Part shown: positions 1 through 64,000 of the stretch, in pieces
Layout of the letters: each line of letters opens with the position of its first letter
Position numbering within the stretch: position 1 is the first letter of the stretch
Origin: Rhizobium sp. CF122
GTDB lineage: Bacteria > Pseudomonadota > Alphaproteobacteria > Rhizobiales > Rhizobiaceae
DNA length: 64,000 bases
Direction: 5' to 3'
Assembly: GCF_000282035.1 (NCBI RefSeq)
Contig: NZ_AKKA01000009.1
Span: 1 to 64,000, forward strand
The notes under the pieces: generated by a model
The model's input: the letters and a program-made list of their open reading frames with translations, nothing else
Database searches by the model: none
Told to the model about the DNA's origin: nothing
Position numbers and translations under genes: made by a program

Positions 1-2688
1 CAGGCTGGCACCGCCGTCACCGCCACGGTCGAGGCTTTGTCGGCGCTGATCGAGAGCGGCAACCCGCTGCACAAGAACGGCAAGATCTGGACGCCCCACC
101 GCCCTGCCCGGCCGGAGAAGTCCGAGGGCGGCATCTCGATCCGCATGGACTCGGAATACCAACCCGCCGGCGACCAGCCGACCGCCATCAAGGACCTCGT
201 CGAGGGCCTGGAGAACGGCGATCGTTCCCAGGTGCTGCTCGGCGTCACAGGCTCCGGCAAGACCTTCACCATGGCCAAGGTAATCGAGCAGACGCAGCGC
301 CCGGCGCTGATCCTCGCGCCGAACAAGACGCTCGCCGCCCAGCTCTATTCCGAGTTCAAGAACTTCTTCCCCGACAACGCGGTCGAGTACTTCGTCTCCT
401 ACTACGACTACTACCAGCCGGAAGCTTACGTCCCGCGCTCCGACACCTATATCGAGAAGGAGTCCTCGATCAACGAGCAGATCGACCGCATGCGCCACTC
501 GGCGACGCGCTCGCTGCTGGAACGCGACGACTGCATCATCGTCGCCTCCGTCTCCTGCATCTACGGTATCGGTTCGGTCGAAACCTATACCGCCATGACC
601 TTCCAGATGAATGTCGGCGACCGCCTCGATCAGCGCCAGCTGCTCGCCGACCTCGTCGCCCAGCAATACAAGCGCCGCGACATGGATTTCCAGCGTGGCT
701 CTTTTCGCGTGCGCGGCGACACCATCGAAATCTTCCCGGCCCATCTGGAAGATGCGGCCTGGCGCATAAGCATGTTCGGCGACGAGATCGACGCCATCAC
801 CGAATTCGACCCGCTGACCGGCCAGAAGACCGGCGACCTCAAATCGGTGAAGATCTACGCCAACTCGCACTACGTCACCCCGCGCCCGACACTGAACGCC
901 GCCATCAAGTCGATCAAGGAGGAACTGAAGCGCCGCCTGGTCGAACTGGAAAAGGCCGGCCGCCTCTTGGAAGCCCAGCGCCTGGAGCAGCGCACCCGCT
1001 ACGATCTCGAAATGCTCGAAGCCACCGGCTCCTGCCAGGGCATCGAGAACTATTCGCGCTACCTGACCGGCCGCGACCCCGGCGATCCGCCGCCGACGCT
1101 CTTCGAATACGTGCCCGACAACGCCATCGTCTTCATCGACGAGAGCCACGTCACCGTGCCGCAGATCGGGGGCATGTACCGCGGCGACTTCCGCCGCAAG
1201 GCGACGCTCGCCGAATACGGCTTCCGCCTGCCCTCCTGTATGGATAACCGGCCGCTGCGCTTCGAGGAGTGGGACGCCATGCGCCCCGACACAATCGCCG
1301 TCTCGGCAACGCCGGGCGGTTGGGAGATGGAACAGTCCGGCGGCGTCTTCGCCGAGCAGGTCATCCGTCCGACCGGCCTGATCGATCCGCCCGTCGAAGT
1401 CCGCTCCGCCCGCAGCCAGGTCGACGACGTGCTCGGTGAGATCCGCGAGACGGCGGCCAAGGGCTACCGCACCCTCTGCACCGTGCTGACCAAGCGCATG
1501 GCCGAGGACCTCACCGAATACCTGCACGAGCAGGGCGTGCGCGTACGCTACATGCACTCCGACATCGACACGCTGGAGCGCATCGAGATCATCCGCGATC
1601 TGCGCCTCGGCGCCTTCGACGTGCTCGTCGGCATCAACCTCTTGCGCGAAGGCCTCGACATTCCCGAATGCGGCTTCGTTGCGATCCTCGACGCCGACAA
1701 GGAAGGTTTTCTCCGCTCCGAAACGTCGTTGGTCCAGACCATCGGCCGCGCCGCGCGTAACGTCGACGGCAAGGTCATCCTCTATGCCGACAACGTCACC
1801 GGCTCAATGAAGCGGGCGATGGAGGAAACCACCCGCCGCCGCGAAAAGCAGATGGCCTACAATGCCGAACACGGCATTACGCCGGAGAGCGTCAAGGCGA
1901 AGATCTCCGATATTCTCGACTCGGTCTACGAGCGCGACCACGTCCGCGCCGACATATCAGGCGCCTCGGGCAAGGGCTTTGCAGACGGCGGCAACCTCGT
2001 CGGCGGCAACCTGCAGGCGCATCTCAACGCGCTGGAAAAGCAGATGCGCGACGCCGCCGCCGACCTCGACTTCGAAAAGGCCGCCCGCCTGCGCGACGAG
2101 ATCAAGCGGCTCAAGGCCGCCGAACTCGCCGTCATGGACGATCCAATGGCGCGAGAAGAGTCGAAGGCGCTGGAAGGCGGCCGCCCTCGTCCTTCGAGGG
2201 GCGCTACGCGCCCACCTCAGGATGCGGACGGAGCTGCGACCGCGGCGGGTAGCCCTCATGGTGAGGTGCGGAGCCCGAAGGGCGGAGCCTCGAACCGCGA
2301 GGGCGGGCGAGGAACCTCCTACTTCGCCAAACCCACCCTCGAGGACATGGGGCCGGGCACCGACAGCGCGACGCCGCTATTCCGCAAGCCTGACCTCGAC
2401 GAAATGGGCCGCGACATAGCCGAGCCCGCGGGCAAGAGCCTCTTCCGCCGGAACTCCCTCGACGAAATGACCGTCGGCCGCACAGAAAAACCGGTCGCCG
2501 GCCAGCTGCCGGAGAAGCCAGGGGAATCGATCGGCACGAAGAAGCGCGTCTCGCCGCCGCTGGAACAGCAGACCGACGACGTCCGCCCGCTGGTGCGCGG
2601 CAAGACGGGGGTTGGGAGCTATGAGGATCCGGCAGAACAACGCCGCAAGGGGCGCACGAAGGGGAAGACGGGGCGGCCGGGGCGGTAG
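1..2688 (+). CDS. uvrB: UvrABC excinuclease subunit B (5' partial)
   Basis: UvrB is the damage-verifying helicase-like subunit of nucleotide excision repair; it takes lesions from UvrA and recruits UvrC. The frame is open to base 1, so the true start lies outside the window; the first possible internal start is TTG at 37. Counting from there, the Walker A motif GVTGSGKT is near residues 69-76. The Tyr-rich beta-hairpin ([14 protein letters not shown]), the IDESH box, the helicase C domain ([23 protein letters not shown]) and the UvrC-binding UVR motif ([24 protein letters not shown]) follow in order. The tail after the UVR motif is unusually long, about 180 residues. It carries a palindromic DNA repeat read in frame and three copies of an F-x-[KR]-x-x-[LS]-L/D-[DE]-M type motif. 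Family identity is certain; the tail's role is unknown. Confidence 0.97.
2182..2307. repeat. Imperfect palindromic repeat element inserted in frame within uvrB
   Basis: Roughly 125 bp with nested inverted symmetry. The left end GCCCTCG..TTCGAGG mirrors the right end CCTCGAA..CGAGGGC. The inner CACCTCAGGATG mirrors CATGGTGAGGTG, and a small hairpin GGGCGC-TAC-GCGCCC lies in the left arm. The style (CTTCGAGG ... CACCTCAGGATG) matches dispersed palindromic elements I recall from rhizobial intergenic DNA. Here it is translated without a stop, adding about 42 Pro/Gly/Arg-rich residues to the UvrB tail. Confidence 0.7.
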
Positions 2689-2851
2689 ACGCAACGACCG
2701 CTTACGGCCAATGCAGGCCATCCGACCCAACGCATCTACAGCGGCCGGAGCATGCTTCAGTGTATCTGGCAAATCCGCTGGTAAGGAGGCCGGCGCCGCG
2801 ACCTTCAACCATTTGAAGCCCGATCCGCTCCGAACGATACGTTCGACCAGA

Positions 2852-3892
2852 CTACTGCGCGCGCCGCAGCTTTGCGGCGTCGCGAAATGAGATCAGGCGT
2901 CGGCTGTGCTCATCCCACAGAACCAGTTTTACACAGCGCAGGCTCTCCATCATGGTGATGCGGCCAATGCCGGCCAATGCCGGGTGGTCTCTCAGCACTT
3001 CCGGAAGCCTGTAATAGGGCACCCTGCTCGACAGGTGGTGAACGTGATGGATACCGATGTTGCCAGTGATCCAGCGAAGGGCCAGCGGCAGGTCGTAATG
3101 CGATGCACCGTGAAGGGCCGCATGTGGAAATTGCCATTCCGGTTCTCTTGACCAATGGGTTTCTTCAAACTGATGTTGCACGTAGAAGAGCCAGATGCCT
3201 GCGGTTGCGGCCAGTAAGGCGACAGGCAGATGCACCAGCAGGAAGGGCAGGATTCCGATTGCCCACATCAATGTTGCGGAGATAAGCGCGATCGCCAGAT
3301 TTGTCGCCATGGTGGATATCCAGGGCAAGGAACCCGATCGCATCATGCCGAAGGGTAGCCGCTGCTTGAACAGGAACAGCCATGCCGGGCCGATGCCGAA
3401 CATGACTGCCGGATGCCTGTACAGGCGATAGCTAAGCCGACCGGTCCAGGAACGGCGGTCATATTCCGATACCGTCAGCGTTGTTATGTCGCCAATGCCG
3501 CGCCCCTCGAGATTTCCCGCCAAGGCATGATGCTCCGCATGCGCTCGGCGCCAGTAATCATAGGGCGTAAGCGTCAGGACACCGATCACGCGGCCCGTCC
3601 AATCGTCGATGCGCCGACGCGCAAAAAAGGAGCCGTGGCCGCAATCGTGCTGGATCATAAACAAGCGAAGCAGAAAGGCGGCTGCGGGAACGATCAGAAC
3701 CAGCCCGGCCCAGAAGCCGTAGTGAACCGCTGCCACGGCACCAGCCCAGCAAAACGCAAATGGAATGGCCGTTACTGCAAGTTCAAAAACACTGCGTTTG
3801 AGATGCGGTTGGCGATAATTGGCGATGATCTTGAGCCAAGCCTTTTCGTCGGAAAGGGGTGGGCTTAGGTCGCGGTGAAGAGCATCGATCAA
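2852..3892 (-). CDS. Membrane fatty acid desaturase (delta-12/omega-6-like family)
   Basis: An integral membrane di-iron desaturase that introduces double bonds into acyl chains of membrane lipids, 346 residues. All three histidine boxes are present: HDCGH near residue 104, HAEHH near 139 and HHVHH near 290. Four or more hydrophobic segments flank them (for example the stretch after residue 35 and the pair around 200-245), as usual for this fold. The start given is TTG at 3892; no in-frame ATG lies upstream or in the first 95 residues. The TTG overlaps the stop of a short possible ORF (TTGA). The exact regiospecificity cannot be read from sequence. It is convergent with uvrB. Confidence 0.88.
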   Translation of the reverse strand: MIDALHRDLSPPLSDEKAWLKIIANYRQPHLKRSVFELAVTAIPFAFCWAGAVAAVHYGFWAGLVLIVPAAAFLLRLFMIQHDCGHGSFFARRRIDDWTGRVIGVLTLTPYDYWRRAHAEHHALAGNLEGRGIGDITTLTVSEYDRRSWTGRLSYRLYRHPAVMFGIGPAWLFLFKQRLPFGMMRSGSLPWISTMATNLAIALISATLMWAIGILPFLLVHLPVALLAATAGIWLFYVQHQFEETHWSREPEWQFPHAALHGASHYDLPLALRWITGNIGIHHVHHLSSRVPYYRLPEVLRDHPALAGIGRITMMESLRCVKLVLWDEHSRRLISFRDAAKLRRAQ

Positions 3893-4005
3893 AGAATAGT
3901 TCCGCGCATGGCAATGAATGTCGAGGAGACAAGGGCGATTGCGACCCCAGATTTAATGAGGAAAAGCGGGTAGTCGAAGCGATAGATCGCATAAAAAGAG
4001 TTCAT
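3889..4005 (-). CDS. Possible 38-residue membrane microprotein upstream of desaturase
   Basis: An ATG-started ORF encoding MNSFYAIYRFDYPLFLIKSG followed by a hydrophobic stretch (VAIALVSSTFIAM). Its TGA overlaps the TTG start of the desaturase (TTGA), an arrangement compatible with translational coupling. There is only a weak ribosome-binding site. I do not recognise the sequence; it may be chance or a leader peptide. Confidence 0.3.
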   Translation of the reverse strand: MNSFYAIYRFDYPLFLIKSGVAIALVSSTFIAMRGTIL

Positions 4006-4096
4006 CGTTGCTGGATGTCCTGAGGTTCGGAATGTTGGCGTGGGGACGCTCGCTTGACAAACGGCGCTCGGCCGCCTGGCGCGTTTCCCTTTGGCT

Positions 4097-4237
4097 TCAT
4101 CTTTTGTGCTTGCCGCCTGGGCTGCTTTTCGTCGCGTCCTTGACCTGATTGGCGAAGGTCGCCTCGACCTTCACCGGCGACTTTTCCTGTTTAGGCTTCC
4201 GCGTCTCGCGGTTGCTTCTCATTTGTCCCTTGGCCAT
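4097..4237 (-). CDS. Small basic Lys/Arg-rich conserved protein (46 aa)
   Basis: Begins MAKGQMRSNRETRKPKQEKS and ends SSPGGKHKR; highly basic, with no membrane segment. The opening MAKGQxRSNxExxKPK is a pattern I recall from many small proteobacterial proteins of unknown function, so this is probably a genuine gene. A good Shine-Dalgarno, AAGGA, lies 8 bases before the ATG. It sits immediately downstream of the decayed groES copy, as if once in the same transcript. Function unknown; nucleic-acid or ribosome binding would be a guess based on charge. Confidence 0.65.
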   Translation of the reverse strand: MAKGQMRSNRETRKPKQEKSPVKVEATFANQVKDATKSSPGGKHKR

Positions 4238-4417
4238 TGGTTCGATCCTTTCCGTCTTGAAATTGAGCTTTCCGCTTTCGTCCTGGGGCGTGATTGATGC
4301 ACATCACCCCGCCTTCCTGGGTTCTTCCTATGCGGTATCGGAAATCCTGCCCTCGTATTGGGTATCATCTTCGGCGCGTCGGATGACAACGCGATCACGA
4401 AGCGGCCGGTATGTCAT
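4238..4417 (-). pseudogene. Decayed groES (Cpn10) fragment
   Basis: The minus-strand ORF starts MTYRPLRDRVVIRRAEDDTQ and reaches ISDTA before a TAG at 4330-4328. It aligns well with the GroES N-terminus (FRPLHDRVVVRRxE ... GGIIIPDTAKEKPQEGEV). After the stop the same reading gives EEPRKAG, a second stop, then QDESGKLN, matching KEKPQEG and RDESGKL of GroES. The C-terminal half of the protein and any groEL are absent. About three codons are missing within the GGIIIPDTA region. This is the remnant of an extra groES copy. Confidence 0.65.
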
Positions 4418-4654
4418 GGGGATCTTTCTGCGGCACAGCGCTTAGTGCGGCTTAAATAGCACCGATTGCCCTTGTCTGATAGAAGCGCCAAGAAATATTA
4501 TCCGGAGATAAAAAATCACAAAAAACAACAATTGCCGTTCTATAACAATAAGAGAATGCGCGCGGAAATTAAGATGGAATTCCAGTGCGCGGATTGATTG
4601 GAGATATATTTCAGAGGCCGCCATTGGCACCCATTGCGGACATTCGATCTAATG
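4418..4654. other. AT-rich intergenic stretch without recognisable gene
   Basis: Much lower GC than the surroundings, including an A-rich run around 4505-4530. A 62-codon minus-strand ORF here has no recognisable features and I do not call it. The region may hold the promoter of the decayed groES and the 3' untranslated part of the next minus-strand gene. Confidence 0.4.
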
Positions 4655-5074
4655 CTAGCGCATCGGCTTCTGATTGGGATTCGCGGCGAGGAATTCGCCA
4701 AGGGTCGGGACCTCGGTATGGCGTTTCTGCTCATCTGCCATCACGAATTCGGCCCCCAACTCTCCCCGAAGCGATACCAGAAGCTGGTCCACATTGTCAT
4801 TGAAGCGCTCGCACTTGGCTTGTGTCCAAAGACTCGGGCCAGGCGGGTAGAATGGGTTGAGGTAACTAGCATATTCTTGTTCGAGACGACTGATGAGCGA
4901 GTGAACCTTGCGAAATAATGAAATTCGGGGAGGCACTGCAATGTGCCCTTGAAGATCATAAACGGTGGCATCAAGCGGTCCGACGCCCAATTTGGATCGG
5001 GTGGCTTCGTCACCCGCCCACAAGCAGCCGCGGGCGCCATAATCAAAAAAGAATCGGAGTGAGCCCTTTGTCAT
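4655..5074 (-). CDS. Unrecognised soluble protein (139 aa)
   Basis: Starts MTKGSLRFFFDYGARGCLWA; it has no signal peptide or transmembrane segment. Notable pieces are CLWAGDEATRSKLGVGPLD and an aromatic, Pro-rich patch SYLNPFYPPGPSLWTQAKC. A longer in-frame start at 5137 exists, but the added residues are low-complexity and the ATG at 5074 looks better; an AAAGG lies about 15 bases upstream. Codon use is less GC-biased than in the neighbours, and it sits beside the groES remnant and AT-rich DNA, which suggests acquired DNA. The acidic, single-gene look recalls small immunity-type proteins, but I cannot assign a family. Confidence 0.6.
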   Translation of the reverse strand: MTKGSLRFFFDYGARGCLWAGDEATRSKLGVGPLDATVYDLQGHIAVPPRISLFRKVHSLISRLEQEYASYLNPFYPPGPSLWTQAKCERFNDNVDQLLVSLRGELGAEFVMADEQKRHTEVPTLGEFLAANPNQKPMR

Positions 5075-5201
5075 GGCCGGAATAGTCGTGCCTTTAGAGA
5101 TGTCCGCTGTCCGGCCGCCATGCCAGCCGCGCCGCATCCCATTAAACTTGCGTCAACCCCTGCATGGCATATCTGCCCCGGCAATGCGAAAGGAGACATG
5201 C

Positions 5202-5405
5202 ATGGCATTCGTAGGCTTCAAGAACACCCACAACAACGCGATCTATGTCAATCCGGCGCAGGTCCTCTACGTCTCCGCCTTCGAGGAAGATGTCACCATC
5301 ATCGCCTATGCCGTCGCCGATGCCGGCGGCAAGCCGGTGGTGTCGCATGTCCGCGGCAGCGCCGATTTCGTGCAGCACAAGCTCGGCGGCGCGGCTGCCC
5401 GTTAG
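5202..5405 (+). CDS. Conserved-looking small hypothetical protein (67 aa)
   Basis: Begins MAFVGFKNTHNNAIYVNPAQ and continues as a predicted all-beta small domain (VLYVSAFEEDVTIIAYAV). A strong AAGGAGA ribosome-binding site sits 6-7 bases before this ATG, so I prefer it over the longer frame starting near 5073. The pattern NNAIYVNPxQVxxV resembles small beta-strand proteins that bind or present a surface, but I do not know a function. It is monocistronic on the plus strand. Confidence 0.75.
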   Translation: MAFVGFKNTHNNAIYVNPAQVLYVSAFEEDVTIIAYAVADAGGKPVVSHVRGSADFVQHKLGGAAAR

Positions 5406-5837
5406 GATTGCACCTCCTTGCAGGTACGCCCGAGGAAGGGAGGGCGCCGCGGCGGTGCCGTTCCGGCACAGTTTCCGGAAATGGGACAGCCGCGGCGGTG
5501 CATGGTTACCATTCGTCAAGTGTCTGAATCTTTGGCCATTCCCGGTACGTAGAATCGCATGCCACAATATTGCCGCTTGCCTTTTGCTTCGAATGCTGTC
5601 ACCAAATGCGGCTCTCGGGCATTTGCATGCCGGTGACTGGACTGATGTGGTAACGCCTTCCGGCAGGAAGGCAGCGTGGGGGACACCTGCGTGCGTAGAC
5701 GTTCTTTCCCCGTTCGTGAACTACTCGACTGACCCTTCGTGCGTTGATTTTTCGATGAGAGCGCGCGAAAGCTAAAGCCGTCCATTTCCTCTCGGGGGGA
5801 TGGATACCAGACAGACTAAGGGAAAAGGACTATCCCA
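5406..5837 (+). promoter_or_regulatory. Long upstream region / probable leader of the cold-shock gene
   Basis: 432 bases without a credible ORF on either strand. Cold-shock genes of the CspA family often have long structured leaders, and the spacing here fits. No canonical cold-box could be identified by eye. The translation start of the gene is preceded by GGGAAAAGGACTATCCCA, in which GGGA and TCCC could pair around the AAGGA. Confidence 0.35.
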
Positions 5838-6050
5838 ATGGCCACCAAGGGCACCGTAAAATTCTTCAACCAGGACAAGGGTTTTGGTTTCATCACGCCG
5901 GAAGGCGGCGCAAAGGACGTTTTCGTCCACATCTCCGCGCTGCAGGCTTCTGGCATCCAGTCGCTGCGCGAAGGCCAGCAGGTCACCTTCGACACCGAAC
6001 CGGATCGCATGGGCAAGGGCCCGAAGGCCGTCAACATCTCGGCCAACTAA
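5838..6050 (+). CDS. cspA: CspA-family cold-shock protein
   Basis: A 70-residue single-domain OB-fold protein that binds single-stranded RNA/DNA and melts RNA structure. Both RNA-binding motifs are present: RNP1 KGFGFI (residues 15-20) and RNP2 VFVHIS (28-33). The N-terminus [20 protein letters not shown] is the standard family start, and the length is typical (about 69-70). AAGGA lies upstream of the ATG. A strong intrinsic terminator follows within 30 bases, so the gene is monocistronic. Which of the multiple rhizobial paralogues this is, and whether it is cold-inducible, cannot be told. Confidence 0.95.
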
Positions 6051-6077
6051 TCCAAGTTTCCTGTTTCGGCAGGATGG

Positions 6078-6110
6078 AACGGCGCTCCGCAAGGGGCGCC
6101 GTTTTCGTTT
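6078..6110 (+). terminator. Rho-independent terminator of cspA
   Basis: Perfect 11-bp stem AACGGCGCTCC / GGGGCGCCGTT (6078-6088 with 6093-6103) capped by a GCAA tetraloop and followed by TTTTCGTTT. Confidence 0.93.
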
Positions 6111-6539
6111 GCTGGGATGGCGGCCGGACCCGCCGGCAAAGGACGCTCGCAAGGTGGCGTGCCACTTGCGGATGCCTCCTGCCCACCTGGACGCCACGGC
6201 CGCAGTTGCACCCGTCTCCGGTCAGCTCTCGTTGGCCTTCCACGGACATGCTGTCGCAGACGCAAACATCCCCGCTCCCGACAACGGTGCGATACTCGCT
6301 CCGAAGATCCGCGCTTCATTCCCGCACACCGGGGAATCAGGTGCGGACCAAGCCGCTGGAGATGAGAGGGGAGCGTGTGCACACAAACGGCGAAGAGGCT
6401 TCTTCCGCGCAAGGGCGTGTCGCCTGTTTTTCCTTAACTGGCGTGGGAATGCCATCTCGGACAGAGTCTGGCTCAGCAGCCAATGCACAGCTTCGCCGCC
6501 TGCCGCTCGCCGGACACCGGCGCATCGTGCAGGCTCGAG
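6111..6539. other. Intergenic region, nothing assignable
   Basis: About 430 bases between the cspA terminator and the end of dusA. Several frames are open on both strands because of high GC, but none has a plausible start, ribosome-binding site or recognisable motif. A small GCCGGACACCGGC hairpin near 6510 could end dusA transcription weakly. Confidence 0.4.
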
Positions 6540-7568
6540 CTACGCGCCGACCGCTTCCCGTGCGCCTTCGAAATCCACCGCCGCAAAGGCGGCTGCGATC
6601 ACCTCGGGCCCCGCCCCTGCCTTGACCGCATCGGTCGACAGGATCTGCCGGTAGCGCCGCGCGCCGGGCAGCCCGGTAAACAGCCCGACCATGTGCCGCG
6701 CCACCTGCTGCAGCCGCCCGCCGTTGGCGATATGGCGCTCGGCATAGGCCATCATCCGGTCGCGGATCTCGCCCCAGTCGGCTGGGTCGGTGGTAGCGCC
6801 ATAAAAGCGATCATCGACATCGGAAAGAATGGCAGCGTTCTGGTAGGCTGCGCGGCCAAGCATGATGCCGTCGACGTGGTTCAGATGATCGGCCGCCTCG
6901 TCCAGCGTCTGGATGCCGCCATTGACGCCGATGAAGACATCCGGCCGCGCCTCTTTCATGTGGTAGACGATCTCGTAGTCGAGCGGCGGAATCTCGCGGT
7001 TCTCCTTCGGCGACAGGCCCTTCAGCCAGGCCTTGCGGGCGTGGATCCAGATCGCATCGGCACCCGCATCGAGCACCCGGTCGAGAAGATCGGGCAGCGC
7101 CGTTTCCGGATCCTGCTCGTCGACGCCGATCCGGCACTTCACGGTGACCGGCACGTCAGCCACCGCCTTCATCGCGCTGACGCAGGCCGCCACGATCTCC
7201 GGCGTCAGCATCAGGCAGGCGCCGAAGGTGCCAGACTGCACCCGATCGGAGGGGCAGCCGACATTGAGATTGATCTCGTCGTAGCCGTAGGGCGCGGCGA
7301 TCCGGACCGCCTCGGCAAGCTTGGCCGGATCCGACCCACCGAGTTGCAGCGCCACCGGATGTTCGGCTGCATCGAAGGACAGCAGCCGCTCGCGCGGCCC
7401 ATGAATAATCGCATCGGCCACGACCATTTCCGTGTAGAGCAGCGCATTGCGGCTGATCTGCCGGTGGAAATAGCGGCAATGGCGATCAGTCCAGTCGATC
7501 ATCGGCGCAACCGCGAAGATCGGCCGGCCGGTTTTCAAGGCCTCGGCATAGAAATTGGATGTCGTCAT
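6540..7568 (-). CDS. dusA: tRNA-dihydrouridine synthase A
   Basis: A flavin-dependent reductase that converts uridine to dihydrouridine in the D-loop of tRNA (U20/U20a for DusA); cytosolic, NADPH-dependent. 342 residues from ATG 7568 (MTTSNFYAEA); six extra codons upstream are possible. Visible are the FMN-site opening PIFAVAPMIDWTDRHCR, the catalytic cysteine in NLNVGCPSDRVQSG, the KCRIGVD strand, the IHARKAWLKGLSPKENR loop characteristic of DusA, and the phosphate-binding GVNGGI ... GIMLGRAAYQ. Length matches the family. It stands alone between two unrelated units. Confidence 0.95.
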   Translation of the reverse strand: MTTSNFYAEALKTGRPIFAVAPMIDWTDRHCRYFHRQISRNALLYTEMVVADAIIHGPRERLLSFDAAEHPVALQLGGSDPAKLAEAVRIAAPYGYDEINLNVGCPSDRVQSGTFGACLMLTPEIVAACVSAMKAVADVPVTVKCRIGVDEQDPETALPDLLDRVLDAGADAIWIHARKAWLKGLSPKENREIPPLDYEIVYHMKEARPDVFIGVNGGIQTLDEAADHLNHVDGIMLGRAAYQNAAILSDVDDRFYGATTDPADWGEIRDRMMAYAERHIANGGRLQQVARHMVGLFTGLPGARRYRQILSTDAVKAGAGPEVIAAAFAAVDFEGAREAVGA

Positions 7569-7732
7569 GTCGCGCTCATAGCGCAAAGGCGGGTGAAACG
7601 CCAGTTTTCCCCGTGCAGGGCAGCAATGTCAGGATGCAAGGCAACAATGACTGTCGCTTTGACGAACCACGCTTCCCCCTTTGGTTGCTTTCCGTCTAAG
7701 ATGCCAGGACTCACGAACAGCAAGAGCTCGCA

Positions 7733-8428
7733 ATGTCCCTTCCCGCGACCGTCATCCCGCTTCCGCAACCTGTCTTGCTTCCCGTCAAAGGCACGGCCGA
7801 ACTCTTCCCTGTGCGCCGCGTCTACTGCGTCGGACGCAACTATGCTGACCATGCGATCGAAATGGGGCATGACCCGAGCCGCGAGCCACCGTTCTTCTTT
7901 CAGAAGAATGCCGACAATCTGCTGCCTGAAGGCAAGGATTTCCCCTATCCGCCTCTGTCAAGCGACGTGCATTTCGAGGTCGAGTGCGTGCTGGCGCTAA
8001 AGGCTGGCGGCCGGAATATCGCCGCCGACAAGGCGCTCGACTGCGTCTACGGCTACGCCGTCGGCATCGATTTCACGCGTCGCGATCTGCAGGCCGAGGC
8101 GAAGAAGCTCGGCCGTCCGTGGGAAGTCGCCAAGGCCTTCGAATATTCGGCACCGGTATCGCCGATCGTCCCGGCAAGCAAGCTCGGCCACCCCTCGGCG
8201 GGCCGGATCTGGCTGGATTTGAACGGCAAGCGCGTCCAGGATGGCGATCTCAACCAAATGATCTGGAAAGTGCCGGAGATCATCGCCGAACTGTCAAAGC
8301 TCTTCATCCTGGCGCCGGGCGACGTCATCATGACCGGCACACCGGCGGGCGTCGGCGCTGTCAAGAAAGGCGATCGCGTCGATTGCGGCATCGACGGCAT
8401 CGCCACGCTGTCGATCAACGTGGCCTGA
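7733..8428 (+). CDS. Fumarylacetoacetate hydrolase (FAH) family protein
   Basis: 231 residues, single FAH domain, as in fumarylpyruvate hydrolases and acylpyruvases; a metal-dependent C-C bond hydrolase of the cytosol. Family landmarks are YCVGRNYADHAIEMG near the N-terminus, the metal-binding HFEVECVL (E-x-E), GYAVGIDFTRRDLQ, and PGDVIMTGTPAGVGAVKKGD at the C-terminus. The N-terminus is slightly longer than in YcgM-type proteins. It is followed after 12 bases by a gamma carbonic anhydrase, probably co-transcribed. The substrate cannot be assigned; maleyl- or fumarylpyruvate, or oxaloacetate decarboxylation, are family options. Confidence 0.88.
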   Translation: MSLPATVIPLPQPVLLPVKGTAELFPVRRVYCVGRNYADHAIEMGHDPSREPPFFFQKNADNLLPEGKDFPYPPLSSDVHFEVECVLALKAGGRNIAADKALDCVYGYAVGIDFTRRDLQAEAKKLGRPWEVAKAFEYSAPVSPIVPASKLGHPSAGRIWLDLNGKRVQDGDLNQMIWKVPEIIAELSKLFILAPGDVIMTGTPAGVGAVKKGDRVDCGIDGIATLSINVA

Positions 8429-8440
8429 GGGGGAGATGCT

Positions 8441-8968
8441 ATGCCGGTCTATGCGCTTGGCGAATTGACGCCGGACCTGCCGCCGTCAGGCACCTACTGG
8501 ATCGCACCTGACGCCCATGTCGTCGGCCAGGTCGCGATCGCTGAGGATGTCGGCATCTGGTTTGGCGCGGTGCTTCGCGGCGACAACGAGCCGATCAGCG
8601 TCGGCAAGGCGACCAACATCCAGGAGGGCGCGATGCTGCACACGGATCCGGGCTTTCCCGTGACAATCGGCGAGGGTTGCACCATCGGTCATCACGCCAT
8701 CGTCCATGGCTGCACGATCGGTGACAACTCCTTGATCGGCATGGGCGCCACAGTGCTCAACGGCGCCAAAATCGGCCGCAACTGCCTGGTTGGCGCCAAT
8801 GCCCTGATCACCGAGGGCAAGGAATTTCTCGACAATTCCTTGATCGTCGGCTCTCCGGCACGGGTGGTCCGCACGCTCGACGAAACGGCGATAGCGGGGC
8901 TTCGCCGCTCCGCCAAGAAGTACGTCGGCAACTGGCAGCGTTTCGCGCGCGACTTGCGCCCTCTATAA
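8441..8968 (+). CDS. Gamma-class carbonic anhydrase family protein (left-handed beta-helix)
   Basis: 175 residues of hexapeptide repeats (I-G-x-x-x-x), the trimeric left-handed beta-helix fold. The three zinc-ligand histidines typical of the family are present: LHTDPG, then TIGHHAIVHGC. Repeats such as VTIGEGCTIGHHAI and CTIGDNSLIGMGATV are clear. A short C-terminal helix (LRRSAKKYVGNWQRFARDL) packs back on the helix in relatives such as YrdA/PaaY. GGGGAGATGCT precedes the ATG, 12 bases after the FAH-family gene. Activity as a carbonic anhydrase, thioesterase or other role is not decided by sequence. Confidence 0.9.
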   Translation: MPVYALGELTPDLPPSGTYWIAPDAHVVGQVAIAEDVGIWFGAVLRGDNEPISVGKATNIQEGAMLHTDPGFPVTIGEGCTIGHHAIVHGCTIGDNSLIGMGATVLNGAKIGRNCLVGANALITEGKEFLDNSLIVGSPARVVRTLDETAIAGLRRSAKKYVGNWQRFARDLRPL

Positions 8969-9009
8969 CCTTCAGAATAGCAGACCCAAGCCGGCCACGT
9001 TCTTTTCGG

Positions 9010-9033
9010 CCGTCTTCACGAGATCGAAGACGG
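9010..9033. terminator. Hairpin between convergent genes
   Basis: 8-bp inverted repeat CCGTCTTC / GAAGACGG with an 8-base loop, between the ends of two convergent genes. There is no clear T-run on either side, so termination is plausible but unproven. Confidence 0.4.
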
Positions 9034-9046
9034 CACTAGGAATCTT

Positions 9047-9289
9047 CTACGCGGCTGCGTAAATGAGGAGTTCGAATTCGGTCAGCGCGCTGTTGAGATC
9101 GAGTTCGAGAAGATGCAGCGTCAGGTCTGCGGCCTTGACGGTAATCGTCTTTGCCACAAGCTGCGCCATGACCTTGGCGGTTTTCTGCGCGATGAACCCC
9201 AGCTGGTAGGTCATCTCGTCGCGAATGGCCGTCCATTGCTTCTTTGCCGTTGTGGCAGCGACGGACAGCAGCTCTTCGGCGGCAATCAT
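9047..9289 (-). CDS. Small helical hypothetical protein (80 aa), phasin-like composition
   Basis: Starts MIAAEELLSVAATTAKKQWT and is almost entirely predicted amphipathic helix, rich in Ala, Leu, Thr and Lys, with no signal peptide. The pattern resembles short phasin-like or coiled helical proteins, but I do not recognise a specific family. It lies 34 bases downstream of zur in the same direction and could be the last gene of the zur-znu transcript, or a separate unit. The ribosome-binding site is weak, so the start is uncertain. Confidence 0.55.
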   Translation of the reverse strand: MIAAEELLSVAATTAKKQWTAIRDEMTYQLGFIAQKTAKVMAQLVAKTITVKAADLTLHLLELDLNSALTEFELLIYAAA

Positions 9290-9323
9290 TGCGAGAACAC
9301 GGTTGCAGGAAGTTCGCCGTGGC

Positions 9324-9722
9324 CTAAGCAGCGCAAGCCTCGCACAGACCGCGGATCTCGATCGTGGTCTTCTCTGCCTTGAACTTCTTGCGGCGCGTCC
9401 AATCCATCAGGCGGTGATCGACCTCGTGGTCATGGAATTCCATGACATGTCCGCAGCTCTCGCAAATAGCGAAGGCGACGATGCCGTGGCTGTGGCAGTT
9501 CTGGTCCGGATGCGCGCAGGCGACGAAGGCGTTGATGCTCTCGAGCCGGTGCACGACACCATATTCAAGCAGCTTCTCCAGCGCCCGATAGACCTGCAGC
9601 GGCGCACGAAAGCCGTGGTCACGCAGCTTGTCGAGGATCGTGTAGGCGCTGAGCGGTCCGTCTGCCTTCTCGAGCACCTCGAAGACGAGAGCCTGGTTTT
9701 TGGTCAAAGCAGGTGCGTTCAT
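9324..9722 (-). CDS. zur: Zinc uptake regulator Zur (Fur family)
   Basis: A Fur-family repressor that binds DNA when loaded with zinc and shuts off zinc import. 132 residues. An N-terminal winged helix (LTKNQALVFEVLEKADGPLS ... APLQVYRALEKLLEYG) is followed by the metal-binding dimerisation domain. That domain has ACAHPDQNCHSHG, the structural zinc cysteines ICESCGHVMEFHDHE and a C-terminal CEAC. The ATG overlaps the stop of znuB (ATGA). Its placement with znu genes and the palindromic boxes at 11526-11562 and 12593-12607 support Zur rather than Fur, Mur or Irr. Confidence 0.93.
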   Translation of the reverse strand: MNAPALTKNQALVFEVLEKADGPLSAYTILDKLRDHGFRAPLQVYRALEKLLEYGVVHRLESINAFVACAHPDQNCHSHGIVAFAICESCGHVMEFHDHEVDHRLMDWTRRKKFKAEKTTIEIRGLCEACAA

Positions 9723-10534
9723 GAACGTGGTCCTTCCAAGGCCCGCCCGCGCCCGCGCTTCGGCAGCAGGCTCAGGACGAAGAGGATCAGGGCTGCGACG
9801 ACGATCGACGGGCCGGAGGGCGTGTCGTAGGTCAGCGAGCCGAACAGACCGCCGACCACGGCAACGGCGCCGATCAGCGAGGCGAAGATGGCCATGAACT
9901 CGGGCGTCGAGGCGAAACGGCGCGCCGCGGCCGCCGGGATGATCAGCAGCGAGGTGATCAGCATGATGCCGACGATCTTCATGGCGATGGCGATGACGAC
10001 GGCCATCAGCAGCATGAAGAAAAGCCGGGCCCGCTCCGGCTGCAGCCCCTCGGCCTCGGCAAGCTCAGGATTGACGGTGGAGGCGAGCAACGGACGCCAG
10101 AGCCAGGCGATCGCCGCCAGCACGAGGATGCCGCCACCCCAGATCATGACGATATCAGCCTTCGAAACCGCGAGGATGTCGCCGAACAGAAAAGCGATGA
10201 GGTCGATGCGCACCCAGCTCATGAAGGCGACCATAACGAGACCGATCGCCAGCGTCGCATGCGACAGGATCCCGAGCAGCGCATCCGCAGACAGCGCCTG
10301 ACGCTTCTGCAGGAACAACAAGAGGATCGACACCGTCGCGGCGACGAGGAAGACGGCAAGCGTCAGGTTGAACTGCAGAAGCAGCGAGAGCGCAACGCCG
10401 AGCAAGGCCGAGTGGGCGATCGTATCGCCGAAATAGGCCATGCGCCGCCAGATGATGAAACAGCCGAGCGGGCCGGTCGTCAGCGCCAGCCCGACGCCGG
10501 CAAGGATCGCGCGGACGAAGAAATCGTCAAACAT
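9719..10534 (-). CDS. znuB: Zinc ABC transporter, membrane permease ZnuB
   Basis: An inner-membrane permease of the ABC-3 family for high-affinity zinc import, 271 residues with 8-9 hydrophobic segments. Recognisable pieces are GPLGCFIIWRRMAYFGDTIA near the N-terminus, GILSHATLAIGLV, and GIMLITSLLIIPAAAARRFA near the C-terminus. The frame is open further upstream, but that part is the antisense-like reading of the His-rich znuC tail. The ATG at 10534 opens the standard family N-terminus and overlaps the znuC stop by 8 bases. It forms the znuC-znuB-zur unit with 4-8 base overlaps. Confidence 0.95.
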   Translation of the reverse strand: MFDDFFVRAILAGVGLALTTGPLGCFIIWRRMAYFGDTIAHSALLGVALSLLLQFNLTLAVFLVAATVSILLLFLQKRQALSADALLGILSHATLAIGLVMVAFMSWVRIDLIAFLFGDILAVSKADIVMIWGGGILVLAAIAWLWRPLLASTVNPELAEAEGLQPERARLFFMLLMAVVIAIAMKIVGIMLITSLLIIPAAAARRFASTPEFMAIFASLIGAVAVVGGLFGSLTYDTPSGPSIVVAALILFVLSLLPKRGRGRALEGPRS

Positions 10535-11489
10535 GGCGTTCTCCTGCAGGCTGCCTGTGATCATGATCGTGGTTGTGATCATGACCGTGATCACCCGCAT
10601 GATGATCACCGACGGCATGGGTATGGTCGTGACCGTGGCCGGCGTGGTCGTGATGGGTGTGGTCGTGCCCATCGTGGTCGGCATGGTGGCCATCGTCGGG
10701 ATGGCAGTGATCGGTCACCGAACCGTCCGAATGCAGCACCCGGCCATCCGGTAGATGTGTGTGATCGTGGTGATGACTATAGACCGCGAGTGCCTGCGCC
10801 GCGCGGCTACCGAACAACCGGACATATTCGGCACTCTGCGTTACGGCCTGCGGCGTGCCGCGGCAGCAGACATGGCCGTTGAGGCAGATAACGGTGTCCG
10901 TCGCAGCCATGACGACGTGCAGGTCGTGCGAAATCAGCAGGATGCCGCAGCCGGTCGTGTTGCGGATTGATTGGATCAGATCGTAGATCGCAATCTCGCC
11001 CGAGAAATCGACGCCCTGGACGGGTTCGTCAAGGACGAGGAGATCGGGCTTGCGGGCGATCGCGCGCGCCATCAAGGCCCGCTGAAACTCGCCGCCCGAA
11101 AGATGCTGTACTTCCGCACCAAGCATATGTGACAGTCCGACCGCATCGAGTGCGGCCGCCATATCACGCTCGGAGAGCGGACCGGTCAGCGTCATCAGCC
11201 GGCGAACGGTAAGCGGCAATGTCCAATCGATCGCCAGCCTCTGCGGCACATAGCCGACCTTGAGGCCGGCGGCGCGTTCCACCTCGCCCTCGTCGGGCTT
11301 CAGCACGCCGATCGCCGTCTTCACCGTCGTCGATTTGCCCGAGCCGTTGGGGCCGATCAGCGTGACGATCTCGCCGCGCGAGACGGAGAAATCCACACCG
11401 CGCACGAGCCAGCGGCCGTTCCTTCGAACGCCGACATTGAAAAGCGAGACCAATGGCTTCGCTTCGGAATTTGCGGGAGAGAACATCAT
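10527..11489 (-). CDS. znuC: Zinc ABC transporter, ATP-binding protein ZnuC with His-rich tail
   Basis: The cytoplasmic ATPase that powers ZnuB. From ATG 11489 it has about 320 residues, longer than typical 250-residue ZnuC. Walker A GPNGSGKS, signature LSGGEFQRALMARAIA, Walker B LLVLDEP and the switch-His region LLISHDLH are all intact. The extra C-terminal ~80 residues contain about 29 histidines with many Asp (for example HDHTHHDHAGHGHDH), encoded by a low-complexity CATGATCAC-type DNA stretch (about 10545-10790). The tail is a likely zinc chelating or sensing arm. The start is preceded by the shared regulatory region with znuA. Confidence 0.94.
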   Translation of the reverse strand: MMFSPANSEAKPLVSLFNVGVRRNGRWLVRGVDFSVSRGEIVTLIGPNGSGKSTTVKTAIGVLKPDEGEVERAAGLKVGYVPQRLAIDWTLPLTVRRLMTLTGPLSERDMAAALDAVGLSHMLGAEVQHLSGGEFQRALMARAIARKPDLLVLDEPVQGVDFSGEIAIYDLIQSIRNTTGCGILLISHDLHVVMAATDTVICLNGHVCCRGTPQAVTQSAEYVRLFGSRAAQALAVYSHHHDHTHLPDGRVLHSDGSVTDHCHPDDGHHADHDGHDHTHHDHAGHGHDHTHAVGDHHAGDHGHDHNHDHDHRQPAGERHV

Positions 11490-11525
11490 TTTTCCGAATG
11501 TGCTGTTGCGACTTGCTATTGCACA

Positions 11526-11540
11526 CGTTATAGCATAACG
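11526..11540. promoter_or_regulatory. Candidate Zur box 1 (znuC side)
   Basis: CGTTATAGCATAACG, arms CGTTAT/ATAACG around AGC, in the AT-rich divergent znuC-znuA promoter region. It matches the TGTWAT-n3-ATWACA pattern shared by the two other sites near 11555 and 12600. Confidence 0.75.
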
Positions 11541-11547
11541 CAATTGA

Positions 11548-11562
11548 TGTAATAACATTACA
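11548..11562. promoter_or_regulatory. Candidate Zur box 2 (znuA side)
   Basis: TGTAATAACATTACA, arms TGTAAT/ATTACA around AAC, 25 bases before the znuA start and 22 bases from box 1 centre to centre, so both divergent promoters can be repressed together. Confidence 0.78.
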
Positions 11563-11587
11563 ATTGCAATTCAAGCGGAGCACACCG

Positions 11588-12544
11588 ATGAAATTCGCGA
11601 TGGCCCTTACCCTCGCAGTCCCCGCCATGCTGTTTGCCGAGGCGGGCAGAACGGCGGATGCGCCTGTCGTCGTGACCTCAATCAAACCGGTGCACTCCCT
11701 CGTATCGGCTATCATGCAGGGCGTCGGTACACCCGAGCTGATCGTCGACGGCGCCGCCTCGCCGCATACCTACAACATGAAGCCGTCGAACGCGCGCGCG
11801 CTTCAGAATGCCAAGGTCGTGTTCTGGGTCGGCCCCGGACTTGAAGCGTTTCTGGAGAAGCCTCTGGAGGCGATCGGGTCCGATGCCGTCGTCGCCGAGC
11901 TCGGCAAGGCGCCGGGCCTTACGAAGCTTAAATTCCGGGAAGGCGGCGCTTTCGAGCCGCACGATGACGGCGACCATGACGAAGCCGCCCATGCGGGCGC
12001 CGATCATGACCACGATCATGGGGCCTTCGACACCCACCTCTGGCTCGATCCACAAAATGCCAAGGCGATGGCAGCCGAGATCACCACCACTCTCGTCGCG
12101 GCCGACCCTGCCAACGCCCTCACCTACCAGGCCAACGCCAAGACGCTGGACGACAGGCTCGACGCGCTGGACAAGGAAATCACCGGCATCGTGTCACCGG
12201 TCAGGGACAAGCCGTTCATCGTCTTCCACGATGCCTACCAGTATTTCGAGAACCGCTATCATGTGCGGGTCGCCGGCTCGATCACCGTCAGCCCCGAAAC
12301 GATCCCCGGCGCGGAACGCATTGCGGAGATCCACAAGAAGGTCGGCGAACTCGGTGCCACCTGCGTTTTCGCCGAACCGCAGTTCCAGCCGCGATTGGTC
12401 GATGTCGTGATCGAGGGAACCAAGGCGAAGGCCGGTGTGCTCGATCCGGAGGCAGCCACGCTCGACGCTGGACCAGATCTCTATTTCAACCTCATGCGCG
12501 GTATCGCCAATAGCATGAAGGACTGCCTCTCGCGAGAAAGCTGA
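11588..12544 (+). CDS. znuA: Zinc ABC transporter, periplasmic binding protein ZnuA
   Basis: A periplasmic cluster A-I solute-binding protein that delivers Zn to ZnuBC. 318 residues from ATG 11588, preceded by AGCGGAG; the frame extends 8 codons upstream, but those overlap the operator. A signal peptide is visible (MKFAMALTLAVPAMLFAEAG). Zinc ligands occur as GAASPHTYNMKPS, the mobile His/Asp loop HDDGDHDEAAHAGADHDHDH, DTHLWLDPQNA, and FHDAYQYFENRY. A strong terminator follows directly. It diverges from znuC, with two Zur boxes between them. Confidence 0.96.
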   Translation: MKFAMALTLAVPAMLFAEAGRTADAPVVVTSIKPVHSLVSAIMQGVGTPELIVDGAASPHTYNMKPSNARALQNAKVVFWVGPGLEAFLEKPLEAIGSDAVVAELGKAPGLTKLKFREGGAFEPHDDGDHDEAAHAGADHDHDHGAFDTHLWLDPQNAKAMAAEITTTLVAADPANALTYQANAKTLDDRLDALDKEITGIVSPVRDKPFIVFHDAYQYFENRYHVRVAGSITVSPETIPGAERIAEIHKKVGELGATCVFAEPQFQPRLVDVVIEGTKAKAGVLDPEAATLDAGPDLYFNLMRGIANSMKDCLSRES

Positions 12545-12553
12545 GAGGTGGCG

Positions 12554-12580
12554 AAGGCGGACCTCACAGTCCGCCTTTTT
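12554..12580 (+). terminator. Rho-independent terminator of znuA
   Basis: 9-bp stem AAGGCGGAC / GTCCGCCTT around a CTCACA loop, ending in five T residues. Confidence 0.93.
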
Positions 12581-12592
12581 CAGCACAAGATG

Positions 12593-12607
12593 TGTAATTG
12601 CATAACA
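12593..12607. promoter_or_regulatory. Candidate Zur box 3 (zigA)
   Basis: TGTAATTGCATAACA, the same 6-3-6 palindrome as the znu boxes, placed between the znuA terminator and the zigA start (15 bases before the ATG). This puts zigA and the following microprotein in the zinc regulon. Confidence 0.78.
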
Positions 12608-12621
12608 TCTCAGAGGCATGA

Positions 12622-13827
12622 ATGGATACGAAGCTTCCCGTAACGGTGTTGTCGGGCTTTCTTGGCGCCGGCAAGACCACGCTGCTCAACCACATCCTTG
12701 GAAACCGGCAGGCTCTGCGGGTCGCCGTGATCGTCAATGACATGAGCGAGGTGAACATCGACGCCGCCCTCGTGCGAGACGGTGGCGCCAACCTGTCGCG
12801 AACCGACGAACAGCTGGTGGAGATGACGAACGGCTGCATCTGCTGCACACTGCGTGACGATCTGCTGAAGGAGGTCCGCCACCTGGCGGAACAGGGACGC
12901 TTCGACTATCTCCTAATCGAATCGACCGGTATTGCCGAACCTCTGCCGGTCGCGACCACCTTCGAGTTCCGCGATGAGAATGGCGCAAGCCTCTCCGACA
13001 TCGCCAAGCTCGATACGATGGTGACGGTGGTCGATGCCGCGAACTTGCTCTCGGACTATGCATCCGCAGACTTTCTGGCAGATCGCGGCGAAACCGCAGG
13101 CGATGGCGACAATCGCACGATCATCGATCTGCTGGTCGAGCAGATCGAATTCGCCGATGTGATCATCCTCAACAAGATCGGCACAGCGACGCCGGCCGAG
13201 TGTCAGGCCGCGCGCCAGATCATCGTCGGGCTCAATCCCGACGCAAGGTTGATCGAGACCGACTTCGGCCAAGTGGAGCTCGGTGAAGTGCTCGGAACGG
13301 GACGCTTCGACATCGACCGCGCCGAAACGCATCCGCTCTGGTACAAGGAGCTGCACCGCTCCTCCGAACATATGCCGGAGACCGAGGAATACGGTATCCG
13401 CTCCTTTGTCTATCGCGAAAGGCGGCCCTTCGACCCTGCCAAGCTACAGCGCTTCTTCGACACCGCCTGGCCCGGCGTCGTCAGAGCGAAAGGCTTCTTC
13501 TGGCTGGCGACGCGCCCGCACCATGTCGGTGAAGTCAGCCAGGCCGGGGCACTCCTGCGGACGGGCAAGATGGGGCTCTGGTGGGCGTCGGTGCCGCGTG
13601 AGCGATGGCCGGACGATGAACGCTTCCTGAAGGCCATGTCGCCCTACCTCGACCCCGTCTGGGGTGACCGCCGGCAAGAGATCGTCTTCATCGGTAGCGA
13701 TCCGATGGACGAGGACTGGATACGGCAGCAGCTCGACGGCTGCCTTGTAGCGGACGAGACCTTTGCGCCGGAAAAGTGGCGCGGGCTGCCGGATCCCTTT
13801 GCGAGCTGGGGAGAGCGCGGAGCGTGA
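12622..13827 (+). CDS. zigA: COG0523 GTPase, zinc-starvation metallochaperone type
   Basis: A CobW/HypB-class GTPase that in relatives moves zinc to client proteins during zinc shortage. 401 residues. The P-loop [16 protein letters not shown] is at residues 11-26, the signature metal motif [12 protein letters not shown] follows near 70, and [11 protein letters not shown] is the Walker B region. The C-terminal CobW_C domain ([20 protein letters not shown] ... GFFWLATRP) is complete. The guanine-specificity motif reads NKIG instead of NKxD. The upstream Zur box separates it from the cobalamin cobW elsewhere in the window. Its stop overlaps the next ORF (GTGA). Confidence 0.92.
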
Positions 13828-13997
13828 CGACACAAGCTCCCAAAACCTATCGCTGCCGATGCGAGGAATGTCAGCCTCTTGCGCCGATCGAGGGATTGGC
13901 TGCGCCGCAAGCAGTGGAAGCGGAAGCAGGCGCCATCAGTCGGCTGGCCGCCGTCGTGCAGCGGCTCCTTGACTCACGCAAACAAGCACCCGATTGA
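13824..13997 (+). CDS. Cys-motif microprotein coupled to zigA (57 aa)
   Basis: GTG start overlapping the zigA stop (GTGA), suggesting translational coupling. The N-terminus contains [10 protein letters not shown], a C-x-C-x-x-C knuckle able to bind a metal such as zinc, followed by an Ala-rich helical segment ([18 protein letters not shown]). An intrinsic terminator begins 6 bases after its stop, so it is the last gene of a zigA bicistron. I do not recognise a family; a zinc-related partner role is inferred from operon and motif only. Confidence 0.6.
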
Positions 13998-14002
13998 ATC
14001 AG

Positions 14003-14028
14003 AAGGGCGGCATCGAAGCCGCCCTTTC
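14003..14028 (+). terminator. Rho-independent terminator of the zigA unit
   Basis: 9-bp stem AAGGGCGGC / GCCGCCCTT around ATCGAA, with a short T tail (TTTCC). It lies between convergent genes and may act on both. Confidence 0.85.
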
Positions 14029-14047
14029 CGGATATTGGCGTTGCCGC

Positions 14048-14357
14048 TTAGCGAATGACGATATTCGCGATCGCGCCGTTGACCGAGCCGATGAGCAGGA
14101 AGTCGTTATCGACCTGCACCCACCGATAGCCGCGCGGCGGAGCCGACAGGCGGTAGCGATGATAATCGCGCACGTCGCGCATATGGCGGCGCTCCGCCGA
14201 CGTCATGCGATGGCCGCGGCTCCACTTGTACTTCTTAACGTGAACGTCGCTCCACGACAACGGGCCGACGATGATCCTGGGCGCTCGCTTCGGTCGTCGC
14301 CAGCAGCGGGGCGGCAATCACGGTAGCGGCAAGAAGGAGGGTGGCGAGCTTTTTCAT
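14048..14357 (-). pseudogene. RcnB-family periplasmic protein gene with a frameshift
   Basis: From ATG 14357 the frame reads a clean signal peptide (MKKLATLLLAATVIAAPLLA ... TEASAQ) and then DHRRPVVVERRSR before TAA at 14237-14235. The RcnB-type domain lies in another frame: DVHVKKYKWSRGHRMTSAER ... PPRGYRWVQVDNDFLLIG ... IANIVIR, ending at 14048. Restoring two bases (or removing one) at GTGGAGCG|ACGTTCAC would join VVERxDVHVKKYKW into one normal protein of about 100 residues. RcnB-family proteins are periplasmic and linked to metal homeostasis in enterics. Either a real inactivating mutation or a sequencing error. Confidence 0.75.
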
Positions 14358-14482
14358 TGGGAGGTTCCTCGTGTTGAACACGCCCCGAACCTAGGCCAAA
14401 AAAGATGAACCGAAACTGAAACTTAAGTAAAACTTCTGTAATAATAACACACACTTAAAAGCATCTTCTAAATTAAGAAATG

Positions 14483-14513
14483 CGACATCGCCCGGCATTT
14501 TCGGGCGATGTCG
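14483..14513 (-). terminator. Terminator at the end of the glycoside operon
   Basis: 12-bp perfect stem CGACATCGCCCG / CGGGCGATGTCG with a 7-base loop, followed on the minus strand by CATTTCTTAATTT. It lies 10 bases beyond the GH43 gene. Confidence 0.88.
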
Positions 14514-14522
14514 GTGCCTCTA

Positions 14523-16136
14523 TCAAAGCTCTTCGTAGTTGAACCAGTCGAAGTCTGCCGTTCTTGCGCGGCCCGACGTATCGAAGGCGAAGACCCCGGC
14601 GAAGGCGCCCGTAAACGAGCCGTGCTCGCCGCGCCCGCCTTCATCTGACACGACGCCCGCATCGAGCACGGGACCGATCGGCTGCCATGCCCCCTTGCCT
14701 TCCGTCTGCCAGAAGAACTGCAGGTCGTTGTCCCCGATCTCCATGGAAAGCTGCACGCGCCCCTCCGCCGGAATGGCGACGCCGCTGCCTGCCGGGAAGC
14801 TGATGCGGCTGTGTGGGTAATCGCCGTCACAGGAAAAGATCGTGACGCAGCGCCCTAGCTTTTCATGCAGGGTCACGCCGATCGCATGGAACTTGTGCCT
14901 GTTGTAATAGTGGGTCAGGCCGGCAACCTGCTGGTAGGTGACGGGATCGAACTCGACGACCGTCTCCGCCCGAAAGCTGTGGTGCTCCTGGCGACGGGCG
15001 ACGAGAGATTGCTCGAACCACGAGCCGATGCTTTCGCGCGCGATCAGTCTGAGGTGCCCTGCCCGGTCGGTCAGGTTGAAGATGCGCTCCGGCTTCGGCG
15101 TGCGAAGCCACTGAAAGTCAGCAGGCAGGCTGCCGCCATCGAAGCTGTATTCGCTGCGCATCGGCTTCTCGACGGGCACGGCACCAGCCAGTCCCGGCAC
15201 GGTGACATCTGGGACGGTCGTGCCGTTTTCAAGATAGAGCCACCCATCCTCCTTCCAGACGCACTTCTGCAGGCTGGTTTCGCGACCGAGCGTGCAGCGG
15301 CGCTTCGGCGGCATCGGCCGACCGCAGAGATGCGTGTGATAGACCTGACCATCCGGCGTTTCGACATATTGGCCGTGCCCTGCCCGCTGCAGAATGGCTT
15401 CGGGATGATCCTTCGAGGTAATCAGATGCTTGTTCGGGTGCATCTCATAGGGACCGTCGATCGTGCGCGAACGGGCCATTGTCACCGCATGATCGTAACC
15501 GGTGCCGCCCTCGGCCGTCGTCAGATAGTAATAGCCGTTGCGCTTGAAGAGATGCGGTCCTTCGACAAGCCCAAGCGGGCTGCCGGCGAAGATGTTCTTG
15601 ATTGGCCCCTTCAGCGATTGCGTCACCGCATCCCATTCCTGCATCAGGATACCGTCGAACGCCGGCGACTTCGGCGCACCGCCGAAGCTCTCGGTGCGCT
15701 GATTCCACTGCATGTTGAGGAACCACTTGCGGCCATCGTCATCGTGGAACAGTGATGGGTCGAAGCCGGAAGAATTCACGTAGACCGGCTCGGACCATTC
15801 ACCCTCAATATCAGGCGAAGTCACGATGTAGTTGTGCGCATCCTTGAAGTTGCCGTCGAAGCGCTTGACGTCGGTATAAACCAGCCAGAACAGCCCATCG
15901 GCATAGGACAGACAGGGCGCCCAGACGCCGCAACTATCGGGATTGCCGCGCATGTCGAGCTGCGACTGACGCTCGAGCGGCCGCCGCACCATCGTCCAGT
16001 TCACGAGATCGCGCGAATGATGGATCTGGACGCCGGGATACCATTCGAAGGTCGAGGTTGCGATATAGTAATCGTCCCCGACGCGGCAGATCGATGGATC
16101 CGGGTTGAAGCCCGGCAGGATCGGGTTGCGGATCAT
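14523..16136 (-). CDS. xynB: Glycoside hydrolase family 43 beta-xylosidase
   Basis: A cytosolic five-bladed beta-propeller glycosidase releasing xylose (or arabinose) from short xylo-oligosaccharides; no signal peptide. 537 residues, the length of two-domain GH43 xylosidases. The N-terminal propeller has the general base in NPILPGFNPDPSICRVGDDY, the pKa-modulating Asp in SSGFDPSLFHDDDG, and the general acid in GLVEGPHLFKRNGYYY. The C-terminal beta-sandwich (DUF1349-like) begins about residue 325. AGGGAGGAAA precedes the ATG. It is the last gene of the catabolic cluster, separated from the aldo-keto reductase by a hairpin terminator. Confidence 0.92.
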   Translation of the reverse strand: MIRNPILPGFNPDPSICRVGDDYYIATSTFEWYPGVQIHHSRDLVNWTMVRRPLERQSQLDMRGNPDSCGVWAPCLSYADGLFWLVYTDVKRFDGNFKDAHNYIVTSPDIEGEWSEPVYVNSSGFDPSLFHDDDGRKWFLNMQWNQRTESFGGAPKSPAFDGILMQEWDAVTQSLKGPIKNIFAGSPLGLVEGPHLFKRNGYYYLTTAEGGTGYDHAVTMARSRTIDGPYEMHPNKHLITSKDHPEAILQRAGHGQYVETPDGQVYHTHLCGRPMPPKRRCTLGRETSLQKCVWKEDGWLYLENGTTVPDVTVPGLAGAVPVEKPMRSEYSFDGGSLPADFQWLRTPKPERIFNLTDRAGHLRLIARESIGSWFEQSLVARRQEHHSFRAETVVEFDPVTYQQVAGLTHYYNRHKFHAIGVTLHEKLGRCVTIFSCDGDYPHSRISFPAGSGVAIPAEGRVQLSMEIGDNDLQFFWQTEGKGAWQPIGPVLDAGVVSDEGGRGEHGSFTGAFAGVFAFDTSGRARTADFDWFNYEEL

Positions 16137-16198
16137 TGGTGAAATTTCCTCCCTGAAATACGCACACAGCTTGCGGCACGTACATCAAAACTCAATAG

Positions 16199-16227
16199 AA
16201 AAAACGCCCGGAACGTGGGTTCCAGGC
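16199..16227 (-). terminator. Hairpin with T-run between aldo-keto reductase and GH43 genes
   Basis: Stem GCCTGGAAC / GTTCCGGGC (one mismatch) followed on the minus strand by GTTTTTTC. It looks like an intrinsic terminator or attenuator inside the operon. Confidence 0.8.
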
Positions 16228-16235
16228 ACTTCGGT

Positions 16236-17267
16236 TTATTCGCGTTCCGCAGACTTGGCCCAGAGATTGATGTCGGCCTCGCGGGCGTAGCCATCGATCT
16301 CCTTGAGTTCCTCGGCCGTGAAGTCGAGATTGTCGAGCGCTTTGACACAATCGACGATTTGCGACGAGCGGCTGGCGCCGATCAGCGCCGACGTCACCCG
16401 GTCGCCACGCAGCACCCAGGCGATCGCCATCTGTGCCAGCGTCTGGCCGCGGCGCTCCGCGATCTCGTTGAGCTTGCGGATGTTGTCGATGATCTGAGGA
16501 CGGATGAACTCCTTCTTCAGGAAGTGGTTCTGGGCCGCACGGCTGTCCTGAGGGATGCCGCCGAGGTACTTCGTCGTCAGCATGCCCTGCGCCAGCGGCG
16601 AGAACACGATCGAGCCCATACCGACGTCATCGAGCGTGTCGAGCAGCTTGTCGTCCTCGACCCAGCGGTTGAGCATCGAATAGCTCGGCTGGTGGATCAG
16701 GCAAGGCGTGCCAAGGTCCTTCAGGATCGCTGCCGCCTCACGGGTACGCTGCGAATTATAGGACGAGATGCCGACATAGAGCGCGCGGCCGGAGCGCACG
16801 ATATGGTCGAGTGCGCCGCATGTCTCTTCCAGCGGCGTATCCGGATCGAAGCGGTGCGAATAGAAGATATCGACATAGTCGAGGCCCATGCGCTTCAGGC
16901 TCTGGTCGCACGAGGCGATCAGGTACTTGCGGCTGCCCCACTCGCCGTAAGGACCGGGCCACATGTCGTAGCCAGCCTTGGACGAGATGATCAGTTGGTC
17001 ACGCAGACCTGAAAATTCGGTGCGCAGGATTTCGCCGAAGGCGGTCTCGGCTCTGCCAGGAGGCGGGCCGTAGTTGTTGGCGAGGTCGAAATGGGTGATG
17101 CCGAGATCGAAGGCGGTGCGGCACATGTCGATCTTGCGGTCATGCGGCGTGTCACCGCCGAAATTGTGCCAGAGGCCGAGGGAGACGGCCGGCAGCTTCA
17201 GGCCTGAACGGCCCGTGCGGTTATACTTCATCTTTGAATAGCGGTCGGAAGCCGGTTGCCAGCTCAT
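16236..17267 (-). CDS. Aldo/keto reductase (YghZ/L-glyceraldehyde-3-phosphate reductase type)
   Basis: An NADPH-dependent TIM-barrel reductase, 343 residues. Catalytic tetrad positions are visible: Asp in THFDLANNYG, with Tyr in the same segment, Lys in IISSKAGYDMWPGPYGEWG, and His in DIFYSHRFDP. The segment MWPGPYGEWGSRKYL is typical of the YghZ/Kv-beta-like subfamily. Cofactor-binding elements near the C-terminus read DRVTSALIGASRSSQI. In this operon it probably reduces a sugar-derived aldehyde; the substrate is unknown. It is flanked by hairpins on both sides. Confidence 0.92.
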   Translation of the reverse strand: MSWQPASDRYSKMKYNRTGRSGLKLPAVSLGLWHNFGGDTPHDRKIDMCRTAFDLGITHFDLANNYGPPPGRAETAFGEILRTEFSGLRDQLIISSKAGYDMWPGPYGEWGSRKYLIASCDQSLKRMGLDYVDIFYSHRFDPDTPLEETCGALDHIVRSGRALYVGISSYNSQRTREAAAILKDLGTPCLIHQPSYSMLNRWVEDDKLLDTLDDVGMGSIVFSPLAQGMLTTKYLGGIPQDSRAAQNHFLKKEFIRPQIIDNIRKLNEIAERRGQTLAQMAIAWVLRGDRVTSALIGASRSSQIVDCVKALDNLDFTAEELKEIDGYAREADINLWAKSAERE

Positions 17268-17283
17268 AATTCTGATCCTTTAA

Positions 17284-17313
17284 GCAAAAAGGCGCGGGCT
17301 CGTCGCCCGCGCC
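17284..17313 (-). terminator. Strong hairpin terminator after the Gfo/Idh/MocA gene
   Basis: 9-bp GC stem GGCGCGGGC / GCCCGCGCC with a 5-base loop, followed on the minus strand by TTTTTGC. It sits between two genes of the same direction. Confidence 0.88.
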
Positions 17314-17334
17314 GGACCATAGTCCTTTGGACGC

Positions 17335-18468
17335 TTACTTCAAGAGCGCCTGTGCCTCTTCGATGCCGAGGGCGGCCGGCTGCGTGCAGGTCGTCGTCAG
17401 CTCGATGAAGCGGCCTTCCTCGCCCGACTTCAGGATCGAAGTCATGACGTCGACGCCGTGCAGCGTGCGATCGAGCGAGCAACGCGCATCGCGGCCCTCG
17501 ATGATCGCCATCGCCATGTCGGCGAGACCTGCGGTGCGGTAGTTGGCGCGCGGTCCCTGCGGGCTTTCCTGGTTGAAGATCCCGAACGGATGCTCCCAGC
17601 CGTCCAGCGCCTTGATCTCCTTGTCGCGGCCGCTGGCCTCGACGACACCGCCGAAAAAGTTCGGGTCCGGGACGTAGAGCGAACCGTCGGTGCCGTAGAG
17701 CTCCATGTTGGCATGGCGGTGAGACCAGACGTCCCAGCTCGCCGTCAGCGTGACGGTCGCGCCGCTGACGAATTCGAGGATCGCCTGGATCGTCGTCGGC
17801 GTCTTGACCGGGATGATCTCGCCATGACGCGGCTGGCTGGTGATCGTACGGGTGTCGGACGCCATGGAGGTCATGGCGCCGACGCGCTTCACCGGACCGA
17901 TCAGGTTGATCAGGTTGGCGATGTAGTAAGGGCCGAGATCGAGGATCGGACCGCCGCCGGGCAGGAAGAAGAAGTCCGGGTTTGGATGCCACATCTCCAT
18001 GCCCGGGCTCATGACATAGCACGCACCCGAGGTGACGCGGCCGATGCCGCCTTCGTCGATGTACTTGCGGGCAAGCTGATGCGCGCCGCCGAGGAAGGTA
18101 TCCGGAGCGCAACCGACGGAGAGGTTCTTCTCCTTGGCGATGCGGCGCAGCTCTTCACCCTGCTCGAGGGTGAGAACCAGCGGCTTTTCCGAATAGACAT
18201 GCTTGCCGGCTTCGAGGATCGCCTTCGAGACCGGGAAATGCGCGTCGGGGATGGTGAGGTTGACGATGACGTCGATCTCGTCATTGGCGAGAAGCTCGTC
18301 GATCGTCTGCGCCTTGACGCCATATTCTTCCGCGCGGGCCTGGGCGGCCTGCACGTTGATATCGGCGCAGGCCAGAACCTTCAGCCCCTTGAAAAGGGGC
18401 GAAAGCGAAAAGTAGGTGGTGGAGATGTTGCCGCATCCGATGATGCCGACGCCAAGTTCCTTGGTCAT
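17335..18468 (-). CDS. Gfo/Idh/MocA family sugar dehydrogenase
   Basis: NAD(P)-dependent oxidoreductase of sugars or inositols, 377 residues. An N-terminal Rossmann fold starts GVGIIGCGNISTTYF, with a following NLTIPDAHFPVSKAILEAGK and the family motif HVYSEKPLVLT (Lys of EKP). The C-terminal alpha/beta substrate domain (GARVTSGACYVMSPG ... DLGPYYIANLINL) is complete. It is 8 bases downstream of the sugar isomerase/epimerase, a pairing common in inositol and keto-sugar catabolism. The substrate is not identified. Confidence 0.92.
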   Translation of the reverse strand: MTKELGVGIIGCGNISTTYFSLSPLFKGLKVLACADINVQAAQARAEEYGVKAQTIDELLANDEIDVIVNLTIPDAHFPVSKAILEAGKHVYSEKPLVLTLEQGEELRRIAKEKNLSVGCAPDTFLGGAHQLARKYIDEGGIGRVTSGACYVMSPGMEMWHPNPDFFFLPGGGPILDLGPYYIANLINLIGPVKRVGAMTSMASDTRTITSQPRHGEIIPVKTPTTIQAILEFVSGATVTLTASWDVWSHRHANMELYGTDGSLYVPDPNFFGGVVEASGRDKEIKALDGWEHPFGIFNQESPQGPRANYRTAGLADMAMAIIEGRDARCSLDRTLHGVDVMTSILKSGEEGRFIELTTTCTQPAALGIEEAQALLK

Positions 18469-18476
18469 GATGTGCC

Positions 18477-19238
18477 TCAGTATGTCTTGAAGGATGCGAT
18501 CGAGCGGGTGATCAGGCGATCGACATCAGCCGGGTTGTCGTGCTCGACGACGTAGTGCTTGGTCTTGGTGCCCTTGAGGGCTGCGACGAGCTTTGCCCAA
18601 GGCAGCGTGCCGTGGCCGACATCGGCCCAGCCATCCTCGTTCTTGTTCTCGCCTGCCAGCGCAATGTCCTTGACATGAGCCGAGGTGATCCGAGACCCGA
18701 GCTTTTCGATCCAGGCGAACGGATCGGCACCGCCACGAACGACCCAGGCGATATCGGCTTCCCAGGAAATATCAGGCGCGCCTTCGAAGATGCGCTCGAT
18801 CGGCAGAGAACCGTCGGCAAGCTTCGCGAACTCAAAATCGTGGTTGTGCCAGCCGAACTCATAGCCCGCATCCTTGTAGGGCTTGCTCATTTCCTGCAGG
18901 CGCTTGCCGAATGCCAGCCAGCCGGCAGCATCGGTCGGGCGCTGATCGGCCGCCAGGTGGGGAGCATAGATCGAGTCCATGCCGAGGATCTTGGCAATAT
19001 TCAGCGACTTCTTGACTTCGCCGTCGAGGAAATCGGGACTGAAATGTCCGCTGGCCATGACAAGGCCGTTCTTGTCGAGTTCCGCACGCAGGCTCTTCAG
19101 GCCGGCATCGTCGAGATCCGCGTAGATGCCGCCAAAGCCTTCGACTTCCTGATAGCCGGCCTTGCCGAGCTTTTCGAAGATCGCAGAATAGGGCTGGAAG
19201 TTACGGGCGCTGTAAAGCTGAAAACTCAGTTTCGTCAT
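18477..19238 (-). CDS. Sugar phosphate isomerase/epimerase (xylose isomerase-like TIM barrel)
   Basis: An AP-endonuclease-2/xylose-isomerase-like barrel of 253 residues that binds divalent metal and rearranges sugars. Features are the N-terminal QLYSARNF, the metal-site acids and histidines in GWHNHDFEF, ISWEADIAWVVRGGADP, SAHVKDIALAG and VGHGTLPWAKL, and the C-terminal KHYVVEHDNPAD. Two adjacent ATG codons follow GAGGAGGA; the second (19238) has the better spacing. It is operonic with the Gfo/Idh/MocA gene. Confidence 0.9.
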   Translation of the reverse strand: MTKLSFQLYSARNFQPYSAIFEKLGKAGYQEVEGFGGIYADLDDAGLKSLRAELDKNGLVMASGHFSPDFLDGEVKKSLNIAKILGMDSIYAPHLAADQRPTDAAGWLAFGKRLQEMSKPYKDAGYEFGWHNHDFEFAKLADGSLPIERIFEGAPDISWEADIAWVVRGGADPFAWIEKLGSRITSAHVKDIALAGENKNEDGWADVGHGTLPWAKLVAALKGTKTKHYVVEHDNPADVDRLITRSIASFKTY

Positions 19239-19280
19239 CATTCCTCCTCGGGCCTCGTGCCCATTGCATTTCAGTCAGGA

Positions 19281-21746
19281 TCAATCCACGGACTGGCAGG
19301 ATTGCAGGTCGTAGAAACGGAAGTCCGGCAGTGCGTCGCTCTCCAGCGACTTGGCCGGGGTGAAGGTAATGCGGCGCGTCTCGCCCGCCGCCAGATCGAA
19401 GGCATTGTCGGAATACTTGCCGTCGGTGTCGGTCTCGATCATCACGAAGAGCGCCAGTCCCTTGGCGGTGACGTTGAGGCAGACGGAGCCATCCTCCTCG
19501 ACATATTCGTGCGTCACCATCAGGCCTGCCGGCTCCAGCTCCAAGGCCTTGTAGGTGCCGTGGACATAGTGCCCCTCGCCGCCCATGCCGTTCGACGCCG
19601 TGAAGCGCCAGGCAAGCAATGTACCCGTCGGTAGATCCGCCACGTCGATGGTTGCGGCGGTAACTGCCGCATCAGGCGTGCAGACCGCCTGAACATCCTT
19701 CAGGTGCTTGCGCTCGCCCTTCATGTCGAGCACCGAGATCGACAGATCGACGCTGACTTCGGCCAGCGTGTCGTTGACCAGCGAAAAGCGGATCGTCTTG
19801 CTGTCCTCATCGGGAATCGCCGCCACAGCGACCGGCTGGAAGAAGCGCTTGACGAGATAGTGCATCGCCTTCCAGCGACCGCCGTAATCAAGGCTCGACC
19901 AAGAGGCAACCGGCCATGTGTCGTTGAGCTGCCAGTAGATCGTGCCCATGCAATGCGGCTTCAGCGAGCGCCAGTATTCCACCGCCGTCTTGATCGCGAT
20001 ACCCTGCTGGATCTGGCTGAGATAGACGAAGTTCGGGAAATCCTTCGGGAAGCGGAAGTAGCGGAACATCGTCCCGGCAATGCGCTCATTGCCGCCGGCA
20101 TTCTTCTGGTGCAGCTCCATGACCGGCGACGCGACGTTCATATCCTTGGCGTCGGCATAGGTCTTGATGACGGGCAGCGACGTATAGGACTGGAAGCCGA
20201 ACTCCGAGCAGAAGCGCGGGCGCACCGTGCGATAGTTGTCGAACGACTTGTTCTCGTGCCAGACCGACCAGTAGTGCATGTCGCCGGAACCGTCGGCATG
20301 CCAGGCATCGCCGAAATCGAGATAGCCGGACGCCGGGCTCGACGGCCACCAGATCGCGTCCGGCGCCGCCTTCTTCATCGCCTGCTCGATCGTCCGGTTG
20401 AGGCGGTCGTAGGAAACGAGGTAGCGGTCGCGGTCCTTCCGTGATTCCTCGAACCAGGTCAGTGCGCCGACCAGCTCGTTGTCACCGCACCACAGCGCGA
20501 TCGACGGATGCGAGTTCAGGCGGCGGACCTGATAGTCGACCTCGAGCGTGACGTTGTCGAGGAAGTCCTCGGTTGAGGGATAAAGATTGCAGGCGAACAT
20601 GAAGTCCTGCCAGATCACCAGGCCGAGCCGATCGCACAGATCGTAGAAATGGTCGTGCTCGTAAAAGCCGCCGCCCCAGACGCGGATCATGTTCATGTTG
20701 GCGGCCTTGGCCGACTGCAGCAGATCCTTGCTCTTCTCAGGGCTCGACAGCGAGAAAAGCGCGTCGGCCGGGATCCAGTTGGCACCGCGGCAGAAGATTT
20801 CGCGGCCGTTGACCTTCAACGCGAAACGGCTGCCGGCAGCATCGGGTGTCGTGATGAGTTCGACCGTGCGAAGGCCGATCTGCTTGGTCACCGCATCCGT
20901 CGGCAAATCGACCGTCAGTGCATATAGCGCCTGCTCGCCGCTGCCCGCCGGCCACCAGAGCCGCGGCTTGTCGATTTCGAAGACATGATTGACCACCGTC
21001 TCGCCGGCACCAACGCCGACGTCGAGACGAACGCGCTCACCATCGAGCGAGAAATGGACCGGCACGATGCCGGGGTTCTTGGCAAACAACGTCGCGCTGA
21101 CCTGCAGATCCACGGAACCGTTGAGATTGTGCACCTGCCGCGTCGTGACGTGCTCGATGCGAGCCGTCTCGAGCTTGCGCAACGCGATCGTGCCGTAGAG
21201 CCCAAGGGGGGCAATCGCGATGTTCCAGTCCCAGCCGAAATGGCACTGTGGCTTGCGCAGCATGTTGCCGTTGGGGATAGGCGAATTGCCTGTCGAATAG
21301 GGAATATAGAAGGGCTGCCTAGCCTGCCGGTCGGCGCCGGCCGCAATGCTCGAATGCAGGACGACGCGAATAACATTCTCGCCGGCCTTCAACTGGCCGC
21401 CGACGTCAGGTCGATAGCGCCGAAAGCTGTTATCTGCGAGCAAAACCGGCGAGCCGTTGATGAAGACGGCAGCCACCGTATCGAGATAGTCGATATCGAG
21501 ATACCAGTCGCCATCCGGCTCCGACAGCGTGAAGCTACGCTCGAGCACCCAGTCGCGATGCGCCACCCACTGAACGACTTCCTCGTTGCGGCCGAAAAAT
21601 GGATCGGGAATGAGCTCGGCGGCATGCAGGGCAGTGTGCACATCGCCCGGCAGCTTAATCGATGTCGTGACTTCGCCATCGGCTGAAGTGAGCGTCCACG
21701 ATCCTGATAGGTCGAGGTTAAACCCATTTGTCGGCAAGAATGTCAT
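19281..21746 (-). CDS. Glycoside hydrolase family 2 beta-mannosidase
   Basis: An exo-beta-mannosidase of 821 residues that cleaves terminal beta-1,4-mannose; no signal peptide, so it works on imported oligosaccharides. The N-terminal jelly roll is in the mannosidase style (LPGDVHTALHAAELIPDPFF, HRDWVLERSFTL, YLDIDYLDTVAAVFINGSPV). NGREIFCRGANWIPADALF then opens the TIM barrel. The acid/base Glu lies in ALWCGDNELVG and the nucleophile Glu in RPRFCSEFGFQSY. C-terminal beta-sandwich domains follow. It lies between the ABC transporter and the sugar isomerase, which supports beta-mannoside or gluco/galactomannan breakdown. Confidence 0.93.
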   Translation of the reverse strand: MTFLPTNGFNLDLSGSWTLTSADGEVTTSIKLPGDVHTALHAAELIPDPFFGRNEEVVQWVAHRDWVLERSFTLSEPDGDWYLDIDYLDTVAAVFINGSPVLLADNSFRRYRPDVGGQLKAGENVIRVVLHSSIAAGADRQARQPFYIPYSTGNSPIPNGNMLRKPQCHFGWDWNIAIAPLGLYGTIALRKLETARIEHVTTRQVHNLNGSVDLQVSATLFAKNPGIVPVHFSLDGERVRLDVGVGAGETVVNHVFEIDKPRLWWPAGSGEQALYALTVDLPTDAVTKQIGLRTVELITTPDAAGSRFALKVNGREIFCRGANWIPADALFSLSSPEKSKDLLQSAKAANMNMIRVWGGGFYEHDHFYDLCDRLGLVIWQDFMFACNLYPSTEDFLDNVTLEVDYQVRRLNSHPSIALWCGDNELVGALTWFEESRKDRDRYLVSYDRLNRTIEQAMKKAAPDAIWWPSSPASGYLDFGDAWHADGSGDMHYWSVWHENKSFDNYRTVRPRFCSEFGFQSYTSLPVIKTYADAKDMNVASPVMELHQKNAGGNERIAGTMFRYFRFPKDFPNFVYLSQIQQGIAIKTAVEYWRSLKPHCMGTIYWQLNDTWPVASWSSLDYGGRWKAMHYLVKRFFQPVAVAAIPDEDSKTIRFSLVNDTLAEVSVDLSISVLDMKGERKHLKDVQAVCTPDAAVTAATIDVADLPTGTLLAWRFTASNGMGGEGHYVHGTYKALELEPAGLMVTHEYVEEDGSVCLNVTAKGLALFVMIETDTDGKYSDNAFDLAAGETRRITFTPAKSLESDALPDFRFYDLQSCQSVD

Positions 21747-21833
21747 AGTATTATCCCGATCGGGCCGCGCTTGGGAATGCCCGCACCCGCGAGCCGCAGC
21801 CGAACTTGGTGGCCAGGTGGCCGATTAGACGAA

Positions 21834-21857
21834 CGGGCGGAACCGAAGCTCCGCCCG
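21834..21857 (-). terminator. Hairpin between ABC ATPase and GH2 genes
   Basis: 8-bp stem CGGGCGGA / TCCGCCCG with an 8-base loop in the 120-base gap. The T-tail is weak (GTTCGTCTAATC). It may be a partial terminator or an RNA-stability element. Confidence 0.5.
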
Positions 21858-21868
21858 CATTGCGGTTT

Positions 21869-22954
21869 CTAAAGGCGAAGCTCGGTCTCGGCATCGAAGA
21901 TCGACGCCAGCGACATGTCGAAGCCGAGCTTGACAGCCGAGCCCGGGCTGAAGCGGCGTGCGCCATTGATGCGCACCGACATCGTGTGGCCGGCATGCTT
22001 CAGCCAGAGCAGGTTATCGGCGCCCATCGGTTCCTCAATGTCGACGGTTGCATCGTGAACCTCAGCACCGAGATTCTCGTTGACCTTCACATGTTCCGGA
22101 CGAACGCCGAGGATGACCTTGCGCCCGGCCTGCAGCACTTCGGGCGTTTCATAGTCTGCGACAGAGAAATTCACGCCGTTGGCAGTGAAGAACGTCTGGT
22201 CGCCCTGCTTGGCGATCTCGCCGTGCAGGAAATTCATCGACGGCGATCCAATGAAGCCGGCAACGAAGAGATTGCGTGGCTTGTTGTAGATCGTCGTCGG
22301 ATCGGCGAGTTGCTGGATGATGCCGCTCTTCATGATCGCGATGCGGTCGGCCAAGGTCAGCGCTTCGATCTGGTCGTGCGTGACGTAGATCATCGTATTG
22401 TTCAGCGACTGGTGCAGACGCTTGATTTCGACACGCAGTTCCGAGCGCAGCTTGGCGTCGAGGTTCGACAGCGGTTCGTCGAACAGGAACACGTCCACAT
22501 CGCGCACCAGGGCGCGGCCGATCGCGACGCGCTGGCGTTGGCCGCCCGAAAGCTCGGCCGGCTTGCGCTTCAGGAGCGGCTGGATCTGCAGGATCTCGGC
22601 GGCACGCGCAACGCGCTTGTCGATTTCCTGCTGCGGCACCTTGGCAACCTGAAGACCGAAGGACAGGTTTTTCTCGACGCTCATCTGCGGATAGAGCGCG
22701 TAGGACTGGAACACCATACCGATGCCGCGGTCCTTGGGCTCCTCCCAGGTGACATTCTTGCCCTTAATGAAGATCTGACCGTCCGACGCATCGAGCAGAC
22801 CGGCGATGCAGTTCAGCAAAGTGGACTTGCCGCAGCCTGAAGAGCCAAGCAGCACGAGGAATTCGCCGTTGTTGATTTCGAGATTGAGGTCCTTGAGCAC
22901 GCTGACCGCGCCGAAATTCAACGAAAGATCTCTGATGGAAACGCTCGAATTCAT
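21869..22954 (-). CDS. Sugar ABC transporter ATP-binding protein (UgpC/MalK type)
   Basis: The cytoplasmic ATPase of a carbohydrate importer, 361 residues. Walker A LLGSSGCGKSTLLN, Q-loop FQSYALYP, signature LSGGQRQRVAIGRALVRD, Walker B VFLFDEPLSNLDAK and switch-His YVTHDQIEALTLADRI are intact. The C-terminal MalK-type regulatory OB domain starts around residue 240 (VNFSVADYET ... VILGVRPEHVKV). It begins 3 bases after the second permease's stop, so it is translationally tied to it. It couples to the two MalF/MalG-type permeases above. Confidence 0.95.
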   Translation of the reverse strand: MNSSVSIRDLSLNFGAVSVLKDLNLEINNGEFLVLLGSSGCGKSTLLNCIAGLLDASDGQIFIKGKNVTWEEPKDRGIGMVFQSYALYPQMSVEKNLSFGLQVAKVPQQEIDKRVARAAEILQIQPLLKRKPAELSGGQRQRVAIGRALVRDVDVFLFDEPLSNLDAKLRSELRVEIKRLHQSLNNTMIYVTHDQIEALTLADRIAIMKSGIIQQLADPTTIYNKPRNLFVAGFIGSPSMNFLHGEIAKQGDQTFFTANGVNFSVADYETPEVLQAGRKVILGVRPEHVKVNENLGAEVHDATVDIEEPMGADNLLWLKHAGHTMSVRINGARRFSPGSAVKLGFDMSLASIFDAETELRL

Positions 22955-22957
22955 GGA

Positions 22958-23893
22958 TCAGCCTTTCACTGCGCCGGCGGCGATGCCACGGACGAAAAGT
23001 CGTCCCGACACGAAATAGACAACGAGCGGCACCAGACCCGTGAGGATCGTTGCGGCCATATTGACGTTGTATTCCTTCACGCCTTGGACAGAATTGACGA
23101 TGTTGTTGAGCTGCACGGTCATCGGATAGGTGTCAGGCCTTGTGAAGACGACACCGAACAGGAAGTCGTTCCAGATACCGGTGACCTGCAGGATCATGGC
23201 GACGACGAAGATCGGCAGCGACATGGGCAGCATGATCTTGAAGAAGATCTGCCAGAAGCCTGCCCCGTCGATACGCGCAGCCTTGAAAAGTTCCTGCGGC
23301 AGCGACGCGAAGTAGTTGCGGAACAGCAGCGTCAGGATCGGCATGCCGAAGATGCTGTGCACGACAATCAGGCCCGTCAGCGTTCCGTAGATGCCGATCT
23401 CGCGCAGCACGATGACGATCGGATAGATCATGACCTGATAGGGAATGAATGCACCGACGACGAGGATCGAGAAGAAGAGTTCTGATCCCTTGAATCGCCA
23501 GTTGGCGAGCGCGTAGCCGTTGACAGAGGCAATGGCGATCGAGACGATCACCGAAGGAACCGTGATGCGCACCGAATTCCAGAAGCCGCGCGAGAGGCCA
23601 TCGCAGTTGAGACCCGTGCAGGCGGTCGCCCACGCCTTTACCCAGGGCTCGAAGGTGATTTCGAGCGGCGGTGCGAAGATGTTGCCAAGCCGGATTTCCG
23701 GCATGCCCTTCAGCGACGTGACGATCATCACGTAGAGCGGAAGCAGGTAATAGGCCGCGGCGACGAAAAGCGTGCCGTAGAGCATGATGTTGCGCGGAGA
23801 GATCACCCGCTTCGGCTTCGGGCCGCTAGGGCCGGAGACGGACCTGTCGGAGATGCGACCATCGGCAGTCTTGAGAGCAATAGCATCAGGCAC
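22958..23893 (-). CDS. Sugar ABC transporter permease, MalG type
   Basis: An inner-membrane permease, 311 residues, six predicted helices. The EAA loop reads ELFKAARIDGAGFWQIFFKI and the protein ends with a short cytosolic tail. The GTG at 23893 is chosen because GGAGGG lies about 7 bases before it and it overlaps the stop of the partner permease by 8 bases (GTGCCTGA); the longer open frame upstream is the partner's coding sequence. The N-terminal cytosolic extension (about 35 residues, Ser/Pro/Lys) precedes the first membrane helix. Confidence 0.93.
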   Translation of the reverse strand: MPDAIALKTADGRISDRSVSGPSGPKPKRVISPRNIMLYGTLFVAAAYYLLPLYVMIVTSLKGMPEIRLGNIFAPPLEITFEPWVKAWATACTGLNCDGLSRGFWNSVRITVPSVIVSIAIASVNGYALANWRFKGSELFFSILVVGAFIPYQVMIYPIVIVLREIGIYGTLTGLIVVHSIFGMPILTLLFRNYFASLPQELFKAARIDGAGFWQIFFKIMLPMSLPIFVVAMILQVTGIWNDFLFGVVFTRPDTYPMTVQLNNIVNSVQGVKEYNVNMAATILTGLVPLVVYFVSGRLFVRGIAAGAVKG

Positions 23894-24788
23894 GTTTACG
23901 CCCTCCGAATTCCAGATAGGCCCAGGGAATGATGATGATCGCAACGGTGATCAGCATCATGGTCGAGGCAGCAAAGCCCTGCCCCAGATTCTGAGCCTGG
24001 AACATGTAGTCGTAGACGTATTTCGCGGGCACCTCCGACGCGATGCCGGGACCGCCGCTGGTCTGCGCCACCACGAGGTCATAGACCTTGACGATGCCGC
24101 TGGCGATGATGACGAGCGTCGTGATGAAGACAGGCCGCATCATCGGAATGACGATGAAGAGATAGGTCTTCCACATCGGGATGCCGTCGACGCGCGCAGC
24201 CTTCCAGATGTCTTCATCAATACCGCGCAGGCCGGCGAGCATCAGGCACATGACAAGACCCGTGCCTTGCCAGAGGGCGGCAATCAGGATGCCGTAGATG
24301 ACGATACTTGGCGTATAGAGCGGGTCAAAGGTGAAGCTCGTCCAGCCGAGCGAGCGCACCACCGACTGGACACCGAATTCGGGGTTGAGCACCCACTGCC
24401 ACACAAGGCCCGTCACGATGAAGGACAGGGCGAACGGATAGAGAAAGATCGTCCGGAACGTATTCTCGAACCGGATCTTCTGATCCATCAGCGCCGCCAG
24501 CACGAAACCGATCACCAGGCTGAAGATAAGCGAGAGAACGCCGTAGACAGCGAGGTTCTCGATGGAGACGATCCAGCGCGGAGCAGCCCAAAGGCGCTTG
24601 TATTGATCGAAACCGACGAAGCTCAACCGCGGAAGGAGCTTCGAGTTGGTGAATGAATAGAACACCGTCCAGACCGTGCCGCCGAGAAAGATAACAAGGG
24701 CGGTAAGGATCATGGGGATGGATGCAATCTTCGAATTCAGATTGCGCAGTAGCTGACTTGGCCGGCCTGCTTTCGCTTGACCCGTCAT
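23886..24788 (-). CDS. Sugar ABC transporter permease, MalF type
   Basis: 300 residues, six helices (first at about 25-48, VIFLGGTVWTVFYSF). The EAA loop is DIWKAARVDGIPMWKTYLFI. ATG 24788 is preceded by CAGGAGGAATTACA. It forms the heterodimeric membrane channel with the MalG-type partner. A long stable hairpin lies in the gap between the binding-protein gene and this gene. Confidence 0.94.
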   Translation of the reverse strand: MTGQAKAGRPSQLLRNLNSKIASIPMILTALVIFLGGTVWTVFYSFTNSKLLPRLSFVGFDQYKRLWAAPRWIVSIENLAVYGVLSLIFSLVIGFVLAALMDQKIRFENTFRTIFLYPFALSFIVTGLVWQWVLNPEFGVQSVVRSLGWTSFTFDPLYTPSIVIYGILIAALWQGTGLVMCLMLAGLRGIDEDIWKAARVDGIPMWKTYLFIVIPMMRPVFITTLVIIASGIVKVYDLVVAQTSGGPGIASEVPAKYVYDYMFQAQNLGQGFAASTMMLITVAIIIIPWAYLEFGGRKRA

Positions 24789-24951
24789 TGTAATTCCTCC
24801 TGAATCGCAATTCCTCTGTGATCCAGAGCGGCGAACCGTCTGCCGGTCGCCTCCTCTTCTCACTCCCGTACCGAGACCGGACGATCGCGCGTCAGCGCGT
24901 GTCAGTCGCGAGCGCTGCCGCCACCCGGATCACGATGGGAGTTCCGGGCAA

Positions 24952-24978
24952 ATCCGGCTCCGTCAGACGGAGCCGGAT
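24952..24978 (-). terminator. Stable intra-operon hairpin after the binding-protein gene
   Basis: 12-bp perfect stem ATCCGGCTCCGT / ACGGAGCCGGAT with a CAG loop and no T-run. In sugar ABC operons such hairpins protect the binding-protein mRNA from 3' decay or cause partial termination, giving more binding protein than permease. Confidence 0.75.
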
Positions 24979-25002
24979 CGCAACAGCATCGGAATGCAAC
25001 GA

Positions 25003-26238
25003 TCAGTCGGCAGAAGCGATGATTTCAGCGAAGCGCTTCTGAGCAGCTTCCGGCGTCATCGACGGATTTGCGAAGAACTCGGAGAAGAGGTCTTCCTTCT
25101 GCTTCTGGCTGTCCGCCGACAGAAGCTGGTCCGTGCCTTCGATCACATTGCCCTTGGCCAGGATGTCGAGACCTTTCTTCATGCAGTCGTTGGCGGCTGC
25201 AAGGTCAACGTCACCGCGAACCGGCAGCGAGCCCTTCTTCAGGTTGAAGGCAACCTGCGTCTTGGGATCGAGAAGCGTCTTGGCGAGGACATCCTGCGCC
25301 TTCGACTTGGCTTCATCCTTAAGCAGCGGGAAGTAGAAGGCATCACCACCGGTGGAGATGATTTCATTCACGCCGAGGCCCGGAAGGCAGGTGTAGTCGG
25401 TACCGGCTTTCTGGCCGGCCAGCTGGAACTCGCCCTGTGCCCAGTCACCCATGATCTGGCCACCGGCCTTGCCTGTGATGACGAGGTTGGTTGCCTGGTT
25501 CCAGTCCTGGACGTTGCTGCCCTTCGACATCTTGCGAGCGTCGTCGGCAGCCTTGAAGACCTTGGCGATCTCCGGACCAGCGGCAGCTTCCGCGTCCTTC
25601 TCCTTGAACACCTTGTAGAACGTCTCCTTGCCGGCGATGGCAACCATCAGCACGTCGAACGCGCCGGCAGCCTGCCACGGCTGACCGCCAACGGCGAGCG
25701 GAACGATGCCGGCCTTCTCAAGCGCCGGAGCAGCAGCGACGAATTCGTCCCAGTTCTTCGGCACTTCGACGCCGGCCTTCTTGAAGGCTGCATTCGAAAG
25801 CCACAGCCACTGCCAGGAGTGAATGTTGACTGGAGCGCAATAGATCTTGCCGTCGATCGTGCAGGAATCGAGCAGGCTCGACGGACGAATAATGTCCTTC
25901 CAGTGCTCGGCGGTGGCGACGTCGGTCAGGTCGCGCATCAGACCAGCCTGGACCAGTTCCTCCGCCTGGCGGCCATGGTTGAACTGCGTCGCACCCATCG
26001 GGTCACCGCCGGTGATGCGGCTGATCATGATCGGACGCGCAGTACCGCCGGAGCCGGCGATTGCACCGTCGACCCACTTGTTGCCGGTCGCATCGAATGC
26101 CTTTGCGAGCTCCGCCACGGCAGCAGCTTCGCCGCCCGATGTCCACCAATGGGTGACTTCAAGATCGGTCGCGCTGGCCGCACCGAGCGGCAGCACTACG
26201 GAAGCGGCAAGTGCAGCCGCCATCAAACGAAAATTCAT
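25003..26238 (-). CDS. Sugar ABC transporter periplasmic binding protein
   Basis: A cluster-D (MalE/family 1) solute-binding protein, 411 residues. A signal peptide is clear (MNFRLMAAALAASVVLPLGA ... SAT). The mature start DLEVTHWWTSGGEAAAVAEL and KAGGQIMGDWAQGEFQ, GGDAFYFPLL are typical of the glucose/oligosaccharide-binding branch. Two Cys pairs (SCTIDGKIYC; others at YTCLPG and NDCMKK) could form disulfides. It is the first gene of the operon, with GGGAGGAGAAC before the ATG. Given the GH2 and GH43 partners, beta-mannosides or xylosides are likely ligands (inference). Confidence 0.94.
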   Translation of the reverse strand: MNFRLMAAALAASVVLPLGAASATDLEVTHWWTSGGEAAAVAELAKAFDATGNKWVDGAIAGSGGTARPIMISRITGGDPMGATQFNHGRQAEELVQAGLMRDLTDVATAEHWKDIIRPSSLLDSCTIDGKIYCAPVNIHSWQWLWLSNAAFKKAGVEVPKNWDEFVAAAPALEKAGIVPLAVGGQPWQAAGAFDVLMVAIAGKETFYKVFKEKDAEAAAGPEIAKVFKAADDARKMSKGSNVQDWNQATNLVITGKAGGQIMGDWAQGEFQLAGQKAGTDYTCLPGLGVNEIISTGGDAFYFPLLKDEAKSKAQDVLAKTLLDPKTQVAFNLKKGSLPVRGDVDLAAANDCMKKGLDILAKGNVIEGTDQLLSADSQKQKEDLFSEFFANPSMTPEAAQKRFAEIIASAD

Positions 26239-26692
26239 GAGTTCTCCTCCCTCACTGAAACGTTGCCGGAAAAACTTAGTTCAATCGATATTTGGGTGCA
26301 ACAGCTCGCCTCCAAAATTTTCTTTTCGAGGGGCATTTGCTACCAATGACTGTTGAGATGCTTGTATTTTCAACACGGTGACGCCATTCTAGCCAACAGA
26401 TTGAGCACTTGCACACCAATACTATCATATTGATATAGATATGTTTTATTGCCATACTAGGCCTGCGAAACCAAGATTTCTGTTCGCAACCGCAAAAAAT
26501 CCGAGCAAAATCGACATATGCAACCATCACGAGTAGTGGCCGCAACGCCGTGATAAAAAGCCCTCGACATTTCTACTGTATCGTTACAGATTTTGCTCCT
26601 TACGGGAGGAGCGGCGATTGCGTTCTTTATGCTTACAGCGCTTCGAAAAGACTCTATAAGCGGGACCAAAACGCGCAGGACGGCCTAGAGGG
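26239..26692. promoter_or_regulatory. Divergent promoter region of the sugar operon and its LacI regulator
   Basis: 454 bases, clearly AT-richer than the flanks (especially 26350-26560). It holds the promoters of the transporter operon (minus) and the regulator (plus). An AATCGATATT motif near 26284-26293 has the central CG symmetry of LacI-type operators, but I could not find a convincing second half-site or repeat. No credible ORF. Confidence 0.5.
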
Positions 26693-27733
26693 ATGGAAAA
26701 CAAAGCGAATTTTGCAGGAGTGGCCTCCGAGGCAACTCGAGAGCGGCCGACACTGAAAACGATTGCCTTCATGACCGGGCTCGGCGTGACGACGGTGTCG
26801 CGCGCCCTCAAGGATGCCCCTGACATCGGCGCGGAAACCAAGGAACGGGTTCGCATGGTCGCCCGCCAGCTCGGCTATCAGCCGAACAGGGCCGGCGTGC
26901 GCCTACGAACCGGCAAGACCAACGTCATTGCGCTGGTCCTCAGCATCGATGAAGAAATCATGGGCTTCAGCAGCCAAATGGTGTTCGGCATCTCGGAAGT
27001 GCTGACGGGCACGCCCTATCATATCGTCGTCACGCCGCATTCCCACAGCAAGGATCCGATGCTGCCGGTGCGCTACATCCTGGAAACGGGATCGGCGGAC
27101 GGCGTCATCATCTCCCGCATTGAGCCCGACGATGCGCGGGTCCGGCTGCTCGCCGAACACAACATGCCCTTTGCGACGCACGGGCGCACCGATGCCGGCC
27201 TTACCCACCCCTTTCACGACTTCGACAACGAGGCGTTCGCCCATCAGGCCGTCGAGAAGCTGGTCGGCAAAGGCCGCAAGCGCATTGCCCTTCTCCAGCC
27301 TCCAAGCAAGCTCACATACTACACGCACATGCGCATCGGATTTCAGGCGGGACTGCATGACTACGGCGCCGAGGAAGTGCCGTTGCGCGTCACGATCGAC
27401 AACCCGCTGGAGGAAATCCGCAATGCCGTCGAGGTGATGATGCGCGCGCCGAATGCGCCGGATGGAATCGTTTGCTCCGCCGGAAGTGCCGCCATCGCCG
27501 TCAACGCCGGTATAGAGGCCGCTGGCAAGCGGCTTGGCCGGGATGTCGACATGGTCTCCAAGGAATCGGCGCCGATCCTCAACTGGATCCGTCCCGAGAT
27601 CATCACCGCCTATGAGGACGTCCGCCACGCCGGGCGGGAGATGGCGAAGGCGGTTATCGCCCGCATCGACGGCATCGAACCGGAGTTGCTGCAAAGCATC
27701 AGCCAGCCCGTTTGGTCGCGGAAAGTCAAGTAG
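26693..27733 (+). CDS. LacI-family transcriptional regulator of the sugar operon
   Basis: A 346-residue repressor. The N-terminal helix-turn-helix ([20 protein letters not shown]) and hinge ([17 protein letters not shown]) precede a periplasmic-binding-protein-like effector domain ([16 protein letters not shown] ... [10 protein letters not shown]). The roughly 18 residues before the HTH are an unusual extension; a start at an internal GTG near 26720 would remove some of it. The divergent placement against the ABC/glycosidase operon indicates local control, released by an imported sugar. Confidence 0.93.
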
Positions 27734-27808
27734 ACCATCGCCATCACCGCGCCACCTCTATCCGATGGCGGCAGAGGTACAAGCAGTCACAGCGGAGACG
27801 CACTGGAT

Positions 27809-28366
27809 ATGACTACGGCACTGCTGATCATCGACGTTCAAAACGCCATTCTCGCGGGAAAATGCAGCCCCGAGCGTCAACCCATCATCGATGCGGCGCT
27901 GAATGAAACGGTTTCACGGCTCCAGTCGCTTCGTGCCGAGGCCCATCGCCAGGGGGCACCGGTCGTGCTCGTCCAGCACGACGGCGATCCCGGTCACCGC
28001 CTGGCGGTTGGCACTGACGGCTGGGCGATCCGGCCGGAACTGTCTCCTGCCGAAGGCGATACCGTTGTTCACAAGAAGAGCTCGGACTCGTTTTTCGAAA
28101 CGGATCTTGCCGACCGATTGGCGGAACGCAACGTGACCCATCTGATCGTCGGCGGCTGTATGACGCAATTCTGTGTCGACACAACGGTCAGGCGTGCAGT
28201 GTCGCTGGGATATGATGTCACGCTGGTTGGCGACGGCCATACGACGGCCGATTCTGATACGCTGAACTTCGCCGATATCGTCGCGCATCACAATGAAACG
28301 CTCGACGATTTCGATGCCGGCAGTGCCCGCATCCTGGTTCGCCCGATGGCGGATATTCGCTTCTGA
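27809..28366 (+). CDS. Isochorismatase-family cysteine hydrolase
   Basis: 185 residues, Rossmann-like cysteine hydrolase fold. The catalytic triad is visible: Asp in LLIIDVQNAIL, Lys in VVHKKSSDSFFETDL, and Cys in LIVGGCMTQFCVDTTVR. Family members hydrolyse amides or vinyl ethers (nicotinamide, N-carbamoyl compounds, isochorismate); the substrate here is unknown. GGAGAC lies 11 bases before the ATG. It follows the LacI gene by 75 bases, perhaps in the same transcript, and faces gnd across a bidirectional hairpin. Confidence 0.9.
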   Translation: MTTALLIIDVQNAILAGKCSPERQPIIDAALNETVSRLQSLRAEAHRQGAPVVLVQHDGDPGHRLAVGTDGWAIRPELSPAEGDTVVHKKSSDSFFETDLADRLAERNVTHLIVGGCMTQFCVDTTVRRAVSLGYDVTLVGDGHTTADSDTLNFADIVAHHNETLDDFDAGSARILVRPMADIRF

Positions 28367-28389
28367 AGCGACACTTTTCAGGTCCGAGA

Positions 28390-28411
28390 CCAGCCGGGCG
28401 TACCCGGCTGG
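28390..28411. terminator. Hairpin between convergent hydrolase and gnd genes
   Basis: 9-bp perfect stem CCAGCCGGG / CCCGGCTGG with a CGTA loop; suited to ending both converging transcripts, though T-runs are weak. Confidence 0.65.
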
Positions 28412-28426
28412 CTTCATCAAGCCGTT

Positions 28427-29857
28427 TTAGAACGTTGAAGCACCACTGCCCCACGGGCCGTGGTGGAAGTCCTTGCCGTCGAGGCGATCGAAGCCATGCG
28501 CGCCGAAGAAGTCGCGCTGCGCCTGGATCAGGTTGGCGGTGCCGCGGCCCTGGCGATAGGCATCGAAGTAGGTCAGAGCCGAGGTGAGCGCCGGAACCGG
28601 CAGACCGGCCTGCAGGGCTGCACCAACCACGCGGCGCAGCGCCGGCAAAGATTCCTTGACCATCTCGGAGAAAGCCGGCGTTACGATCAGGTTGGCCGCA
28701 TCCGGAGCCTTGGTGAAGGCAGAGGTGATTTCGTCGAGGAACTGCGAGCGGATGATGCAGCCGGCACGCCAGATCTTGGCGATGACAGGCATCGGCAGCG
28801 ACCAGTTGAACTCGCGCGAGGCTTCCGCCATGACGGCGAAGCCCTGTGCATAGGCGCCGATCTTGGCCGCAAACAGCGCCAGTTCCAGATCCTTGTTGAG
28901 TTCCGGACCGTAAGCGATCGGGAACTTGTATTCCGGCTTGCCGAAGATCTTTTCGGCCGCCTCGCGCTCAGTCTTCATCGACGACAGGCTGCGGGCGGCA
29001 ACGGCGGCTTCGATCGCGGTTGCCGGGATACCCATGTTCTGGGCTTCGATCGCCGACCACTTGCCGGTGCCCTTCTGGCCAGCCTTGTCGAGGATCATGT
29101 CAACCATGGAACCGCCGGAAACCGGATCGGTCGCCGCCAAGACCTTTTCGGAGATCTCGATCAGATAGGAGTTCAGGCGGCCCTTGTTCCACTCGCCGAA
29201 AATCTTGCTGATCTCCTGCGAGTTCTTGCTAAGACCGTCGCGCAGGATGCCGTAGATTTCGGCAATCATCTGCATGTCGGCATATTCGATGCCGTTGTGG
29301 ATCGTCTTGACGAAGTGGCCGGCACCGTCATTGCCGAGCCAGGCAACGCAAGGGTCGTCGTTGTACTTGGCGGCAATCGAGGTCAGCACCTTCTCGACGC
29401 GCTTCCAGGAGTCCTCGGTGCCGCCGACCATGATCGAAGGACCATGACGTGCCCCTTCCTCGCCGCCCGAGACACCCATGCCGATGAAGGTCAGGTCGGT
29501 GTTCTTCAGGCGGTCGAAGCGGGCGATTGTGTCGCGGAAGTTGGCGTTGCCGGCATCGATCATGATGTCGCCCTTGGACAGATACGGGCGCAACAGTTCC
29601 ATCTGCTGATCGACGGCCTCGCCGGCCTTGATCATGATGATGATCGGACGCGGCGGGCGGATCGCTTCGACGAACTCTTCGATTGTCTTGCAGGGAACGA
29701 TCTGCTTTTTCAGATCGCCGGCGCTCTCGTAGAATTCATCCGTTTTCTCAGGAGTGCGGTTGAAGACGGCAATCTTGTTGCCTTTTTCCGCAATGTTGAG
29801 TGCCAGGTTGGAACCCATGACGGCAAGGCCGATGAGCCCGATTTCTGCCTTTTCCAC
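28427..29857 (-). CDS. gnd: 6-phosphogluconate dehydrogenase (decarboxylating)
   Basis: Oxidatively decarboxylates 6-phosphogluconate to ribulose 5-phosphate in the pentose phosphate pathway, making NADPH; cytosolic homodimer. 476 residues from GTG 29857, which has GGAGG 6 bases upstream; longer in-frame starts would add a non-homologous leader. Rossmann start IGLIGLAVMGSNLALNIAEKG, substrate loop GMGVSGGEEGARHGPSIMVGG, catalytic Lys and Asn in FVKTIHNGIEYADMQ, and C-terminal LIQAQRDFFGAHGF tail are all present. Length matches the 470-residue class. Confidence 0.96.
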   Translation of the reverse strand: MEKAEIGLIGLAVMGSNLALNIAEKGNKIAVFNRTPEKTDEFYESAGDLKKQIVPCKTIEEFVEAIRPPRPIIIMIKAGEAVDQQMELLRPYLSKGDIMIDAGNANFRDTIARFDRLKNTDLTFIGMGVSGGEEGARHGPSIMVGGTEDSWKRVEKVLTSIAAKYNDDPCVAWLGNDGAGHFVKTIHNGIEYADMQMIAEIYGILRDGLSKNSQEISKIFGEWNKGRLNSYLIEISEKVLAATDPVSGGSMVDMILDKAGQKGTGKWSAIEAQNMGIPATAIEAAVAARSLSSMKTEREAAEKIFGKPEYKFPIAYGPELNKDLELALFAAKIGAYAQGFAVMAEASREFNWSLPMPVIAKIWRAGCIIRSQFLDEITSAFTKAPDAANLIVTPAFSEMVKESLPALRRVVGAALQAGLPVPALTSALTYFDAYRQGRGTANLIQAQRDFFGAHGFDRLDGKDFHHGPWGSGASTF

Positions 29858-30004
29858 GATACACCTCCGATGAGTCATTTTGGACCGGTGTTGTGGCACT
29901 CTCTGGCTCAAACGGCAAGTTCGATTCGGCTTCGAATCGGCCTCGTATTGCCCGCATTACAAACTAAGCCATATTCTCTCTTAGACGCAGGGGGAAGAAG
30001 ATTG

Positions 30005-30793
30005 ATGGGCCGTACAGCACGACAGGAGGCCGCCTTTCTGGCCGCACGCGCGGGCCTTTACAGGGAGCACGCGCCCTCACCTGTGCTTGAGGCGCATTTT
30101 TGCTGCCTGTGGTCGCACGATATCCATGATGGCCCCAATCGCAGAATTGCGATCGTTCCGGACGGTTACTGCGACATCGTCTGGATGGGTGGCAGGCTTC
30201 TGGTCGCCGGGCCGGACCGTAGCGGTGCCTTCCCGTCCCTCGCCAGCGGCGAGAAGATAGTGGGCGCGCGCTTTGCCCCGGGTGCGGCGGCTGAATGGCT
30301 CAAAGTGCAGCTCTGCGACATCGTCGGCCAATCTATTCCTCTGGACGATTTCTGGGGAGCGGCGGCGCTGAGATTGAATGAATTGCTAGGTGCCTGCGCC
30401 CATTCGGACGAACGGCTGTCGCAGTTAGAAACAGCACTTGAGAAAGAGGTCGCCAAACGTGCGGCGCCGGCAAGGGACATGGCCTCGGTATTTGCGCGGG
30501 CAAGTGACATTTCGCCGTGCAGGAACGTCACCGATCTGATGCTCGACGACCTCTCCATCGGCGTGCGCCAGCTTCGCCGCCGTTGCTACACCCATTTCGG
30601 CTACGGACCGAAGACGCTCGCCCGAATTCGCCGGTTTCAGGGCATGCTCAGCCTTTGCCGCAGCAAGAAGGCCCTCCCGCTCGCAGCGCTGGCAGTGGCG
30701 GCCGGCTACTCCGATCAGGCGCATATGACCCGCGATGCACGCGAAATTTCCACGCTGACGCCCATGCAGCTTCAGCAGCAGATAGCCGGCTGA
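30005..30793 (+). CDS. AraC-family transcriptional regulator
   Basis: 262 residues from ATG 30005 (GGGGGAAGAAG upstream); the open frame runs far upstream but only opposite gnd. The N-terminal ~150 residues are a cupin-like/DUF6597 sensor domain (IAIVPDGYCDIVWMGGRLLV, GARFAPGAAAEWL). The C-terminal AraC DNA-binding domain has LMLDDLSIGVRQLRRRCYTH and the second HTH LAALAVAAGYSDQAHMTRDA, ending with the usual P-M-Q motif. The target is unknown; the downstream SRPBCC and VOC genes may be in the same transcript (69-base gap). Confidence 0.9.
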   Translation: MGRTARQEAAFLAARAGLYREHAPSPVLEAHFCCLWSHDIHDGPNRRIAIVPDGYCDIVWMGGRLLVAGPDRSGAFPSLASGEKIVGARFAPGAAAEWLKVQLCDIVGQSIPLDDFWGAAALRLNELLGACAHSDERLSQLETALEKEVAKRAAPARDMASVFARASDISPCRNVTDLMLDDLSIGVRQLRRRCYTHFGYGPKTLARIRRFQGMLSLCRSKKALPLAALAVAAGYSDQAHMTRDAREISTLTPMQLQQQIAG

Positions 30794-30861
30794 GCGTCCG
30801 TTTTCTTCAATACGAAGCCGACTGTTCTGCTATCTCCATTTCGAGCAACACAGGAATCGCC

Positions 30862-31260
30862 ATGTCTACGATGCCCGCAAGGATCATCCACCGCTCCATC
30901 GACCGGAATTGGCGCGACGTCTATGCTTTTGCCGCCGCACCTGAAAACATGCCGCTCTGGGCGTCCGGACTTGCCTCAGGGCTGGAGCGGAGCGGCGATG
31001 ACTGGATTGCCACCGGCGCGCTCGGCACGGTGAAGGTCAGTTTCGTCCCGCACAACGAGTTCGGCGTCATCGACCATACAGTGACGATCGAGAGCGGGCT
31101 GCGGGTCTACAACGCGCTGCGGATCGTACCGAACGGCGATGGTTGCGAGATCATGTTCACGCTGTTGCGCATCCCGGGCATGACGGACGAACAGTTCGAA
31201 GCAGATGCCGCCCATATCGCGAAAGATCTGGCGGCATTGAAGGTATTGATGGAAGCATAG
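30862..31260 (+). CDS. SRPBCC-superfamily (START/Bet v1-like) protein
   Basis: 132 residues of the helix-grip fold: RIIHRSIDRNWRDVYAFAAA, then PLWASGLASGLERSGDDW, and a C-terminal long helix (DEQFEADAAHIAKDLAALKV). Such proteins bind hydrophobic ligands or act as polyketide cyclase-like enzymes; no specific function is evident. It is followed after 9 bases by a VOC-family gene, and likely shares a transcript with the AraC regulator upstream. Confidence 0.82.
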   Translation: MSTMPARIIHRSIDRNWRDVYAFAAAPENMPLWASGLASGLERSGDDWIATGALGTVKVSFVPHNEFGVIDHTVTIESGLRVYNALRIVPNGDGCEIMFTLLRIPGMTDEQFEADAAHIAKDLAALKVLMEA

Positions 31261-31269
31261 GAGGCGATC

Positions 31270-31623
31270 GTGGCTGCAGCAGTGGACAACCGACGCATTG
31301 ACTACGTCGAATTCAACGTCGGCAATATAGAAGCCTCTAAGGCATTCTACGGCAAGGCTTTCGGCTGGTCCTTTACCGACTACGGCCCACAATACTGCGA
31401 ATTCGATGACGGGAGGCTCAAGGGCGGCTTTACGACGCTGGGCACGCCGCGCACCGGCGGACCTCTCGTCATCCTCTACGCAGACGATCTTGAAGCCGCC
31501 CTTTCAAGCGTGGAACGTGCCGGTGGATCCATAGTAAAGCCAATCACCGGGTTCCCTGGCGGACGCCGGTTTCACTTCAGTGATCCGGATGGATATGAGC
31601 TTGCCGTTTGGACGAAGAACTGA
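31270..31623 (+). CDS. VOC-family (glyoxalase/bleomycin-resistance-like) protein
   Basis: 117 residues with paired beta-alpha-beta-beta-beta modules: IDYVEFNVGNIEASKAFYGK starts module one and GPLVILYADDLEAALSSVER module two, ending FHFSDPDGYELAVWTK. The ending SDPDGYELAVW is the standard VOC C-terminus. GTG start with GGAGG at the right distance. Metal binding or ligand unknown. Its TGA directly abuts the stop of the convergent PAS-protein gene. Confidence 0.88.
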   Translation: MAAAVDNRRIDYVEFNVGNIEASKAFYGKAFGWSFTDYGPQYCEFDDGRLKGGFTTLGTPRTGGPLVILYADDLEAALSSVERAGGSIVKPITGFPGGRRFHFSDPDGYELAVWTKN

Positions 31624-32343
31624 TCAAACGATAACGGTCGACGCCTTCGCTCCTGTATGCTGCAGGATGATCAGGGCCCCGATCACACTTCCTGAAGAAT
31701 CCCGCAATGGCGACATGCGGCAGCGAACCGTCTTTACGGCGTCGCCGTCGCCGCGCTCGTAAGCGTAGTCGCTCCCGCGCCCGGCAAAACAAGCGTCGAG
31801 CCTTGCCTTCGCGCCCTCGTGAAAGCGCTTCTCACCAATAAACTCGATCAGGTGGCGACCGATCATATCGATCGGCTTCCTGCGGAGATAGGTCGAGTTG
31901 ACGGTGTTGGAATAGAGATAGCGATAATCCCTTGTCAGCACCGCGACACGGTCCGGCATGGCATCAAGGATTGCAGCGTTCAAGAAGTTGCCATTGTCAA
32001 CGTTCGGCGTAAACGCAAGGGGGGCAGCCACAGGCCGCCGCTCGACGGGCGGCATCCGCCAGCGGGGCGCTGCGCCGCCGAAATACTTTTCCATGAGCTC
32101 GGAAAGCAGTGCGACATAGCCGCGGACCGACTCGCTGTCCTCGGCATACTGGTCGATAAGGCAGCCGACGAACTCGAGCTGCGTATGAACTTCGAGAATA
32201 TTTACGGCTGGGTATCCGAGGATTGCGTCGACAAGAGGCTCGATTGAGCAATCGAGCATGTTCACACGCGCATCATCGCCTGCAGCAATTGCAGCATCGA
32301 TCTGCGCACAACACAATGAGAACGCCCGAAAAAGCCCTAGCAA
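31624..32343 (-). CDS. PAS-domain sensor protein without output domain
   Basis: 239 residues. An N-terminal all-helical half (about 1-110) is of no recognised family. A PAS domain follows at about 118-235 (AILDAMPDRVAVLTRDYRYL, RKPIDMIGRHLIEFIGEKRF, VRCRMSPLRDSSGSVIGALI). There is no kinase, GGDEF or DNA-binding domain, so it may signal by protein contact or be a ligand-binding adaptor. It is monocistronic, converging on the VOC gene with touching stop codons. Confidence 0.75.
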   Translation of the reverse strand: MLGLFRAFSLCCAQIDAAIAAGDDARVNMLDCSIEPLVDAILGYPAVNILEVHTQLEFVGCLIDQYAEDSESVRGYVALLSELMEKYFGGAAPRWRMPPVERRPVAAPLAFTPNVDNGNFLNAAILDAMPDRVAVLTRDYRYLYSNTVNSTYLRRKPIDMIGRHLIEFIGEKRFHEGAKARLDACFAGRGSDYAYERGDGDAVKTVRCRMSPLRDSSGSVIGALIILQHTGAKASTVIV

Positions 32344-32528
32344 GACGCCTCCAATGCATTCCCTAAGAGAATGCGACCGAGAGATCGGCTGAGCTTTGCG
32401 TTACGGAAGTTGAAACCGCCGGCGCCTAGCCACTCGCCTTGATGGCAATCGGTAACATGACGCACGTTCATATTCAATGAACGCACGCCCCTGTTTTTCA
32501 ATGATAAGATGTAAGGATCGGGTAGCGT

Positions 32529-33464
32529 TTACTTCAGCACGTCGTGTTTTATCTTCCAGCGGTCGTGATACCAGAGCCACTGTTCGGGATACTCCCGCAC
32601 CCAGCTTTCCACCTTGTCGTTCAGGAGTTGCGCCGTCGCGACCATATCGAGATTACCGTTGGCATCTCGAGGCATCTCAAGCTTCGGCTCGATTTCCAGG
32701 CGATAGCGATTGCCCGGAAGCCGGATGCAGCGTGCCGGATAGACCTCGCAATTGAATTGACGGACAAGCTTTCCGAGCAATGGGTTGGTTTTGACATCGA
32801 GCCCGAAGAACTTCGTCTTCAGGCCCTTGCGGAACTTCTGGTCGACCAGGACACCAACGCCCTGCCCGGCTTCCAGCTGCCGCGCCAAGGCAAACGACGA
32901 GCCGGCATGAGACGGCACCAGCCTGCCCATGCGCGCGCTGCGAAAATCGAAGACTCTCTGCGCGACATAGGGGTTGTTCGGCGGGCGGAATAGCACAGAC
33001 ACATGGAGACCAAACGCCGCGCCAGCCACTGGCAGCAGCTCGAAATTGCCCGTGTGCGCTGTGAAAACGATAAATGGGCGCGGATTTTCGAGCAGATCGA
33101 TAAAAATCGGTATGCCGGAAACCTCGACCCGGCCCGGCTCCTCGCGTTCATAATCGAAATCGAATAGGCGGTCGAGAAACACATACTCAGCGGCGAGACG
33201 TCCCATATTCCCCCAGCTCGCCAACGCAATTTCCTCGATCTCCGCCTCGCTTTTCTCAGGAAACGCATTGCGAAGGTTGGTGAGCATCAGCCGGTGGCGC
33301 CTTACGCGCGGGCCGAGCTTTCGCATCAGCCGATCCGCAAAATTGACCGCACCGTCAGCTGGAAACAGCTTTAGGAAGTTCAGGAAACCAAACATCATCT
33401 GCGCGATCAACCACTGGCGAAAGTGGTTGATCGCAAGGACGATCCGAGTGATGAAGAGCTTCAA
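32529..33464 (-). CDS. lpxXL: Lipid A VLCFA acyltransferase
   Basis: An LpxL/HtrB-family acyltransferase that in rhizobia transfers the 27-hydroxyoctacosanoyl chain from AcpXL to lipid A; inner-membrane associated. 311 residues from a TTG start at 33464, opening MKLFITRIVLAINHFRQWLI; there is no in-frame ATG at the N-terminus. The acyltransferase HX4E box is HTGNFE (residues 137-142), followed by SHAGSSFALARQLEAGQGVG and VDQKFRKG. It starts 4 bases after the adh stop and is the last gene of the acpXL cluster. Assignment rests on this context plus family. Confidence 0.92.
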   Translation of the reverse strand: MKLFITRIVLAINHFRQWLIAQMMFGFLNFLKLFPADGAVNFADRLMRKLGPRVRRHRLMLTNLRNAFPEKSEAEIEEIALASWGNMGRLAAEYVFLDRLFDFDYEREEPGRVEVSGIPIFIDLLENPRPFIVFTAHTGNFELLPVAGAAFGLHVSVLFRPPNNPYVAQRVFDFRSARMGRLVPSHAGSSFALARQLEAGQGVGVLVDQKFRKGLKTKFFGLDVKTNPLLGKLVRQFNCEVYPARCIRLPGNRYRLEIEPKLEMPRDANGNLDMVATAQLLNDKVESWVREYPEQWLWYHDRWKIKHDVLK

Positions 33465-33468
33465 GGGC

Positions 33469-34497
33469 TCAATCCATCTTGAGGATGATCTTGCCGAAGA
33501 TCTGGCGCGATTCCATTCGCTCCAATGCGCGATCGATATCGTCGAATCCGACTTCAGTGTCGATGACAGGATGGACCAGTCCGCGCCCCATCTTCTGCAT
33601 AGCATCAGCCATGTTCTCCATGCGGCAACCAAAGGAGCCAAGCAGCTTCAGCTGTTGCTGGAAGAGCATCATAAGGTTCATCTCTGTCGAGACACCCGAT
33701 GTCGAACCACAGGTGACGAGGCGACCGCCGCGCTTCATGCAGAGCATCGAACCTGCCCATGTGTCCTTGCCGACGTGCTCGAAAACGACATCGACGCCCT
33801 TCTTCTTGGTGAGCTTGCGGACAACACCCTCAAAGCGGTCGGTGCGATAGTTGATAACGTGATCGGCGCCGAGCGCCTTGGCCTTCTCGATCTTGTCGTC
33901 GGAGCCGACAGTCGTGATGACGGTGCAGCCGATCTTTTTGGCCAGCTGGATCGCCGCCGTGCCGATGCCGGAACCGCCCGCATGAACTAGGATGGTCTCG
34001 CCGGGCTCAAGCTTCGCATTGTCAAACAGCATGTGCTCGACCGTTCCAAAGGTTACGGGAGCAAGTGCGGCGCCAATCGCGTCGACGCCGGGAGGGGTCG
34101 GAACGAGCAGGCGCGCCGGCAGGTTTACCTTCTCCTGCGCGAAGCCATCGAGATGGAAACCGTGAACGCCGGACACATGTTCGCAGAGATTATCGCGCCC
34201 TTCACGGCATGGACGGCAGAGGCCGCAGGTGCGCGCACCGTAGATCGAGACCAGCTGACCAGGCAGCACGTTGGCAACGCCCGGTCCGATCGATTCGACA
34301 ACGCCCGAAGCCTCGGCGCCGATGACGAGCGGCATCTTGCGCTTTGCAAAAGCCATGCCGCGCCAGCCCCAGACGTCGATGTGATTGAGAGCGACCGCCT
34401 TGACACGCAGCGTAACCTCGCCTGCGCCCGGAGCCTCGGGTTCCGGCAGGTCGGTGATCTCAAGCTTGCGATCGTCAATCAGTTGCAAAGCGCGCAT
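33469..34497 (-). CDS. adhXL: Zinc-type alcohol dehydrogenase/quinone oxidoreductase of the VLCFA cluster
   Basis: A medium-chain dehydrogenase/reductase, 342 residues. GroES-like N-domain with GAEASGVVESIGPGV and a structural zinc four-Cys lobe (RTCGLCRPCREGRDNLCEH); Rossmann domain GETILVHAGGSGIGTAAIQL. It sits between fabF1 and lpxXL, as in other rhizobia, and is thought to take part in making the long hydroxy-acyl chain; its exact step (possibly enoyl reduction or oxidation of the omega-1 hydroxy position) is inference. Start ATG 34497. Confidence 0.88.
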   Translation of the reverse strand: MRALQLIDDRKLEITDLPEPEAPGAGEVTLRVKAVALNHIDVWGWRGMAFAKRKMPLVIGAEASGVVESIGPGVANVLPGQLVSIYGARTCGLCRPCREGRDNLCEHVSGVHGFHLDGFAQEKVNLPARLLVPTPPGVDAIGAALAPVTFGTVEHMLFDNAKLEPGETILVHAGGSGIGTAAIQLAKKIGCTVITTVGSDDKIEKAKALGADHVINYRTDRFEGVVRKLTKKKGVDVVFEHVGKDTWAGSMLCMKRGGRLVTCGSTSGVSTEMNLMMLFQQQLKLLGSFGCRMENMADAMQKMGRGLVHPVIDTEVGFDDIDRALERMESRQIFGKIILKMD

Positions 34498-34551
34498 GGC
34501 AAAGTCCTTCGCCGCGAGGGCGTTCTATCTCGATGTTTTGTCGGGAACCGC

Positions 34552-35838
<1,287 letters not shown>

Positions 35839-35849
35839 TTGCACACTCC

Positions 35850-37046
35850 TCACGCTTCCGCGGAAAGAACCGCGACGCCTTCGCCGCGCTGGTGACCGAC
35901 TGTCGTAACGATGGCTGCCTTGGTCGCGGCGCCCATCGGCTTTTCGTGGGTCGGGTCGAAGACCGGGACCTTTGCCTTACTGTCGACCGCCAATGCCGCC
36001 AGCGCCAGACCGAGCGTGAAATGCGCCTCAAGTCCATGGCCGGTCACACCGCCGAAACCGCGGATAGCCGCGCCTGGCAGATGACGTTCGAGAACGGCCT
36101 TTTCGCGCCCCGCCAAGTCGGGAATGCCTGTCGAGCCGGAGAAGATCGCCGTGCTTTCCGGCGAAACGTCGACTGCGGCTTCCAGCAATCGCTCGAGGCG
36201 CTTCTCGAGACTGCCGGGATTGCGATTGCCGCGATCGCCTTCGATGGAGGACATCGACGCGTAGATATGCGCGCCGCGTGCCTCAGCATGGGCGCGCGAC
36301 TCCAGAACGAGGAATGCGCCGAGGGAACCGGAAATGACACCGCCCTGATCGCGCGACCAGAGCGGCTGCCATTCGTTGCGGCTGTGGACGTTGATCGCTT
36401 CGAACAAGAGCACCATGTCCAGACGCTCCGCCGAGAAGGCTCCGCCAACCAGGGCATGCGTCGATTCACCCGACTTGATGCGATAGAAGGCCGTTTCAAC
36501 CGCAGAAATGCCAGCAGATTCCTCACCCATGAAGGTTCGCGAAGAGCCCGTTACCTTGTGGACGATGGAAATGTTGCCGGCGAGCAGGTTGGACAGCTGC
36601 GCCAGAAAGAGCGTCGGACGGAGCTCCGTCGTCAGCTTCTCGTTCAGGAGAACCTCACGGTCGTTGCGCTTCAGGCCCTCGTCGACGATCAGCGTATCGA
36701 CGTTGATGTCGCGCTCGCCGCCGCCAGCCGCGACGATCATATCCATGGAGCCGCAGGCTTCCGCATCGTCCTTGAAGCCGGCGTCGTCGAGGGCAAGGCC
36801 GGCTGCGAAAACACCGATGCGCTGCCAGTTTTCCATCTGCCGCTGATCGCCTCGCTTGGCGATCTGCTGCGACCAGTCGATCTCCGGAAGCGGATGAACC
36901 GGATACGGCTTGAACTTCTCAAGCTCGACCACTGTCTGCGGCGCACCTTCGGCATTGAGCAGCGCGATATGCGGCTCCTTGCCGACGCCCTGACACGTTA
37001 CAATGCCGACGCCCGTGATCACGACATCATTGTGAGCCTTGCTCAT
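35850..37046 (-). CDS. fabF2XL: KAS-like protein lacking the active-site Cys (FabF2XL)
   Basis: 398 residues from ATG 37046, which overlaps the fabZ stop (ATGA). The thiolase-like fold is clear (DVVITGVGIVTCQGVG at the start). However, the nucleophile elbow TACSTG of KAS enzymes reads GEESAG here, putting Glu176 where Cys should be. The HGTST histidine is replaced (FSGSTGIPD) and the Lys before the second His is gone (RGFGGVTGHGLEAH; His337 kept). This is the pattern of a chain-length-factor-like partner rather than an independent synthase. It probably dimerises with FabF1XL in 27-OH-C28:0 synthesis (inference). Confidence 0.9.
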   Translation of the reverse strand: MSKAHNDVVITGVGIVTCQGVGKEPHIALLNAEGAPQTVVELEKFKPYPVHPLPEIDWSQQIAKRGDQRQMENWQRIGVFAAGLALDDAGFKDDAEACGSMDMIVAAGGGERDINVDTLIVDEGLKRNDREVLLNEKLTTELRPTLFLAQLSNLLAGNISIVHKVTGSSRTFMGEESAGISAVETAFYRIKSGESTHALVGGAFSAERLDMVLLFEAINVHSRNEWQPLWSRDQGGVISGSLGAFLVLESRAHAEARGAHIYASMSSIEGDRGNRNPGSLEKRLERLLEAAVDVSPESTAIFSGSTGIPDLAGREKAVLERHLPGAAIRGFGGVTGHGLEAHFTLGLALAALAVDSKAKVPVFDPTHEKPMGAATKAAIVTTVGHQRGEGVAVLSAEA

Positions 37047-37525
37047 CCATTCACTCCCTGCGCAGCGATCGCATCCATCAGGCCAACTTCGCCGGCCCGC
37101 TTCTTGACGATATCCCCGAGCGGAACCTCGCTGAAAGGCAAGGTCCGCAGCTTCAGCTGCGCGTCGCAAACCTTCTTGCCGCCGCTTGTGATCTTCGCCT
37201 TGGTTACCGCAAATCCAGAGCCGTCGTGCTCGAGAAATGCCTCGATATCCAGCACCGCCTCCGGTTCGACGAAGGTACGCATCTTGGCGCCGTCGACGGA
37301 CATCAGGAACGGCATTGCAGCAAAATCAGTTGCCGCCAGCACGAGCATGCCGGATGCCTGCGCCATCGTTTCGATCAGCAGCACGCCGGGAACCAGCGGC
37401 ATACCGGGAAAATGACCTTCGAAGACCGGGCTTTTCGCCGGCACGATCGAGCGTGCCTTGAGCGTCCCGTTATGAAGGTCGACCGCCTCGATGCGGTCAA
37501 TCATCTGGAAGTATTCCAGTAGCAT
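37043..37525 (-). CDS. fabZXL: FabZ-type 3-hydroxyacyl-ACP dehydratase of the VLCFA cluster
   Basis: A hot-dog fold dehydratase, 160 residues from ATG 37525 (MLLEYFQMIDRIEAVDL). Active-site His38 is in GHFPGMPLVPGV and Glu52 in LLIETMAQASG, the FabZ/FabA pattern. A C-terminal extension of about 15 residues (RAGEVGLMDAIAAQGVNG) exceeds typical FabZ. Stop and fabF2 start overlap by 4 bases. It probably dehydrates very-long-chain intermediates on AcpXL. Confidence 0.9.
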   Translation of the reverse strand: MLLEYFQMIDRIEAVDLHNGTLKARSIVPAKSPVFEGHFPGMPLVPGVLLIETMAQASGMLVLAATDFAAMPFLMSVDGAKMRTFVEPEAVLDIEAFLEHDGSGFAVTKAKITSGGKKVCDAQLKLRTLPFSEVPLGDIVKKRAGEVGLMDAIAAQGVNG

Positions 37526-37583
37526 CGAATCCTCCGGCCACAAGGGCACCTCGCCCTGAGGCTAGGCCTACTTAGGAACGAAA

Positions 37584-37618
37584 CCGCCCGGCCGCCATGG
37601 TTAACAGCGGCAGGGCGG
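37584..37618 (-). terminator. Attenuator-like hairpin between acpXL and fabZ
   Basis: Outer stem CCGCCC / GGGCGG and inner stem GCCGC / GCGGC around a roughly 11-base loop, followed on the minus strand by TTTCGTT. It is positioned to let acpXL be made in excess over the downstream enzymes. Confidence 0.6.
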
Positions 37619-37639
37619 AGAAAAAGATGACGATGTCAA

Positions 37640-37918
37640 TCAGGCCTTGGCGGCGCGCAACTCGTCGATCTTGGCACAGAGGTTCTTCAAAACGAAATAT
37701 TCTTCCGTGGAAACCTTGCCTTCGTTGACTTCCTGCGTCCACTTCTCGAGCGGGATCTTGATGCCGAATTCCTTGTCGATCGCAAAGACGATATCGAGGA
37801 AGTCGAGGCTGTCGATACCGAGGTCGTCAATCGTATGGCTCTCCGGCTTGATCGTATCACGATCGATCTCGCTGGTTTCTGCAATGATGTCGGCAACTTT
37901 ATCGAATGTAGCGGTCAC
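37640..37918 (-). CDS. acpXL: Acyl carrier protein AcpXL
   Basis: The dedicated carrier for the 27-hydroxyoctacosanoic chain of rhizobial lipid A, 92 residues. Ser37 in [12 protein letters not shown] is the phosphopantetheine site. The sequence ([20 protein letters not shown]...) is the characteristic AcpXL type, longer than housekeeping AcpP. GTG start with AGAGG about 9 bases upstream. First gene of the acpXL-fabZ-fabF2-fabF1-adh-lpxXL unit; its promoter should lie in the 170 bases before it. Confidence 0.96.
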
Positions 37919-38089
37919 GCCTTTACCTCTTGAAATGACGATTTGACCCTCCTCATAGGCAAATCCATTTCAAAAAGCCAATGCTTTCCGCCGTCTCGGC
38001 ACGCAATTTGCAGGACCAGTGTTGCCTAAACAGCAAAGCATGACGACGCGTTTGCCACGGCGCGCTAGCCAAACGCTTCCCGTTCGGGC

Positions 38090-39070
38090 CTAGAGCAGGA
38101 CCAGGAAAAGAACTAGCGCAGTGGCAGCGAGGATCGAGCAGCTGGCATAAAAGACCGAGACGCCATCTTCGATATCGACCACAGTTGCCGTATCGCGCCC
38201 GCCGCCGTTGATCATCGGCTCCATGACGACAACCCCGGAATAGACGCGCGGCCCGGCGAGTTGCACATTCAGAGCCCCGGCCATCGCCGCCTCTGGCCGC
38301 CCGGAATTCGGCGAACGATGCAGGCCGCCGTCGCGGGCCGCAACGCGCATCGCCTCCTGAAAGGCGGTGCGCCCCCGACGCAACCAGGCTCCGGCAGCGA
38401 TCAACAGAATCGAAAAGCGCGCTGCCGGCCAGTTGGCGAAGTCATCCAGTCGCGCCGCAGCCCAGCCGAAATCGGCATATCTGTCGGACTTGTGGCCGAT
38501 CATTGAATCCGCCGTGTTCAGCATCTTGTAGGCGAAGAGGCCGGGCAAGCCGAAAACGGCGTACCATAGGGCTGGCGCAACCACGCCATCTGAGAAATTC
38601 TCGGCCAGGCTCTCGATCGCGGCACGGCAGACGGCGGGCTCGTCGAGTGTTTCCGGATCACGCCCTACGATTCGCGAAACCGCCAGCCGGCCACCACTGA
38701 TGCCTCCGGTCTTCAGTCCTGCGGCAACGGCCTCCACATGATCGGCAAGGCTCTTCTGCGCCATGAAGACGGCAACGCAAATGACTTCGAAGAGGATCCC
38801 GGCCAGACCGAACAGCGAGAAGAACCAATGCAGCACAATGCCGGCGACGGCACTGAGGATCAAGAGACCGGCGATCGACCAGACGCCGTTGCGCCGGCGT
38901 TCACGCTTGTGGAGCTCATCACGATTGAACATCTGGTCGACACGGGAGATCGCGTTTCCAAACAGCACGACCGGATGCTGCAGCCGCATCCAGAGAGCAT
39001 CGGGATCACCGACGATCCTGTCCAGCAAAAGGGCCAGAACCAGCACGAGAAGGTTATGATCAAGCGTCAT
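38090..39070 (-). CDS. cobD: Adenosylcobinamide-phosphate synthase (CbiB-type)
   Basis: An inner-membrane enzyme that attaches (R)-1-amino-2-propanol O-phosphate to adenosylcobyric acid; named cobD in the aerobic pathway nomenclature. 326 residues with hydrophobic helices at about 5-20, 66-110 and the C-terminus. Family motifs are DRIVGDPDALWMRLQHPVVL, IESLAENFSDGVVAPALWYA, YKMLNTADSMIGH and PNSGRPEAAMAGAL. Its start overlaps the cobC stop, closing the cobA-cobB-cobC-cobD unit. Confidence 0.94.
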   Translation of the reverse strand: MTLDHNLLVLVLALLLDRIVGDPDALWMRLQHPVVLFGNAISRVDQMFNRDELHKRERRRNGVWSIAGLLILSAVAGIVLHWFFSLFGLAGILFEVICVAVFMAQKSLADHVEAVAAGLKTGGISGGRLAVSRIVGRDPETLDEPAVCRAAIESLAENFSDGVVAPALWYAVFGLPGLFAYKMLNTADSMIGHKSDRYADFGWAAARLDDFANWPAARFSILLIAAGAWLRRGRTAFQEAMRVAARDGGLHRSPNSGRPEAAMAGALNVQLAGPRVYSGVVVMEPMINGGGRDTATVVDIEDGVSVFYASCSILAATALVLFLVLL

Positions 39071-40068
39071 GATGTGTAACTCTGCAGTGCATCGGAAAGC
39101 CGCTGGTCGCCAGCCGCGTCGGCGGCGAGACCGAAACGCAACCAGCGTGGCTCATAATCGAATTTGCGGACCAGAATATGATGCTGGCAGAAATGCCGGT
39201 GCAATTCGGCCGCCTGCTCGTGGTCGACAAGGGCAAAGAAATCAGTCCCTCCGACGATGCGTAGACTGCCTTGCCTGAGAACTGTGTGCAGCGCGCCGGA
39301 CCTTTCCGATAGCCGACGCTGTATCGGGGCGACATCCGATGCGAAAAGGTCTGTTGCGATCGAAAGCGCCGGACCTGACACCGCCCATTGCCCAAGCAGC
39401 TCTTCGATGCGCTTCATGATCGGCTGCACAGCCACGGCAAACCCCAGGCGCAACCCTGCCAGTCCAAAGAACTTGCCAAAAGAACGGAAAATGAGAACAT
39501 TCGGCAGCCGTGAGGCAAAGGGTGCCAGGCTCAGTTGAGGGCCTGCATCCCCGAAGGCTTCATCCACAACGACAACACCTCCCCTGGCCTTCATCTCTTT
39601 GCTGAATGCGACGAGCCTTTCCGGAGCGTAGGCACGACCATCGGGGTTGTTCGGATTGACGATGACGACAATTGCGTGATCCGCTCTGACGTCATCCAAG
39701 CCGGCGATCAGATCAACAGAATGACCTGCCATCTTGAAGGCGCGCTCATACTCACCGTAAGTCGGAGCCAGAATTGCGACCCGCCCGGCAACCTCAAAGA
39801 GCCGCGGCAATAACTGAATGGCGGATTGCGTGCCGGGAACAGGAAGTGGAAGGATGTCGCCGCTGCGATAATAGCTCTGCGCCGCGGCGCGCGCTCGATC
39901 GATTAGGTCTCTGTCAGGCAGACGGTGCCAGGCGCGTATCGGGACATCGGGCAGCGGAACCGGGCACGGATTGATCCCCGTCGAAAGATCAAGCCAATGC
40001 TCCAACTCGCCGCCGTAGATAGCGGCCGCAGCCGTGATGCCGCCTCCGTGAATGATCGGGGCGTTCAT
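39067..40068 (-). CDS. cobC: Threonine-phosphate decarboxylase-like aminotransferase CobC
   Basis: A PLP-dependent fold type I enzyme that supplies the aminopropanol-phosphate arm of cobalamin. 333 residues from ATG 40068, which overlaps the cobB stop (ATGA); the long open frame upstream is antisense to cobB. Visible are the N-terminal HGGGITAAAAIYGG and DLSTGINPCPVPLP, PLPVPGTQSAIQLLP, VNPNNPDGRAY, the Asp of VVVDEAFGD, and the PLP Lys in FRSFGKFFGLAGLRLGF. Confidence 0.93.
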   Translation of the reverse strand: MNAPIIHGGGITAAAAIYGGELEHWLDLSTGINPCPVPLPDVPIRAWHRLPDRDLIDRARAAAQSYYRSGDILPLPVPGTQSAIQLLPRLFEVAGRVAILAPTYGEYERAFKMAGHSVDLIAGLDDVRADHAIVVIVNPNNPDGRAYAPERLVAFSKEMKARGGVVVVDEAFGDAGPQLSLAPFASRLPNVLIFRSFGKFFGLAGLRLGFAVAVQPIMKRIEELLGQWAVSGPALSIATDLFASDVAPIQRRLSERSGALHTVLRQGSLRIVGGTDFFALVDHEQAAELHRHFCQHHILVRKFDYEPRWLRFGLAADAAGDQRLSDALQSYTS

Positions 40069-41372
40069 CCTGTCCCCTCGGCAAGGTCGATCAGGTGCAT
40101 GTACGATCCGGCGATCTGCCCACGCTGGAGGCCCGCTCGCCCGAGGTCGTTGCCCAACGCGTCCGTCACCTGAAAGAGGCGATCGGCCGCCCCCTCGGAA
40201 ACCACGGCCGAATAATGAAACTCGTGTGCCGTCATGGACTGTTCGAAGTAGGCAGCGCTCAGCGGTTTCACGCGCCGATAGCCAAGGTGACGTTTGCGCT
40301 CCTCGTAACTCGTGACGACAGGCAACAGGCCGAGCATCTCGTGACGCTTGCCGGTGCCGTCGACCAGCCCTTCGCCGAGAACCATGTATCCGCCGCACTC
40401 ACCGTAGATTCGCACGCCCTTGCCTGCCGCATCGATAAGCTTTGCCCTGAAATTGCGCGCAGCGGCGATCCGCCCCGGATGCAGTTCAGGATAGCCGCCC
40501 GGAAGATAGATCGAGTCCGCCGTCGGATCCGGGGCCTCATCGGCAAGCGGTGAGAAAAAGGTGATTTCCGCACCGCGCCGACGCCAACCGAGAAGCATGT
40601 GCTCGTAGGAAAAAGCAAAGGCGATGTCGCGGGCCACGGCGATCCTGGTGCCGAGCGGCGGCAACCGGGCAATGTTCGCGGGAGACGGACGGTTGAGCCC
40701 CTGGCGAGCAATACGTAACAGGAATTCGAAATTGCATTCTTTTGATACGGCATCAGCCGCATGTTCAATGAAACTCTCGAGCGTCTGATGCTCTCCGGCT
40801 TGGACAAGACCGAGATGCCTTTCGGGAAGAGCAATGTCATTGTCACGGCGAACGACGGCGACGATCGGCATGCGGATCGCTTCGAGCGCCTTGCGAAGCA
40901 TCATCTCATGGCGTTCGCCGCCAACCTTGTTGAGGATCACGCCGGCGATGCGCACATCGGCCCGGAAGCCCGCGAATCCTGTCACCAGTGCCGCCACCGA
41001 CTGCGACATATGCGAGGCGTCGACGACGAGCACCACGGAAAGACCTAGCATGGCGGCAAGGTCCGCTGCGGTTCCCTTCCCGTCTGTCGCACCGTCGAAA
41101 AGCCCCATCATTGCCTCGATGACGAGGATGCGGTCACCGGAGCGATGCAGGGTCGCATTGGCGGAGATCAATTCCGGGCGCATCGCCCAAGGATCGAAGT
41201 TGAGACAGGCAACGCCGCTTGCCGCCGAATGAAAGGCAGGGTCGATATAGTCGGGGCCTGCCTTTCCGGGGGCGATCGCTATACCGCGCTTGCGAAGCGC
41301 GCGCAGAAGTCCCAGCGTAACCGTCGTCTTGCCCGATCCGGAGGAAGGGGCTGCAATCAACAAACCGCTCAT
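40065..41372 (-). CDS. cobB: Hydrogenobyrinic/cobyrinic acid a,c-diamide synthase
   Basis: An ATP- and glutamine-dependent amidase that amidates side chains a and c, 435 residues. The N-terminal P-loop (GLLIAAPSSGSGKTTVTLGL) sits in a dethiobiotin-synthetase-like domain. The C-terminal class I glutamine amidotransferase has the nucleophile in YGECGGYMVLGEG and the His in TAHEFHYS. ATG overlaps the cobA stop by 4 bases. Confidence 0.95.
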   Translation of the reverse strand: MSGLLIAAPSSGSGKTTVTLGLLRALRKRGIAIAPGKAGPDYIDPAFHSAASGVACLNFDPWAMRPELISANATLHRSGDRILVIEAMMGLFDGATDGKGTAADLAAMLGLSVVLVVDASHMSQSVAALVTGFAGFRADVRIAGVILNKVGGERHEMMLRKALEAIRMPIVAVVRRDNDIALPERHLGLVQAGEHQTLESFIEHAADAVSKECNFEFLLRIARQGLNRPSPANIARLPPLGTRIAVARDIAFAFSYEHMLLGWRRRGAEITFFSPLADEAPDPTADSIYLPGGYPELHPGRIAAARNFRAKLIDAAGKGVRIYGECGGYMVLGEGLVDGTGKRHEMLGLLPVVTSYEERKRHLGYRRVKPLSAAYFEQSMTAHEFHYSAVVSEGAADRLFQVTDALGNDLGRAGLQRGQIAGSYMHLIDLAEGTG

Positions 41373-42217
41373 GCCGTCTCCCTACTGTTCGAGTCCCGGA
41401 ACGGGTCAGGGCGCAACCTGCGTCCTGCGAGCGCACCCAGCCAATCGAGCGACTGCCTGAGCAGCACCACCTCCCCGACCACGACGATCGCCGGCGGCTC
41501 GAGCCCCGACGCCGCAACAGCTGCAGGCGCCTCGCCAAGTGTCGTTTCAAGCACCTGCTGATCGCCCGTCGATGCGTTGCAGACGAAGGCGACCGGTTCT
41601 TCCGGGGACCGCCCAGCAGCGATGAGATTCCTGCTGATCTGCGCGATATGTTTCATCGCCATATACATGACGATTACAGGCGAGGCTTTGCCGATGGCTT
41701 CCCAATTGATGGCATTCGGCACGATGCCCGAAGCGTCATGCCCCGTGAGGAATGTCACCGCATGGTTGACATCCCTGTGCGTGACCGGAATGCCGGCATA
41801 GGCCAATCCGCCGATGCCGGCGGTGATGCCCGGAACGATGCGAAACGGAACATTGTGCTCGACCAGCGTCAACGCTTCCTCGCCGCCACGTCCGAAGACA
41901 AAAGGATCGCCGCCCTTGAGACGCAGGACGCGCTTTCCGGCACGAGCGAGTTCGACAAGCCGCAACGAAATGTCCCGCTGCTTGGCGGACGGCTTACCAC
42001 CACGCTTTCCGGCATATTCCAGCAGGGCATCGGGCCGTGCGAGCTTCAGGCAGTCGGCGTTCACCAGCGCATCGTGAACCACCACGTCCGCCTCTGCCAG
42101 ACCCTTGGCTGCAAGAAGCGTCAGCAATCCGGGCTCGCCCGGACCTGCGCCAACAAGCCAGACGCTGCCCGGCTCAAGAGCCGGCAGATGTGAAAACGCA
42201 GCTTCGATCATTGGCAT
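41369..42217 (-). CDS. cobA: Uroporphyrinogen-III C-methyltransferase (SUMT)
   Basis: Makes precorrin-2 by S-adenosylmethionine-dependent methylation at C2 and C7, the entry to cobalamin. 282 residues, no CysG precorrin-2 oxidase domain. Motifs: VGAGPGEPGLLTLLAAKGL, VVVHDALVN, LKGGDPFVFGRGGEE, PGITAGIGGLAYAGIPVTHR, VMYMAMKH. First gene of the cobA-cobB-cobC-cobD unit. The 145 bases upstream hold no visible riboswitch. Confidence 0.95.
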   Translation of the reverse strand: MPMIEAAFSHLPALEPGSVWLVGAGPGEPGLLTLLAAKGLAEADVVVHDALVNADCLKLARPDALLEYAGKRGGKPSAKQRDISLRLVELARAGKRVLRLKGGDPFVFGRGGEEALTLVEHNVPFRIVPGITAGIGGLAYAGIPVTHRDVNHAVTFLTGHDASGIVPNAINWEAIGKASPVIVMYMAMKHIAQISRNLIAAGRSPEEPVAFVCNASTGDQQVLETTLGEAPAAVAASGLEPPAIVVVGEVVLLRQSLDWLGALAGRRLRPDPFRDSNSRETA

Positions 42218-42362
42218 GATCTATGCTCCGCCGGTGGCAAGGTCAACGCCGCTGATCGGGCCACGAGAAAGAAGTGAAAGGCACACCCTCTCCAACCCCT
42301 CTGCTGGCCCACGGACGCAACAAAGATCCGCGCTCGGCCGCGGCGCGACCGGGCACAAGTTC

Positions 42363-43313
42363 TCACGCGCGCAGAAGTGTATCGCGTATGAGATCGATCA
42401 CCTTTTCGGAGTCGATGCCGGTGCAGACGATCTGGCTCGGCAGGCCATCCCAATTGCCTGGCGGGAACCGGCGGCCGTCCGGTTTCACGATCGTCTGTCC
42501 ATCGGCAATCCCGCCGCAAACCACGCGCACCGGGCCGCGGATGGTCGAGAACAGCTCGGGTGCGACGATGTAGACGCAAGCGCAGCTGTCGTGAACCATC
42601 ATGCCGTCCTCGACGGCGTGCTTGTAGAAATCGATATAGTCCTGCGAAAGATCATTCAGCAGCTTTACGGCGCTGTCGCCCCTGGCCGCAACCTCGGCGA
42701 GGTAGCTGCGGCTCATCGTCGTGATCGCAGTCACGTCGAGGCCAATGACGGCAACCTTACAAGGCGCGGTGAGGACGATGTCGGCCGCTTCCGGATCGCC
42801 ATGGATGTTGGCTTCCGCGACCGGCGACACGTTGCCCGGAACATAGAAGTTGCCACCCATGATGACGACGTCCTTGACGAGACCGGCAATCTCCGGATCC
42901 TCCTTGAGCGCCATCGCCAGGTTGGTCATGCGACCGACGGCAACCAGCCGGACCTCGCCCGGATTGGCGCGGACGGTATCGATGATGAAGCGGTGCGCAG
43001 GACGCGGATCGAGCGGCAGACCGACCGTTTCGGGCACCTCGATGTTGCCGAGGCCGTTCTCGCCATGCACGACGGTCGGCCACGCCCCCTCCCTACGCTC
43101 CGGATCGATCGTCACGCTCGCCCCCTTGGCGACGGGAGCAGAAATATCCCATTCGCGCTTCAGGAACAGCGCGTTGCGCGTCGTCGTCTCCACCGATGCG
43201 TTGCCGAAGACAGTCGTGATTCCAATCAGATCGATTTCGGGATGGCGGTGCAGGAAAAGCAGCGCCATTGCATCATCGACGCCCGGATCCGTGTCATAAA
43301 TGACCTTGTGCAT
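42363..43313 (-). CDS. Inosine-uridine-preferring nucleoside hydrolase family protein
   Basis: A calcium-dependent N-ribohydrolase, 316 residues from ATG 43313. The metal site DTDPGVDDAMALLFL is at the N-terminus, MGGNFYVPGNVSPVAEANIHGDPEAA supplies further ligands, and VAVIGLDVTAITTMS and the His of MMVHDSCAC complete the site. It lies between cobE and cobA, in the same direction, 74 bases after cobE; a link to ribazole or base supply is possible but unsupported. The C-terminus is standard. Confidence 0.9.
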   Translation of the reverse strand: MHKVIYDTDPGVDDAMALLFLHRHPEIDLIGITTVFGNASVETTTRNALFLKREWDISAPVAKGASVTIDPERREGAWPTVVHGENGLGNIEVPETVGLPLDPRPAHRFIIDTVRANPGEVRLVAVGRMTNLAMALKEDPEIAGLVKDVVIMGGNFYVPGNVSPVAEANIHGDPEAADIVLTAPCKVAVIGLDVTAITTMSRSYLAEVAARGDSAVKLLNDLSQDYIDFYKHAVEDGMMVHDSCACVYIVAPELFSTIRGPVRVVCGGIADGQTIVKPDGRRFPPGNWDGLPSQIVCTGIDSEKVIDLIRDTLLRA

Positions 43314-43387
43314 GAGTGTGCCTCTTTTCGTTATTGTCGCAGGGCAGCCGGACGGCGCCGCGAAGTCGGCGGCCACCATAGCGTCCG

Positions 43388-43807
43388 CTAATCTTTCTGC
43401 AACAGGGCACACGCAATCGCTGCGGTGGCGCGTCGCGACTTGATCTTCGGGACAACGAGCTCCGCATGCGTTCCAATCGCGGCCAACGCGGCCGATTCGG
43501 CGACGCCGTGACACCCCACCCGAGCGAAGACGATCGCCGAAGGATTTTTCAGCCGCGACGTCTCTTCCTCGAGCCGCGCGGCAGCGAAGAACAAGAGCGG
43601 TACGCCAAGGTGGCGCGCTACTCCAAGGATCGCGTATTCATTGCTCCGCGTATCGATCGATGCGACGGCCGCCAGCGTGCCAGCGTCGATGCCCGCCGCC
43701 GCCAACGCCGCAATGGCAAGCTCCTGAACCTCACCCTCCGGCGTCCCGCGCTCGCAGCCGAGGCCGATCACGTACCGGCGCGTTTTATCGAATCCAATTC
43801 CAGTCAT
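43388..43807 (-). CDS. cobE: Cobalamin biosynthesis protein CobE
   Basis: 139 residues from ATG 43807; the open frame upstream is antisense to the TauE gene. CobE corresponds to the C-terminal CbiG domain and acts in the aerobic corrin pathway in an ill-defined step. Landmarks: YVIGLGCERGTPEGEVQELA, AVASIDTRSNEYAIL, LGVPLLFFAAARLEE, VGCHGVAESAALAA, and the C-terminal IKSRRATAAIACAL, the last matching CbiG/CobE ends (K-x-x-x-T-x-A-x-A). Divergent from the TauE/SafE gene. Confidence 0.92.
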   Translation of the reverse strand: MTGIGFDKTRRYVIGLGCERGTPEGEVQELAIAALAAAGIDAGTLAAVASIDTRSNEYAILGVARHLGVPLLFFAAARLEEETSRLKNPSAIVFARVGCHGVAESAALAAIGTHAELVVPKIKSRRATAAIACALLQKD

Positions 43808-43831
43808 GTGCGACAATGAAACCCGCCCCTT

Positions 43832-44692
43832 GTGTCCCTCAAGCCATTGCAGCATGGGGCGGGAAATGCAACATGCGCCGCGTACCACATTCCAGAGCTT
43901 CCCTCCTTGTCCGATCTTGCCCCCAATCTGCTCTTCATGCTGGCCGCAGCCGGCTTCCTCGCTGGATTTGTCGATTCCATAGCCGGCGGCGGAGGCCTGA
44001 TCACGGTCCCGGCAATGCTGATCGCGGGTATTCCACCGCTCCCAACACTCGGCACCAACAAGGTGCAGTCGGTATTCGGCGCAGCCTCCGCGACGATCGC
44101 CTATGCCCGAAAGGGGCATGTTCATCTGCGCACGCAGCTACCGATGGCGCTGATGGCGGTCCTCGGTGGCGCTCTCGGCGCCGCATTGGCGACGATCGTG
44201 CCTGGTGACGTACTGCGGGCGATCATGCCGGTCCTTCTGGTGGCGATCGCGCTATATTTTGTGTTGAAGCCAAATCTGAACGACGTCGACAAACATCGCC
44301 GCATGACGCCTTTCGTCTTCGGCCTGACGCTGGTGCCGGCCATCGGATTTTACGACGGTGTCTTTGGTCCCGGCACCGGCTCCTTCTTCATGCTGTCCTT
44401 CGTGTCTCTTGCCGGTTTCGGTATGCTGAAGGCAACGGCGCACACCAAGCTCTTGAATCTCGGCTCGAATGTAGGCGCCCTCATCATCTTCGTTTCCTTC
44501 GGTGCAATCCTTTGGAAAATCGGCCTAATGATGGGCGTCTGCCAGTTCCTGGGGGCGCAGCTCGGCTCGCGGCTTGCGATGCGGACTGGCGCGCGTTTGA
44601 TCAAGCCGCTGCTCGTCCTCGTCTGCGTCGCCTTCACGATCAAGCTTCTCTCCGATCCCGCCAATCCGATCCGACTCTGGCTGGAGATCTGA
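43832..44692 (+). CDS. TauE/SafE-family membrane transporter
   Basis: An anion or sulfonate exporter-type membrane protein of up to 286 residues with 7-8 hydrophobic helices. The family repeats GFLAGFVDSIAGGGGLITVP near the N-terminus and GFYDGVFGPGTGSFFMLSFV in the second half are clear. The GTG at 43832 is only 24 bases from the divergent cobE start; a TTG near 43907 would give the usual family length and leave room for promoters, so the start is uncertain. The substrate is unknown; a cobalt or sulfur link to the flanking cob genes is not demonstrated. Confidence 0.88.
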   Translation: MSLKPLQHGAGNATCAAYHIPELPSLSDLAPNLLFMLAAAGFLAGFVDSIAGGGGLITVPAMLIAGIPPLPTLGTNKVQSVFGAASATIAYARKGHVHLRTQLPMALMAVLGGALGAALATIVPGDVLRAIMPVLLVAIALYFVLKPNLNDVDKHRRMTPFVFGLTLVPAIGFYDGVFGPGTGSFFMLSFVSLAGFGMLKATAHTKLLNLGSNVGALIIFVSFGAILWKIGLMMGVCQFLGAQLGSRLAMRTGARLIKPLLVLVCVAFTIKLLSDPANPIRLWLEI

Positions 44693-44789
44693 CATTTTCC
44701 TCGATTACCTCCCACGTAATTGAGGGAGCCGCGTCGCCTCTCCATGATCGCGATGCCTGGATAGACCGGGCGCCAACAGGAGATGATCG

Positions 44790-44873
44790 ATGACCAATGC
44801 AACCATCGATGCCGAACGCTACATCGCAATCTGGAACGAGACGGACGCGACCCGCAGCCGAGCCAGTTCATGA
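44790..44873 (+). pseudogene. Truncated SnoaL/NTF2-like gene (N-terminal 25 codons)
   Basis: AGGAG and ATG 44790 start MTNATIDAERYIAIWNETDA, the typical opening of SnoaL-like (nuclear transport factor 2 fold) proteins of 100-150 residues. After TRSR the sequence runs straight into the antisense of an EamA gene and stops at TGA 44871-44873. The rest of the domain is missing: the gene is cut at about 44855-44862. Confidence 0.65.
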
Positions 44874-45224
44874 GGTTGAGCTTCTCACCGAGAAAGACGA
44901 CACGAAAACCGCGACGAGAACAATCGAAAGCTTGTCGATCGGGGCGACGCGAGCGGCGTCACCAATCTTCAATGCGCGGAAATAGGCAAGCCACGAGGCT
45001 CCGGTCACCGCCCCCGAAAGGCAGAGGAACAGCCATGTCTTGCCTGAAATGCTGGAGAAAGGCTGCCATTGTCCGGTTGCGGCGACAATGGCGCTGATGA
45101 TGACAACGATGACCACGGTGCGGATCAGGCTGGCGAGATCGGAACTGATGCCAGCGACGCCGATCTTGGCGAAGATCGCAGTCAACGCTGCAAAGGCCGC
45201 CGAAAGCACCGCCCAGAAAATCAG
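44856..45224 (-). pseudogene. EamA/DMT-family transporter gene, frameshifted and 3'-truncated
   Basis: It reads IFWAVLSAAFAALTAIFAKI, then IRTVVIVVIISAIVAAT, WLFLCLSGAVTGASWLAYFR and DAARVAPIDKLSIVLVAVF, a four-helix half-EamA transporter. After VAVF the frame shifts; adding one base gives FLGEKLNLMNWLG, the normal continuation. The last helix is absent where the SnoaL remnant begins. As written, translation ends in SVRSSTS at 44868. It probably started at a CTG or nearby codon overlapping the cobO stop. Once cotranscribed with cobO. Confidence 0.7.
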
Positions 45225-45853
45225 AACTCCACGCCCGGCTGCCCCTTGATGCCCGAGCGGAACGGATGCTTGATCAGCTCCATCTCGGTAACGAGATCGG
45301 CGATCTCGATCAGCTCGTCCTTGGCGTTGCGCCCGGTCAGGACGACATGAGTCATATACGGCTTCTCGTTCTTCAGGAACTCCACCACCTCGTTGATATC
45401 GAGGTAGTCGTAGCGCAACGCGATATTGATCTCGTCGAGCAGCACCATCGAATTGCGCTCGTCGCGGATCAGCTCCTTCGCCTTCTCCCAGGCGGCACCG
45501 GCGGCAGCCACGTCGCGAGCGCGATCCTGGGTCTCCCAGGTGAAGCCCTCGCCCATGGTATGGAACTGGCAGATGTCGGAGAAGTGCTTCTCGATCAGGT
45601 CGCGCTCGCCGGTCCACATCGCGCCCTTGATGAACTGCACGACAGCGGAGGGCTTTCCATGCGCGATATGGCGGAAGATCATTCCGAACGCCGAGGAGGA
45701 CTTGCCCTTGCCTTTCCCGGTATGGACGATGATAAGACCCTTCTCATCGGTCTTTGAGGCCATGATCTTGTCGCGGGCGGCTTTCTTCTTCGCCATCTTC
45801 TCGGCGTGGCGTGCGTCGTCGTGGCCAGTCGGCTCAGTGGTTTCGGCAGTCAT
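45221..45853 (-). CDS. cobO: Cob(I)yrinic acid a,c-diamide adenosyltransferase
   Basis: Adds the 5'-deoxyadenosyl ligand from ATP to the reduced cobalt, 210 residues from ATG 45853. It is the CobA/CobO P-loop type: GLIIVHTGKGKGKSSSAFGM at about 38-57, RHIAHGKPSAVVQFIKGAM, MVLLDEINIALRYDYLD, and THVVLTGRNAKDELIEIADL. An N-terminal charged leader of about 35 residues is usual. It starts next to the cobN stop in the cobP-cobW-cobN-cobO unit. Confidence 0.95.
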   Translation of the reverse strand: MTAETTEPTGHDDARHAEKMAKKKAARDKIMASKTDEKGLIIVHTGKGKGKSSSAFGMIFRHIAHGKPSAVVQFIKGAMWTGERDLIEKHFSDICQFHTMGEGFTWETQDRARDVAAAGAAWEKAKELIRDERNSMVLLDEINIALRYDYLDINEVVEFLKNEKPYMTHVVLTGRNAKDELIEIADLVTEMELIKHPFRSGIKGQPGVEF

Positions 45854-45854
45854 C

Positions 45855-48800
45855 TCAATTTTCCCCGGATGCAAGCTTGAATGTGTCAGAAAGATCAAAC
45901 CGCGCCGAATTGCTTCGCGGCGTCCAAAGGTGCCGATCGATGGCCTCGAGCAGTCGCTCCTTCATGTCGTCGAAGGCGGCAGGGTTTTTCTCGACTATGA
46001 AATCGCGCACCTTCGGATCGACCACGAAGGCCTGATAGACGGCTTCGAAATGATGATTGCCCACCGCTCCCGTCGTCGCGGCAAAGGCGAAAAGATAATC
46101 GACAGTCGCAGCGATCTCAAAGGCTCCTTTGTAGCCATGGCGAATAACGCCATCGATCCACTTCGGATTAACCACGCGGCCACGCACAACACGCCCGATC
46201 TCCTCTTCCAACGATCGGATGACCGGCTTTTCCGGCCTCGAATGATCGTTGTGGTAGATCGATGGCCGATCGCCCGCCAGCATTTCGGCTGCAGCCGCCA
46301 TCCCGCCCTCGAACTGGTAGTAGTCGTCGCTGTCCAGAAGGTCGTGCTCGCGATTGTCCTGGTTCTGGACGACAGCCTGGATCGAGCGCAGGCGCTCTTC
46401 GAAGACGCCACGCTCCGCCCGGCCCTCTTCGCCGGCACCGTAAGCATAGCTACCCCAGACGAGATAGGCTTCGGCCAGATCGGCGCGACGCTCCCATCCC
46501 TTTTCATCGATCAATGCCTGCAAGCCAGCGCCGTAGGCCCCCGGCTTTGAGCCGAAGATACGATAGCCGGCGCGACGACCCGCTTGCGTCGCGTCCAGAC
46601 CGGCAGCCTCGAGCCGCGCCGCCTCTCCACGCATGCGCTCGGCAATCGGATTGTCCACCGCATCCTCGTCGAGCGCGCCGACCGCACGGACGGCCTTGTC
46701 GAACAGCGCGATCTGTTCGGGAAAGGCATCTCTGAAAAAGCCGGAAATGCGCAACGTCACGTCGACACGCGGGCGGCGCAGCAGCGCCGGCGGAATGACT
46801 TCGTAGCCGGTGACGCGCCGCGAGGTCATGTCCCAGACCGGCTTCACGCCGATCAGGGCCAGAGCCTGTGCAATATCATCGCCGCCGGTGCGCATGTTCG
46901 AAGTGCCCCAGGCGGTCAGGCCGAAGGACACCGGCCATTCGCCGTGATCCTGCACATAGCGGCGGATCAGCAATTCGGCGGACTTCCTCCCTAGCTCGTA
47001 AGCGGCCGGCGTCGGAACCGCGCGGCTGTCGAGCGAGTAAAAGTTTCGCCCAGTCGGCAGTACATCCGGGCGTCCTCGCGTCGGCGCACCCGACGGCCCG
47101 GGCGCCACGAAACGGCCGTCGAGCCCCCGGAGCAGACCTTCGATCTCGGCAGCCCCGCAGGCCAAAATGGCGGGCTTGAGCCGCATTTCGATCTCCGCAA
47201 GCACGGCGCGTGTGGCCTCCCAATCCTCCGGGCAAGCGAACTCGCCTGCGACCAGCCTTGCCGCAAGCAGTTCGATCCGCTCGACAGTATCGCCGTTCGT
47301 TCGCCAGATCGCGTCTGTGGTATCGGCAAGACTATCCGGAAGCGGCCCGGCCCAAGGCTCGGCCATGTCGCAGTCGAGAGGGTCGAAATTCAGGCCGATA
47401 TCTGCGGCAATCGCCCGCTGGAGGCTGCGGTCGCCGTCCTGGCCGAGGCCCCGCGGGACCCGAGCCAATGCCACCGTCAGATCGGTCAGCAATCGGCCCT
47501 GAGGCGAGACGCCGAACACATGCAGGCCATCGCGAATCTGCATCTCCTTGAGGTCGCAGAGATAGGCATCGAGCTTCTTCAGCGCTTCGGTTTCGCTCTC
47601 GCCTTTGTTGATACCGGCATCGCGGTCGAGACCTATGTCCGCCACGAGGTCGAGAATCTGCTTGCTGAGAAGCCGAATGCGGCGCGGATCGCCACCTGAC
47701 GCCTCGTAGTATTCGTCGACCAGCGCCTCCAGATCCTTCAGTGGCCCGTAGCTCTCGGCACGTGTCAGCGGCGGTGTCAGATGGTCGATGATCACGGCGC
47801 CAGCGCGACGCTTCGCCTGAGTTCCCTCGCCGGGATCATTGACGATGAAGGGATAGAGATGCGGCATCGGGCCGAGGATGGCTTCCGGATAGCATTCCTC
47901 GGAGAGCGCCAGCGCCTTGCCCGGCAGCCACTCGAGATTGCCGTGCTTGCCCATGTGGATGACGGCGTGCGCGCCGAACTCGTGGCGAAGGAAAGCGTAG
48001 AAGGCGAGATAGCCGTGCGGCGGCACAAGATCCGGCGAATGATAGCTTTCCTTCGGATCGATGTTGTAGCCCCGCGCCGGCTGGATGCCGACCAGCACCT
48101 CCCCAAGCCGCATGAACGGCAGCGCAAAAGCGCCGTTCAGCACATAGGGATCGGTCTCGGGCGCATCCCAGCGCGCACCGATTTCATCCTGAATCGTTTT
48201 GGGAAGACTTGCGAAGAAAGCTTTGTAACGACTCAAGGAAAGCACTTCGCGGACAAGCTTCCCATCCGTGCCGGAATTTGTCGGGCCTTCCATAAGCCGC
48301 CGGATCAGCGCGTCGCCATCATCCGGCACATCCGCCACTCTATAACCGGCGGCACGCATTGCCTTCAGCACCTCGACGGTGCCGGCAGGCGTGTCCAGCC
48401 CGACGCCATTGCCGAGCCTGCCATCGCGGTTTGGATAGTTGGCCATGACAAGCGCAATGCGCCGGTCGCCGGCAGATGTCGTGCGCAGCGTCGCCCAGTT
48501 GGCAGCAAGCCGGGCCGTATAGTGCATCCGCTCGATATCGGGCTCGCTGCCGACAATGTTGGCCTCGACCCTCGCATCGTAGCGAGCCGCGGATTTGAAG
48601 GAGACCGCGCGGGCAAGCACCCGTCCGTCCACTTCAGGCAGCGCAACATTCATTCCAAGATCGCGCGCGGTGAGGCCCTGCGAGGAGGTGGCCCAGGCCT
48701 GACGCGACGAAGCCGAAAAGATCGCCTGAAGCACGACCGCGTCGTTGGCTTCCAACACGGTCGGTTCACGATCCGCGCCCGGCGCAGATACGGCAAAGCC

Positions 48801-49622
48801 AGTCGTGTTGATCACCACTTCGGGTTTGATGAGGTCAAAGACACTTTCGAGAATGCCCTTCGAGACGGGGTCCTTGAGACTATAGGCAAACACCGGCAGC
48901 GGCCGGATGCCTTCGGCCAGCAGCGTATCGATCAAGGCTTCGACAGGCCTGGTCTCGCCGCTCTGCACGAGCGCCCGATAAAAGCTGACTGCAACGACAG
49001 GCGAATGCGACGCCCCCTGCAGGAATCGAAGCCGCTCATCGCATGCCGCTTTCCACTCCTCGACACCGACGACGCCCTTGCCGGGCCACCAGATCCCGGC
49101 CTTCATCAGCGGCGATGCCGCTTCGGGCTTTTCAGCGCCTGATAGCATCGCGCCGGCATAAGCGAGAAACGCACGTGAATTGGCGTCGCCACCTTCGATG
49201 AGATAGGCCCAGAGGGCATTTAAGTCTTCAAGCGGAACATTCGAAAACGGCGTCAAACCCGCGTCCGGCTTCGAATCTCCCGGCAGTACGGCGATAAGCG
49301 CGCCATGGCGCGCTGCCGCCGCATGAAGCGCCTCGAGTGCATAGTGGAAATAGCTTGCGCCACCCAACGCCCTGACGACGATCAGCTTCGCATGCCGGGC
49401 CGTCCGCTCGATATAGGCGTCGACCGACATCGGATGCTTCAAGCTCATCAGGCTTGCCAGCCGCAGCCCGAAGCCAGCGGCCGCCTCGTCATACGCGGCC
49501 GCCACTGCAGCAAGCTCGGTGTCGGCCGCCGACAAAAAGAGGACATCGCCGGGAGACTGACCGAGATCGATCGCCTCCTCGCCGTCACTTATCGTTCCCT
49601 GCTGTGCCAGGAGCAGATGCAT
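45855..49622 (-). CDS. cobN: Aerobic cobaltochelatase subunit CobN
   Basis: The large subunit of the ATP-dependent chelatase that inserts Co2+ into hydrogenobyrinic acid a,c-diamide together with CobS and CobT (not in this window). 1255 residues, the normal size. BchH/CobN landmarks: PVVAVSFYRALVQSGETRPV, GVGLDTPAGTVEVLKAMRAA, VLVGIQPARGYNIDPKESYH, VIHMGKHGNLEWLPGKALAL, TPAAYELGRKSAELLIRRYV, WGTSNMRTGGDDIAQALALI, and the C-terminal PKWIDGVIRHGYKGAFEIAA. Starts 9 bases after the cobW stop. Confidence 0.97.
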   Translation of the reverse strand: MHLLLAQQGTISDGEEAIDLGQSPGDVLFLSAADTELAAVAAAYDEAAAGFGLRLASLMSLKHPMSVDAYIERTARHAKLIVVRALGGASYFHYALEALHAAAARHGALIAVLPGDSKPDAGLTPFSNVPLEDLNALWAYLIEGGDANSRAFLAYAGAMLSGAEKPEAASPLMKAGIWWPGKGVVGVEEWKAACDERLRFLQGASHSPVVAVSFYRALVQSGETRPVEALIDTLLAEGIRPLPVFAYSLKDPVSKGILESVFDLIKPEVVINTTGFAVSAPGADREPTVLEANDAVVLQAIFSASSRQAWATSSQGLTARDLGMNVALPEVDGRVLARAVSFKSAARYDARVEANIVGSEPDIERMHYTARLAANWATLRTTSAGDRRIALVMANYPNRDGRLGNGVGLDTPAGTVEVLKAMRAAGYRVADVPDDGDALIRRLMEGPTNSGTDGKLVREVLSLSRYKAFFASLPKTIQDEIGARWDAPETDPYVLNGAFALPFMRLGEVLVGIQPARGYNIDPKESYHSPDLVPPHGYLAFYAFLRHEFGAHAVIHMGKHGNLEWLPGKALALSEECYPEAILGPMPHLYPFIVNDPGEGTQAKRRAGAVIIDHLTPPLTRAESYGPLKDLEALVDEYYEASGGDPRRIRLLSKQILDLVADIGLDRDAGINKGESETEALKKLDAYLCDLKEMQIRDGLHVFGVSPQGRLLTDLTVALARVPRGLGQDGDRSLQRAIAADIGLNFDPLDCDMAEPWAGPLPDSLADTTDAIWRTNGDTVERIELLAARLVAGEFACPEDWEATRAVLAEIEMRLKPAILACGAAEIEGLLRGLDGRFVAPGPSGAPTRGRPDVLPTGRNFYSLDSRAVPTPAAYELGRKSAELLIRRYVQDHGEWPVSFGLTAWGTSNMRTGGDDIAQALALIGVKPVWDMTSRRVTGYEVIPPALLRRPRVDVTLRISGFFRDAFPEQIALFDKAVRAVGALDEDAVDNPIAERMRGEAARLEAAGLDATQAGRRAGYRIFGSKPGAYGAGLQALIDEKGWERRADLAEAYLVWGSYAYGAGEEGRAERGVFEERLRSIQAVVQNQDNREHDLLDSDDYYQFEGGMAAAAEMLAGDRPSIYHNDHSRPEKPVIRSLEEEIGRVVRGRVVNPKWIDGVIRHGYKGAFEIAATVDYLFAFAATTGAVGNHHFEAVYQAFVVDPKVRDFIVEKNPAAFDDMKERLLEAIDRHLWTPRSNSARFDLSDTFKLASGEN

Positions 49623-49631
49623 TGGTCTGCC

Positions 49632-50690
49632 TTATGCCAGCGCTTCTATCGCCTTGCGCACCGCCGCTTCGTCCATCTCGTGCAGGCCGATGACGACCAG
49701 GCGGGTACCGCGCGCTTCGCCGGGCGCCCAGGCGCGATCGAAATAGTGGTCGATGCGGGTTCCAACCGCCTGGACTTGCAGGCGCATCGGCTTGCCAGGA
49801 ACATCGACGAATCCCTTGAGGCGCAGCACGTCATGCTGGCCGATGATCGACTTCAACGCGCCCACGAAGGCGGCAGGATCGGCAACGGGGCCGAGTTCCA
49901 CGACAAAGCTGTCGAACTCGTCGTGGTCGTGCGGTACGCCGTCCTGGTGCTCGAGTTCATGATGGGACTTGCGGTTGACTACATCGTCTTCGGTACCGAC
50001 GCCGAGCCCGAGCAGCACGCTCGCCGGAACCTCGCCATTGCGTGCCTCGATCATGACAGGCTTGCGGGCAATACGGGAAGCGACCTCGTCGCGCACGCGA
50101 CCGAGGCCTGCCGCATCGAGAAGATCGGTCTTGTTGAGCACGATCAGATCGGCGCAGGTCAGTTGATCCTCGAAAAGCTCCTCGATCGGGCTTTCGTGGT
50201 CGAGCGACTCGTCCTCCACGCGGCGGGCCTCGACGGCATCGTGATCGTCGGCAAAGCGCCCGGCGGCAACGGCGGCGCTATCGACGACGGTGACCACGCC
50301 ATCGACGGTGACCTGCGTGCGGATGTCGGGCCAGTTGAAGGCGGCAACGAGCGGCTGGGGCAGCGCGAGGCCGGAGGTTTCGATGACGATGTGGTCGGGG
50401 CGCTGTTCGCGTTCCAAAAGCTTCGTCATCGTCGGAATGAAGTCGTCGGCAACCGTGCAGCAGATGCAGCCATTGGTGAGCTCGATGATATCGTCCTCGG
50501 TGCAGTTTTCGGCGCCGCAGCCCTTGAGCACCTCGCCGTCGACGCCGAGATCGCCGAACTCGTTGATAATCAGCGCGATCTTCTTGCCGTTCGTATTGGA
50601 AAGCAGATTGCGGATCATCGTCGTCTTGCCGGCGCCGAGAAAGCCGGTGATCACGGTCGCCGGGATTTTCTGCTGGTTCATGAAATTCAA
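49632..50690 (-). CDS. cobW: COG0523 GTPase CobW
   Basis: A putative metallochaperone GTPase of the cobalamin pathway, 352 residues. P-loop [18 protein letters not shown], metal motif [12 protein letters not shown], and a canonical NKTD ([11 protein letters not shown]), unlike ZigA elsewhere in the window. A His/Asp-rich linker ([18 protein letters not shown]) before the C-domain could hold cobalt or zinc. The position between cobP and cobN behind the cobalamin riboswitch supports a role in cobalt delivery. Its ATG overlaps the cobP stop. Confidence 0.95.
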
Positions 50691-51211
50691 CCCTTCATCT
50701 TCAGCGGCAGACCTGCCGCGATAAAATACACATCCGCGGCTTCAGCCGCGATCATTTGATGCAAGCGGCCGGCATGATCCCGGAACTCCCGCGCCATGCG
50801 GTTTTCCGGAACGATGCCCAGACCGACCTCATTGGAAACGATGACGAGGCGCGCACGCGCCGTAGGCACGTACGCGGCAAGCGAGGCGAACTCTGCCCCA
50901 ATGTCGCGCTGCTCCATCATCAGATTGGTGACCCAAAGCGTCAGGCAATCGACAAGGATCGCCCGCCCCTCGCCGTCGATCGCCCGCAGGCATCCGACAA
51001 GATCGAGCGGTTCTTCCTGGGTATGCCACAGATGGCCACGATCGGCTTTGTGCTTGTCGATCCGGACGCGCATCTCGTCGTCCCAAGCCCGGCCCGTTGC
51101 CACATAATGGCGCTCCAGACCGGTCGAAACGACCAACTGCTCGGCAAAACGTGATTTTCCAGAGCGCGCACCGCCCAAGACGAAGGTCGCGCCGGATGAT
51201 ATCGGGCTCAT
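50687..51211 (-). CDS. cobP: Adenosylcobinamide kinase/adenosylcobinamide-phosphate guanylyltransferase
   Basis: A bifunctional nucleotide-loop assembly enzyme, 174 residues (CobU type). P-loop [17 protein letters not shown] at the N-terminus; the guanylylated His lies in [31 protein letters not shown] and [20 protein letters not shown] follow. It is the first enzyme gene after the cobalamin riboswitch; its ATG overlaps the stop of a 29-codon leader ORF (ATGA), so its translation may depend on that ORF. Confidence 0.95.
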
Positions 51212-51297
51212 GGAAAGTACTGTCCGATCTGCGGAAGTCTTCCGCGAGAAGCCGGAGCGGCTGCAAAACGCAGCCGGAAAATCTCTCTTTCAGCCAT
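51208..51297 (-). CDS. 29-residue leader ORF between riboswitch and cobP
   Basis: ATG 51297 with a near-perfect GGAGG Shine-Dalgarno 6 bases upstream; it encodes [20 protein letters not shown] then LPQIGQYFP, and its TGA overlaps the cobP ATG. The coding RNA can fold into two hairpins, GGCTGC-GTTTT-GCAGCC and GCGGAAG-A-CTTCCGC. cobP itself has no independent strong Shine-Dalgarno. This suggests translational coupling downstream of riboswitch control. I do not recognise the peptide. Confidence 0.6.
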
Positions 51298-51346
51298 GAC
51301 AACCTCCGTGCTGGCAGCGGGCATCGCCCAGGAATGGGCTGTTCGC

Positions 51347-51606
51347 CCGGCACGATTGGCAGGTCTCCTGGCTCGCGGATTTTAGCCGCGATCGGGGCAG
51401 ACCGGAAACCGGTCGCCCAGATCGTGCTAGCGGATCTTCCTCGCCTTCCCGGCTGCATTTCATGAAAAGGCGGACGATTCGTAGACGTAAGAGGCGTCCA
51501 GCCCCGGTTGATCATGATGCACTGCCAGTGACTTTTCCGTCGCCGCTTCCGCGCCGCCCGCCTGCACTATTGCAGACCGTCAACCACGGGGAACCAACGC
51601 CGGACG
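51347..51606 (-). ncRNA. Cobalamin (AdoCbl) riboswitch of the cobP-cobW-cobN-cobO unit
   Basis: On the minus strand the 5' end CCGGCGTTGGTTCCCC pairs with the 3' end CCAATCGTGCCGG to close P1. Conserved parts are visible: GTCACTGG near 51530, GCCGGGAAGGCG near 51450, and the hallmark GAGCCAGGAGACCTGCC at about 51359-51375. An extra peripheral arm (about 51385-51435: TAGC..GACCGG-TTT-CCGGTC..GCTA) is inserted just before the 3' core. B12 binding would repress the downstream genes. Small hairpins between its end and the leader ORF may form the expression platform. Confidence 0.85.
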
Positions 51607-51983
51607 GAAAACCCTGACCGCTCTACAGTCGCGGGGTCGGCTATGATGACGGTGCCCGGATTGGGTCCACCGCTTCACATTCCCTTTTCATCCGTACCGA
51701 TTCAACCGGTCCGGAACCATCCGTTATGAAGTCATCGTTAGGCAAGGCCACTGGCGAAGTCAATCGTGAGCCATCACTCACGACAACGACGTTGCATGCC
51801 TCGGGCCGCGGTCAAGACGACCTTCTCTACCATATTTATCGTCTTTTATCAGTGGCTTACGTCACAAATAATTGTTGCTAGCGCCGGTCTTTTGCCGCAA
51901 TTGCATCGCAAGCGGGTCGCGCCACTGATTGCCCTTCCCCTCACCGCACTTGACCGCACCAGCGCCCGCCTAGTTTCTCTGCC
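51607..51983. promoter_or_regulatory. Divergent upstream region of riboswitch transcript and ClC gene
   Basis: About 375 bases with no convincing ORF. It must contain the promoters for the cob transcript (minus) and the ClC gene (plus). No clear sigma-70 boxes or repeats could be named by eye. Confidence 0.4.
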
Positions 51984-53774
51984 ATGCTCCTGAAAGTCGA
52001 TATCCGCCGCTTCGGCCCGTTTCACACCCTCCTCGATATCGGGCGGATGCGCGCTCTGCTGCGGCGGAGCGAAATGGGGATGGTTATCGCCGGCGCGATC
52101 GTCGGGGTGATCTCCGGGCTGGCTGTGACAGGCATGAGCCTGGCCTCCCGTGCAATGCACAGGCTGATCTTCGGAATCAGCGACGTCGAGAGGCTGAGCT
52201 CCTCGCAGATCGATAACAAGTTCCTGCTACTGACGGCACCGGTTTGCGGCGGCATCCTGCTCGGTCTTTTGCTGTTCATCCTCGCCAAGACCCGTAAGAA
52301 GCCGATGGTGGACCCGATCGAGGCAAACGCTCTGCATGGCGGTCGGCTATCGCTCACCGACAGCATTCTGGTGGCCGTCCAGAACCTTATTTCGAACGGA
52401 TTCGGCGCTTCGGTGGGCCTGGAAGCCGGCTACACACAGTTGGCGGCCGGTCTGGCCTCGAAGCTTGGCCTGAAGTTGCAGCTTCGCCGGTCGGACCTGC
52501 GCGTTCTCGTCGGATGCGGCGCGGCCGGTGCGATTGCCGCGGCCTTCAATGCGCCGCTGACCGGCGCCTTCTATGCCTTCGAGCTCATCATTGGCACATA
52601 CACCATCGTCTCGCTGACGCCGGTCGTCGTTTCCGCACTGGTCGCGACCCAGGTTGCGCGGCTGCTGGCCGGCAGCGATTTCCTGATCGATGTTGGCGAA
52701 TTCGGCTCGGTCATGCCGGCGGACTATGTCCCGGCTCTGCTACTCGGTGCCGTCTGCGCGGGCGTTGGCATTCTCATCATGCAGGGCGTCGCCTCGATCG
52801 AGGAACTGGCGCGCCGGAGTTCCATCGCAACGCCGCTGCGCCCCGCCCTTGGCGGCATCGTCGTCGGTCTGCTGGCCCTTATCACGCCGCAGGTCCTGTC
52901 AGCGGGACACGGAGCGCTGCACCTCAATCTCGGGCGCGATGTCGCTATTCCGGTCCTCATTGGGTTGCTTCTCCTCAAAGCCTTCGCCTCCGCGATCTCG
53001 ATCGGCTCGGGTTTCAGAGGCGGCCTCTTCTTCGCGTCGCTGTTCATGGGGGCGTTGCTCGGCAAGCTATTTGCCTATTCCGCACCCTATTTCGCCCACG
53101 CGACGCTGACACCCGTCATCTACGCGGTCGTCGGCATGAGTTCGCTCGCAGTCGCCGTTATTGGCGGCCCCCTGACGATGACGTTCCTGGCGCTGGAGAT
53201 CACCGGCGACTTTCCAATCACCGCGCTTGTCCTTGCGGCCGTCATCACGTCCTCACTCGTCGTGCGCAGCACCTTCGGCTACTCCTTCGCAACATGGCGC
53301 TTCCACCTGCGCGGCGAGAGCATTCGCAGCGCCCACGATGTCGGCTGGATTCGCAACCTGACGGTCGGCCGGCTGATGCGCGCCGATGTGAAGACCGCCA
53401 ACGCCACGCTCTCGATCGACGAGTTCAAGGAGCGCTTCCCCATTGGTTCGGCGCAGCGCGTCGTCCTGGTGGACGACACGGGCAAATATAGCGGCCTGGT
53501 GCTCGTTCCCGATATTTACGCGAACCTGACCGACACCGACGACACCGGCAAGGATCTCAGCGAATTCATCCGCTACAAGAACGATTTCCTGCAGCCGCAG
53601 ATGAACGCCAAGCAGGCAGCCGCCATCTTCGACAAGACCGAAAGCGAAGCGCTGGCCGTCGTCAACAATCTGATTGAGCGCAAGGTTGTCGGGCAACTGA
53701 GCGAGGCCTATACGCTCCGCCGCTATAGCGAAGAACTAGATCGCCGCCGCCGCGAAATATCTGGCGAGATCTAG
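51984..53774 (+). CDS. ClC-family chloride channel/transporter with C-terminal CBS-like region
   Basis: An inner-membrane ClC dimer protein, 596 residues, with about 10 hydrophobic helices up to residue ~440 and a cytosolic tail (RLMRADVKTANATLSIDEFK ... GKYSGLVLVPDI) resembling a CBS pair. The gating/exchange region reads GASVGLEAGYTQLAAG instead of the canonical GREGP, keeping a Glu; the selectivity segment reads GSGFRGGLFFASLFMGALLG. Whether it is a channel or H+/Cl- antiporter cannot be told. Its TAG overlaps the convergent cobQ stop on the palindrome CTAG. Confidence 0.9.
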   Translation: MLLKVDIRRFGPFHTLLDIGRMRALLRRSEMGMVIAGAIVGVISGLAVTGMSLASRAMHRLIFGISDVERLSSSQIDNKFLLLTAPVCGGILLGLLLFILAKTRKKPMVDPIEANALHGGRLSLTDSILVAVQNLISNGFGASVGLEAGYTQLAAGLASKLGLKLQLRRSDLRVLVGCGAAGAIAAAFNAPLTGAFYAFELIIGTYTIVSLTPVVVSALVATQVARLLAGSDFLIDVGEFGSVMPADYVPALLLGAVCAGVGILIMQGVASIEELARRSSIATPLRPALGGIVVGLLALITPQVLSAGHGALHLNLGRDVAIPVLIGLLLLKAFASAISIGSGFRGGLFFASLFMGALLGKLFAYSAPYFAHATLTPVIYAVVGMSSLAVAVIGGPLTMTFLALEITGDFPITALVLAAVITSSLVVRSTFGYSFATWRFHLRGESIRSAHDVGWIRNLTVGRLMRADVKTANATLSIDEFKERFPIGSAQRVVLVDDTGKYSGLVLVPDIYANLTDTDDTGKDLSEFIRYKNDFLQPQMNAKQAAAIFDKTESEALAVVNNLIERKVVGQLSEAYTLRRYSEELDRRRREISGEI

Positions 53775-55225
53775 CCGAAGAGCTTGTCAAGCCAGCGCCG
53801 GTCAAGACAGGCTTCCAACTCGGCCGCAATGTCGTCAAGGGCCTTTTCGACACCCGCACGGTAATCGTTCGTTTCGCCCGAAAGACCGAGACTCCGCAGC
53901 AAATGGGAACGATAAATGTCACTCGTGAAGAGCCCGTGCAGATATGTGCCGGCAATCCGGCCGTCTGCAGATACTGCACCGTCCGGCTTTCCATCGATGA
54001 TCGCGAACGGCCGGCCGCAATCCTCTCCGACGGTGATGCCGAGGTGGATCTGATAGCCTGCAAGCGGCGCGCCGTCTTCCACCGTCACGGCGACGCTGTT
54101 CCGCACCGTCTTTTCCGGTGCCATCTCCGTCTCGACATCCAGTAGGCCGAGACCGGTAGTCTCCACCGCATCTCCCTCGATGCCCAAGGGGTCGCGGACC
54201 TTACGTCCGAGCATCTGATAGCCGCCGCAAATGCCGATGACCCGGCCACCCCGTTTCACATGGGCCAGGAGATCGGCATCCCAACCTTGCGTGCGCATAT
54301 CCGCCAGATCCGATATCGTCGACTTCGAACCGGGCAGGATGACCAGACGGGCGTCCGACGGCAGCCGCTCGCCGGGGCGGACAAAAACCAACTCGACATC
54401 CGGCTCCGCAGCCAGCGGATCCAGATCGTCGAAATTCGCGATGCGGGAAAACACCGGTACGGCAATCCTCAGCGCAGCCGTACCGCCTCGTGCCAGGCGC
54501 TCCAGCGCCACCGAGTCCTCGGCCGGCAATTGCGAAGCGTATTTGAGCCACGGCACCACACCGAAGCATGGCCACCCGGTATGATCCCGTACAGCATCGA
54601 TCCCTGCATCGAACAGCGAAACGTCGCCGCGGAACTTGTTGATGATGTAGCCGGATATCATTGCCCGGTCTTCCCCTGATAGGATCGTATGCGTGCCGAC
54701 TAGCGAAGCGATCACGCCGCCCCGATCGATATCGCCCACCAGGACGACGGGCACGCCGGCGCGTGCCGCAAATCCCATATTGGCGATATCGCCGGCCCTG
54801 AGATTGATTTCGGCAGGCGAGCCGGCGCCTTCCACAATGACAAGATCTGCTCTGATCGAAACTTCGGAAAAGCTCTGCATCACGTAGTCGAGGAGTGCGG
54901 GCTTGAGTTTTTGATAGTCCCGCCCTTTGGCCTGCCCCCAGACCTTGCCTTGGACGATGATCTGGCTGCCGTATTCGGATTGCGGCTTGAGCAACACAGG
55001 ATTCATGTGCACGGAGGACGGTACCCGCGCAGCGAGCGACTGCAGCCATTGCGCCCGGCCGATCTCACCACCGTCATCAGCGACAGCGGCATTGTTTGAC
55101 ATGTTCTGGGGCTTGAAGGGACGGACCGAAAGGCCGCGATTGGCAGCAAGCCGGCAAAGCCCCGCAACAAGAACGGTCTTGCCGACGTCGGAGCCGGTAC
55201 CCTGGAGCATGATGGCCTTGGTCAT
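53771..55225 (-). CDS. cobQ: Cobyric acid synthase
   Basis: Amidates four side chains (b, d, e, g) of adenosylcobyrinic acid a,c-diamide using glutamine and ATP. 484 residues from ATG 55225; the upstream open frame lacks family similarity. N-terminal MLQGTGSDVGKTVLVAGLCR and FKPQNMSNNAAV, VIVEGAGSPAEINLRAGDIA, GDIDRGGVIASLVGT; C-terminal glutamine amidotransferase with the Cys in VIGICGGYQMLG and the His in GTYLHGLFTS. It is separate from the other cob units and convergent with the ClC gene. Confidence 0.96.
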   Translation of the reverse strand: MTKAIMLQGTGSDVGKTVLVAGLCRLAANRGLSVRPFKPQNMSNNAAVADDGGEIGRAQWLQSLAARVPSSVHMNPVLLKPQSEYGSQIIVQGKVWGQAKGRDYQKLKPALLDYVMQSFSEVSIRADLVIVEGAGSPAEINLRAGDIANMGFAARAGVPVVLVGDIDRGGVIASLVGTHTILSGEDRAMISGYIINKFRGDVSLFDAGIDAVRDHTGWPCFGVVPWLKYASQLPAEDSVALERLARGGTAALRIAVPVFSRIANFDDLDPLAAEPDVELVFVRPGERLPSDARLVILPGSKSTISDLADMRTQGWDADLLAHVKRGGRVIGICGGYQMLGRKVRDPLGIEGDAVETTGLGLLDVETEMAPEKTVRNSVAVTVEDGAPLAGYQIHLGITVGEDCGRPFAIIDGKPDGAVSADGRIAGTYLHGLFTSDIYRSHLLRSLGLSGETNDYRAGVEKALDDIAAELEACLDRRWLDKLFG

Positions 55226-55306
55226 TGTCGCAGAACTCCGGAGAAATTCGCCTCGGCCTACAACGACGTCAAGGTTGCGGTCAATCGCAGGCGCCGAAAA
55301 TGCGAA

Positions 55307-55337
55307 GGCCGCGTCAACCGTTGAAGGTTGCGCGGCC
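55307..55337 (-). promoter_or_regulatory. Strong hairpin in the cobQ leader
   Basis: Stem GGCCGCG-CAACC / GGTTG-(A)CGCGGCC, 12 pairs with one bulge and a 6-base loop, about 80 bases before cobQ. On the minus strand it is followed by TTCGCATTTTC, so it could be an attenuator. No cobalamin-riboswitch core is recognisable here. The rest of 55338-55792 is non-coding, with another AGCGG/CCGCT hairpin near 55420-55435. Confidence 0.4.
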
Positions 55338-55792
55338 TGCCGAAATACGCTGGCGCATTCGCCCACACACGGCGAAGCTCACGTTCCCCGGGACGCACTA
55401 CCTGATCCGGAGAAGCAGCGGTGTCCCCCGCTACGCAACAACAGATAGCGCCACATTGTTACCGGAGGGTTAGCAAGCCCTTAAGCAAAGATGAATTTTG
55501 GCATTTTCTGACTTTTCTTCTCGATCGAGGCGCCGCTGCCAAGTCTACCAACACAATCTCTGAACGCTCGCGGTAATCTTTTGGTGAGACTAGCATTAAC
55601 GATATTAAATCAGATGTTTAGACTTCACGCCTCAAGCACAGAAGACAATTGATTTCCGCAACCGAACGCGTAGGCTGCCTTCCAAGGCGCCAAGACGAGC
55701 GCCACCGCAAAAGCCCGGACAACAGCACGAGGACCTCCGCAAGGTGTGGAACGCCTAGGTTGTGGCCGCTGCAGCAAGAATGGGAACGCAAG

Positions 55793-56791
55793 ATGAGATT
55801 TCTCTGCACGTCAATCCTGCTCGCCGCAGGAGTTTGTGCAGCCGCCGCTACCGCGCAGGCTGCCGAATGCGGCAACGTCGCCATCGCTGAAATGAAATGG
55901 GCCTCGGCCGGTATTGCCGCCAACTTCGATAAGTTCATTCTCGAGAAGGGTTACGGCTGCTCGGTCAAGATCGTCCCGGGTGACACGATGCCGACTTTCC
56001 TCTCGATGAACGGAAAAGGTGAGCCGGATATCGCGTCCGAGTTCTGGATCAATTCAGTGCGCACCGAACTCGATAGCGCAGTCAAGGAGGGCAAGTTGAT
56101 CCAGGCGGCCGAAATCCTCTCGGAGGGCGCCGTCGAGGGCTGGTGGATACCGAAATTCATCGCCGATGCCAATCCGGAGATCCGCAGCGTAGAGGACGCA
56201 CTCAAGCATCCCGAACTTTTCCCGGCACCGGGCAATTCATCGCAGGGCGCGGTCTATAGTTGTCCCGTCGGCTGGAGTTGCCAGATATCGACGTCAAATC
56301 TGTTCCGCGCGCTGGGAGCCGACAAGAACGGGTTTCAGCTTGTCGAAACCAGCAGCCCGCAGGAACTTGATGATTCCATCGCAGCCGCATTCCAGAAAAA
56401 GACCGGTTGGCTTGGCTACTATTGGGCCCCGACAGCCATCCTCGGCAAATACGACATGACTCTCCTCAGCTTCGGCGTCGGTCATAACAAGGCAGAATGG
56501 GACAGCTGCACATCGGTCCCTGGCTGCGCTCGACCGCAGGTGAACTCCTACCCAGTCTCCAGGGCCTACACGATCGTGACCAAGGGCTTCGCCGATCGGG
56601 CCGGGTCGGCGATGGATTATCTCAAGGTCCGCTCATGGGACAACACGACGATCAACGAAGTGCTTGCCTGGCAGGATGAGAACCACAAGAGCAACGAGGA
56701 GGCCACGATCTATTTCCTCCAGAACTATGCCGCCCTGTGGACCAAATGGGTTCCTGCCGATGTCGCCCAGAAGGTCAAGGCCGGGCTTTAA
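55793..56791 (+). CDS. Glycine betaine/choline-type ABC periplasmic binding protein (OpuAC/ProX family)
   Basis: 332 residues from ATG 55793. Signal peptide MRFLCTSILLAAGVCAAAAT with cleavage near AQA-AEC. The fold is OpuAC: VAIAEMKWASAGIAANFDKF, DTMPTFLSMNGKGEPDIASE, EGWWIPKFIADANPEI, and GWLGYYWAPTAILGKY, with the Trp/Tyr residues that form the aromatic box for quaternary amines. No permease or ATPase gene is adjacent, so it must work with a transporter encoded elsewhere or as a stray receptor. A GlxA/GbdR-like AraC regulator lies 5 kb downstream. Confidence 0.9.
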   Translation: MRFLCTSILLAAGVCAAAATAQAAECGNVAIAEMKWASAGIAANFDKFILEKGYGCSVKIVPGDTMPTFLSMNGKGEPDIASEFWINSVRTELDSAVKEGKLIQAAEILSEGAVEGWWIPKFIADANPEIRSVEDALKHPELFPAPGNSSQGAVYSCPVGWSCQISTSNLFRALGADKNGFQLVETSSPQELDDSIAAAFQKKTGWLGYYWAPTAILGKYDMTLLSFGVGHNKAEWDSCTSVPGCARPQVNSYPVSRAYTIVTKGFADRAGSAMDYLKVRSWDNTTINEVLAWQDENHKSNEEATIYFLQNYAALWTKWVPADVAQKVKAGL

Positions 56792-56938
56792 GGCGAGCCC
56801 GCCGGACGATAGATCCGCGCATGAGAGTGAACGCGCGACGAGAACGTCTTCCCTGTGGCGTTGTGGTTTTCCTATAAGCAGCGACTGCTTGTGCCCGAAT
56901 CGTGCAAAGTCGCGTTTGCCCAGACCAGGAGAATAGAG

Positions 56939-57337
56939 ATGACACCTGCTCCATTTCCAGACCGAGATACGATCGCCTCAAAGTTTGCGAGCTTCGGTGA
57001 ACAGGAGAAAGCCTACATTGTCCTGCTGATGGAAAACTCGGCACAGGATGAGAACCTCATCGATGGCCTCCACCGCCACCTGGACAACGCCGCGAGCGCA
57101 TCGTTCCTGAACACATTGAAACTCGATCACGTTGGGAAATGGATTGGCGAGGCAGCACCCGTTCGCCTGCAGGATACGCCTCATGGAGGCCGCAAAATCA
57201 AGCCAGCATCCCGTCTATGCAGCTTTCCGGACCGGGCTTTCGCGTTCCGGCGGGCTGGAAAAGGCCTACCCGCCGGCAGCGATCTGACGCCGTATTACCT
57301 CGTGGCCGCGCGACCGACCGAACGACCTGCATCCTGA
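56939..57337 (+). CDS. Hypothetical protein (up to 132 aa; 3' part doubtful)
   Basis: AGGAGAATAGAG precedes ATG 56939. The first ~75 residues (MTPAPFPDRDTIASKFASFG, YIVLLMENSAQDENLIDGLH, LDNAASASFLNTLKLDHVGKW) look like real helical protein sequence. The last ~45 residues are Arg/Pro-rich and overlap a convergent entericidin-like gene, so the frame may be shifted or the natural stop lost. No family recognised. Confidence 0.45.
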   Translation: MTPAPFPDRDTIASKFASFGEQEKAYIVLLMENSAQDENLIDGLHRHLDNAASASFLNTLKLDHVGKWIGEAAPVRLQDTPHGGRKIKPASRLCSFPDRAFAFRRAGKGLPAGSDLTPYYLVAARPTERPAS

Positions 57338-57450
57338 GTCGCGTTTACGGCATTTGCCGTGTCGCGACCGATGCCGCGAATCGTGTTTCCACACGAAGAA
57401 AGCACGAGCAGTATTGCGAGGGCGGAGCCGATCTTAGCCATTGTCGTCAT
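57295..57450 (-). CDS. Entericidin-like lipoprotein (51 aa)
   Basis: Too short for ordinary gene callers. A lipoprotein signal peptide MTTMAKIGSALAILLVLSSC carries the lipobox LSSC, followed by GNTIRGIGRDTANAVNATQD, the entericidin A/B pattern (C-N-T-x-R-G-x-G-x-D). GAAGGAAGG lies about 8 bases before the ATG. Entericidins are small membrane lipoproteins linked to stationary-phase lysis in enterics; the rhizobial role is unknown. It is downstream of, and co-directional with, the LysR gene. Confidence 0.8.
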   Translation of the reverse strand: MTTMAKIGSALAILLVLSSCGNTIRGIGRDTANAVNATQDAGRSVGRAATR

Positions 57451-57543
57451 TATGAAATCCTTCCTTCTCAATCGTCCGGGCGCGGGCGACTCCCGCCACG
57501 CGCGTTAAACCCCGGAGGAAGAAAAGAGGTCCCCGCTTAGTTG

Positions 57544-58443
57544 TCAAGCAGCAACGGCTTTTGCTTTTTCGGCAAAGGCAAAGCGGATACTTTCGGCCAC
57601 AGCCCGCATCGGGCTGTTCATCTGCGATGCGGTGAGCAGCCTGATGTCGAAGGAACCAAGCTCGGGCAATCCTTCCTGCAGTCCGAGGATCGCCATCTCA
57701 TCGGTGACATAGGAACGCGGCAGCGGCGCGATTGCCAGGTCGGAAACCACAGCTGCCCGTTGCGCCATCGTGTGGCCGCTGAGAAAAGCGACACGATAAC
57801 CGCGCTTCATGCGCTCAAGTTGCGACAGTGCCTCCGAGCGCCAGATGCAGCCATCTTCCCAGATCGAGATCGGCAGCGGATCGCGGCGATGCGCCGTACC
57901 GCACTTGGCGCCAGCCCACACCAGCCGCTCGCGAAATACGATCTCGCCGTCAGTCGGCAGTGGACGCGTCGCGCAATTGATCAGCGCCAGGTCCAGGCGT
58001 TGCTCTTCAATGCGCTTCTTGAGGCCGATGCTCATGTCGATGGTAACGTCGACCATAATGCTCGGGAAACTCTCAGCGAAGCTTTTCAGGATACGCGGCA
58101 GCAGTCGTTCGCCGATATCCTCCGGCGCACCGAGCCGCACCACGCCGCTTAGTTCGGGCATGATGAACCGCGAAACCGCCTCGTTGGACAAAGCGAGAAT
58201 GTTGCGCGCATAAGACAGCAGCACCTCACCATGCTGGGTCAGGCTGACGGACCGCGCATCCCGCAGGAAAAGCGTAGCGCCGAGTTGCTCCTCCAGCTTC
58301 TTGATCTGCATGGAGACCGCCGACGGTGTCCGGTAGACGGCTTCCGCGGCAGTGGAAAAATTGCCGGTCTCTGCTATGGCAACGAAGGTGCGCAGCACGT
58401 CGTTATCAAGCAAGGGAATGGGACGGCGAAAGGGAATGCTCAT
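57544..58443 (-). CDS. LysR-family transcriptional regulator
   Basis: 299 residues from ATG 58443 (MSIPFRRPIPLLDNDVLRTF); 14 extra upstream codons are possible. N-terminal winged HTH: FVAIAETGNFSTAAEAVYRT, SAVSMQIKKLEEQLGATLFL. C-terminal periplasmic-binding-like effector domain (GVVRLGAPEDIGERLLPRIL; RAAVVSDLAIAPLPRSYV). It belongs to the LrhA/HexA-like branch by its PLLDNDVLRTF opening. Divergent from a DUF1127 gene 115 bases away, which is a likely target. Confidence 0.93.
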   Translation of the reverse strand: MSIPFRRPIPLLDNDVLRTFVAIAETGNFSTAAEAVYRTPSAVSMQIKKLEEQLGATLFLRDARSVSLTQHGEVLLSYARNILALSNEAVSRFIMPELSGVVRLGAPEDIGERLLPRILKSFAESFPSIMVDVTIDMSIGLKKRIEEQRLDLALINCATRPLPTDGEIVFRERLVWAGAKCGTAHRRDPLPISIWEDGCIWRSEALSQLERMKRGYRVAFLSGHTMAQRAAVVSDLAIAPLPRSYVTDEMAILGLQEGLPELGSFDIRLLTASQMNSPMRAVAESIRFAFAEKAKAVAA

Positions 58444-58557
58444 CGTCACATCTTTCAATTTTTCTGAATTTGAATTCCATATCATTTTGTTTGATTGAAA
58501 GTCAACCCGACAATATCCTTCCTTCGTAGCGGCTAGTACTGATGAAAGGAGGCCGCG

Positions 58558-58719
58558 ATGAACACTCTCAACGCTATCTTTGACATCTTTTACGCATTCA
58601 GATCACGCCAGATCTCCCGCCAGACGCGCAATCGCACACGAGATCAGTTGGCACGGCTGCCGAGACATCTCGCCGATGATCTCGACCTGCAAGCTCTTGG
58701 CATGACCGAGCCTCGCTGA
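58558..58719 (+). CDS. DUF1127-like small protein (53 aa)
   Basis: AGGAGG 5 bases before ATG 58558. MNTLNAIFDIFYAFRSRQIS leads into RNRTRDQLARLPRHLADDLD, the Arg-rich RxxLxxLpxxxLxDlGL pattern of DUF1127. Small DUF1127 proteins in Agrobacterium and Rhodobacter influence phosphate, stress and RNA-related physiology. Divergent from the LysR regulator. Confidence 0.78.
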   Translation: MNTLNAIFDIFYAFRSRQISRQTRNRTRDQLARLPRHLADDLDLQALGMTEPR

Positions 58720-58798
58720 GACGCGAGACCCCAGCAGCGGCTTCAAAGACGCGGTCAAAGGCTCTAATATACGGTCCGCGGCGCGGCTACGGAGCGTA

Positions 58799-59617
58799 AT
58801 GACCATGGCGATGAATGACGCGTGTTTCCAAGGTGATATCCCTGCAGCGTATGACCGGTACCTGGTACCGATCCTGTTTGACCCTTATGCGGCCGATCTG
58901 GCGCAGCGCCTGGCGCCGCTTCATCCGCACCGCGTTCTCGAAGTCGCGGCGGGGTCTGGCGCTCTGACGCGTGCGCTATCGTCGGTGCTTCCGCACGCCG
59001 AAATCATCGCCACCGATTTGAACCAAGCCATGTTGGATGTCGCCGCATTGAGACATTCCGGAGGGCATGTCGCATGGCAACAGGCCGACGCCTTGAGCCT
59101 GCCCTTCCCCGATCAGATCTTTGACGCCGTCACAAGCCAGTTCGGCGTCATGTTCTTTCCCGACAAGCACCGCGCCTACCGCGAAATCCTCCGGGTACTG
59201 AAGCCGAAGGGGACGTTCCTCTTCAACACCTGGGACTCCGTGGAGAACAACGCCTTCGCAAAGGCCGTCAAGGCTGCGACGGATGCGCTGTTTCCAGACG
59301 ATCCGCCGGATTTCTTCCGGCGGACACCGCACGGCTACTTTGATGCCGAGGCGATCCTGTCGGAGCTCGAGCGGGCCGGCTTCCAGTCGGTGACTTTCAC
59401 GAAGGTCGACAAGACTGCCCGTGCATCCTCGGCAAGTGACGTGGCGACCGCCTTCTGCCGGGGTAGCCCGCTCCGCATGGAAATCGAAGCCCGCCAGTCG
59501 AAAATCGATGTCGTTGCCCGCGTGGCCGATACACTTGAACAGGTTTTCGGCAAGGGACCGATCGAGGGCCGGATGTCCGCGTTTGTGTTCACCGCCGAGG
59601 CCCCACGCCAGACCTAA
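58799..59617 (+). CDS. SAM-dependent methyltransferase (class I, UbiE-like)
   Basis: 272 residues. The AdoMet motif I is VLEVAAGSGALTRALSSVLP, followed by the acidic IIATDLNQAMLDVA, WQQADALSLPFPDQIFDAV and QFGVMFFPDKHRAYREILRV, the arrangement of UbiE/Methyltransf_11 enzymes. Three closely spaced ATG codons make the exact start uncertain within 8 residues. The C-terminal ~100 residues are a variable lid. The substrate is unknown; no operon partner. Confidence 0.88.
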   Translation: MTMAMNDACFQGDIPAAYDRYLVPILFDPYAADLAQRLAPLHPHRVLEVAAGSGALTRALSSVLPHAEIIATDLNQAMLDVAALRHSGGHVAWQQADALSLPFPDQIFDAVTSQFGVMFFPDKHRAYREILRVLKPKGTFLFNTWDSVENNAFAKAVKAATDALFPDDPPDFFRRTPHGYFDAEAILSELERAGFQSVTFTKVDKTARASSASDVATAFCRGSPLRMEIEARQSKIDVVARVADTLEQVFGKGPIEGRMSAFVFTAEAPRQT

Positions 59618-59808
59618 GCTGCTCGGCGCCCCGTTTCCGTGGTACCGCAGCCACCGTGGCTATCGGCAGGGTTCGATTGCGCCGCCAGGAAGCGGCCCAC
59701 GTGACGACGCAACACTGTCGGAACATCCTGTGTGGAGCGACGTTCCTCCTATGCAACGCACCCTTTGTCGTTGCACTGACTGCGTTTCCCTCAACTGCAG
59801 TCCCAGAG

Positions 59809-59842
59809 GCCCGGCGCTGTCCAAACCAGCACCGGGCTTTTC
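59809..59842 (+). terminator. Rho-independent terminator downstream of the methyltransferase
   Basis: Stem GCCCGG-GCTG / CAGC-CCGGGC with one bulge and a 7-base loop, then TTTTCTCTC. The ~190 bases between the methyltransferase stop and this hairpin hold no credible gene, though a short ORF with three CxxC-like cysteines lies at about 59751-59873. Confidence 0.75.
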
Positions 59843-59951
59843 TCTCTCGGCTCACCATTCACCCCTTAGATAATTAAGCGCCACCTAAAATAAATCTTGA
59901 AATCGCCGTCTCGGTAATGATGATGCTTGGCGTCAGCCAGGAGGGGTATCG

Positions 59952-60179
59952 ATGTCACAATACCAGGAAACGCGGCGGTTCAAATGCACCGGCGACGCTG
60001 GAGATCCCTGCATCGTCATCGAACAGATCAAGATTGCTGATGAAGCCATCGCCAGCCCAAGAACAGACTATATGACGGTGGATGGCGACGTCGCCAATCG
60101 CCTCGACAAGAAGCACTTTCTGATCCTGATGAAGGGCGAGGTCGTTAAGATTCAGAGGGCTCTAAGGAAAAAGCACTGA
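59952..60179 (+). CDS. Small hypothetical protein (75 aa)
   Basis: CAGGAGGGG before ATG 59952 is a strong ribosome-binding site. MSQYQETRRFKCTGDAGDPC is followed by VIEQIKIADEAIASPRTDYM and LDKKHFLILMKGEVVKIQRA; mostly beta, soluble, two cysteines. No family recognised. Monocistronic. Confidence 0.65.
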   Translation: MSQYQETRRFKCTGDAGDPCIVIEQIKIADEAIASPRTDYMTVDGDVANRLDKKHFLILMKGEVVKIQRALRKKH

Positions 60180-60362
60180 GCTGCTACTAAGCGGCGTTGC
60201 CATCGCGGCGCGGGCCGACGTCGTGGTGGGTCCCTGCTACCTCGGAATGGACTGAGATGTTGCTGGGCACATGTCATCAGCGCGTCATGTGACGGTGATG
60301 TCTTAACGCACCGAGCGCTGAGACTCGTTTCCATTCGGCGCTGTTCACCGTTGGAATGACTG

Positions 60363-61517
60363 ATGCTGTATATCATTGCCGTCGCCAGTGCCCTGCTGGC
60401 AGTCAATACCCTCAGCCTTATGATCGCCGGATGGCGGCTTCGGTCCCGCCAAGACAAGGCGCCAAGCGTCTCTGCGCGCCCTTCAGTCTCGATCGTGATA
60501 CCTCTTTGCGGAGTGGAACAGTTCTCGCGGGAGACACTCCAAAGCGCACTTAGCCTGGATTGGCCCGACTACGAAGTCATCTTCTGCGTTGCCGACAGGA
60601 GCGATCCCATCATTGGTGTAGTCGAGCACACGCTCCGAACAAAGCCGCTGACAAGCGCGAAAATCCTTGTCGGAGACGACCGCATCAGCGCAAATCCGAA
60701 ACTCAACAATTGCGTCAAGGGCTGGAACATGGCGTCCCATGAATGGGTTGTCCTTGCCGACTCCAACGTCCTGATACCCACAGACTATCTCGCACGCCTG
60801 CTGGCATCATGGCGGCCCGATAGCGGACTTGTCTGTTCGACGCCACTTGGGTCCCGTCCCAACGGGTTTTGGGCGGAGGTCGAATGTGCGTTTCTCAACA
60901 CTCACCAGGCGCGCTGGCAGTATGCGGGTGAGGCGCTCGGATTCGGCTTCGCGCAGGGCAAGAGCATGCTATGGCGCAAGAAGATGCTCGACGCCCACGG
61001 AGGCATCCAGGCACTTGCGGCTGAAATCGCCGAAGACGCCGCCGCCACAAAGCTGGTGAACAGCATGGGTCTCAAGGTACATCTCGTCGCCGGCCCGTTC
61101 GAGCAGCCCCTGGGCAGACGGACCTTCCGCGAGATCTGGGCAAGGCAATGCCGTTGGGCGCGGCTAAGGCGCGTCACCTTCCCGCACTTCTTCGCGCCGG
61201 AGATCCTGCTTGGTGTGGTGCCCCCCTTATTGCTGTGCACGAGCGCTGCCTTCGGATCCGGGAGTAGTCTTCCCGCAACAGCTTTCGCGGTTTTATGCGC
61301 CGCCTACACACCGGAGCTTATTCTTACGGTCCGTAAGAATTGGCACCTGTCCCCGCTGTCACTCGTCGCAATGGTTACGCGCGATGCCTTGCTTCCAATT
61401 ATCTGGACGAGGAGCTGGTTGGCAGGGAGCTACGATTGGCGTGGGAACAGGATGGTGATCGGATCGCAGGAGTCGCGTCTCGAAGCTGGCGTGGCTGGAT
61501 CGGCCGCAAGCCCCTAA
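60363..61517 (+). CDS. GT21-type ceramide glycosyltransferase
   Basis: A processive-type GT-A membrane glycosyltransferase related to ceramide glucosyltransferase, 384 residues. An N-terminal anchor (MLYIIAVASALLAVNTLSLM) is followed by SVSIVIPLCGVEQFSRETLQ. Key motifs of the family: D1 in FCVADRSDP, D2 in VVLADSNVLIP, D3 in EIAEDAAATKLV, and the (Q/R)xxRW box in ARQCRWARLRR. C-terminal hydrophobic helices (ILLGVVPPLLLCTSAAFG; TAFAVLCAAYTPELIL). Agrobacterium and some rhizobia use such enzymes for glucosyl- or glucuronosylceramides and related glycolipids. Confidence 0.88.
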   Translation: MLYIIAVASALLAVNTLSLMIAGWRLRSRQDKAPSVSARPSVSIVIPLCGVEQFSRETLQSALSLDWPDYEVIFCVADRSDPIIGVVEHTLRTKPLTSAKILVGDDRISANPKLNNCVKGWNMASHEWVVLADSNVLIPTDYLARLLASWRPDSGLVCSTPLGSRPNGFWAEVECAFLNTHQARWQYAGEALGFGFAQGKSMLWRKKMLDAHGGIQALAAEIAEDAAATKLVNSMGLKVHLVAGPFEQPLGRRTFREIWARQCRWARLRRVTFPHFFAPEILLGVVPPLLLCTSAAFGSGSSLPATAFAVLCAAYTPELILTVRKNWHLSPLSLVAMVTRDALLPIIWTRSWLAGSYDWRGNRMVIGSQESRLEAGVAGSAASP

Positions 61518-61824
61518 CAACGGCGGGTGCATTCGATACGGTGTCGTATGTGAGGCCGCCCACTTAGGAGCTGGAATGCTCCGAAATTGAACTCAGGTTG
61601 GCAACTTGGCCGACGTGCCCTTATCCGCGAAATCGGCACTATGCTTCCGATCCATTCTATCGTCGCAATTGCGACGAGCGCGCCTCTGCTTGGCCGGCGC
61701 GCGCGCCTTCATCATTCAAAAACACTGATGATATCCATAAACTCTATTCGTTTGATTGATGGGAGCAAAACACCCATATTCTCACCATGAAACAAGCGTC
61801 ATCCGACGAGGAAAGGAAACGGAC
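61518..61824. other. Intergenic region, nothing assignable
   Basis: 307 bases; AT-richer toward 61720-61800, which probably holds the promoter of the downstream DUF1127-like gene. No credible ORF, terminator or repeat seen. Confidence 0.4.
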
Positions 61825-62022
61825 ATGACGACGATTACCTTCAGGCACACCAAGACGCCTTCAAGCGAAGCCCACCTGCATATTGTCGACTATGCCCGCA
61901 AGCTGGTACATGCATGGCATCAGCGACAGCTTGCCCGCGAAATTGAATCCATGCCTTTCGACATGCGCAAGGACATTGGCTGGCCGTCGGCGGATGACGC
62001 GGATGAACGCAAGGTCATGTAA
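61825..62022 (+). CDS. DUF1127-like small protein (65 aa)
   Basis: ATG 61825 with GAAAGGAAACGGAC upstream. MTTITFRHTKTPSSEAHLHI, then RKLVHAWHQRQLAREIESMP and FDMRKDIGWPSADD. The helix HQRQLAREIESMPFDMRKDIGWP fits the DUF1127 consensus. It is followed by a strong terminator, so it is monocistronic. Probably regulatory or stress-related by analogy with other small DUF1127 proteins. Confidence 0.75.
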   Translation: MTTITFRHTKTPSSEAHLHIVDYARKLVHAWHQRQLAREIESMPFDMRKDIGWPSADDADERKVM

Positions 62023-62048
62023 TGAATCCGACATTCCTCCCCGTGTGA

Positions 62049-62083
62049 AAGCGGCGCCTCGCCTTCGTGCAGCGCCGCTTTTT
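62049..62083 (+). terminator. Rho-independent terminator of the DUF1127 gene
   Basis: 9-bp stem AAGCGGCGC / GCGCCGCTT with a 14-base loop followed by TTTT. Confidence 0.88.
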
Positions 62084-62318
62084 CCGTCTTTACGGCCACC
62101 TTATTAAATCTTGAATTTCCGACGCATATATTTTCCGCAATCGCCTTTTTTGAACTTTTGACGACAGCGATCGTCATTTGACCTTCGTCAATTTCAGCAA
62201 TGTCGCAAATTTGCTCTTTGCGGCCGCATTTATCCATGAGAATGTCGCTTTCAGGATATCGAAACGACGTATTCCAAGCAACGAATAGTGCATTCGACCT
62301 CGAGCACGGATTTGTCTC

Positions 62319-63338
62319 ATGAATAAGATGTCGCATAAGCAACGCTCTCTCGTCTTCTTCATGGTTCCGCAGTTTACGATGCTGCCTTTTTCAGCGGCAA
62401 TCGATACGCTGCGCATCGCCAACCGTATGCTCGGCTACCAGGCCTATACCTGGCGGCTGACCTCGGTTGACGGGCAAAAGGTCTATTCTTCCTGCGGCAT
62501 CGGTATCGAGGCAAATACGTCGCTTGCCGACGAGCGCCGCAATCTCGGTGGCGAGCACCGTCCGAGCATGGTGCTGGTCTGTTCCGGTATCGATGTCGAA
62601 GACTTCAATAACAAGTCCGTCAGCGCTTGGCTGCGCGAATCCTACAATCGCGGCGTCGCCGTCGGGAGCCTCTGTACGGGCGCACATATCCTCGCCCAGG
62701 CGGGGCTGCTGAATGGCAAGCGCTGTGCGATCCATTGGGAAAACCTGCCTGGCTTCTCCGAAGCTTTTCCGCAGGCCGAGGTCTACGCCGATCTCTATGA
62801 GGTGGACAGCAATCTCTATACATGTGCTGGCGGCACTGCTTCGCTGGACATGATGCTGAATTTGATCGGCCAGGATTTCGGCGAAACGCTGGTGAACCGG
62901 GTCTGCGAGCAGCACCTGACCGATCGCGTGCGCAGCCCGAACGATCGCCAGCGCCTGCCTCTGCGTGCGCGCCTCGGCGTCCAGAATGCCAAGGTTCTTT
63001 CCATCATCGAGCTGATGGAGGGCAACCTTTCCGAACCGCTCTCACTTCTGGAGATCGCCGATGGCGTCGACCTGTCACGTCGGCAAATCGAACGGCTGTT
63101 CCGCCAGGAAATGGGGCGCTCGCCGGCCCGCTACTATCTGGAAATAAGGCTGGATCGCGCCCGCCATCTGCTCGTGCAGTCCTCCATGCCGGTTGTTGAA
63201 GTGGCTGTCGCCTGCGGCTTCGTTTCCGCCTCGCACTTCTCCAAATGTTATCGCGAACTCTATCATCGCTCGCCGCAACAGGAGCGTGCAGAGCGCAAGA
63301 TGACGATGGCAACCGCACGCCAGGCCATCGCGGCGTGA
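62319..63338 (+). CDS. GlxA-type AraC-family regulator (DJ-1/PfpI sensor plus HTH)
   Basis: 339 residues. The N-terminal class I amidotransferase-like (DJ-1/PfpI) domain has FFMVPQFTMLPFSAAIDTLR and the nucleophile elbow VGSLCTGAHILAQAGLLNGK. The C-terminal AraC domain has LLEIADGVDLSRRQIERLFR and the second HTH VVEVAVACGFVSASHFSKCY. This architecture is shared with GbdR, CdhR and ArgR-type regulators of betaine, carnitine and amino-acid catabolism; a link to the betaine-type binding protein 5 kb upstream is only suggestive. Preceded by 300 AT-richer bases. Confidence 0.92.
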   Translation: MNKMSHKQRSLVFFMVPQFTMLPFSAAIDTLRIANRMLGYQAYTWRLTSVDGQKVYSSCGIGIEANTSLADERRNLGGEHRPSMVLVCSGIDVEDFNNKSVSAWLRESYNRGVAVGSLCTGAHILAQAGLLNGKRCAIHWENLPGFSEAFPQAEVYADLYEVDSNLYTCAGGTASLDMMLNLIGQDFGETLVNRVCEQHLTDRVRSPNDRQRLPLRARLGVQNAKVLSIIELMEGNLSEPLSLLEIADGVDLSRRQIERLFRQEMGRSPARYYLEIRLDRARHLLVQSSMPVVEVAVACGFVSASHFSKCYRELYHRSPQQERAERKMTMATARQAIAA

Positions 63339-63353
63339 TGTCAGCCGGGGCGG

Positions 63354-64000
63354 CTATTGAGCCGCCTCCTCCGTCATGCGCGCGTCGGAATAGACCTGAT
63401 TACGACCCTTGTGCTTGGCCATATAGAGAAACTGGTCGGCGGCATTCAGATAGTTGTCGAAGGTCTCGTAGCCGGAAATTTCGGCAACGCCGATCGACAC
63501 GGTGACCGAAAGCTCTTCGTCATCCGCCATCACCTTCAGACGTGAGATATCTGACCGTATCTCGTCACACAGCTTGCTCGCGGCAATCGAGTCCATCATC
63601 GGGAACAGGATCGCGAACTCCTCTCCGCCAAGGCGCGAAAGCAGGTTGTCGTCCCCCTCGAAGATCGTCCCCAGCCGATTTGCGACCGCCTTCAGCACTT
63701 CATCCCCGATCTCATGACCGTAGGTGTCGTTCAGCCGCTTGAAATGATCAATGTCCAGCACCGCAACGGCGGCCGTAGCCTTCTGACGCAGGCAGTCATT
63801 CACCAGCTTCGGCCCGAGATCGTAGAAATAGCGGCGATTGTAGAGCCCGGTCAGATAGTCGCAGGCCGCGGCTGCCCGAAGCTGCTTCAACTGTGTCAAG
63901 GTCTCGACGTTGTTGGCGATCCGGCACTGCAGTTCTTCGGCCACGAACGGCCTGTAAAGAAAATCGGATGCGCCGGCCTTCAAAAAGCTCACAGAAAGCA
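63354..64000 (-). CDS. pleD: PleD-like response regulator, diguanylate cyclase C-terminal part (5' partial)
   Basis: Cut by the window edge: the frame runs past 64000 and the GTG at 63992 is internal. The visible start is the end of a receiver domain (LKAGASDFLYRPFVAEELQC), where the usual KP pair reads RP. A GGDEF domain follows: ACDYLTGLYNRRYFYDL, VLDIDHFKRLNDTYGHEIGD, and an intact active site SRLGGEEFAILFP. No RxxD inhibitory site is visible five residues before GGEEF. It makes cyclic di-GMP. PleD identity is likely by architecture, but not certain without the N-terminus. Confidence 0.85.
   Translation of the reverse strand, partial: LSVSFLKAGASDFLYRPFVAEELQCRIANNVETLTQLKQLRAAAACDYLTGLYNRRYFYDLGPKLVNDCLRQKATAAVAVLDIDHFKRLNDTYGHEIGDEVLKAVANRLGTIFEGDDNLLSRLGGEEFAILFPMMDSIAASKLCDEIRSDISRLKVMADDEELSVTVSIGVAEISGYETFDNYLNAADQFLYMAKHKGRNQVYSDARMTEEAAQ

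Follow-up and report, generated by a model that had tools for sequence, protein, structure and literature searches.

The B12 riboswitch of Mycobacterium tuberculosis ppe2 has as its first target an upstream ORF (uORF), uPPE2, which shares an AUGA overlap with ppe2 (Kipkorir et al. 2024, PMC11260477). Reporter data in that study showed ppe2 production to proceed mainly by termination-reinitiation. The abstract of a study on the SAM-II riboswitch of Sinorhizobium meliloti metA reports that translation starts 74 nt downstream, at the in-frame AUG2 (Scheuer et al. 2022, PMC9373788). Other B12 riboswitches mask a ribosome site through an L5-L13 kissing loop, as outlined in part of a review (PMC8123684). 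A riboswitch is usually assigned to whichever annotated gene follows it. Here we describe a B12 riboswitch of Rhizobium sp. CF122 for which comparison with related loci points to a short ORF as the target.

A short ORF lies between the cobalamin riboswitch and cobP

We analyzed a 64,000-nt stretch of the Rhizobium sp. CF122 genome (contig NZ_AKKA01000009.1, positions 1 to 64,000), referred to below as the window. The features of the locus are all on the minus strand:

51341..51736, minus strand: cobalamin riboswitch aptamer, RF00174 (Rfam match 50.4 bits, gathering score 31.5)
51632..51637, minus strand: aptamer loop ACCCCG, which we take to be L5, positioned from the Rfam structure line; proposed partner of the ORF Shine-Dalgarno loop (read from sequence; ACCCCG context in 146/148 loci with a B12 box and start region)
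51358..51374, minus strand: B12 box GAGCCAGGAGACCTGCC, read from sequence
51293..51315, minus strand: start-region hairpin GCCAGCACGGAGGTTGTCATGGC, proposed and presumably L13; its loop is the Shine-Dalgarno sequence and its 3' side the ORF start codon
51303..51307, minus strand: leader ORF Shine-Dalgarno sequence GGAGG, 5 nt before the ATG
51208..51297, minus strand: leader (adaptor) ORF of 29 codons, ATG at 51297, TGA at 51210-51208
51258..51276, minus strand: hairpin CGGCTGC-GTTTT-GCAGCCG within the ORF; hairpins of differing sequence recur close to this position
51231..51245, minus strand: second in-ORF hairpin GCGGAAG...CTTCCGC, predicted fold, window only
51208..51211, minus strand: ATGA, the cobP start and leader ORF stop overlapped, read from sequence
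50687..51211, minus strand: cobP (CobU family), ATG at 51211-51209; CobU/CobP PF02283, E 1e-60
49632..50690, minus strand: cobW, frame overlapping the end of cobP; start codon uncertain
45855..49622, minus strand: cobN, after cobW

RF00174 is the sole Rfam match at gathering score in the whole window, and the order downstream of it is leader ORF, cobP, cobW and cobN. The original prediction had described a 29-codon ORF at 51208-51297 that bridges the riboswitch and cobP and overlaps the cobP ATG. Its coordinates and description were correct, with the TGA at 51210-51208 contributing to a shared ATGA. Within the cobP frame, 51211 is the first start codon after the preceding stop. The leader ORF could also be read from an in-frame ATG at 51324, giving 38 codons, but the conserved start region belongs to 51297. 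CobP of the window is 92% identical to its counterpart in Rhizobium altiplani, 93% to that of R. cauense and 89% to that of R. mesoamericanum.

The aptamer match spans 396 nt and includes a stretch of about 209 nt in one peripheral part where the model has 32 positions. Sixteen of the 20 uORF loci that we scanned are at or above the RF00174 gathering score. The loci L036, L085, L116 and L122 fall below it, yet all four contain a B12 box. Match length is 351-400 nt in 14 of the 16 related loci reaching the Rfam score, with shorter matches in L131 (234 nt) and L029 (150 nt).

The ORF has a conserved start region and a strong Shine-Dalgarno sequence

We assembled 110 cobP loci by combining 30, the window's own among them, with 80 from Rhizobium/Rhizobiales records; some species occur in both sets. 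The start region GCCAGCACGGAGGTTGTC-NTG-GC was found upstream of cobP in 110/110 loci (Rhizobium and close kin, window included) with up to 4 substitutions allowed anywhere in the pattern. Its start codon is ATG, GTG or TTG in all 90 rows from Rhizobium and close kin that are distinct over the sequence from the start region onward, and the statement applies to those rows because the search pattern used for other genera admitted only A/G/TTG starts.

The ORF was claimed to have a far better Shine-Dalgarno sequence than cobP, and predicted pairing with the 16S tail, the letters of which we assumed, bears this out. In the window the predicted energies are -10.1 kcal/mol for the ORF and -3.2 kcal/mol for cobP, while random 18-mers of the locus average -2.8 kcal/mol. 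The ORF outscores cobP in 99 of 100 loci. A uORF relay is expected to combine a strong Shine-Dalgarno sequence at the uORF with a weak one at the main gene, and this is the pattern found. A minority of loci have a fair Shine-Dalgarno sequence at cobP (mean -5.2, 5th percentile -9.5 kcal/mol; L106 -10.8 kcal/mol). Predicted openness averaged 0.30 at the ORF start and 0.36 at the cobP start, and was higher at the ORF in only 29 of 100 loci. Burial of the cobP start was therefore left unsupported, as openness at the ORF start is not above that at the cobP start. The predicted fold of the window pairs the ORF start (CAUGG) with the cobP start (CCAUG), a pairing that did not look general because other clades differ in the letters before the cobP ATG. 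Both hairpins that had been proposed for the ORF were predicted, although the region as a whole folds no better than shuffled sequences (z -0.83).

The predicted fold of the start region, GCCA-GCA-[CGGAGGU]-UGU-CA-UGGC, places the Shine-Dalgarno sequence in the loop and the AUG in the stem. In a pairing test on 38 of 66 distinct start regions, 89.1% of cells pair, compared with at most 52.3% for slid partners. The covariation score of the hairpin (0.109 vs 0.070) was reached by 0/500 shuffles. Three of its pairs change on both sides, two of them in the L166 stem; with 2-4 such pairs in slid controls, double changes by themselves are no proof of this hairpin. The L5 sequence ACCCCG can form 6 bp with CGG(A)GGU, with the A bulged. 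This contact is beyond the reach of covariation because both sides are nearly invariant. RNAalifold, applied to 49 of the 51 stretches listed after six divergent loci had been left out, favors a different structure, with 11 bp between the B12 box and the start region. The proposal that the riboswitch acts on the ORF gains support from the conserved hairpin, which holds the Shine-Dalgarno sequence and start codon of the ORF and not those of cobP, and from a frame that ends at cobP. We infer that the riboswitch couples cobP to translation of the ORF.

The reading frame stays open to the cobP start

Loci from Rhizobium and its kin have an open frame of 17-137 codons running from the start codon towards cobP. 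Adding other genera gives 104 distinct ORF loci of 14-137 codons, and 100 of them terminate no more than 25 nt from the cobP start. This count combines 98 scripted loci with L069 and L078, which were corrected by hand because the list of starts ended before their ATG. In all our stop-distance counts, the cluster test and the further other-genus set below included, cobP was taken to begin at the in-frame start closest to the ORF stop, a choice that somewhat favors the claim. A start codon one base before the stop was found at 61 of the 104 loci (57 ATGA, 3 TTGA and 1 GTGA), and stop-NNN-start, with 3 nt between, at 20. The other near-cobP stops range from 19 nt before to 17 nt after the cobP start. 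Further ORF loci from other genera have the stop within 25 nt of cobP in 24 of 26 cases, and ORFs as short as 13 codons in the other-genus set still end in ATGA. Some loci stop 12-28 nt ahead of cobP, L255 ending 28 nt short. Termination at the cobP start holds for Rhizobium and for nearly all loci of 14 other genus codes; the short ORF is present in 15 genus codes of one bacterial family. ORF and cobP overlap in most clades and are in frame, with an intervening stop, in the R. tropici group.

We grouped the ORFs into 34 sequence clusters (single linkage, 65% identity; some dependence remains) and compared them with ORF bodies shuffled with dinucleotides kept, scoring the first in-frame stop. 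Shuffling predicts a stop within 25 nt of the cobP start in 10.9 clusters, and 30 have one (P ~5e-17); each of the other two frames has one in 5 clusters. Among the 98 loci ending near cobP, 39 have at least 130 nt to cover; frame 1 is open in 6 of these and frame 2 in 2, with frame 0 open by row selection. Loss of the reading frame had been named as an outcome that would refute the original prediction, and it was not seen: frame and stop are kept in 30/34 clusters. The evolutionary retention of a uORF stop at the start of the main gene, a second hallmark of uORF relays, is thus present.

The four clusters whose ORF does not end near the cobP start are those of L080, L158, L125 and L129, and each has an additional ORF ahead of cobP. 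L080 has an early stop whose ATGA opens a 76-codon ORF, which itself ends in the cobP ATGA. A 34-codon second ORF in L158 begins 17 nt after the first stop begins and also ends in the cobP ATGA. An ORF of about 105 codons stands between the adaptor ORF and cobP in L125, where it is met by ATGA, and one of about 89 codons in L129 is reached through a further 10-codon ORF. In L252 the adaptor leads by ATGA into an 85-codon ORF similar to those of L125 and L129, with its end immediately ahead of cobP. The intervening ORFs of these three loci have a hydrophobic stretch near the start and GGLY near the end. Loci of the R. leguminosarum/etli type have acquired repeats in the ORF without interruption of its frame. 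In L044, L057, L082 and similar loci the adaptor ORF contains repeats such as GGATTCCTGTGACAAGCACAGGAATGAGGG as well as CTCCCC...GGGGAG elements, and its frame likewise stays open.

The open frame is conserved rather than the peptide

Conservation of an 11-residue stretch of the peptide upstream of cobP had been suggested as a check; beyond the closest relatives the stretch is not conserved. Near the peptide start MA is recurrent and an acidic residue frequent, with nothing shared after the first few codons. The recurrent MA can be explained by the hairpin stem, which contains UGGC. In five clusters with at least 5 members, pN/pS of the ORF body (uncorrected proportions) is 1.03, 0.91, 0.88, 1.00 and 0.86, and cobP in the same genomes gives 0.15-0.27. 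One of two 3-member clusters had no synonymous change and hence no ratio; the other gave 0.95. The 10 same-length ORFs of the window's cluster have a pN/pS of 0.76, and weak constraint on the peptide may act in this cluster. Because pN/pS is near 1 but the frame and its end are kept, the translated path appears to be selected and not the product. The comparison across loci shows selection keeping an open frame from a fixed start region to the cobP start, with the peptide as an apparent by-product.

A hairpin often occupies a set position within the ORF

The in-ORF hairpin is formed by unrelated sequences across loci and in most cases begins 17-24 nt downstream of the first base of the start codon. 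We used a position-fixed shuffle test that considered 5' arms beginning 16-28 nt downstream of that base. The hairpin reached p <=0.1 in 22 of 34 cluster representatives and 61 of 104 loci, compared with 3 of 21 cbtB genes and 7 of 104 cobP starts as controls. A later set gave 18/26 ORFs and 2/8 cbtB genes. Plain folding-energy z scores are weak (mean -0.34; cobP control +0.21, cbtB control +0.10). Placement of the hairpin goes with the ORF start, and in 13-codon ORFs it nearly reaches cobP. Runs of T are few: over the 8 nt that follow, 14 of 71 hairpins show 4 or 5 T and none shows more. An intrinsic terminator in the ORF was set aside given how few U-runs there are. An amino-acid leader-peptide attenuator does not match the data either, with pN/pS near 1 and no hairpin followed by >5 T in the next 8 nt. 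Our guesses are that the hairpin keeps the start region free of other pairings or slows the first ribosome or polymerase.

The ORF start site corresponds to the cbtB start site of relatives

We examined 60 loci hand-chosen from among the matches listed, 52 from the same family and 8 from the order. Eighteen of them have the B12 box and start region within about 1 kb. From the other 42, we refetched with 3 kb the 20 with a CbtA-like end before cobP and left out 22, at least 2 of which (L159, L162) look CbtA-bearing before cobP. All 20 refetched loci, which belong to other genera, have a B12 box followed 69-108 nt on by CACGGAGGTTGNNATG and a 57-63 aa protein ending like CbtB. We initially presumed these proteins to be CbtB; all eight that were then checked match PF09489. 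CbtA and then cobP lie downstream of CbtB in the same 20 loci, with the CbtA frame of L188 running off the stretch, and a PF09490 CbtA adjoins cobP in 8/8 cbtB-type genomes searched. L166 has the same cbtB-type reading. Another 40 hand-chosen loci divided into 26 with the ORF, 8 with cbtB behind the start region, 2 with a long CbtA-like frame before cobP and 4 with neither. At the level of sequence, the comparison shows that the start site of the leader ORF is the cbtB start site of its relatives. The interpretation offered in the original prediction was supported as far as it went; the role of this start region at cbtB in sister genera had gone unseen.

A quick cobP tree of 98 rows requires 11 changes of the ORF label, only 2 of them forced by well-supported branches. 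In one genus, the ORF locus G347 lies inside the cbtBA loci G244 and G164 (support 96; cobP tree). We fetched 14 relocated CbtA regions in all. In five of them (L306-L309, L311), from ORF-type genomes, the relocated cbtBA has a riboswitch of its own together with the start region found at cobP; L310 has the riboswitch but lacks the start region. The start region is absent at cbtBA of five Rhizobium regions (L305, L314-L317), which have another CbtB type, and of L312, L313 and L318. The second cbtB-cbtA locus L305 (G000:C112:19100-21300) encodes this other CbtB type (PF09489, 41 bits) and lies near a weak RF00174 match of 26.4 bits. L315, the matching region in G012, has RF01482 AdoCbl at 52.5 bits.

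CbtA is encoded elsewhere in the genome in 9/9 Rhizobium genomes searched. Among 13 uORF genomes of other genera, 8 have a full-length CbtA away from cobP, 4 have none, and in G347 the match is limited to 35 positions at a contig end. Genome-wide loss of cbtA, tried as a prediction of the adaptor idea, does not hold in general on these counts. We therefore reworded the idea from loss to cbtBA no longer standing before cobP. The adaptor ORF was probably kept in such places more than once. In the simplest reading, the output of the switch was built around the cbtB start, a direction of change that we infer.

A second B12 riboswitch of the genome is also followed by a short ORF

A second B12 riboswitch (L275, G000:C33:33696-34709 and upstream) precedes a gene that reads like a substrate-binding protein. 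A short ORF follows this riboswitch too, with a purine-rich site ahead of it (MIDLSLRRYRAHIRLDWVFRR). We fetched 30 loci, our own included, and all 22 with a B12 box (L275-L296) have an ORF of 21-31 codons. A gap of 37-139 nt separates the end of these ORFs from the closest start codon of the gene. Eleven of the 22 peptides include IRLDW, and the underlying DNA, CTCGATTGG, is largely complementary to GATCCAATC just past the B12 box. The likely L13 of this switch has the loop GGGGAT on a CCGGGC/GCCCGG stem (L112 and the upstream region of L275). The Shine-Dalgarno sequence of the second switch lies after this hairpin, whereas that of the cobP switch lies in the loop.

A probable translational relay from riboswitch to cobP

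We consider it very probable that the riboswitch operates a translational relay, controlling an adaptor ORF whose ribosomes reach cobP. With coenzyme B12 bound, L5 would dock on the hairpin loop (51315-51293) that contains the Shine-Dalgarno sequence of the ORF, with the AUG held in the stem. When the ligand is absent, the ORF would be translated, and ribosomes would stop at the TGA overlapping the cobP AUG and restart there. Expression of cobP, and then of cobW and cobN, would thereby follow the switch.

The same ribosomes could serve mainly to keep Rho off the leader, in which case the switch would act on transcription by way of leader translation and cobP would be started independently. ORFs of up to 137 codons that stay open through inserted repeats, cobP genes with their own Shine-Dalgarno sequence and stops up to 28 nt short of cobP are all consistent with this anti-polarity role. 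The stops nevertheless cluster at the cobP start, 61 of 104 with the one-base-offset overlap, and 13-codon ORFs also end in ATGA, a precision that leader coverage alone would not need. We regard this account as possible but unlikely; it is compatible with the relay, not exclusive of it. An ORF that is fortuitous, or a neutral leftover of the cbtB start, would leave the riboswitch to control cobP directly or by transcription termination. Its peptide would be expected to be hardly conserved, as observed, and the start region would be kept anyway if it were part of the fold of the switch. The frame and stop position kept in 30/34 clusters (P 5e-17), the restriction of start codons to A/G/TTG in 90/90, the two exceptions bridged by a second ORF and the small number of in-ORF hairpins with a U-run after them argue against this explanation and make it improbable.

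The remaining explanations assign a role to the ORF product. A functional regulatory or leader peptide would fit an ORF that is probably translated, the MA and frequent acidic residue near its start, and the pN/pS of 0.76 in same-length members of the window's cluster. However, pN/pS is near 1 in all larger clusters, lengths vary from 13 to 137 codons with no common sequence after the first few codons, and MA is accounted for by UGGC in the hairpin stem, so that a functional peptide seems very improbable. Frameshifting at the ATGA could instead turn the ORF into an N-terminal extension of CobP, and the portion of the ppe2 study that we cite describes a minor fusion product of this kind for uPPE2-PPE2 (PMC11260477). 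We find this scarcely credible for cobP, since the peptide is unconserved and the frame relation differs between clades, with overlap in most and an in-frame arrangement with a stop between in the R. tropici group.

Under the translational relay, the adaptor ORF would keep the old riboswitch output connected to cobP where cbtBA no longer lies between them. We lean towards a broader model in which the B12 riboswitch of Rhizobium and its relatives is a cassette hard-wired to the cbtB start region. In this model cbtBA left its place before cobP in several lineages separately, and selection then shaped and maintained an adaptor ORF, unconstrained in sequence and length, whose only task is to carry ribosomes to cobP. 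Many adaptors would also contain a hairpin at a fixed spacing from the start codon, and broken adaptors would have been bridged by a second ORF. If true, this would be selection for the act of translation without selection for its product. The cbtB comparison suggests how such ORFs can arise, and the ORFs of 13-137 codons form a natural series for probing what translational coupling needs.

Comparison with known systems

We found no uORF described at a rhizobial cobP or cbtB riboswitch among the matches listed in the open full-text literature, a scope outside which most subscription journals lie. A word search of the main text of an S. meliloti Ribo-seq paper, as far as that text was covered, did not return cobP. 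Within the literature searched, the breadth of the ORF, its free sequence and length, the start shared with cbtB, the double relays and the in-ORF hairpin are new.

The riboswitch-cbtB-cbtA-cobP operons of other genera in the same family share the aptamer loop, hairpin, start region and B12-box spacing with our locus, and have cobP downstream. Their first ORF, in contrast, is a real CbtB followed by cbtA, and a positioned hairpin after the start codon is rare there. The metA SAM-II riboswitch resembles the cobP switch in being an alphaproteobacterial riboswitch whose controlled Shine-Dalgarno sequence serves a start codon further downstream, but the abstract of that study mentions no relay ORF (PMC9373788). 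The off-state pairing that we propose is like that of the L5-L13 kissing-loop switches, although the masked site in the part of the review considered here is that of the controlled gene and in our locus that of an adaptor ORF (PMC8123684).

The closest precedent is the ppe2 riboswitch, which as presented in the sections of the source cited here (PMC11260477) is similar in several respects. Both loci have a B12 aptamer, a main gene without an obvious Shine-Dalgarno sequence and an AUGA overlap, the ppe2 operon including cobQ/cobU, and the Shine-Dalgarno sequence and start region of the short ORF, which at ppe2 lie in the hairpin carrying the likely partner of L5, may be placed in the same way at cobP. 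The ppe2 switch belongs to another phylum and has a compact, class IIb-like aptamer, whereas the match here is 396 nt long with a stretch of about 209 nt, and so lacks the compact aptamer without a long extension that characterizes the class IIb ppe2 type. The rhizobial locus would thus work like the ppe2 relay, but we do not file it as a ppe2-type element. Compared with what those sections describe for uPPE2, the rhizobial ORF, as predicted from sequence, spans many genera, is free in sequence and length, shares its start with cbtB, often has a positioned internal hairpin and in places forms a two-ORF relay.
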